A stretch of DNA of 38,111 nucleotides, taken from positions 1 to 38,111 of the forward strand of contig CANLCU010000006.1 of NCBI GenBank assembly GCA_947489135.1, in the 5' to 3' direction. The DNA comes from Micrococcales bacterium (GTDB lineage: Bacteria > Actinomycetota > Actinomycetes > Actinomycetales > Microbacteriaceae). The notes below the pieces were generated by a model. That model saw only the letters and a program-made list of their open reading frames with translations, was not told the origin of the DNA and ran no database searches. The position numbers were made by a program, and so were the translations under genes. Within the stretch, counting starts at the first letter, position 1, and each line of letters begins with the position of its first letter. Below are positions 1 to 38,111 of this stretch, piece after piece.

Positions 1-247
1 GCATCTCTAGCAACGATGGTTACTACATCGTGCTCAACTGATAGGAAGCCATCAGCTGCTGTTGCCTTGATGCTTTCGCCAGTTGGCAGTGTGATGCGAA
101 CATCACCTGAAGCCAAGATTGCAAGCATAGGTTCGTGTCCTGGTAGAAGACCAATCTCACCTTCAACAGTCTTAGCGATAACCATCTTGGCATCCCCTGA
201 CCATACAGCTCGGTCAGCAGCTACTAGTTCAACACGAAGAGTCTTCA

Positions 248-248
<1 letters not shown>
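1..248 (-). CDS. atpC: ATP synthase F1 epsilon subunit (N-terminal part; runs off the window start)
   Basis: Reverse-strand translation MKTLRVELVAADRAVWSGDAKMVIAKTVEGEIGLLPGHEPMLAILASGDVRITLPTGES; follows atpD with a TAATG overlap. The listed + strand ORF 16..255 is its antisense shadow. Confidence 0.95.
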
Positions 249-1693
<1,445 letters not shown>

Positions 1694-1701
1694 CTATCTT
1701 T

Positions 1702-2610
1702 CTATTCTTTGTCGCTGGTGTCGACAAGTGCGTCGGCACCACCAACGATTTCGGAAATCTGTTGGGTAATTTCTGACTGTCGAGCAGAGTTGCTCAACCT
1801 TGTGTAGTTCTTGATTAACTTGTCAGCGTTTTCAGTAGCTGACTTCATTGCTTTTTGTCTTGCTGCGTGCTCTGCTGCAGCTGACTGCAACATTGCGTTG
1901 AAAATACGTGATTCGATGTAAACAGGAAGCAGAGCATCTAGAACCTTTGATGCATCTGGCTCAAATTCGTATAGTGGGAAGATTTCGTTCTCTTCTGGCT
2001 TTGACACACCTTCAACGATTTCTAGAGGAAGCAAACGAACAACCTGTGGTTCCTGGCTGATCATCGAAACGAACTTGTTGTATACCAAGTGAATTTCGTC
2101 TACTCCACCGTCTTCGTAACCTAGGTTGAAGGCGTCGACAACTGCATTAGAAATCTCTTCTGCTGTTGTGAATACTGGAAGATCTGTTCCACCGGTCCAG
2201 CTACGAATAGCAGCACGCTTGCGGAATGAGAAGAAACCAACTGACTTACGACCAACTAGGTAGTAGACAACATCCTTACCCTGGTCCTTTAGAAGCTGAG
2301 TTAGTTGCTCAGATTCCTTTAGAACGTTAGTTGAGAATGCACCTGCTAGACCACGGTCGCTGGTGAAGATAACAACAGCTGATCTGCGAATCTCTTTAGG
2401 CTCAGTAGTTAGCGGGTGATCGATGTTAGAGAAGGTAGCAACAGCTGACACGGCACGAGTAATTGCTCGAGAATATGGGTTAGCTGCAGTCAAACGCTGT
2501 TGTGCTTTGTAGATGCGTGAGGCTGAAATCAACTCCATGGCTCGAGTAATCTTCTTGGTCGTCTGAGCAGATTTAATCTTCTGCCTATAGACCCGAAGTT
2601 GCGCTCCCAT
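1702..2610 (-). CDS. atpG: ATP synthase F1 gamma subunit
   Basis: [28 protein letters not shown] start; [15 protein letters not shown] end. Confidence 0.98.
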
Positions 2611-2651
2611 GTCTTTGTCCTTTACTTTCTCTTGAAATCAAAAACGCCTAA

Positions 2652-4289
2652 TTAGCGCTTCTGCTTCACAATCTTCTCTTGGTCAACTTCTTCTTCATCA
2701 ATAGCAGCAACAGACTCGTTACCTACTGATGAAAGAGGCTTACCAACACCGGTTAGGAAGCTCTTCTTGAACTTCACTACGTCTGCTTCTAGAGCTGCAA
2801 CAGTGTCATCCTTTAGATCGCTTGTCTCGCGGATGGTTGTTAGAACCTGTGAGTTACGACGAAGGTAGTCAAGCAATTCGCTTTCGAATCTCAAGATGTC
2901 CTCTACTGGAACTTCATCAAGCTTGCCTGTGGTACCAGCCCAGATAGAAACTGTTTGTTCTTCAACTGGGTATGGAGAGTACTGAGGCTGCTTTAGAAGC
3001 TGCATTAGACGTGCACCACGAGCAAGTTGCTGACGTGAAGCAGCATCTAGGTCGCTTGCGAACATCGCGAATGCTTCTAGGGAACGGTACTGAGCTAGTT
3101 CTAGCTTTAATGTTCCAGAAACCTTCTTGATTCCCTTAACCTGAGCAGCACCACCAACACGAGAAACAGAGATACCTACGTCAATAGCTGGTCTCTGGTT
3201 AGCGTTGAACAAGTCTGACTGCAAGAAGATCTGACCATCGGTAATAGAAATTACGTTGGTTGGAATGTATGCAGAAACGTCATTTGCCTTGGTCTCAATG
3301 ATTGGAAGTCCAGTCATAGAACCGGCACCTAGTTCATCGTTCAACTTTGCACAACGCTCTAGTAGACGTGAGTGTAAGTAGAAAACGTCACCAGGGTATG
3401 CTTCACGGCCTGGTGGACGACGAAGCAATAGGGAAATCGAACGGTAAGCCTCAGCCTGCTTTGATAGGTCATCAAAAATGATCAGAACGTGCTTGCCGTC
3501 ATACATCCAGTGCTGACCAATAGCAGAACCGGTGTATGGAGCTAGGTACTTGAAACCAGCTGGGTCAGATGCAGGAGAAGCAACGATTGTTGTGTACTCC
3601 ATTGCTCCAGCAGCTTCTAGAGCTCCCTTTACAGATGCAATTGTTGAACCCTTTTGACCAACAGCAACATAGATACAACGAACCTGCTTTGTTGGATCTC
3701 CTGATTCCCAGTTAGCCTTCTGGTTGATGATTGCGTCAATCGCAATAGCAGTCTTACCAGTCTGACGGTCACCAATGATTAGCTGGCGCTGTCCACGACC
3801 GATAGGAATCATCGCGTCAATCGCCTTGATGCCTGTTTGTAGAGGCTCGTGAACTGACTTACGAGCCATAACACCAGGAGCCTGAAGCTCTAGAGCACGA
3901 CGAGCAGAAGACTTGATTTCTCCCTTGCCATCGATTGGCTCACCTACTGGGTTTACAACTCGACCTAGGAAGTCATCGCCTACTGGAACAGAAAGAATCT
4001 CACCTGTACGCTCAACCTTCATACCTTCAACGATGTGAGTGAACTCACCAAGGATGATCACACCGATCTCACGCTCGTCTAGATTCTGAGCTAGACCCAA
4101 AGTGCCGTCTTCGAACTTTAGAAGTTCGTTAGCCATCACACTAGGCAAGCCTTCAACGTGAGCAATACCGTCACCGGCATCGATTACGTGACCAATCTCG
4201 GTACGGCTAGCTTGAGCTGGCTCGTAAGACTTAGCAAAGTCCTTCAGCGCGTCGCGAATCTCATTCGGACTGATGCTTAGATCTGCCAT
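2652..4289 (-). CDS. atpA: ATP synthase F1 alpha subunit
   Basis: [42 protein letters not shown]. Confidence 0.99.
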
Positions 4290-4312
4290 CTTGTTCCTCT
4301 ACTTCTGAAGCG

Positions 4313-5140
4313 TTAGCTTCGGTTGATGCTGCTGGAGGCCTTTACCAACTGCAGCTTTAGGTTTTGCAGACGGGTGCTTACGCTTCCGTCGATTATTTCA
4401 CCAGCAATTTGAACTACCATTCCACCGATAATCGAAGGATCGATTTCGATGTTCAGGCTAACTTGCTGACCATAAGTACCAGCCAAGGTTGAACGTAAAC
4501 GTTCAACTTGGCTTTGTTCTAGTTCTTTAGAAACTGTGACTGTTGCAACTAGTGAATCTCCGTATGCAGCAATCTGCTTAGCAAACTGGTCAATCACAAT
4601 GGCAACTCGACGACCACGAGCTGAACCAACAGCCTGGTTGACTAGAGCCAAAGTAACTGCGTTTGCCTTTGAGCCAATAAGTGCCTTGACCAAAGCAAGC
4701 TTTGTTTCATTAGGTGCACTCTTGTTGCTCAAAGCAAACTGCAGATCTCTGTCGCTTGCTACTACCTGCTGGAAGCTAAATAGCTCGCTCTGGACATCCT
4801 CCAAAACGTTAGTCTTCGAAGCAGAAGCCGCTGATGCGTGAACACCAAGTTGCTCAAGAACAATGACTAGGTCCATGCTTCTAGAGAATCTAAGAGCACA
4901 AACTTTCTTCACAAACTCGATTGTGTTTGCGTTGACCTTTGTGTTGAATACGCGCTCGATGAGTGCGTTCTTTGCATCGCTCGCAGTGGAAGTATCTGAG
5001 AGGATGCCACGCAACTGGGTACTACCCGAGATTGCATCGGCAACTACAAAGAGGTCTGTCGCAAATGCCAAGTCTGACCCAAGGTAGGCAGATGCATCTG
5101 CTTTAGCTTGAGCTAGTGCTTGACGAGTTGAGGAGGCCAT
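4313..5140 (-). CDS. atpH: ATP synthase F1 delta subunit
   Basis: Position between atpF and atpA; C-terminal IDPSIIGGMVVQIAGEIIDGSVSTRLQNL typical of delta. Confidence 0.95.
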   Translation of the reverse strand: MASSTRQALAQAKADASAYLGSDLAFATDLFVVADAISGSTQLRGILSDTSTASDAKNALIERVFNTKVNANTIEFVKKVCALRFSRSMDLVIVLEQLGVHASAASASKTNVLEDVQSELFSFQQVVASDRDLQFALSNKSAPNETKLALVKALIGSKANAVTLALVNQAVGSARGRRVAIVIDQFAKQIAAYGDSLVATVTVSKELEQSQVERLRSTLAGTYGQQVSLNIEIDPSIIGGMVVQIAGEIIDGSVSTRLQNLKLQLVKASSSINRS

Positions 5141-5688
5141 TAGTTCTTCTTGCTGTCTTTCTCTAGATCTGAAAGGAAGCCTGAGACGATGCTCGAGGCG
5201 TTCTTGTCTTCTTTGAGGTTCTGAGCCACTACAGATGAAGCTAAGTCAAGAGCTAGTGCTCCAACTTCAGCACGCAATGAAATGATTGCGGACTGACGTT
5301 CTGCTTCGATCTGCTTCTTAGCTGTCTCTGTCATACGAGCTGCTTCTAGTGAAGCCTGCTCCTTCAGTTCAGCAAGAATTGCTGCACCCTCGGCTCTTGC
5401 AGATTCACGAATCTGTGCTGCTTCGGCACGTGCCTCAGCCTGCTCAGCTTCAATGTTTGCAGTCTTTGCCGCAGCTTCAGCCTGAGCCTTCTCCGCTTGA
5501 GCTAGACGACCTTCGATCGCCTCAGTTCTTGCATCGATGTTCTTTTTGAAGTTTGGCAAAACCTTAAGCCAGAAGAAGACCAACAGAATCGCGAAAACGA
5601 CTGCAGACCAAACAATGTCAGCTACCGCAGGTATGAGTGGGTTAGCTGACACCGTTGGCATCAATAGTTCGTGAATTCCAATAGTCAT
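5140..5688 (-). CDS. atpF: ATP synthase F0 subunit b
   Basis: N-terminal TM helix then Ala/Glu-rich amphipathic coil (FKKNIDARTEAIEGRLAQAEKAQAEAA). Confidence 0.97.
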   Translation of the reverse strand: MTIGIHELLMPTVSANPLIPAVADIVWSAVVFAILLVFFWLKVLPNFKKNIDARTEAIEGRLAQAEKAQAEAAAKTANIEAEQAEARAEAAQIRESARAEGAAILAELKEQASLEAARMTETAKKQIEAERQSAIISLRAEVGALALDLASSVVAQNLKEDKNASSIVSGFLSDLEKDSKKN

Positions 5689-5698
5689 TTATGAAACC

Positions 5699-5980
<282 letters not shown>

Positions 5981-6008
5981 CTAACGGTTTGTTAGCCCAG
6001 TTTTGTTC

Positions 6009-6839
6009 CTAGTGTTCATCTGCTAACGACAGCTGAATGTAAACAGTTGTCAACAGGGTGAATACGTATGCCTGCAAGAATGCCACCAAGATCTCAAAGA
6101 GAGTGAAGACAAACCCGAAGGTAAATGTTCCTACTCCGAAGAACTTGAAGAATCCATCGGAGTATAAGAAAAAGTAATGTGTTGCGGTGAAACAGAGAAC
6201 CAAAAGCAGGTGTCCTGCGATCATGTTCATCATCAAACGAAGAGCCAAAGTAACTGGTCTAAGAATGAAAGTTGAGAGGAACTCGATAGGAGTTACCAGT
6301 GCGTAGAAGGCTTTTGGAACACCAGCTGGGAATAGAGCGTTCTTGAAGAACTTCATGCCGTGACGCTTTACACCTGCATAGATGAAGGTTACGTAGGCAA
6401 CTCCAGCCAAAAGCATTGGTAGACCAATTACAGAGGTTCCAGCAATGTTTAGCCCAGGAATAATACCTGTGATGTTCATACCTAGAACAATGAAGAAGAT
6501 TGTGGTTAGCAGAGGTAGGAATCTATCTCCGTCTTTTTCACCAAGCTGTTCGTGAGCGATTGACTTTCTAACGAAGTTTAGAGAAATCTCACCCATCATC
6601 TGGAATCTGCCAGGAACAAACTGTCCGGTAGCGGTACTCTTGCGGAACTTACTTGTCCAAAGAGTGAAAACAACGATTAGAAGAGTCATAACCAATAGAC
6701 GAATCAACATGATTCGGTTGATCTCAAATGGAGTTCCTGCAAACGCGATTACCTGAGGGTAAAACTCTTCAATGGTTGGCGCCTGAAAGTCGCCTTCACC
6801 CGCGGTGTAAGGTCTAAATCCTGCGCTAAGCAGTGACAA
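6009..6839 (-). CDS. atpB: ATP synthase F0 subunit a
   Basis: Hydrophobic; LRPVTLALRLMMNMIAGHLLL and FLQAYVFTLLTTVYIQ. The track start is a TTG codon; start is uncertain (see findings). Confidence 0.97.
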   Translation of the reverse strand: MSLLSAGFRPYTAGEGDFQAPTIEEFYPQVIAFAGTPFEINRIMLIRLLVMTLLIVVFTLWTSKFRKSTATGQFVPGRFQMMGEISLNFVRKSIAHEQLGEKDGDRFLPLLTTIFFIVLGMNITGIIPGLNIAGTSVIGLPMLLAGVAYVTFIYAGVKRHGMKFFKNALFPAGVPKAFYALVTPIEFLSTFILRPVTLALRLMMNMIAGHLLLVLCFTATHYFFLYSDGFFKFFGVGTFTFGFVFTLFEILVAFLQAYVFTLLTTVYIQLSLADEH

Positions 6840-6843
6840 CTTT

Positions 6844-6882
6844 TCAGTGAACAGCTTTAACTCCTGTTTCGGGGCAGGCCAT
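6844..6882 (-). other. Candidate 12-codon upstream ORF in the atpB leader (MACPETGVKAVH*)
   Basis: ATG 8-10 nt downstream of AAGG; TGA ends 4 nt before the atpB TTG start. Confidence 0.35.
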
Positions 6883-6909
6883 GCCTAACCTTGCGGCGAT
6901 TTACAGTGG

Positions 6910-6949
6910 GTACCGCTTCGACTGGAGCAAGCGATACTCAAATCGTATC
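6910..6949 (-). promoter_or_regulatory. Two mutually exclusive inverted repeats in the atpI-like/atpB intergenic leader
   Basis: GTACCGCTT(6910-6918)/AAGCGATAC(6929-6937), with one G-T wobble, competes for GATAC(6933-6937) with GTATC(6945-6949). Confidence 0.35.
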
Positions 6950-7005
6950 AGCATCTGAAGAGCCAAAAACCGCTTATTGAGCCAAATTTTCGGCAATTTT
7001 AAGGA

Positions 7006-7416
7006 TTAGGCCGAAGGAGCAATTCTGGCTTTGGTTACCACTATTGTGTCCAAAACCAGCCCTCCAATGACGGCTGCTACAACTACGAAAAAGACCACAG
7101 GTCTGGCACTCAGAGTTAGCCATTCTGCTCTGTCTAGGAATCTGAAAAGGACTAGGAAAAGGAGTACTTTGACTAGCCAGCCTCCCAGAACCACTCCTAG
7201 GAAACCACCTAGGTTCAACTTTGATCCAAACAAAAGGCTCAGAACTGTCAGCGCTGTGAAGGCAAAGGCTGCCGCTCCCCCAGCTAAGGCTGCTAATAGC
7301 CCTGAAGTCCCAGCGACTAGAAAACCTATGACTGAACCAAGCACGGTTATGCCAACTACCAGTAGTGAACCTAATTTCAGGACTCTGGTCATTACAGACT
7401 TTAGATCATCAAACAT
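7006..7416 (-). CDS. Small membrane protein at the atpI position (AtpI-like)
   Basis: 136 aa with about four hydrophobic helices, directly upstream of atpB. Confidence 0.65.
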   Translation of the reverse strand: MFDDLKSVMTRVLKLGSLLVVGITVLGSVIGFLVAGTSGLLAALAGGAAAFAFTALTVLSLLFGSKLNLGGFLGVVLGGWLVKVLLFLVLFRFLDRAEWLTLSARPVVFFVVVAAVIGGLVLDTIVVTKARIAPSA

Positions 7417-8527
7417 TGGCTAGCTTCTTTCTTGATCGGAATCTCATGATTGCAGGCCACAGCGTATACAAAAGTGAAAGAGAGATTGAACTCACTGCAA
7501 ATGTGGCTACCCAGACAAAGTCGGTTAGGAACAGAAGTAGACAGCTAACTGAAACCGATGCACTCCAGAAGTAGAAGACCAAGACGGAACCAACATGTCC
7601 GTGACCGAAGTCCTGAAGTTTGTGGTGAAGGTGCAGACGATCTGCAGCAAAAGGTGACTTACCTGCAGCCAAACGTCTGACTACTGCCAATGCAAAGTCC
7701 AATAGCGGTAACAGCAAAATTGAAATAGGAAGAATCAAAGGTAGAACCGCTGGAACCAGGTCATCTCGCTTCAAAGAAGCAGGGTCAATCTGACCTGTGA
7801 CTGTCAAAGCTGATGCTGTCATAAGAAGGCCTAGAAGAAGAGCTCCACCATCACCCATGAAGATCTTTGCTGTATGCCAGTTATGTGGCAAGAAGCCAAC
7901 ACACATACCAATCACAATGGCTGAGATGACTGTTGCCAAGTTGAAGTAGTTAGTAGGTGAAATCTGTTGAGCAAGTAGATAAGAGTAGACAAAGAAGACA
8001 ACTGTGCCAATAAGGACCACTCCAGCTACCAAACCATCAAGTCCATCAATAAAGTTGACCGCATTCATCACTAGAACAGCCAGGAACACAGTAACTACGA
8101 AAGAAACACCAAACGAACCAACAGTTATTCCAAAGATTGGCAGTGAAACAATCTGAACTCCATTCCAAGCCAGAACACCAGCTGCTAGGAACTGCCCCGC
8201 TAACTTGATAGTCCAGTCAAGATCGAATAGGTCATCCAAGAATCCAATAGCCATAACAACCAGTGCTGCTAAGGAAATAGCAATGATTGGCCCCGGATCG
8301 GCAAACACCACTTCAAACCAGCCAATGGGGGCTGCTATCGATACCGAGACTACAAAACCAATAAACATCGCCAAGCCACCGATACGCGGGGTTGGCTTTG
8401 AATGCATATCTCTGGTTCTGATGGCCTTTGGATAAATGTTGTATTTATCAGCAAATTTTCTAACTACAAAAGTAGCTAGGTAGGTGACCACCCCGGCTAT
8501 AGCCATGAGAAGGAGATACGCGCGCAC
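7409..8527 (-). CDS. MraY/WecA-like undecaprenyl-phosphate glycosyl-1-phosphate transferase
   Basis: Polytopic; TPRIGGLAMFIGF, DDLFDLDWTIKLAGQ, MNAVNFIDGLDGL, FMGDGGALLLGLLM, DRLHLHHKL. Confidence 0.93.
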   Translation of the reverse strand: MRAYLLLMAIAGVVTYLATFVVRKFADKYNIYPKAIRTRDMHSKPTPRIGGLAMFIGFVVSVSIAAPIGWFEVVFADPGPIIAISLAALVVMAIGFLDDLFDLDWTIKLAGQFLAAGVLAWNGVQIVSLPIFGITVGSFGVSFVVTVFLAVLVMNAVNFIDGLDGLVAGVVLIGTVVFFVYSYLLAQQISPTNYFNLATVISAIVIGMCVGFLPHNWHTAKIFMGDGGALLLGLLMTASALTVTGQIDPASLKRDDLVPAVLPLILPISILLLPLLDFALAVVRRLAAGKSPFAADRLHLHHKLQDFGHGHVGSVLVFYFWSASVSVSCLLLFLTDFVWVATFAVSSISLSLLYTLWPAIMRFRSRKKLANV

Positions 8528-9231
8528 TAGCCCGCACTAACTTCAAGCAAATCTCCAACTACAGATCTAATCTTTGCTTCCGCTAGTGCTCCACGTCTAA
8601 CAATCTTGATTAGTCCTGTTGTGCTGACATTGCCTTCAGAGTCGTAAGTATCAACCAACTGAGTTAGATCAAGAATTGTTGATGCTTCACCCTTAGGACT
8701 TGGTCCACCATCTAGAAACACCTGAACTGAACTCTCAAGATATCCGTGAGCCTGAGCACAGGTAGTAGCTGCTGGTTCACCAGTTAGGTTTGCTGATGAA
8801 ACAGCAAGAGGTCCAGTTTCTTCAATAAGAGCTAAAGCAATCTTGTGATCTGGAACTCTAAGAGCAACTGTTCCTTTGGTCTCCCCTAGATCCCATGAGA
8901 GAGATGGCTGAGCCTTAAGAATTAGAGTCAATGCTCCTGGCCAAAACGTTTCAGCAAGTTTGATTGCAGCATCAGGAAGTGTTTCAACTAAGGCACGAGC
9001 CATGTTCAAGTTTGCAATTAGAACAGGAGGAGGAGACTGTCTTCCTCTTCCCTTTGCATCAAGAAGAGCTTGAACTGCTTCAGGCGAGAATGCATTAGCG
9101 GCAATTCCATAAACGGTATCTGTTGGAATAACAGCAAGTTCGTTTCTCCCGAGAGAAACCTTGGCTAGACGCATACCGGTTAGTAATTCAGTATCGACTG
9201 AGCAGTCAAACACATTCTTCATAACAACCAC
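8527..9231 (-). CDS. YrdC/Sua5-type L-threonylcarbamoyladenylate synthase
   Basis: IPTDTVYGIAANAF, KGRGRQSPPPVLIA, FWPGALTLIL, VALRVPDH, LAVSSANLTGEPA. Confidence 0.94.
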   Translation of the reverse strand: MVVMKNVFDCSVDTELLTGMRLAKVSLGRNELAVIPTDTVYGIAANAFSPEAVQALLDAKGRGRQSPPPVLIANLNMARALVETLPDAAIKLAETFWPGALTLILKAQPSLSWDLGETKGTVALRVPDHKIALALIEETGPLAVSSANLTGEPAATTCAQAHGYLESSVQVFLDGGPSPKGEASTILDLTQLVDTYDSEGNVSTTGLIKIVRRGALAEAKIRSVVGDLLEVSAG

Positions 9232-9235
9232 CCGC

Positions 9236-10087
9236 CTACCTAATCGCTGAGGTCGCTCTGTCGCGACCTGATAAATCCTTATGGGTTCTGGCTTGACGCC
9301 AACCTAAACTCAATATTAGTTCTCTAATGGCATCACCTTGCATGTCAGCGTGCTCAATGACTAATGCTCCGCCTTCTCTCAGCAATCTCTTAGCCGAAGC
9401 CTCAACTTTGCGAACTAGGTCCAGCCCGTCTTCTCCCCCATAAAGAGCTAGAGCTGGGTCATGCAGATGAACCTCAGGATAGATAGGGATCATGGCATCA
9501 GGAATGTATGGAGGGTTAGAAACCAGAACGTCCACCTGACCATTTAGTTCAGGAAAGGCATCAGCTAGATCACCTTGAACCAAGGTTGCATCTGGTGCAT
9601 ATCTTTCAAAGTTTGCTCTGGTGTATTTCAGGGCATCTTCGCTGAGTTCAACTGCATAGACCTTGGCATGAGGAACCTCGTGAGCAATAGAAAGCGCAAT
9701 TGCTCCAGAGCCTGTTGCTAGGTCAACTGCTACTGGGCTCTCATTAGGAACTGCTCTAAGCGCATCAATGGCAATCTGGGTGACAACTTCAGTTTCAAAT
9801 CTAGGTACGAAGACTCCAGGCCCTACTTTGAGTTCTAGTTGCCTGAAGTGAGCAACACCGGTTAGGTGTTGCAGAGGAAAACGTTCTGCTCTTTTGTCAA
9901 CGAGTTTCTGGAATTGAAGTTCAGCATCCGAATCTAGTTCTTCACCAGTGATTGCTTTTACTTGAAGTTCACCTCTTGATAAACCAAGCACGAAACCTAG
10001 AAGTATTTCTGCATCGGCTTGAAATGATTCAATGCCTGCTTTTTCAAACTTTGCAGATGCCGCTTCAATAGCAGCAGATAGCTTCAT
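9236..10087 (-). CDS. prmC: Peptide chain release factor N5-glutamine methyltransferase
   Basis: VPRFETEVV, DLATGSGAIALSIA, VSNPPYIPD; adjacent to prfA. Confidence 0.96.
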   Translation of the reverse strand: MKLSAAIEAASAKFEKAGIESFQADAEILLGFVLGLSRGELQVKAITGEELDSDAELQFQKLVDKRAERFPLQHLTGVAHFRQLELKVGPGVFVPRFETEVVTQIAIDALRAVPNESPVAVDLATGSGAIALSIAHEVPHAKVYAVELSEDALKYTRANFERYAPDATLVQGDLADAFPELNGQVDVLVSNPPYIPDAMIPIYPEVHLHDPALALYGGEDGLDLVRKVEASAKRLLREGGALVIEHADMQGDAIRELILSLGWRQARTHKDLSGRDRATSAIR

Positions 10088-11166
10088 TACTCGTTCTCAC
10101 CGAGAGCAGCCAGTCTTGCTTCTTCATCAGCTTGAATAGCCGACTGAATAACAGGCTCTAGTGCTCCATCCATAACCTGATCAAGGTTGTATGACTTGTA
10201 GCCAGTGCGGTGATCAGCAATACGGTTCTCTGGGAAGTTATAGGTTCTGATTCGCTCGCTACGGTCAACGCTTTTAACCTGAGACTTTCTTGCAGCACTT
10301 AGTTCTGCTTCAAGAGCTTCTTGCTGAGCTGCTAGTAGACGCGCTCTAAGAACACGCATAGCTGCTTCACGGTTTTGTAGCTGAGACTTTTCGTTCTGCA
10401 TCGAAACTACGATTCCGGTTGGAATGTGGGTTAGACGAACAGCAGAGTCTGTTGTGTTAACTGACTGACCACCAGGACCTGAAGATCTGAACACATCAAC
10501 GCGAATTTCATTCGCAGCAATTTCAAGTTCTTCAGGAGCATCTACTTCAGGGAAGACTAGAACACCAGCTGCTGAAGTGTGAATTCTGCCCTGCGTTTCA
10601 GTTACTGGAACACGCTGAACTCTGTGAACACCACCTTCATACTTCAGGTGAGCCCATACTCCTTCAGCAGGGTCTGATGACTTGCCTTTGATAGCAATCT
10701 GAACATCTTTGTATCCGCCAAGATCTGATTCGTTCTTATCTAGGATTTCTGTCTTCCAGCCCTTGCTGTTTGCATACTGGATATACATTCTGAAAAGATC
10801 TGCTGCGAATAGTGCAGACTCAGCTCCACCTTCACCAGCCTTGATTTCCATGATGACATCGCGACCATCATCAGGGTCTCTAGGAATTAGTAGACGACGT
10901 AGCTTCTCAGTTCCTTCATGCAGGGACTCTTCCAAAGCAGGAACTTCAGCTGCGAAGCTTTCATCTTCCTTAGCCATGTCTTTAGCCGCATCTAGATCTG
11001 CCTGCAATGAATTAACAGCATGGTAGGCAGAAACGATTGCATTTAGCTCGGCGTACCTGCGGTTAAGTTTCTTTGCTAGAACTGGATTGGCGTGGACTGA
11101 GGCCTCTGAAAGTTGGCTTTGCAACTCTGCATGTTCAGCCAGTAAAGCCTGGACTGAAGATAACAT
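10087..11166 (-). CDS. prfA: Peptide chain release factor 1
   Basis: [26 protein letters not shown] (GGQ), [19 protein letters not shown]. Confidence 0.98.
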
Positions 11167-12740
11167 TATTCGCTTTCAGATCCGCTTGCTACAGGCATAG
11201 ACTTCTGAACCATCATTAGGAACTCAACGTTGCTCTTAGTTTCCTTTAGACGGTTTAGAACAAGCTCAAGTGCCTGCTGCTGTTCAAGACCAGCAAGTGC
11301 ACGACGAAGCTTCCAAACAATCTTGGTCTCATCAGGGCTCATCAACATTTCTTCACGACGAGTACCAGATGCGTTCACATCAACTGCAGGGAAGATTCTC
11401 TTGTCCGCAAGTGAGCGTGAAAGACGAAGTTCCATGTTTCCAGTTCCCTTGAACTCTTCGAAGATAACTTCATCCATCTTCGAACCAGTCTCAACCAGAG
11501 CTGTTGCAAGGATGGTTAGTGATCCACCATCTTCAATGTTTCTAGCAGCACCAAAGAAACGCTTTGGTGGGTATAGAGCTGATGAGTCAACACCACCGGA
11601 AAGAATACGACCAGATGCCGGAGCACTTAGGTTGTATGCGCGACCAAGACGTGTGATTGAGTCAAGCAACACAACAACGTCGTGGCCCATCTCAACTAGA
11701 CGCTTCGCTCTTTCGATTGCAAGTTCTGCAACAGTTGTGTGATCTTCTGCTGGACGGTCAAAAGTAGAAGCAATAACTTCACCCTTAACGGTTCTCTGCA
11801 TGTCTGTAACTTCTTCTGGACGCTCATCAACTAGAACAACCATTAGGTGAACCTCTGGGTTGTTTACAGCAATTGAGTTAGCAATTGCCTGAAGAACCAA
11901 AGTCTTACCAGCCTTAGGTGGTGAAACAATAAGTCCACGCTGACCCTTACCAATAGGAGCTACAAGGTCAATGATTCTTGTTGATAGCTTGTTTGGCTCA
12001 GTCTCTAGACGCAGACGAGTCTGTGGGTATAGAGGAGTTAGCTTGCCGAATTCAACACGGTTAGCAGCTTCTTCTGGAGTCTGTCCGTTTACTGTGTCAA
12101 CACGAACAATTGCATTGAACTTAGTTCTTGAAGGTGAATCACCTTCACGTGGCTGACGGATAGCACCAACAACAGCGTCACCCTTACGAAGTGAATACTT
12201 CTTAACCTGACCAAGTGATACGTAAACATCGTTTGGACCAGCTAGGTAACCGGTAGTACGAACGAATGCGTAGTTATCCAGGATGTCCAAGATACCTGCT
12301 ACAGGTACTAATACATCATCTGGAGAGATCTCGGTGTCAACTTCGTCACGCTCGTTGTTACGACGTGGTCCACGGTCACGGAAACGATCGTTTCCACCAT
12401 TGCGGTTACGGTTGCGATTACGGTTACGGTTCTGACCCTGACGATCGTTTCTTTCAGAACGCTCTGGACGTTCGCCATCGAATTCTCCACGAGCTGGACG
12501 CTCAGAAGAAGATTCTTGTGAACCTTCAGCCTTAGGAGCTGATTCGCTTGGAGCAGCTGAACGGTTACGAGTTCTTGTGTTTGAACGCTCTGGAGCCGCT
12601 TCTGGCGCAGCAGCAGGTGCAGCATCTTCACTCTTACGAGAACGGGTTGGCTTCTTAGCTTCAACCGGTGCGTCGGTTGCAGGAACTGCAGTTACGCGAC
12701 GAGATCTCTTTGGAGAATTTTCTTTTTGGACTTCATCCAT
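11166..12740 (-). CDS. rho: Transcription termination factor Rho
   Basis: [45 protein letters not shown]; low-complexity R/N/E/P-rich N-terminus. Confidence 0.98.
12403..12432 (+). repeat. Five tandem imperfect hexamers (CGGTTA/CGGTTG/CGATTA/CGGTTA/CGGTTC) inside rho
   Basis: Read directly; encodes the alternating N-R tract NRNRNRNRN on the minus strand. Confidence 0.9.
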
Positions 12741-12763
12741 GTTTGTATGACTCTTTCTTAGTT

Positions 12764-12838
12764 AGCAATCGGTTTCTTATTTGAGGTGGATTGCTTGGTG
12801 CACGACCCTTGTCATGCTCGAACCGTAAGTTTTTACGG
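12764..12838 (-). promoter_or_regulatory. Candidate structured rho leader: hairpin, 12-codon uORF, second hairpin
   Basis: CCGTAA(12823-12828)/TTACGG(12833-12838); uORF MTRVVHQAIHLK* at 12815..12777; AGCAATC(12764-12770)/GATTGCT(12789-12795). Confidence 0.4.
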
Positions 12839-12856
12839 GATTTGGATTTTGGAAAG

Positions 12857-13810
12857 CTATTTATTAGCCCCAAGATTTGTGTACGTTGCAACAGTAGCAC
12901 CTTTGAAGTCAACAGCCAACATTAAAGGGCTCCAAGTTGGGAACTTCTCAGCTGCCAGGCTAGCTGCAGCCAGTCTTTGAGCGGGATCTGAGGCCAAAAC
13001 CAAGACCGATGGCCCTGCCCCTGAAACAACAGCAGCATGCCCTGCATCTCGCAAAGCAGTGATTAGAGCATCAGTTTCAGGCATTGCTTTGGCCCGGTAA
13101 GCCTGGTGCAATCTGTCCTCTGTGGCCGCTAGAAGAAGCTCTGGGCTCTGGGTAAGAGCTGCAATCAGTAGCGCTGAACGAGAAACGTTGAAGACAGCAT
13201 CATCGTGAGGAACTGAATCTGGTTGCAGAGATCTAGCTAGTTCTGTGGACATCTTGTTCTTAGGAACTAGAACTAGAGGAGAAACACCTCTGTGGACAAA
13301 GAGCTTCTTGTGCTTAGGTCCAGTCTCATCCTGCCAAGCAATAGTTAGTCCACCGAATAGTGCTGGAGCAACATTGTCTGGGTGACCTTCAAGCTTTGTT
13401 GCAATTTCCAAAAGCTGGCCAGGGGTAATTTCAACAATTCCTTCAAGCAACCCTTTGGCAGCCATAATTCCAGCTACCACTGCTGCTCCTGAAGATCCCA
13501 TTCCTCTACCGTGAGGAATAAAGTTATGAGCTCGAAGTCTTAGTCCTGGAAGTGGCTGTCTCATGTATTGGAATGTGTAAGCAATAGCTTTCACAACTAG
13601 ATTTTCATCTCCAGTTGCAACTTCACCTTGGCCTTCACCAATAACTTCTACCTGTGCATCAAGAGCGTCAACCGCTTGAACTTCAAGTTCATCGTAAAAA
13701 GATAGAGCCATACCTAAAGTGTCAAAACCAGGACCTAGGTTTGCTGTTGTTGCTGGAACTTTGACAACTACTTTTCTACCCAGCATGGCGTTGGCTTGAT
13801 CTAAACGCAT
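12857..13810 (-). CDS. thrB: Homoserine kinase
   Basis: VKVPATTANLGPGFDTLGMAL, PHGRGMGSSGAAVVAG (GHMP). Confidence 0.97.
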   Translation of the reverse strand: MRLDQANAMLGRKVVVKVPATTANLGPGFDTLGMALSFYDELEVQAVDALDAQVEVIGEGQGEVATGDENLVVKAIAYTFQYMRQPLPGLRLRAHNFIPHGRGMGSSGAAVVAGIMAAKGLLEGIVEITPGQLLEIATKLEGHPDNVAPALFGGLTIAWQDETGPKHKKLFVHRGVSPLVLVPKNKMSTELARSLQPDSVPHDDAVFNVSRSALLIAALTQSPELLLAATEDRLHQAYRAKAMPETDALITALRDAGHAAVVSGAGPSVLVLASDPAQRLAAASLAAEKFPTWSPLMLAVDFKGATVATYTNLGANK

Positions 13811-14889
13811 TAGTTTTTATCCAATCCAAGAAGTTCTGCAACTTCACTGGTTTCTTTAGAACAAGAAACTGGAGAAATGTCTTGACCGTTCGCATCTTTC
13901 AATGCCCAGCCAACATCCTTTAGACCGTGACCGGTAACAGTGACAACAATCTTTGCTCCACTTGGTACTTTGCCAAGCTTTGAGTTTTTGAATAGACCAG
14001 CAGCACCGGTGGCTGATGAGGGTTCTACGAATACGCCAACTTCATTAGATAGGAATCGGTGCATCCACAAAATCTCTTCATCGCTAACAGCACCAAACTC
14101 TCCCCTGCTGCAATCTTGAGCACTAAGCGCTAGATCCCAAGAAGCTGGGTTTCCAATTCGGATAGCGGTAGCAATAGTTTCTGGATTATCAATCGGGTGT
14201 CCAGCAACGAAAGGAGCTGATCCTTCTGCTTGGAATCCCCACATCACAGGAACACCCTTGATGGTTCCAGCATTGAATTCTTCTAGATAACCCTTGAAAT
14301 AAGCACTGTAGTTTCCAGCGTTACCTACAGGCAAGACATGGAAGTCAGGTGCGAAACCTAGGGTTTCAACTACTTCAAAGCTTGCTGTCTTCTGACCTTC
14401 AATACGATCTGGGTTCACTGAGTTCACCAAGTGCACTGCATAGTTTTCGCTCAGTTCACGAGCGAGCACTAGACAGTCATCGAAGTTTCCTCTGACCTGC
14501 AAGATTTCTGCCTTATGAGCAACAGCCTGAGCAAGCTTGCCCATGGTGATCTTTCCCTCAGGGATAAGAACTACAGATTTGATGCCCGCAGCAGCAGCAT
14601 ATGCAGCAGCACTGGCAGAAGTGTTTCCTGTAGAAGCACAGATAACAGCCTTAGCTCCATGGTGAACAGCCTTGGTAACAGCCATGGTCATACCACGGTC
14701 TTTGAATGAACCAGTTGGGTTCATTCCTTCAACCTTTAGCCAAACTTCAGAAGCACCAACTAGTTTGGCTAGAGCAGGGGCAGCTACAAGAGGTGTGCCT
14801 CCCTCACCCAAAGTAATTACCTTGGTGCCTTGTTCAATATCTAGTCGATCGAAGTACTCGTTGATTACTCCACGCCATTGATGGGCCAT
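13810..14889 (-). CDS. thrC: Threonine synthase
   Basis: VEGMNPTGSFKDRGMTMAV (PLP Lys), CASTGNTSASAAAYAA. Confidence 0.97.
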   Translation of the reverse strand: MAHQWRGVINEYFDRLDIEQGTKVITLGEGGTPLVAAPALAKLVGASEVWLKVEGMNPTGSFKDRGMTMAVTKAVHHGAKAVICASTGNTSASAAAYAAAAGIKSVVLIPEGKITMGKLAQAVAHKAEILQVRGNFDDCLVLARELSENYAVHLVNSVNPDRIEGQKTASFEVVETLGFAPDFHVLPVGNAGNYSAYFKGYLEEFNAGTIKGVPVMWGFQAEGSAPFVAGHPIDNPETIATAIRIGNPASWDLALSAQDCSRGEFGAVSDEEILWMHRFLSNEVGVFVEPSSATGAAGLFKNSKLGKVPSGAKIVVTVTGHGLKDVGWALKDANGQDISPVSCSKETSEVAELLGLDKN

Positions 14890-14891
14890 GT

Positions 14892-16208
14892 TTATACTCC
14901 TTCAACTCTGATAACAGAGGTGATTTGTTCAACGGCAGCACTGGCGTCGAGTTCACTTACTACAGCAGCTAGTGATTTATCACTAGCCTCATGAGTTCCA
15001 ATTTCCAACCAAGCAGTTGTTTCAGCCTGAATCATCTTTGAAGACTGCTCAACTGTTTCGATAGAAACATTGTGGTTGGCAAAAATGTTTGCAATAGATG
15101 CCAGCACACCTGCTTGGTCAGTTACTTCAAGAGTGATTTGGTATCTAGTCTTGATTCTGCTGATTGGCAATACTTCTAGTTCAGCGTGCACGGAGTCAGC
15201 TAGACCTGGACCACCAGCGACATGTCGCTTCGCAGCCGATACTAGATCACCCATCACTGCAGATGCAGTTTGAATTCCGCCAGCACCAGCACCATAGAAC
15301 ATGAGACTTCCAGCTGCTTCTGCTTCAACGAATACAGCGTTGAAAGCACCGCGAACTGCAGCTAGTGGATGCTCAAGTGGGACCATGGCTGGATAGACGC
15401 GAACTGAAATACCTTCTTCAGGGTGTTCTGCATCTGCTGAAATCTTTTCGCAGATAGCTAGCAATTTGATTACATAACCATCTCGCTTAGCAGCTGCCAT
15501 TTGAGATTGGGTAACTTTTGTAATTCCTTCTCGGTAAACCTTCTCGAGAGGAACTTCGGTATGGAAAGCAAGAGATGCCAAGATTGCAGCTTTTTGAGCT
15601 GCGTCATATCCTTCAACATCCAAAACTGGATCTGCTTCTAGATAGCCAAGCTTGGTTGCCTCTTTCATAGCTTCTTCAAGAGTTGAACCAGTTGAATCCA
15701 TGCGGTCAAGAATGAAGTTGGTTGAACCATTAACGATTCCCATGATTCGCTTGACTTTATCTCCTGCTAAAGATTCACGAAGTGGTCTAATGATTGGAAT
15801 TGCGCCAGCAACAGCTGCTTCGAAGTAGAGCTGAGCGCCTACTTGCTCAGCAACCTCAAACAACTCTGTTCCATGGGTTGCAAGCAGTGCCTTGTTAGCG
15901 GTAATGACATCGCTTCCTGAATTCAATGCAGCAAGGATATAGGTACGAGCTGGCTCAATGCCACCCATAACCTCAATAACAATGTCGGCACCAAGAATTA
16001 GCTGATCAGCTTCGGTAGTAATAAGTTCTTGAGGAATACCGTAGTTTCTGGCTGCTCTCTTGTCTCTAACCAGAACTCCAGCTAGCTGAAGTTCTGCCCC
16101 AACACGAGCAGCTAACTCGTCTTTGTTCTCAATAATCAGCCTTGCCACCTGTGAGCCAACAGAGCCTGCGCCTAAAAGGGCAACTCTTAGCGGACGATAT
16201 TCAATCAT
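14892..16208 (-). CDS. hom: Homoserine dehydrogenase with C-terminal ACT domain
   Basis: LLGAGSVGSQVARL, GIVNGSTNFILDRM, C-terminal ACT region TDQAGVLASIANIFANHNVSIETVEQ. Confidence 0.97.
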   Translation of the reverse strand: MIEYRPLRVALLGAGSVGSQVARLIIENKDELAARVGAELQLAGVLVRDKRAARNYGIPQELITTEADQLILGADIVIEVMGGIEPARTYILAALNSGSDVITANKALLATHGTELFEVAEQVGAQLYFEAAVAGAIPIIRPLRESLAGDKVKRIMGIVNGSTNFILDRMDSTGSTLEEAMKEATKLGYLEADPVLDVEGYDAAQKAAILASLAFHTEVPLEKVYREGITKVTQSQMAAAKRDGYVIKLLAICEKISADAEHPEEGISVRVYPAMVPLEHPLAAVRGAFNAVFVEAEAAGSLMFYGAGAGGIQTASAVMGDLVSAAKRHVAGGPGLADSVHAELEVLPISRIKTRYQITLEVTDQAGVLASIANIFANHNVSIETVEQSSKMIQAETTAWLEIGTHEASDKSLAAVVSELDASAAVEQITSVIRVEGV

Positions 16209-17599
16209 CGTGACACCTTCACATCTCTTGAAAGCAGGTCTTCTTCTGTTTCAGCTCTAACTATTACATCAACCTTGCCATCTGAAACAGCAACAACTGC
16301 TGCTCTAGCCAAATAGTTGTAGTTGCTGGCTAGCGAGAAGCAGTAGGCACCTGTGGTAGCAACAGCAAGAAGATCGTTCGGAGCAACATCTTCTGGAAGG
16401 TACGCATTCTTAACTACGATGTCCCCTGATTCACAGTGCTTACCAACAACACGAGAAAGAGCTGGCTGAGAATCTGATTCTCTTGAAGCAAGCGTGACGC
16501 TGTAGTCAGCACCGTAGAGAGCAGGTCTAGCGTTATCGCTCATACCGCCATCGATGCTTACATACTTTCTAACAAGTGCATCTTCACCCACTAGAACATC
16601 TTTAGTAGTTCCTACGTTGTAGAGAGTGATTCCAGCTGGACCAACAATTACTCGACCTGGTTCATAAGCAAGAACTGGAATTGGAATTCCAAACTTCTTA
16701 CACTCATGAGCAACTGCATCAGTGATTGCCTTGGCAACTTCTTCAATAGCCAGAGGTGAATCAGCAGGAGTGTATGCAACACCGAATCCTCCACCTAGGT
16801 TCATTTCAGGAACTGGCCCACCCTTTAGAAGTTCTGCTTGAAGAGCAACAAGTCTCTTAGCTGCTTCAACAAAGCCTTCAACGGCAAAGATCTGAGAGCC
16901 GATGTGTGAATGAAGACCTAAGAACTGGAGGTGCTTGTGTGAACGAATCTTCTCAACAAGTGTTGGCACATCTGCCATAGCAATACCGAACTTCTGATCT
17001 TCACGAGCAGTAGCTAGGTATTCGTGAGTGTGTGCGTGCACACCGCTGTTCACTCGAAGTCTCACTGGTTGAATTCGGTCTTGAGCTCCAGCAGCAGATG
17101 CAATTCTTTCAATCTCAATGTCGCTGTCAATAACAATTACGCCAATACCCGCAGCAACAGCACGACCTATTTCGCTGTGCGACTTGTTGTTGCCATGAAG
17201 ACCAATTCTCTTCGCATCAATACCGCCAGCTAACGCAACTGCAAGTTCTCCACCAGATGAAACATCAACATTCATGCCAAGTTGGTCAACCCAGCGAATT
17301 ACTTCGGTTGAAAGGAAAGCCTTACTCGCATAGTAAATCTTTGCTGAAGTGCCGTGCTTTTCAGCTTCTTTAGAGAAGGCCTTGATGATTTGTTTTGCTC
17401 TATCAAAGAACTCTGTTTTGTCTAAGACATAAAGCGGTGAACCAAACTCAGCAACTAGATCGCCAACAGCGTTTCCACCGATAGACACATGTCCATCTGA
17501 TTCACGCTTGAAACTCTTTGGCCATATGCCAGCCTGGATGGCGTTGACATCTTTTGGCACTTCTAGCCAAGACGGAGCTAACTGGTTATCATTCATCAC
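16205..17599 (-). CDS. lysA: Diaminopimelate decarboxylase
   Basis: [55 protein letters not shown]. Confidence 0.97.
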
Positions 17600-19260
17600 A
17601 TACGCTCCGGTGCACTAACGCCAAGAACCTTTAGGCCATTAGCTAGAACAACAGATGCTGCGTTGTTTAGCCAAAGTCTGGTTCTGTGGACTGATTCAAC
17701 TTCATTTCCTGAAAGTGGAGTAACTCTACATGCGTCATACCAGCGGTGATATGCACCGGCTACTTCCTCTAGATAACGGGCAACCAGGTGAGGTGCACGC
17801 TCTGTAGAGGAGTGAGCCATTACTGCTGGGAAGCGAGCAAGGGCAGCTAGAAGGTTTGATTCACTCTCGTGAGTTAGAAGACTTGGATCAAACTCGCTGT
17901 CATCAACGCTTAGTGACTGAGCGTTATTGGCAACCTGCTTGGTTCTTGCATGAGCGTACTGGACATAGAAGACAGGGTTGTCATTTGTCTTCTTAGATAG
18001 TTGATCGAGGTCGATATCCACCATTGAGTTGATTGATGATCTAGTCAATGCGTATCTAGCAGCATCCACACCAACTGCATCAACCAAATCTTCCATGGTT
18101 ACTACTGTTCCTGCACGCTTAGACATACGCACTGGTTCACCATCTTGAACTAGGTTTACTAGCTGACCAATAAGAATCTCTAGATTCACTCCAGGCTCAT
18201 CGCCGAAGGCGGCACACATAGCCATCATTCTCTGCACATAGCCGTGGTGATCTGCTCCAAGCATGTAGATTGCCTGATCAAAGCCACGTTCACGCTTATC
18301 TAGATAGTAGGCTAGGTCTCCTGCGATATAGGCTGCTTCACCATCACTCTTGATAACCACACGATCTCTATCATCACCGAATGTTGTTGAACGAAGCCAG
18401 ACAGCACCATCTTGGTCATAGATGTGACCTAGGTCTCTGAGTCTCTCGATAGCTTTCTGAACAGCACCTTGCTCGTAAAGAGAATTCTCATGGAAGAACA
18501 CATCGAAGTGAACGCCAAACTTTTCTAGAGATTCACGAATCTCACCAAACATCAAATCAACACCAGCTGCTCTAAATGTTTCTTTAGCTTCCTCTTCCGG
18601 AAGAGTAGTTGCATTTGGGTGAAGTTCTAAAACTGCCTTTGCAATCTGGTTGATGTATTCACCCGCATAACCATCTTCAGGCGCATCTTCTGATCTAGCT
18701 GCAGCCAGAAGTGATCTAGCAAATCGATCAATCTGGGCACCATGGTCGTTGAAGTAATACTCACGAGTTACTTTTGCACCCTGTGCTTCAAAGATTCTGG
18801 CTAGTGAATCTCCTACTGCTGCCCAACGTGTTCCACCAATATGGATAGGTCCTGTTGGGTTAGCTGAAACAAACTCTAGGTTCATCTTGATTCCAGAAAG
18901 CAAAGTCCCCGCTCCATAGGAATCTCCAGCCTGAACAATCTGCTTAGCAAGTTCTCCAGCAGCTGCTGCACTAAGAGTGATGTTGATAAATCCAGGGCCA
19001 GCAATGTCAACCTTTGAAATACCAGAAACACTTTCTAGTTCTTTGGCTAGCAGGGTTGCTAATTCTCTTGGGTTTGAACCCAACTTCACACCCCACTGCA
19101 TGGCAACGTTAGTTGCCCAATCCCCATGATCTCTGTTCTTTGGTCTTTCAACCACAACTTCAGAAGGCAGATCAATAACAGCCAACTTGCCTTGGGTCTG
19201 CAAAGAGCCCAAGATAGCAAGAATGTGACTGGATAGATCTGCAGGGGTCACGTAATGCAC
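17596..19260 (-). CDS. argS: Arginyl-tRNA synthetase
   Basis: [28 protein letters not shown] (HIGH), [18 protein letters not shown]-terminal DALR-type domain. Confidence 0.98.
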
Positions 19261-19405
19261 CTTTACTTTGGGGAATGAATTGATTGGGTTTCAAGGCCAC
19301 AACGCCTTCACCGGTAATCCCCTAAGTCTACCAAAGTGCCTAGCGAGGCCATAAGTGGCTCTGCCTCTTTAGATTAGGCGGCTGGTAGTCTGGGCTTATC
19401 GCCTA

Positions 19406-19477
19406 GCCCCCATAGCTCAGGGGATAGAGCACCGCCCTCCGGAGGCGGGAGCGCAGGTTCGATTCCTGCTGGGGGCA
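19406..19477 (+). tRNA. tRNA-Arg (anticodon CCG); 3' CCA not encoded
   Basis: Acceptor GCCCCCA/TGGGGGC; D-stem GCTC/GAGC; anticodon stem CCGCC/GGCGG with loop CTCCGGA; T-arm containing GGTTCGATTCC. Confidence 0.97.
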
Positions 19478-19478
19478 C

Positions 19479-20123
19479 ATGAATATAAACGACATATTGC
19501 ACTTAGACCTTCAAGGCATCTTGAGAGATCTTGGCCCTTTGGCCATGGTCATCGTATGCCTCATCATCATCGCTGAAACAGGGCTATTGGTAGGTTTCTT
19601 CCTGCCTGGCGACTCCCTGCTCTTCACTGTTGGACTGATGATTGGAACTGACCTGCTAGACGTTCCTATCTGGTTAGCCTGCATGCTGATTTCAGCATCA
19701 GCCATAGTTGGAGATCAACTTGGCTACTTCATTGGAAGAAAAGCAGGTCCTGCCGTCTTCAAGCGACCTAATTCAAGATTCTTTAGCCAGAAGAATGCTG
19801 ATAGAGCTCAACAGTTCTTTGTTAAGCACGGAGCTAAGGCAGTTATCTTTGCTCACTATGTTCCAATTCTTCGAACATTCGTGCCAGTGGCAGCTGGTGT
19901 TGGCAAGATGCAGTATTCCTATTACCTGAGAAACAACTTGATTGGAGCGATTAGCTGGGGCATCATCGTTCCCCTGATTGGTTTCTTCTTAGGTCAAATC
20001 CCGTTCGTTAGAGACAACGTGATTTTAGTGACAGTAACTTTGGTAGCTATTTCTTTGATTCCCGTAGTTCTTGAGGTAATCAAGGCTCGTAGAAGAAACT
20101 CAGGATCTAAAGAAACTAATTAG
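19479..20123 (+). CDS. DedA family membrane protein
   Basis: ETGLLVGFFLPGDSLLFTVG, GDQLGYFIGRKAG, HYVPILRTFVPVAAGVGKM. Confidence 0.95.
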   Translation: MNINDILHLDLQGILRDLGPLAMVIVCLIIIAETGLLVGFFLPGDSLLFTVGLMIGTDLLDVPIWLACMLISASAIVGDQLGYFIGRKAGPAVFKRPNSRFFSQKNADRAQQFFVKHGAKAVIFAHYVPILRTFVPVAAGVGKMQYSYYLRNNLIGAISWGIIVPLIGFFLGQIPFVRDNVILVTVTLVAISLIPVVLEVIKARRRNSGSKETN

Positions 20124-20666
20124 TCCACTCAGAGCTTGCGCTCTGTGGCTCAGTGCATTCTTGATCTCTGGTTCAAGTTCAGCTGCTGTCTGATCAAAAC
20201 CTTCTGGGATAAATACAGGATCATAACCGTGACCATTAGTGCCACGCTCTTCAGTTGAAATGCTTCCTGGCCAAACTCCAGTGAAAGTAGTTTCACCTTC
20301 ATCGGTTACCAATGCAATCGTGCAAACAAATGATGCTGCTCTGTGCTCAGCATGAATGTCTTTTAGTTGAGCTAGTAGCAACCTTCTATTTGCAACATTG
20401 TCTTTTGTGCCTGACCAGATTGCAGTAAAGATTCCAGGAGAACCACCAAGTATCTCAACAGCTAAACCAGAGTCATCAGCAATTGCTGGAAGACCGGTGT
20501 GCTTGTGAGCGGCTCTAGCTTTGATTAGAGCATTCTCTAGAAAACTAATTCCATCTTCTATAGGTTCAGGTCCGTCATAACCAACTAGGTCTAAACCAAC
20601 TGGTTCCAAGATTGCTTTGAGCTCTTGAACCTTGCCTTGGTTATGGGTAGCTAAAACTAGCTGCAT
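20100..20666 (-). CDS. rdgB: RdgB/HAM1-type XTP/dITP pyrophosphatase
   Basis: LVLATHNQGKVQELKAIL, AIADDSGLAVE, GTNGHGYDPVF, LSHRAQAL. Confidence 0.96.
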   Translation of the reverse strand: MQLVLATHNQGKVQELKAILEPVGLDLVGYDGPEPIEDGISFLENALIKARAAHKHTGLPAIADDSGLAVEILGGSPGIFTAIWSGTKDNVANRRLLLAQLKDIHAEHRAASFVCTIALVTDEGETTFTGVWPGSISTEERGTNGHGYDPVFIPEGFDQTAAELEPEIKNALSHRAQALSGLISFFRS

Positions 20667-20668
20667 GC

Positions 20669-21397
20669 TTAGTTCTGTTCCAAGCTTGATTGCTGGATTG
20701 AAGTTAGTTCTTTAGTTCCAAGCAAAGCCAAATCTAGAAGAGCGTTTAATTCATCTCTATCGAATGCAACGCCTTCTGCGGTTCCTTGAACTTCAACAAA
20801 CTTTCCGCTGCCTGTTACAACAACGTTCATGTCTGTTTCGGCTCTGACGTCTTCTGTATAAGCAAGATCTAGCATCGGTGTTCCATCGATTATGCCCACA
20901 GAGATAGCAGCTATAGAGTCAACGATTACCTTGTTCTTAGCAGGGATGTGGCCATGCTCAATTCCATAGTTAACTGCATCTACCAGAGCAACATATGCTC
21001 CAGTGATAGCAGCAGTTCTAGTTCCACCATCAGCTTGCAAAACATCACAGTCAATAACAATGGTGTTCTCCCCTAGTGCCTTAAAGTCAACTGCTGCTCT
21101 TAGTGCTCTACCAATTAGACGAGAAATCTCGTGGGTTCGACCACCAATTTTGCCTCTAACAGATTCACGATCATTTCTGTCATGGGTTGCACGTGGCAGC
21201 ATTGCATACTCAGCTGTTACCCAACCCTCGCCCTTGCCAACTTTCCAACGAGGAACTCCAGGAGTGAAAGATGCGGTGCAGAGAACTTTGGTTGAACCAA
21301 ATGATATTAGTGCTGAGCCTTCAGCGTGCTCGCTCCAGTTACGCTCAATAGTTACTTTGCGTAATTGATCTGCACTGCGGCCATCTACTCTGCTCAT
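20669..21397 (-). CDS. rph: Ribonuclease PH
   Basis: [41 protein letters not shown]. Start moved to the internal ATG (MSRVDGRS) behind AAGGAAA. Confidence 0.96.
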
Positions 21398-21413
21398 TTG
21401 TTTTCCTTGTTTG

Positions 21414-22217
21414 TTATTGAATCTGTTCAACGTTTTGAACTTCTGGACCTAAGAACCTTCTGGCAAGAACTGCAAAACTCTTTGCGTCTCCAGTTGCCTG
21501 GAATCTAAGTTCTGGTTTAGTGCTTGCGGTTCTTAGAAGATTATGAGCAACCAAGGTGCGGTAAACATCCTTGGCAGTTTCCTCAGCACTGGAAACTAGT
21601 GTCACGTTATCTCCCATGACATAAGACAAAGCTCCGGTTAGAAGTGGATAGTGTGTGCAACCTAGTACAAGAGTGTCCACCTCTGCATTCTTTATCTCCT
21701 GCAAATAGGTTTCAGCCAAAGCAATTACTTCAGGACCAGAAGTGACTCCTCGTTCTACATAGTCAACAAATTCTGGGCAAGCAGCACTTACAAGCTCAAA
21801 TTCAACAGCAGCTGCAAAAGCATCGTCATAAGCCCTAGAGGTGATGGTGGCTGTGGTTCCAATAACGCCAACCTTGCCATTACGAGTAGAGGCAACTGCT
21901 CTTCTAACTGCAGGTTGAATAACTTCAACGACAGGAATTCCGCGACCTTCGGTGTATCTCTCCCTAGCATCACGAAGCACTGCAGCTGATGCAGTATTAC
22001 AAGCAATAACGAGTAACTTCACTCCCTCATCAACCAGACGGTCCATAACATCAAGGGCAAGAGTTCTTACCTCTTGAATTGTTTTGGTGCCATAAGGGGT
22101 GTTTAGAGTGTCACCTAGGTAAATCACTGACTCGTTAGGGAGCTGATCGATAATTGCTCGGGCTACGGTTAGACCACCGACGCCTGAGTCAAAGATACCT
22201 ATAGGTGCATTGTTCAC
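21414..22217 (-). CDS. murI: Glutamate racemase
   Basis: [37 protein letters not shown]. Confidence 0.97.
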
Positions 22218-22240
22218 GGGTTTAGTCTATTGGCGAAAGA

Positions 22241-22510
22241 TTATTCGTCGCCTGAGCCCTTACCATCTTCGTTTTTCTTCATTTCTTCATAAATCTCTTT
22301 GCACTCAGGGCAAACAGGGAATTTCTCTGGGTCACGATTAGGAATCCAGACTTTTCCGCATAGGGCAACCACAGGGTTACCCATAACAGCAGACTCGACT
22401 ACTTTGTCTTTTCTTACGTAGTGAGAGTATCTCTCGTGATCTCCTGGCTCAATGTTTTGAGTCTGTGGATCTATCGATACGGAAGGCTTGTTGATAGTTT
22501 GCTGTTCCAT
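22241..22510 (-). CDS. DUF3039-like small Cys-containing protein
   Basis: DHERYSHYVRKDKV, VVALCGKVWIPNRDPEKFPVCPECKEIY. Confidence 0.85.
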   Translation of the reverse strand: MEQQTINKPSVSIDPQTQNIEPGDHERYSHYVRKDKVVESAVMGNPVVALCGKVWIPNRDPEKFPVCPECKEIYEEMKKNEDGKGSGDE

Positions 22511-22518
22511 TTATACCT

Positions 22519-23910
22519 TTACTGCTTAGAGGCTAAGCGAACCGCATCAGCAACTCTTTGAGTTACATCAGCGTGGAAAACACTAGGAACAATATACGAT
22601 GCATTCAACTCATCAGGTTCAACGCATGTTGCAAGCGCTTCAGCTGCTGCTAACAGCATCTTTTCTGTGATGATGTTTGCTCCGGCATCAAGCAATCCTC
22701 TAAAGAAACCAGGGAATGCTAGAACGTTATTGATCTGGTTAGCAAAGTCACTTCTACCTGTTGCAACAACCGCAGCGTACTTAGCTGCCTGAGCTGGATC
22801 AATCTCAGGGTTTGGATTAGCTAAAGCAAAAACAATCGAGTCTTTTGCCATCTTCTGGATGTCTTCAGCTGTAAGTAGGTTTCCTGCAGAAACTCCGATG
22901 AACACATCTGCTCCAACAATTGCTTCTTGAAGAGTTCCTTGTTGTTGTTCAAGGTTAGTGTTCTCAGAAATCCAGGCTAAAGAAGTACCGGCTTGAATAT
23001 CTTTTCTGCTCTTGTGAATAATTCCCTTTTGGTCGGCAACTGTTGAATGCTTCAACCCTGCTGCAAATAGCAGCTTCAGAACTGCTGTTCCAGCAGCTCC
23101 TGCACCGCTCATCACCAGACGAACATCACCGATGTCTTTACCGACAACCTTCAGTGCATTTCTTAAAGCCGCTAAACAAACAATGGCAGTTCCATGCTGA
23201 TCATCGTGGAATACAGGAATGTCGAGTTCCGCACGAAGACGTTCTTCAATTTCAAAACATCTAGGAGCAGAAATGTCTTCTAGGTTGATTCCAGCAAATA
23301 CAGGAGCAATGGCCTTAACTGTTCTAACAATTTCCTCAAGGTCTTGAGTGTCCAAACAAATAGGGAAAGCATCGATGTTTGCAAAGCGCTTGAATAGAGC
23401 TGCCTTACCTTCCATAACTGGAAGTGCTGCGAGAGGCCCGATGTTGCCAAGACCTAGAACAGCGGAACCGTCAGTGACAACCGCAATGGTGTTTCTCTTG
23501 ATGGTTAGTCTTCTGGCATCTGATGGATCATTCACGATTGCTTCACAAATGCGAGCTACCCCTGGGGTATAGATAAGTGAAAGGTCATCACGGTTACGGA
23601 TTGGAAGCTTTGACTCAATGGTCAGCTTTCCGCCTAGGTGGGCCAAGAAGGTTCGGTCAGACACTTTACCGACAACTACGCCATCAACTTGCTTTAGTTT
23701 CTCTACAATTTGCTCAGCATGCTCGGAGTTAGTGCAGGCACAGGTGAGGTCAATTCGAACTCGTTCTGCATCAGAGTGGTTCACATCCACAGCAGTGACC
23801 GAACCACCTGCTCGTTCGATGATCGAAGTTAGTTCACTAACCGCGGTGTTTTTGGCAGGTGCTTCCAAGCGGATAGTAATTGAGTACTGAACAGATGGCA
23901 TCGTTGACAT
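22519..23910 (-). CDS. NAD(P)-dependent malic enzyme with N-terminal ACT-like domain
   Basis: [53 protein letters not shown]-like. Confidence 0.95.
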
Positions 23911-23949
23911 ACCTTTAGTCTGCCAGAACTACCTGCAGATGACTAACTC

Positions 23950-25176
23950 TTACTTGATTGTTGACGCGTCGCCTAGAGTCACTTCGATAGTGATTTCGCT
24001 ACCTTCGCGAATAGCTTTCAAGCTAACTTTGGCAAATGCTTGGTTTGATCTAATTGCCGCGGTGAGGGTTTTTGCAGTGTCTATTGTCTTTCCATCACAC
24101 TCAACAATGACATCACCAACCTTTAGGCCAGCCGCTTCGGCTGCCCCACCAGGGGATAGCTTCTCAATTTGAGCACCAACACTGAAAGATCCTGCGGACT
24201 CAGAGAACTTCGCATCACTGACAATTGCACCTAGCAAACCGTGGCTTACTTTTCCTGTTTCAATAATTGCTTCTGAAACACGCTTGGCAACATTTGAAGG
24301 AATTGCGAAACCCACACCGATGTTTCCAACTTCACTTGAAGTTTGAGCTGAGCTTGCAATAGCTACGTTAATTCCAATTAGCTGTCCTTTGTCATTAACT
24401 AGAGCACCGCCAGAGTTACCTGGGTTAATAGCAGCGTCTGTCTGAATCACATCAAGGTTCACTGGTGGAACGTTGCCTTGGTTTTGCCATAGCTGAAGGC
24501 TTGAACCACCATCGTCAGGTGCAGAAGCAGATTCAACTGAAATGGTTCTGTTCAGTGCTGAGATAACTCCTGAAGTTACGGTGGCGTCATAACCAAGAGG
24601 TGCTCCGATGGCGACTGCGAAGTCGCCAACATTCACATTAGAGCTGTCAGCAAATTCAATAGGACTAAACCCTGCGCCGGTGGCCTTGATTACAGCCAAG
24701 TCATTGGTTGGGTCTGTGCCAACAATTGTTGCTCTGAAAATCTTGCCTGCAGAAGTTTTGATTTCAATTTTTACGCCATCAGTTTGCCCATTCATAGTGA
24801 CAACGTGAGCGTTAGTAAGAATGTATCCATCAGTAGTTAGAACAACTCCTGATCCAGTTCCTGCAGAGGTCTTTGATGATGCTGAAATAGTTACTACCGA
24901 AGGCAGTCCTTTAGCAGCTGCTGCTGAAACCCAGTTGACACTGCTTGGGTTGTTGATAACAACATTCTGAGTTGAAGAGATAAATGGCAAAGAACCTGTA
25001 GCTCCATAAGCTCCGAGGTAAGCACCAACAATAGAAGCGATGCTTGCTAGCAACACCACGACCAAGGTGGTCGGTGCTTTGCGATTTACTGGAGCGGTGG
25101 TGCCAACATTCTGATCTGGCAGTTTCAGAGAATCTCCTAGAAACTGAGTATTAAAGTGACGCTTGTCATCAGTCAT
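23950..25176 (-). CDS. Membrane-anchored HtrA/DegP-like serine protease with PDZ domain
   Basis: N-terminal TM; LTNAHVV, DLAVIKA, INPGNSGGALVN; C-terminal PDZ GGAAEAAGLKVGDVIVECDGK. Confidence 0.95.
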   Translation of the reverse strand: MTDDKRHFNTQFLGDSLKLPDQNVGTTAPVNRKAPTTLVVVLLASIASIVGAYLGAYGATGSLPFISSTQNVVINNPSSVNWVSAAAAKGLPSVVTISASSKTSAGTGSGVVLTTDGYILTNAHVVTMNGQTDGVKIEIKTSAGKIFRATIVGTDPTNDLAVIKATGAGFSPIEFADSSNVNVGDFAVAIGAPLGYDATVTSGVISALNRTISVESASAPDDGGSSLQLWQNQGNVPPVNLDVIQTDAAINPGNSGGALVNDKGQLIGINVAIASSAQTSSEVGNIGVGFAIPSNVAKRVSEAIIETGKVSHGLLGAIVSDAKFSESAGSFSVGAQIEKLSPGGAAEAAGLKVGDVIVECDGKTIDTAKTLTAAIRSNQAFAKVSLKAIREGSEITIEVTLGDASTIK

Positions 25177-25265
25177 TCCAGACTCCTCTATCTATGCCCT
25201 CGGTCTCCTACTTTATGCAGGGAACTAGATAATTGTATGAACAACGCCTGATAAAAAACTGAAAG

Positions 25266-26078
25266 TTAGCATCTCCAAGCTGTTGAGCCCGATAGACAAG
25301 GCTGATTAACAAGACGAGGAGGATCTTTGAGTATCTCAGGCACAGCTGCCGAATCTACTTGAAAGCTCAAAGGGCTGGCAACTAATCCAATATTTGGTTT
25401 CACTTGTGTCCAAGGAGTAACTCCGGTGAAGGAATACTCAATTGAATACCAAACCGAAAGTGAAACTTGAGCGCTTCCTCTCACTGTTGGAACGAAAGTC
25501 CAAGAAGATAGATTACTTGTAATTGGCTTTAGCCCTCCTTGGAGAACCTGCCATGAAAATCGCACTGGCCTAAATCTAATTTGAGCCGGAAGAGTAAGTA
25601 TCTTAGTTTTGATTGTCTCTGGCTTAGCGGAGGAGCTAAAACTCACTTTTGTTCCAACTTCAATGTTCTTTGAAGGCTTTAGGAATATTCTCGGAACCTG
25701 GGGCCGGAAAGACCGAAGAGCTGAGGAGAGCTTACTTTGGCTAGGTTTGCCTACATTCACAATTGCAACGGCTTGGTTAGGTGGATACAAACTCCAACAG
25801 CCCACATGCCCACTGGTCAATAGCCCATAGGTGAGATCTAAGTTCAACCCATTTGGATAAACCAAGCACTTTGGGGAATTGTTTGAACTACTTCCCAAAA
25901 CCAAACTCAAGGAACCGTTTGACCCTTTGATGAAAGTGGCATTTGAAACACAAAGGTTCAATTGAGTCGAGTCACTTATCGCCCCAATAGTTGTGGTCAC
26001 AAAGCTGAAGGCTGCTGGGCAGCTAGGAGCGGAGGCAAAGCTAGCGGTTGAAAGTAGGAGGCTAGCAAGAATGAGCAT
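25266..26078 (-). CDS. Hypothetical secreted protein
   Basis: Signal peptide MLILASLLLSTASFASA; Ser/Leu-rich beta-type sequence with several Cys; no family recognised. Confidence 0.7.
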   Translation of the reverse strand: MLILASLLLSTASFASAPSCPAAFSFVTTTIGAISDSTQLNLCVSNATFIKGSNGSLSLVLGSSSNNSPKCLVYPNGLNLDLTYGLLTSGHVGCWSLYPPNQAVAIVNVGKPSQSKLSSALRSFRPQVPRIFLKPSKNIEVGTKVSFSSSAKPETIKTKILTLPAQIRFRPVRFSWQVLQGGLKPITSNLSSWTFVPTVRGSAQVSLSVWYSIEYSFTGVTPWTQVKPNIGLVASPLSFQVDSAAVPEILKDPPRLVNQPCLSGSTAWRC

Positions 26079-26130
26079 TCAAGGAGCCTACAAAGTTCGT
26101 TGAAAGATGTTGAAAGTTATGAACATAAAG

Positions 26131-26160
26131 AAAGGGTCCCAACTAATGTTGGGACCCTTT
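26131..26160 (-). terminator. Intrinsic terminator-like hairpin downstream of tRNA-fMet
   Basis: Perfect 13-bp inverted repeat AAAGGGTCCCAAC-TAAT-GTTGGGACCCTTT; on the minus strand followed by CTTT. Confidence 0.85.
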
Positions 26161-26166
26161 TACTTT

Positions 26167-26243
26167 TGGTTGCGGAGGCAGGATTTGAACCTACGACCTC
26201 CGGGTTATGAGCCCGGCGAGCTACCGAACTGCTCCACCCCGCG
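26167..26243 (-). tRNA. Initiator tRNA-fMet (CAT), CCA encoded
   Basis: CGCGGGGTGGAGCAG...CCGGGCTCATAACCCGG...CCTCCGCAACCA; C1-A72 mismatch and GGG/CCC anticodon-stem pairs are initiator hallmarks. Confidence 0.97.
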
Positions 26244-26273
26244 GCGAAGTTTCAGCATAACACAAACTAAGTG

Positions 26274-29132
26274 TTACTTACTAGCCTCCAAAGCTGCAGC
26301 AATCGCAGCCTTTAGACGAGCATCAGCCTTGCCGTATGCGGTCCAGTCTCCAGCCTTCATTGCCTCATCTTTATCGATCATTGCTTGACGAGCGTTTTCT
26401 AGAGCTGTTGCTAACTGCTGTGCAGCAGTTTGACCAGGATCAACCGGTGGAATTACTCCCCCGCCAGATCCACCACTACCGGTGAAGAGAGCATTCAAAG
26501 CGGAATCTAGGTTGTCTTCGAATGCGATCTTGTCACCGAAGGCAACTAGAACTTTCTTTAGAAGTGGGAATGATGTTTCTCCAGTTGACTGAATGTAAAC
26601 CGGCTGAACATAAAGTAGTCCACCACCGATAGGAAGAGTCAATAGGTTACCGTTTAGAACCTTGGTCGAACCTTGTCTCAGAATGTTTAGAAGTTTTGAA
26701 ACTTCGCTATCTGAGTTGAAGTTGTTTTGAACCTGACCAGGACCCGGAACAATTGTCGTCCTCGGAAGAGTCAATAGTCGGAGCTTTCCGTAGTGCTCGG
26801 AAACTACTCCATCCTTATCTCCCGCATCCGAATCGGCTACGAGATATCCAGTTAGTACGTTTCGGCTTGCATCACCAGTTGATTTAGGGATGAAGGTTGA
26901 GTAAATCGAGAATGACGGACTTTCCTGGGTAGGAACCTGAAGAGTCAAGTAGTAAGGAGGCTGCAATGAACCTGTTCCCTGACCCTGATCAACTGGATCA
27001 TTAGGAGTCATCCAAGCGTCCTGCTGGGAGTAGAAAGCTCCAGCGTCAGCAACGTGATACTGACCTAGAATTCCACGCTGCATCTTGAAGAGATCTGCAG
27101 GGTATCTAATGTGTGAAAGAAGAGAGCCTGACATTTCAGAAACTGGCTTGACGGTGTTTGGGAAAACTTTCATCCAGGTCTTCAAGATTGGATCCTTGTC
27201 ATCCCATGCGTAAAGCTTCACTGAACCGTCATAGGCATCAACTGTTGCCTTCACAGAGTTTCGGATGTAGTTGATTGCTCCACGCCTAATGGGAGCAGTG
27301 GTTGAGCTGTCCGCAATTGTGCTGTCAAAGTTTTCAGCTCTTGAGTATGGGTAGTTTGCTGATGTGGTGTAACCATCAACGATCCAAACAACCTTGCCCT
27401 CAACGATTGCTGGGTAGATGTCGTTGTCCAGTGTTAGGTATGGAGCTACCTGAGCAACACGCTCTCTAGGGTTTCTGTTGTAAAGAATCTGAGAAGAATT
27501 GCTAACTGCATCAGACAAAAGAATCTGCTCGCTCTGGAACTTCAAAGAGTAAGACAAACGCTTGAAGATGTCATCTAGCTTTGGTCCACCATTACCCTTG
27601 AAAGTTGTCATAGTCTGCTGGTCTGTTGAAGCACTATCTTCACCTGCAGGATAGTCAAGTTCCTTGTCTGCTGCTCCATCTGGAGCACCAACGATTGAGT
27701 AAAGAGGTGAGCTCTCGCCAAAGTAAATGCGAGGTTCGTAATCTCCTAGAAGTCCCTTTGAAGGAATACCTGATTGTAAGAAAACTGGCTGGCCATCAAC
27801 TGAACGCTGGTTTCCATAGGCTGCAACCATTCCATAACCGTGAGTGAAAACAACTACGTTGTTGTACCAAGACTGTGAAGAACCAAGTCCAGACTGGTTC
27901 AGTTCACGAACTGCAAGAACAGTGTCTTGAACTTTTCCATTGATCTTGTAGCGATCAACATCTAGGTGATTCTGGAAACCGTAGTACTGGCGATACTGCT
28001 CTAGTTGCTTGAATGAAGAGCTAACCAGGTTTGGATCGAGAATTCTGATCTGTGCAGCTGTCTGAGCATCCTTCTTTAGAGCATCAGCTGTTGCTGTGGT
28101 CTTAGCGTCATACTCGACGGTCTGAACTTTATCCAAGCCATAGGCAGTTCTAGTTGCTTCAATGTTGCGTTGGATGTATTCAGCCTCTAGGGTTCTTTCG
28201 TTTGGAACTACCTGGAATGTCTGAACGATGCCAGGCCACACTCCACCAAGAACAACAGCAAGAACCAGCATGAGAGAAGTACCTAGGATTGCCAGTCTCC
28301 ACTTAGCGATTACAGCAACCGCTAGATAAATGATGGCAACTATAAAAGCAATTGCAGTAAGAATCTGTGCAGCAGGAATGCTTGCATTTACGTCAGAGTA
28401 AGTAGCTCCAGTGAATAGACCTGCAGAGCTTGTAAGAGTTTCATACTGTCCCAACCAAATAGTTGCCCCAAGTAGAGTCATGAAAACGGCAGCCAAAACT
28501 GAAATCTGAACACGGGCAGTCTTTGAGAAAGATGACTGCTTGCCGTTGAACTTAATTCCTCCATAAACCAAGTGGAACAATATCACTGGGATTAGAGCTA
28601 GGAAGGTGACCACCATTAGGTAAGAAACCAACAGGATATAGAAAGGAAGATCAAATAGATAGAAGCTCACGTCCATGTTGAACTGTGGGTCTGTTACACC
28701 TGATGCGGTGCTGTTCAAGAAAAGAACGACGGACTGCCAATCAGAACTCTGCGAAGAGCCAACAAAGATTCCGATAGCAATTGGAACAATCAACAGAAGT
28801 CTCTTGCGAAGACGATCTAGAACTTGTCGGTACTCAGAAAGGTCTCTTCCAAAGAAGTCATTGCCAGTTACATAAATAGGTCTCAATCTCCAGGCCAGGT
28901 AAATGTTGACCCAGACCACCACTGCAGCAAATATCGCAGTTACAGCAAACACACCTACTTGAGCCCAGATCTGTGTAGTGAACACAGATAGGAAGCCAAG
29001 CTGATCGAACCACAAAACATCTGTGTAGACACTTGATCCGCTTACTAGAGCAATTGCCAAGACTGCGATAATTCCAACTGATATTGCTAGAGGCGCTCGC
29101 TTGCGAAGCTCTGCTGCATTTATCTGACTCAT
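26274..29132 (-). CDS. UPF0182 family large membrane protein
   Basis: Seven-TM-like N-terminus then long extracytoplasmic domain (NERTLEAEYIQRNIEATRTAYGLDKV, DNDIYPAIVEGKVVWIVDGYTTSANYPYS). Confidence 0.95.
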   Translation of the reverse strand: MSQINAAELRKRAPLAISVGIIAVLAIALVSGSSVYTDVLWFDQLGFLSVFTTQIWAQVGVFAVTAIFAAVVVWVNIYLAWRLRPIYVTGNDFFGRDLSEYRQVLDRLRKRLLLIVPIAIGIFVGSSQSSDWQSVVLFLNSTASGVTDPQFNMDVSFYLFDLPFYILLVSYLMVVTFLALIPVILFHLVYGGIKFNGKQSSFSKTARVQISVLAAVFMTLLGATIWLGQYETLTSSAGLFTGATYSDVNASIPAAQILTAIAFIVAIIYLAVAVIAKWRLAILGTSLMLVLAVVLGGVWPGIVQTFQVVPNERTLEAEYIQRNIEATRTAYGLDKVQTVEYDAKTTATADALKKDAQTAAQIRILDPNLVSSSFKQLEQYRQYYGFQNHLDVDRYKINGKVQDTVLAVRELNQSGLGSSQSWYNNVVVFTHGYGMVAAYGNQRSVDGQPVFLQSGIPSKGLLGDYEPRIYFGESSPLYSIVGAPDGAADKELDYPAGEDSASTDQQTMTTFKGNGGPKLDDIFKRLSYSLKFQSEQILLSDAVSNSSQILYNRNPRERVAQVAPYLTLDNDIYPAIVEGKVVWIVDGYTTSANYPYSRAENFDSTIADSSTTAPIRRGAINYIRNSVKATVDAYDGSVKLYAWDDKDPILKTWMKVFPNTVKPVSEMSGSLLSHIRYPADLFKMQRGILGQYHVADAGAFYSQQDAWMTPNDPVDQGQGTGSLQPPYYLTLQVPTQESPSFSIYSTFIPKSTGDASRNVLTGYLVADSDAGDKDGVVSEHYGKLRLLTLPRTTIVPGPGQVQNNFNSDSEVSKLLNILRQGSTKVLNGNLLTLPIGGGLLYVQPVYIQSTGETSFPLLKKVLVAFGDKIAFEDNLDSALNALFTGSGGSGGGVIPPVDPGQTAAQQLATALENARQAMIDKDEAMKAGDWTAYGKADARLKAAIAAALEASK

Positions 29133-30232
29133 TGATTTTCCTTAGCTGTTGTTTGTTTTGTGCAAGATGGAAGCTGGTCAATGCCCTTGTTGCTGGCAAT
29201 GGCCTCTACTGCCTTTAGTGAATCCTGAATTGTTGAAACCTTTATAACTGTAAGTCCATCAGGAATGTTTCCAATGACCTGCTCACAGTTTTCGCTAGGG
29301 GCTAAGAACCACTCAACTCCAGCTCTTTGTGCCCCATACATCTTTTGCTTGACTCCACCAATTGGCCCAATCTGACCATCCGGGGTAATCGTTCCTGTTC
29401 CAGCAATTCTCTTGCCACCGGTTAGTTCACCAGGGGTCAATTTGTCATAGATTGCCAATGCGAGAATCTGTCCTGCACTTGGTCCTCCTACGTTGCCAAC
29501 TTTGACATCAATAGGGAATGGAAAAGTTGGCACAGTCTGAACGTAAATACCCATGCGCCATTTGTTTTCAATAAGTCTTGGCAGAACACTTAGTGAGAGC
29601 TGCTTACCATCTCTAATCACTTCAAGCTCAACTGGTCTTTCACCTTTAGTTTCAGCTACAAGTTTCTGCACTTGAGTTAACCCTGTTGCCTTTTCGCCTT
29701 GGATAGAAACAAGAGTGTCAGCTGCTTTCAGAATTCCTCCAGCAGGACCCTTCTTTTCAACCATGGTGACTTTAATCACTGCAGTGTATGGAATGTCCAA
29801 AAGATTGAGTGCTGCAGCTTTTGCATTGGCTTGAGAATCCAACATCATCATGTCTGCCTCATCGTTGAGTCTCTTATCGTCCCAACCCTCAGGGTAAATA
29901 TCTGTGATCTTCACGACAGTCAAAGCAGTATCCAACTGAGCAAGACCAACTTCAAGCCAAGAAGCTCCCTTAGTTGAATTACCTCTCATAGTTACGGTGA
30001 GCATATCTAAATCCCCTGAAACTGGATAGGTCTTTTGCTCAGAAATTGAAATCATCGGCTCACCGTTTATCTCTGACAGCAAGTTATAGACAGGCCCTGG
30101 TTGCTCAACCAAATAAGGGGTCGGGGCCACGACTAGAAAGAGCCCGCCACCGACAATTGCGGCTGTGGTGAGCCAACTAAATAGTCTCCCCAATGGGACT
30201 CTTCTCCGAGGTTTTACATCATTAGACATCAT
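29129..30232 (-). CDS. PDZ-containing Lon-type (S16) membrane protease
   Basis: N-terminal TM; PDZ region; catalytic GGPSAGQILALAIYD (Ser) and GGVKQKMYGAQRAG (Lys). Confidence 0.93.
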   Translation of the reverse strand: MMSNDVKPRRRVPLGRLFSWLTTAAIVGGGLFLVVAPTPYLVEQPGPVYNLLSEINGEPMISISEQKTYPVSGDLDMLTVTMRGNSTKGASWLEVGLAQLDTALTVVKITDIYPEGWDDKRLNDEADMMMLDSQANAKAAALNLLDIPYTAVIKVTMVEKKGPAGGILKAADTLVSIQGEKATGLTQVQKLVAETKGERPVELEVIRDGKQLSLSVLPRLIENKWRMGIYVQTVPTFPFPIDVKVGNVGGPSAGQILALAIYDKLTPGELTGGKRIAGTGTITPDGQIGPIGGVKQKMYGAQRAGVEWFLAPSENCEQVIGNIPDGLTVIKVSTIQDSLKAVEAIASNKGIDQLPSCTKQTTAKENQ

Positions 30233-30396
30233 TATGTTCAGCCTAAACGAGCCCTCAGACTGACAGAGCCATCTTGAGGAAGTTCTAGGCTTTCAGGCCC
30301 CACACAGCAACGCTTATGGCGAACAAGGCCCAAGTTGACTAGAGGGATATGGAGTTTTGAGAGAAATTGCGTTTAGCGTTGATACTAAGAGGACAC

Positions 30397-31725
30397 ATGA
30401 GCGAAGACAATCAAAACGGACTACCTGACCCAGAAGAACTAAGACGTATCTGGGAAGAGATGCTTAGCCAAGGGTTTGACCCAGAGGCTCTAGCTCAGGC
30501 TGCTGGTTTTGATGGCACACCTGAGTCCCTGCAAAAACTCTTCTCCAATATTCAAGGTGCTTTTCTAATTCCTAATCCCCCATCAGAAGGATCCGGAGTT
30601 AATTGGCAAGCTGCTGCTCAAGGAGCTAAAGAGCTAGCCAAGGTTGGTGCAACAGCTGTTGATGACAAAGGTCGAAAAGAACTAAATGAGGCAATTGGTA
30701 TAGCCAACCTTTGGCTCAACGAGGCAACCAGCATCTCAGAAGTAATTCTTGAACCCAAACTTCTTAGCCGAACCCTGTGGGTAGATGATGCACTTCCTCT
30801 TTTCAAACTTCTAGCAGAGCCAGTAGCTGATCGAATGAACAGATCTCTTGGCGAAGCTATCCAAGAGCAACTTCCTGAAGAACTTCAAGAATCCCTCAAA
30901 GGTGCAAGTGAGATCATGAGATCTGCTGGAGCCATGATGTTTGCTATGCAACTGGGTCAAGCTCTAGGCCAGCTATCAAAAGAAGCACTAACTGGTACCG
31001 AAATTGGCTTACCTATTTATATTGACCAGAGACCAGCTTTTGTAATTCAAAACTTGCAAGAGTTCATCGCGACCCTAGAACTTGGAAATGATAAAGACCA
31101 GGCATACATCTATCTCGTTCTTAGAGAACTTGCCCACACAAGATTATTCAAGCACTCACGTTGGCTAAGAGAAAAAGTAGTTGCCCAAATTCGTGAATAC
31201 GCAGCAGGTATTACTTTTGACACAAGTCGCATGCAAGAAATTAGCGAGGACTTTGATCCACAAAACCCAGCTGAACTGCAAGCAGCATTGGAGTCAGGAG
31301 CATTCTTGGCCTCAAGATCTCCAAGTCAACAATCCGCTCTAGACAGCATTGAAACAAACCTTGCTCTTATTGAAGGCTGGGTTGATGCGGTAACTAGTGA
31401 AGCTGCAAAGCGTTTGCCTAAGGCAGATGCAATTAGAGAAGCAGTAAGAAGAAGACGTGCAACCGGTGGTCCAGCTGAAAGCACATTCCAGACATTAGTG
31501 GGGCTTGAACTAAGACCTAAGCGCATTAGAGAAGCCACCGCTTTATGGCAACTAATCGGTGAAGCGTTAGGAAATCAAAAACGTGATGAACTATGGGATC
31601 ACCCAGACTTCCTGCCAACAGCTGAAGATATTGATAACCCAGATAAGTACGTTGCAAGAATTAAAGCTGACTTAGGTATTCCAGATGCAATGGATCAAGC
31701 ACTGAGAGATTTACTCGGCGAATAG
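30397..31725 (+). CDS. DUF2342/TIGR03624-type putative hydrolase (often named zinc-dependent metalloprotease)
   Basis: LRELAHTRLFKHSRWLREKVVAQI; divergent from the Lon-like PDZ gene. Start set at ATG 30397 behind AAGAGGA. Confidence 0.88.
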   Translation: MSEDNQNGLPDPEELRRIWEEMLSQGFDPEALAQAAGFDGTPESLQKLFSNIQGAFLIPNPPSEGSGVNWQAAAQGAKELAKVGATAVDDKGRKELNEAIGIANLWLNEATSISEVILEPKLLSRTLWVDDALPLFKLLAEPVADRMNRSLGEAIQEQLPEELQESLKGASEIMRSAGAMMFAMQLGQALGQLSKEALTGTEIGLPIYIDQRPAFVIQNLQEFIATLELGNDKDQAYIYLVLRELAHTRLFKHSRWLREKVVAQIREYAAGITFDTSRMQEISEDFDPQNPAELQAALESGAFLASRSPSQQSALDSIETNLALIEGWVDAVTSEAAKRLPKADAIREAVRRRRATGGPAESTFQTLVGLELRPKRIREATALWQLIGEALGNQKRDELWDHPDFLPTAEDIDNPDKYVARIKADLGIPDAMDQALRDLLGE

Positions 31726-31774
31726 CTGTTGAGAACAAGAGCAGTGTCTAAAGAATTTAGGCAGACTGTAGAAC

Positions 31775-32839
31775 GTGTTTCATCGAATCAACAAAGCCCA
31801 GCCTTCAGTTTGGCGTGACCCAAACACAATTCAGATTGGCTTAGGCAACACAAGTGTCTCTATCTCAGAGTTATCACTTGCTCAACAACAGATAATTGCA
31901 GCCCTCTATAGCGGAGTGGTTGATGGTCAACAAGACGTTCTAGATGAAACCTTCAAGGCTGAGTCAGGAACCACTCAATCGCTCATTGAAAAACTCTCCC
32001 CTGTTATAGAAAGTGAAGGCTCAACAAGTAACAGCTTTGGGGCCTGGCAAGAGATAGCCTTTGCAGAACTAGCTAGAGCTGCTTTGGACTATGAGGTAAA
32101 TCCTGAAATGGTTTTAGCTGAAAGATGGCAAAGAGTTGTCCATATTGATCAATTAGATAAAAGTGGCTCACTATTAGCTAAAGGGCTACTGGCCAGCGGA
32201 GTTGGCAAAGTAGTAACCCATGACGATGGCAAGGTTCTAAGAACAGATCTAGGTGAACTAGGTTTCAAATCTGAAGACTTGGGAAAATCACGTCTTGAAA
32301 CTTTGAAACAGGATTTAGTGAAGCTCTCACTTGTTAAAGACGTCAGTGAAAGATTTATTGACCTGAACTACAAACCCAGCAAAGACTTAGTAATTTCCTT
32401 TGCCATCACAGTCGGTCACCTGGCAACAAGACCCGTCTCCTACCTGCGTTGGCTAAACAGAGATGTTCCTCACCTCAACATAAATTTTGATTTGTATGAA
32501 GCACAAATTAGTCCGATTGTATTTCCTGGAGTAACTCCATGCCTCAACTGTCTTACTGAATCTAACGTTGATGAAGACCCTGCTTGGCCTGCACTTGCTT
32601 CCCAACTGATTGATCTACCCAGAACGAGAGATGACAGTTCAGCCCTACTTGCAACAACAGGATTGGCTTTGAGAGTGATTCTTCGACAGCTTGATCAATC
32701 GGCTGGATTTTCTTTGTCTAAAGATGAAGATAACAAGTTTCAAGATGGCTATCTCATTGATTATGCAACCGGTGATGTTTCTAGAACTAAATACAGTTTT
32801 CATAAACTCTGCAACTGCAGAATCTTAGATCAGGTCTAG
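31775..32839 (+). CDS. ThiF/E1-like, TOMM cyclodehydratase-type protein (orphan)
   Basis: GTG start; N-terminal winged-helix-like VWRDPNTIQIGLG; PGVTPCLNCLTESNVDEDPAWPALASQL and C-terminal CNC, a CxxC/CxC zinc pattern. Confidence 0.75.
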   Translation: MFHRINKAQPSVWRDPNTIQIGLGNTSVSISELSLAQQQIIAALYSGVVDGQQDVLDETFKAESGTTQSLIEKLSPVIESEGSTSNSFGAWQEIAFAELARAALDYEVNPEMVLAERWQRVVHIDQLDKSGSLLAKGLLASGVGKVVTHDDGKVLRTDLGELGFKSEDLGKSRLETLKQDLVKLSLVKDVSERFIDLNYKPSKDLVISFAITVGHLATRPVSYLRWLNRDVPHLNINFDLYEAQISPIVFPGVTPCLNCLTESNVDEDPAWPALASQLIDLPRTRDDSSALLATTGLALRVILRQLDQSAGFSLSKDEDNKFQDGYLIDYATGDVSRTKYSFHKLCNCRILDQV

Positions 32840-34495
32840 GTATCTGCTTCTAGTCCGCTGCCTGTCATCAGCACCGTCTTTGTTAGCCCAAGTAATGAAA
32901 AGCAAATCCTTGGCTCGGGTAACCCCAACATAGAAAAGACGTTGCTCTTCTGAAATCTGTAGTTCAGTCTTGGCATAACTTATTGGCATGTAACCTTCAA
33001 CCGCACCAATGATAAATACCGCTTTGTATTCAAGACCCTTAGCTGCGTGAATGGTACTCAAGGTAATTGATTCTCTAGTTGGTTCATGTTGAGATCTTTG
33101 GCGTTCTTCTAATTCATTAGCGAAGGTTTGAATTGTTGCCTCTTGACCAAGCTCATCAGCAATCTGAACCAAAGAGTTAAGCGCTTCCCATTCCTCCAAT
33201 GCTCTTCCTGAGACATTAGGTGCGATGCTCTGCCAACCAAGGCTTCTAGCTATTGCTGAAACAGTTTCGTAGAGGGCTTTACCTGTTGGGTTAGCAGCTT
33301 CTGCTCTAACCATTCGAACAGCAGACATAATCTCTGGTCTACTGAAATAGCGTTGGCCTCCCCTGACCTGATACTCGACACCCGCTCTACTCAAAGCATT
33401 TTCAATATGTTCAGATTGAGCATTGATTCGATATAGAACTGCTATCTGGCTTGCCTTCATTCCAGAAGAAAGCAGATCCTTGATTTTGTTAGCAACAAAA
33501 TCACATTCCTTCTCTCTATCTTGGAACTCTAGAACCTGCGGTTCTATTCCTCTTGGTCTAATTGCTTCTAGAGGTTCAAACTTTTGATTTCCTCTCACCC
33601 TGTTTGCTACCCCAATGATTTCTGGAGTGGAACGGTAGTTCTTGGTTAGCTCAATTACATTCGCCCCTGGATACCTTGAGTCAAAGTTCTCTAGGAATGA
33701 TGCATTAGCTCCGCTGAAGGAATAGATAGTTTGGTTAGGGTCACCAACAACACATAGGTCGCTTCTATCGCCTAGCCAGGTATCTAGAAGTTCCTGCTGC
33801 AACTTAGAAATATCTTGATACTCATCAACCGTGAAGAAGCGATACTGCTGGTGAACATGTGCGAGTGCTCTAGGTTCAGATTTCAGCATGCCCGTGCACA
33901 GAAGTAAGACATCTTCCCAGTCGATCTGCTTGGCTTTTACTTTCGCATCTTCATAAGCAACCTGAATCTCATAAGAGCGAATGGGGGCAAGCCCTTGAAT
34001 TACAGGCCTAGTTGAAATGACATCTAGGTACTCCTCGAGGCTAAGCATTGAATACTTTCGCCATTCAATCTCAGATGCGATATCTCTAATTGTGTTTGCA
34101 TCTAAACGAATCTTTAGAGCTTCGCCTGCTTTGCCAATGGCTTTTGACTTGGAGTCAAGAACCCTAGGAGCTTCAATACCGAAGAAGTCTCGCCAAAAGT
34201 ATTCAAGTTGAGACAAGGCAGCAGCGTGAAATGTTTTGGCATTTACTGAGTGAACACCTAAACCTCGAAGTCTTGCTCTGAGTTCACCTGCTGCTCGGTT
34301 CGTATAAGTCAGAGCCATTACGCGATTCTCAGAGAAATCTCCACGCAAAATTCCATAGGCAATTCGATGTGTGATTGTTCTGGTCTTTCCAGTTCCCGCT
34401 CCAGCCAGAATCACGGTTGGTCCTATGAGTGATTGAGCGGCTTCACGTTGCTCTTCATCAAGAGCATTGAGGATGTCTTCTGCTTCGTACTGCAT
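32825..34495 (-). CDS. UvrD/Rep family ATP-dependent DNA helicase (UvrD2-like, short form)
   Basis: ILAGAGTGKTRTITHRIA, MALTYTNRAAGELRARL, FFTVDEYQDIS, GDPNQTIYSFSGA, LSTIHAAKGLEYKAVF, YVGVTRAKDLL. Confidence 0.95.
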   Translation of the reverse strand: MQYEAEDILNALDEEQREAAQSLIGPTVILAGAGTGKTRTITHRIAYGILRGDFSENRVMALTYTNRAAGELRARLRGLGVHSVNAKTFHAAALSQLEYFWRDFFGIEAPRVLDSKSKAIGKAGEALKIRLDANTIRDIASEIEWRKYSMLSLEEYLDVISTRPVIQGLAPIRSYEIQVAYEDAKVKAKQIDWEDVLLLCTGMLKSEPRALAHVHQQYRFFTVDEYQDISKLQQELLDTWLGDRSDLCVVGDPNQTIYSFSGANASFLENFDSRYPGANVIELTKNYRSTPEIIGVANRVRGNQKFEPLEAIRPRGIEPQVLEFQDREKECDFVANKIKDLLSSGMKASQIAVLYRINAQSEHIENALSRAGVEYQVRGGQRYFSRPEIMSAVRMVRAEAANPTGKALYETVSAIARSLGWQSIAPNVSGRALEEWEALNSLVQIADELGQEATIQTFANELEERQRSQHEPTRESITLSTIHAAKGLEYKAVFIIGAVEGYMPISYAKTELQISEEQRLFYVGVTRAKDLLFITWANKDGADDRQRTRSRYLDLI

Positions 34496-34497
34496 AG

Positions 34498-35442
34498 CTA
34501 CCTGCTGAGTTCTGTAGCTGAAATGATTTCTTCACCCATCCAGTGTTCAATGAGTGATCGCGCAATTGAGATCTTTGAAGGTAGCAAGATGCTTGCTGCT
34601 TCCGCTTTTAGTTCTTCTCTTGAGAACCAGCGAAGCTTAGCGATTTCAATTCCATCAGGTCTGATGCTTTCAGGACCATTACTTGGATCTAGTTTTGCTG
34701 TGAAGCCAAGCATCAGTGAATAAGGGTAAGGCCAAGATTGGCTTGCAAGGTAAACAGGGTTAGTAACAAGTAACCCTGACTCTTCTAACATCTCTCTAAC
34801 TACTGCTGCTTCTAAAGATTCCGCCGCTTCAACAAAGCCTGCCAAAATAGACCAGCGGTTTTGCTCCCAACTTCCTTGGGTGCCAAGAAGAATGCGGTCT
34901 TGATCATCTGTGATGCAGACAATCACAGCTGCATCTGTTCTAGGAAATAGTTCTCTATCTTCAGAAACACAAAGCCTTGACCAACCACCCTGTTGCATAA
35001 CTGTTATTGCTCCACATGCAGGACAGTGCTGATGGGTTTCATGCCAGTTATGAATAGCTAGGGCTTGAGTAAACAGTGCTGCATCTCTTGGGTGTAATCC
35101 AGCACCACTTCTTCTAAGTTCATGCCACTTAGATTCGTCAGGCTCTATAGCTTTGGCAGCGTTATCGCTTAGAACTGAAAGTACAATTGCTGTGCCAATC
35201 TTTTGATCCCCTAGTTCAACAGTTGTTCTACCTAGGTAAACCCTGTATTTGCCAGCGGTAGCTTGCTCAGTTGTAAGAAGTCTTAGATGACCATCACGAA
35301 TCAGGGTCTTACCTTTATAAAGAACAATGATTCGGGTCTCTGGTTCAAGCCACAGTTTGTCAAAGAGCTCAGCATCATCCCGTGCTTCGGCATCGCGGTT
35401 AAGTACCGCTTGGGCCATTGGCAAAACTAAAGGGATGCTCAT
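34498..35442 (-). CDS. nudC: NADH pyrophosphatase / NAD-cap hydrolase (Nudix)
   Basis: Nudix box GFVEAAESLEAAVVREMLEESGL; SQSWPYPYSLMLGF (NudC SQPWPFPxS-type signature). Confidence 0.94.
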   Translation of the reverse strand: MSIPLVLPMAQAVLNRDAEARDDAELFDKLWLEPETRIIVLYKGKTLIRDGHLRLLTTEQATAGKYRVYLGRTTVELGDQKIGTAIVLSVLSDNAAKAIEPDESKWHELRRSGAGLHPRDAALFTQALAIHNWHETHQHCPACGAITVMQQGGWSRLCVSEDRELFPRTDAAVIVCITDDQDRILLGTQGSWEQNRWSILAGFVEAAESLEAAVVREMLEESGLLVTNPVYLASQSWPYPYSLMLGFTAKLDPSNGPESIRPDGIEIAKLRWFSREELKAEAASILLPSKISIARSLIEHWMGEEIISATELSR

Positions 35443-35518
35443 GATTCTTTCTTTATGTTCGATGTCTAGTGCGTGGCGATAACAGGGGTTATCGAAGTTT
35501 TTGTCTAACCTAAAAACT

Positions 35519-36613
35519 ATGGGTAAACCTTCCTTGATTTTAGCGGCGTTAGCAGCCGATGCTCTGCCTGGTCTTCATTTCGTTCAAGTTCAGAACCTGA
35601 CTAGAGATGATGCGGCGGTAGCCGTTGAACTATTGACCACAGACGATGGTCGCCTAATCCTTCTGAAATCCCCATTGGACTCACTAGCCAACACTGATCT
35701 GGGCACAGAGATTAGAGCACTTCAGGTGCTTAAGAACGTTTCACTGCCTTTTGGCATCTCTTCATACCTAGGCAAAACCTCTCCAAAGGCAATCAGAAAC
35801 GCACTTGCTTTTGAATACGTTCCAGGTGCTCCAGCTGATTTATCTCGATTGAGATTGGATGATGGGCTAGTTAGCTCTATCGGCCAGGCTATTTCCGCTA
35901 TTCACTCAATCCCTGCTTCCCTAGTTGCTGATGCTGGTCTACCTGAGTATGAACCTGCTGAGCGAGTGAGAACTCTTGTTGCTGAATTTGATAGAGCGAT
36001 GGATACCGGCAAGGTTCACCCTGATCTACTTGAGCGTTGGCAGACTGCTCTATTTGATGTGAACTTGTTCAAATATCGCCCAACCGTTATTCATGGCTTC
36101 CTAAAGAGTGACTTCCTTCTAGCCGAAGGAGATCAGGTTGTTGGCGTTATTGAATGGGGTCAGCTATCTATTGACGATCCTGCTATTGACCTAGCCTTCT
36201 TCTACAACGAAGCATCTGAAGAAACGGCTGAAGCACTGGTTCTTGCTTATGAGGGCTCAACTAAGGCAGATAGAAACCTAAGACAAAGAGCACAGCTTCA
36301 CTACGAGCTAACCCATGCCACCTTCCTTCTTGAAGCCTTGGCTCGAGGAGACGAAGAGGAGATTGAAGAAGCTATTTCAACAATCACCTGGCTGCACGAA
36401 AGGCTAATTGCTGGGGAGCTTCCTTCCCTAAAGCCAACTGATTTCAACACCAGCTCTCCTGAGGTCATTGTGCCAATCTCCCAGGCTGCATCTTTCACCG
36501 CTCCTGTGACCATCGTCAGCGAGTCAATTGAAATAGTTGACCTAGCGGAGGCCAGCCCTGTGGCAACAACTCAAGAGTCAGAGCCTAAAAAGGACGAAGA
36601 CGAAGTTTTCTAG
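35519..36613 (+). CDS. Aminoglycoside phosphotransferase-fold protein, probably degenerate
   Basis: VIHGFLKSDFLLAEGDQVVGVIEWGQLSIDDPAIDLAFFY aligns with the APH HGD(x4)N / DWG motifs. The track start 35501 is TTG; ATG 35519 preferred. Confidence 0.8.
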   Translation: MGKPSLILAALAADALPGLHFVQVQNLTRDDAAVAVELLTTDDGRLILLKSPLDSLANTDLGTEIRALQVLKNVSLPFGISSYLGKTSPKAIRNALAFEYVPGAPADLSRLRLDDGLVSSIGQAISAIHSIPASLVADAGLPEYEPAERVRTLVAEFDRAMDTGKVHPDLLERWQTALFDVNLFKYRPTVIHGFLKSDFLLAEGDQVVGVIEWGQLSIDDPAIDLAFFYNEASEETAEALVLAYEGSTKADRNLRQRAQLHYELTHATFLLEALARGDEEEIEEAISTITWLHERLIAGELPSLKPTDFNTSSPEVIVPISQAASFTAPVTIVSESIEIVDLAEASPVATTQESEPKKDEDEVF

Positions 36614-36617
36614 AAGG

Positions 36618-36664
36618 TTCTTTTCTTTCCCTAGGTGCAGGTAATCTAGGGAGTAAGAAAAGAA
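36618..36664 (+). promoter_or_regulatory. Long bulged inverted repeat in the DUF3107 leader
   Basis: TTCTTTTCTT-TCCCTAG (36618-36634) pairs with CTAGGGA-GT-AAGAAAAGAA (36646-36664). Confidence 0.6.
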
Positions 36665-36673
36665 AGAAGCGTC

Positions 36674-36898
36674 ATGGAAATCAGAATCGGTCTACAAAAC
36701 ACCGCTCGTGAACTGTCCTTTGAATCAAAGCAAAGTGCAGGAGAAATCGAGAAGAGCGTTGAAACTGCTCTTAGTTCTGGTGCAAAGCAACTAAAGCTAA
36801 CCGATGAAAAAGGTCGAGTCTTTATTGTTCCTGTTGACGCTCTTGCCTACGTCGAGATCGGTGCTGAAGAAGCCCGAAGAGTTGGATTTATTGCCTAA
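36674..36898 (+). CDS. DUF3107 family small protein
   Basis: MEIRIGLQNTARELSFESKQSAGEIEKSV..., ending VGFIA. Confidence 0.9.
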   Translation: MEIRIGLQNTARELSFESKQSAGEIEKSVETALSSGAKQLKLTDEKGRVFIVPVDALAYVEIGAEEARRVGFIA

Positions 36899-37170
36899 TG
36901 GAAATTGCATTCATTCTTATTTACGGTTCAATACTTGGACTGATGGCCCCTTACATCATCTCTGGCAGCGAAAACTATGGAGTACTACTTCCGCCAGCCC
37001 TTGCACTTATCTACGGTTACTTTGTATGGGCAGTGTTCACCTGGGTTGGACTTAGCTACAACGAGTTCTGGATCTGGGCAATCACAATGCTGGGTATGCC
37101 GGTTGTGATGATTGTTGGAATTCGTATTATTCGCCACAGAAGGTTAGCTAAAGAAACCGTAACCGTTTAG
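36898..37170 (+). CDS. Small membrane protein, 90 aa, hypothetical
   Basis: Three hydrophobic segments; TAATG overlap with the DUF3107 gene. Confidence 0.75.
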   Translation: MEIAFILIYGSILGLMAPYIISGSENYGVLLPPALALIYGYFVWAVFTWVGLSYNEFWIWAITMLGMPVVMIVGIRIIRHRRLAKETVTV

Positions 37171-37174
37171 GTTT

Positions 37175-37951
37175 TTAGGCAGCTAAACCAATAGCTTCCA
37201 TGCGGAGACCATGTGCTCCAGTTAGTTCAGAAATAAGTGGCTCAAGTTTTGCATAAGCTGCCAAGTTAACCTGGTTCTCTTCTTCAACACTTAGCTTTGT
37301 GGTCTTAGTGACGTGAGCAAGTTTGCGGTTGTCAAAAGCTGCTCTTAGTTCTAGAAGAACATCACCCATCAGTCTTCTTCCCCATAGGGCAAGACGGTGG
37401 CCTAATACAGGATCTGCCTGAATAGATTCATTCAAAACTCTCTTTGCAAACTTTTCAAAAGTTTTATCCTTCAAAGCCTTCTCGACTTCAGCCTGAAGAT
37501 CATCATCCAAACCAGATGCAAGACGCGAATAGAAATCATCAAGGAGACCTGAAGTTAGATAAACCTTGATAACTACCTCATACCAATCAAGACCGCTGGT
37601 GTTTGAGTGAAAGACAGCAATACGTTCCTTGAACGGATTCATCTCAGCAGCAGGATCTGCTCCTAGTTCAACTAGTTTCTTTGAAAGTTGACGATACTTA
37701 TCAAAACTCTTTGCTGTTGCTTCACTTAGTTCTGCTTTGTATTGGGTGTTAGGTGAATACTTCAATGCAGCAGTCAAGATTTCAAAGTTAGCTAGCTGAA
37801 GGTAAGCCAATTGACCTAGGAAGGCCTTTGGTTCTGGTGTGTATGGCTTTAGGTTGATCGCCTTGGTGTTTCTAGCAACCTTCTCCTCAGTGCGAGGAGC
37901 GACAGTAAGTTGCTTGGCAACCTTACGTAGACGCTTAAACCATTCGAACAC
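37175..37951 (-). CDS. Actinobacterial ferritin-like-fold protein (Rv3210c-type)
   Basis: GTG start; LDWYEVVIKVYLTSGLLDDFYSRLASGLDDD and DPVLGHRLALWGRRLMGDVL; helical; next to DUF3107 and a DEAD helicase. Confidence 0.78.
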   Translation of the reverse strand: MFEWFKRLRKVAKQLTVAPRTEEKVARNTKAINLKPYTPEPKAFLGQLAYLQLANFEILTAALKYSPNTQYKAELSEATAKSFDKYRQLSKKLVELGADPAAEMNPFKERIAVFHSNTSGLDWYEVVIKVYLTSGLLDDFYSRLASGLDDDLQAEVEKALKDKTFEKFAKRVLNESIQADPVLGHRLALWGRRLMGDVLLELRAAFDNRKLAHVTKTTKLSVEEENQVNLAAYAKLEPLISELTGAHGLRMEAIGLAA

Positions 37952-37953
37952 CG

Positions 37954-37982
37954 AACCATCTTAACCTGCCAAATAGATGGTT
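37954..37982. promoter_or_regulatory. Dyad AACCATCT-N13-AGATGGTT in the divergent ferritin-like/helicase promoter region
   Basis: Perfect 8-bp inverted repeat, read directly. Confidence 0.5.
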
Positions 37983-38016
37983 AGACTTGCCTAGATAAGA
38001 CAGGCGGCCAAAACTA

Positions 38017-38111
38017 TTGGATTTTAGCGAATTAGGCATCGATTCAGACATCGTTGCTGCCCTTGCCTCAAAAGGCATAACCCAGCCATTCCCTATTCAG
38101 GAGCAGGCTAT
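38017..38111 (+). CDS. DEAD/DEAH-box RNA helicase, N-terminal fragment (TTG start; runs off the window end)
   Basis: TTG GAT TTT...: LDFSELGIDSDIVAALASKGITQPFPIQEQA (Q-motif); in-frame stop just upstream, AGGCGG SD-like; missing from the supplied ORF track. Confidence 0.85.
   Translation, partial: MDFSELGIDSDIVAALASKGITQPFPIQEQA

Follow-up and report, generated by a model that had tools for sequence, protein, structure and literature searches.

The adenylating enzyme of microcin C7, MccB, carries an E1 site made up of a GxGxxG loop, the Arg of an NLTRQ motif, the Lys of GKNK and the Asp of SADH, with catalytic roles that follow established E1 biochemistry. RREs, in turn, which hold a leader peptide in the beta3/alpha3 groove, serve as markers in mining for RiPP antibiotics. 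RREs such as TclI have been shown to bind a linear segment so that it forms a fourth strand (PMC10634744). F proteins were tied to heterocycloanthracin and thiopeptide clusters in a survey of TOMM clusters, with only two exceptions (PMC4603692).

An RRE/pseudo-E1 gene, as its product is best predicted, lies in the window, by which is meant the whole stretch of 38,111 nt that was analysed. The gene and its neighbours are arranged as follows.

26274..29132, minus strand: UPF0182 membrane protein (Pfam, E 4e-275; 30 of 49 ortholog neighbourhoods, within the fetched flanks)
29129..30232, minus strand: Lon-type PDZ protease, divergent (Pfam Lon_C and PDZ_2; 38 of 49 neighbourhoods)
30367..31725, plus strand: DUF2342/Zincin_2 protein, HExxH replaced by RELAH, 49 bp upstream, a probable operon partner (Pfam, E 3e-105)
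31775..32839, plus strand: predicted RRE/pseudo-E1 gene, GTG start, 354 aa, intact open reading frame (orthologs in relatives at 72-53% identity)
32825..34495, minus strand: UvrD2-like helicase, convergent, 3' ends overlapping by 15 bp (Pfam; 42 of 49, always on the opposite strand)
34498..35442, minus strand: NudC-type NAD diphosphatase (NCBIfam NAD(+) diphosphatase above cut-off; 31 of 49)

The remaining genes of the window have housekeeping roles and encode ATP synthase, Rho, RF-1, homoserine and threonine enzymes, ArgS and RNase PH, as well as an Asp/Glu racemase, malic enzyme and a trypsin/PDZ protease. No RiPP genes were found among them, in agreement with the initial annotation, which had seen no YcaO, precursor peptide or transporter. 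PHROGs and PADLOC gave no match at the locus, so a phage or defence origin is unsupported and was rejected. A precursor peptide was rejected as well, as the gap to DUF2342 is only 49 bp and the short frames there overlap larger genes. Promoter and terminator scans at the locus scored near chance.

Neighbourhoods were surveyed for 49 orthologs, several absences among them being due to contig ends or limited flanks. The gene order UPF0182, Lon-PDZ, DUF2342, pseudo-E1 gene, UvrD2, NudC is fixed. DUF2342, Lon-PDZ and UPF0182, which the initial annotation had already pointed out as neighbours, recur in 43, 38 and 30 of the 49, and DUF2342 lies on the same strand as the pseudo-E1 gene in 42. The suggestion that they form an envelope or proteolysis module holds as far as a conserved neighbourhood is concerned. 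The layout lends no support to a single machine: UPF0182 and Lon-PDZ are divergent, UvrD2 is convergent, and the only neighbour on the same strand, DUF2342, is HExxH-negative. With the family defined as an RRE plus CxxC...DPxWP...HxxCxC beside DUF2342 and UvrD2, the window protein falls within it.

Some lineages carry additional genes at the locus. For example, a YgjP-like metallopeptidase and a TerD/AIM24 protein are found between the pseudo-E1 gene and DUF2342 in a Streptomyces-like locus (L075:9588-12035). In a mycobacterial-type locus, L083, the order is UPF0182, Lon-PDZ, DUF2342, acyltransferase, pseudo-E1 gene, ABC1 kinase, WhiB, UvrD2, NudC; the ABC1 kinase and WhiB genes (L083:7668-9488) are thus placed between the pseudo-E1 gene and UvrD2, as in the mycobacterial WhiB7 region. 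This order resembles that of Mycobacterium tuberculosis Rv3193c to Rv3199c, where by position the pseudo-E1 gene would probably be Rv3196. Rv3197 is a macrolide-binding protein (PMC6208485, PMC8696161) and Rv3195 a putative hydrolase (PMC12101465). Two similar names should be kept apart from this gene: Rv3196A, named in two papers, is a separate small gene and not the ortholog, and a link to the 'moeB' gene SCO5178 of S. coelicolor (PMC4340878) was rejected, SCO5178 being more likely a true MoeB/MoeZ.

Almost every sampled genome of the class Actinomycetes carries the pseudo-E1 gene, a point that the earlier reading of this DNA had missed. Of 59 relatives, 51 encode the protein, and close copies occur in Rhodoluna and Micrococcales MAGs, which suggests that the DNA comes from a freshwater organism of Microbacteriaceae type. 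A family profile matched 291 of 297 Actinomycetes genomes, with full-length, high-scoring matches across many families of the class, although the true class figure is somewhat below this because some of the weak matches are other E1 proteins. At a strict threshold, no match was obtained in about 180 genomes of the same phylum outside the class. Within the window's own genome (G000, 79% complete), a ThiF-family search returned the pseudo-E1 gene as the only E1-like gene besides a weak 37-position match, and no MoeB or ThiF elsewhere.

The predicted protein can be divided into the following parts.

31775..32008, plus strand: N-terminal RRE-like domain, residues 1-78, predicted beta-beta-beta-alpha-alpha-alpha (AF2 and Foldseek)
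32009..32122, plus strand: helical linker, residues 79-116, with the lowest conservation in the protein
32123..32374, plus strand: degenerate E1 Rossmann half, residues 117-200 (Pfam ThiF over 131-265; MccB alignment over 127-260)
32147..32167, plus strand: DQLDKSG replacing the E1 GxGxxG loop, residues 125-131 (alignment to MccB and to GxGRxG-keeping orthologs)
32540..32551, plus strand: CLNC, C256 and C259, first half of a predicted zinc tetrathiolate (both 48/48)
32576..32590, plus strand: DPAWP signature, D268, W271 and P272 (D 42/48, W 47/48, P 42/48)
32801..32818, plus strand: H-x-x-C-x-C, H343, C346 and C348, second half of the predicted zinc site (H 45/48, C 48/48, C 46/48)

Membership of the E1/ThiF superfamily is indicated by both sequence and fold. 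Pfam ThiF matches the window protein with an E-value of 4e-6, 1.7 bits under the curated cut-off, while MccB in the PDB is matched at 1e-7 with the single sequence and at 4e-14 to 8e-15 with profiles of relatives. Profile searching also matched PaaA, from residue 4 onward (6e-13). Foldseek comparison of a full-length AF2 model with the PDB returned MccB as hits 1-24 over the whole chain (best E 3.6e-16, probability 1.00), followed by PaaA, UBA5 and McbB. This model was built from eight sequences, and its pLDDT of 70.9 is moderate and its domain placement poor (RMSD of about 12 A to MccB). The initial description of a ThiF/TOMM-cyclodehydratase-like orphan, and its expectation that comparison with RRE and ThiF-like structures would give a related fold, are therefore borne out by Pfam, PDB and AF2/Foldseek matches to an RRE and an MccB-like fold.

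As the relative placement of the domains in the full model is uncertain, residues 1-82 were folded alone. The resulting AF2 model (pLDDT 89) has its elements in RRE order (E11-15 E18-21 E28-30 H35-46 H53-59 H66-73), and contains the winged-helix-like N-terminal segment noticed from the sequence at first. All of its top ten Foldseek hits are chains of McbB, ThcOx, MccB, TigE and LynD, which are RRE-bearing RiPP enzymes, and MadB, TruD and lasso peptide protein B1, likewise RRE-bearing RiPP proteins, appear lower in the list. The best nine have weak E-values (0.02 to 0.8), as expected for a domain of only 82 residues, while the probabilities for the ten are 0.47-1.0. An RRE-like N-terminal domain is thus a well-supported prediction, for which the evidence is the consistency of the list and not the E-values, and the window protein as a whole is very likely an RRE/pseudo-E1 protein as modelled. 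RREs and DNA-binding winged helices do share a topology (PMC7470986), and profile searching gave one weak match to a transcriptional regulator in the PDB (2fbh, E 0.003), so that the protein might instead be a regulator whose winged helix binds DNA and is fused to a dead E1 domain. However, the isolated domain places RRE-bearing RiPP enzymes first, with no DNA-binding winged helix among its top hits, which makes this reading highly unlikely.

Conservation was scored over 48 family members, 33 of them outside the window's own branch. The segment where a nucleotide-binding loop would be expected, VVHIDQLDKSGSLLAKGLLASGVGKVV (121-147), is present as the initial annotation gave it, and so are PCLNC (C256, C259), DPAWPALASQL (268-278) and LCNC (C346, C348). 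Where MccB has its catalytic Arg, Lys and Asp, the window protein reads TDLGE, GKSR and ITVGHLA. With the GxGxxG loop and all three of these residues missing, adenylation has very probably been lost in the window protein. The early proposal of a degraded loop and lost adenylation is accordingly sound for this protein and, as regards the loop, for its near relatives, but does not extend to the family: GxGxxG is found in 20 of the 48 members, and all 20 come from the set of 33 that lies outside the window's branch. The catalytic Arg, Lys and Asp are conserved nowhere in the 48-member family. Loss of GxGxxG is therefore special to the window's lineage, whereas loss of the other E1 catalytic residues is family-wide.

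Judged by the 20 of 33 distant orthologs that keep the loop, nucleotide binding may survive among them. It is therefore conceivable that most orthologs are working E1 relatives whose GxGRxG loop binds ATP or another dinucleotide and which carry out an E1-like or other reaction, and that only the Rhodoluna-type branch that includes the window has decayed. The conserved Arg after GxG and D150 (40/48 in the ortholog alignment) suggest that the loop is under selection. However, no Arg is found where MccB has that of NLTRQ, Arg mostly takes the place of the Lys, and the residue at the Asp position is variable. Furthermore, L083, the likely mycobacterial ortholog, has had most of its Rossmann half deleted while the RRE and Cys parts were retained. 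An active nucleotide-binding enzyme is thus an unlikely account of the family.

The residues that are conserved lie elsewhere. In the ortholog alignment, the RRE residues Q20 and G22 are each present in 47 of 48 members, and the four Cys in 48, 48, 48 and 46 of 48, which places the CxxC...CxC pattern first noticed in the sequence beyond chance. Since the RRE and the four Cys are conserved and the catalytic residues are not, the family appears to be held by its RRE and zinc-like cluster rather than by catalysis. The cluster is predicted to bind zinc. That they outrank every catalytic residue in conservation, together with the WhiB gene among the L083 neighbours, could also point to a zinc or thiol-redox sensor, with the tetra-Cys cluster serving as its switch and the winged helix passing a stress signal on to the neighbours. 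Structural four-Cys zinc sites are, however, ordinary in E1, MoeB and TOMM E1 folds, and no regulatory data on the pseudo-E1 protein were found; we regard a sensor as quite improbable.

The only same-strand neighbour, DUF2342, shows a comparable loss. DUF2342 is a predicted zincin, with HExxH in 43% of members (PMC3650047), and its solved relative 3cmn reads HEMTH. Among the 46 DUF2342 copies adjoining the pseudo-E1 gene (L001-L089), HExxH occurs in none: all 46 start with RE, 36 have RExxH, and in ten the final His is gone as well. On these residues, annotation of DUF2342 in Actinomycetes as a zinc-dependent metalloprotease is doubtful. That both same-strand genes encode enzyme folds without their catalytic signatures is the strongest hint that the pair binds rather than catalyses, and we infer, tentatively, that DUF2342 may be the partner of the pseudo-E1 protein. 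Literature describing DUF2342 with an E1-like partner was not found in a search that covered few subscription journals. In several non-Micrococcales lineages (L072, L073, L075, L076, L081, L083, L088), DUF2342 has an N-terminal PFGF motif (MSDTPFGFG, MADLPFGFS) and a low-complexity linker, possibly a binding tail. An association of this motif with the RRE was set aside as evidence, as the motif, though seen in several lineages, is absent from the window's branch.

Several observations bear on a possible role in RiPP biosynthesis. No YcaO is found in the window genome (79% complete) or in 35 congeners. YcaO is encoded in 90 of 297 Actinomycetes genomes, and on the 15 class contigs that list both genes the nearest copy is 162 kb away. 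With no YcaO nearby, the gene's context is not that of a TOMM F protein; the reading as a RiPP gene cluster was rejected, and the initial view of an orphan that is not a RiPP enzyme stands. Nevertheless, most orthologs have TIGR03882 (TOMM leader peptide-binding) as their best NCBIfam match, and of ten that were scanned singly one passes the cut-off (L071:7892-8992, 37.1 bits), so automated annotation may name some orthologs TOMM leader-binding proteins. These matches and the RRE-like fold would also suit a true TOMM/RiPP F protein that acts in trans, its YcaO and precursor being encoded far away. However, the window protein scores 14.1 bits against TIGR03882, far below the curated cut-off of 36.9, and YcaO is never near where distance was measurable, leaving this explanation nearly refuted.

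The gene is not indispensable. Two of 35 congeners (G003 and G023; L086 and L087) have cleanly lost the pseudo-E1 gene only, retaining UPF0182, Lon-PDZ, DUF2342, UvrD2 and NudC in order, with the ends of DUF2342 and UvrD2 abutting. DUF2342 is therefore not strictly dependent on the pseudo-E1 gene. The latter also outpaces DUF2342 in evolutionary rate, with a dN to nearest relatives of about 0.22 compared to 0.07-0.08, roughly three times as high; dN/dS was discarded, as dS is saturated. Both the clean losses and the rate would fit a decaying relic with little function left in genome-reduced freshwater Microbacteriaceae. However, frames are intact in nearly all relatives, motifs are invariant, the gene is near-universal in the class, and protein identity is still 72% despite saturated dS. 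Taken together, these make a relic improbable.

The explanation we favour, to which we give an even chance, is that of a catalytically dead MccB/McbB-like scaffold that clamps a peptide within a conserved non-RiPP module. The N-terminal RRE-like winged helix would bind a linear peptide or the disordered tail of a protein, taking it up as an extra beta strand, by analogy with described RREs. The C-terminal pseudo-E1 domain, stabilised by zinc at CxxC...CxC, would present this segment to a partner or dock onto one, most likely the co-directional DUF2342, whose zincin fold also lacks HExxH. The scaffold would belong to a near-universal Actinomycetes housekeeping module outside RiPP pathways. For the peptide-binding role itself, the case for and against appears balanced. 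A broader proposal is that the scaffold and the pseudo-zincin (DUF2342 with RExxH) jointly recognise a cellular peptide or protein tail in nearly all Actinomycetes, as a non-RiPP housekeeping relative, perhaps ancestor, of the RiPP recognition machinery, represented in M. tuberculosis by Rv3195-Rv3196; this is speculative and has only a modest chance of being correct in full.

The RRE, the E1 fold and the zincin are already known as parts. A literature search that was thin on subscription journals turned up no description of their class-wide pairing outside RiPP pathways, as a pseudo-E1 gene beside a degenerate zincin. A near-universal non-RiPP gene of this kind would lead to false RiPP calls throughout the class. 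If the protein does bind peptides, there is a housekeeping role for the RRE/E1 clamp, and a conserved gene pair apparently carried by mycobacteria gains a testable function.

Among known systems, MccB (PDB 3h5n, 3h9j, 6om4) is the top match in both sequence and structure, and shares the combination of an RRE-like N-terminal domain and an E1 domain. However, MccB is active, with intact GCGGIG, NLTRQ and catalytic Lys and Asp, and is encoded in a RiPP cluster, whereas the window protein has lost these residues and is encoded at a housekeeping locus. McbB, the scaffold of microcin B17 synthetase (PDB 6gos/6gri) and the best match of the N-terminal domain, is E1-like and catalytically silent, and its RRE binds the leader; it is part of a RiPP synthetase together with McbC and McbD, while the window genome has no YcaO (McbD-type) gene. 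TOMM F proteins and ocin-ThiF-like proteins (TIGR03882, cyclo_dehyd_2, which covers residues 232-341) also pair an RRE with an inactive E1-like fold, but serve YcaO cyclodehydratases, whereas the genome here lacks YcaO and the score falls below cut-off. MoeB, ThiF and UBA5 share the E1 Rossmann fold; in contrast to these enzymes, the window protein lacks the catalytic residues and has an RRE-like domain. Finally, Rv3196 of M. tuberculosis, the probable counterpart by position, is comparable through the same gene order in L083, and differs in the Rossmann half, which is shorter in the mycobacterial-type copy.
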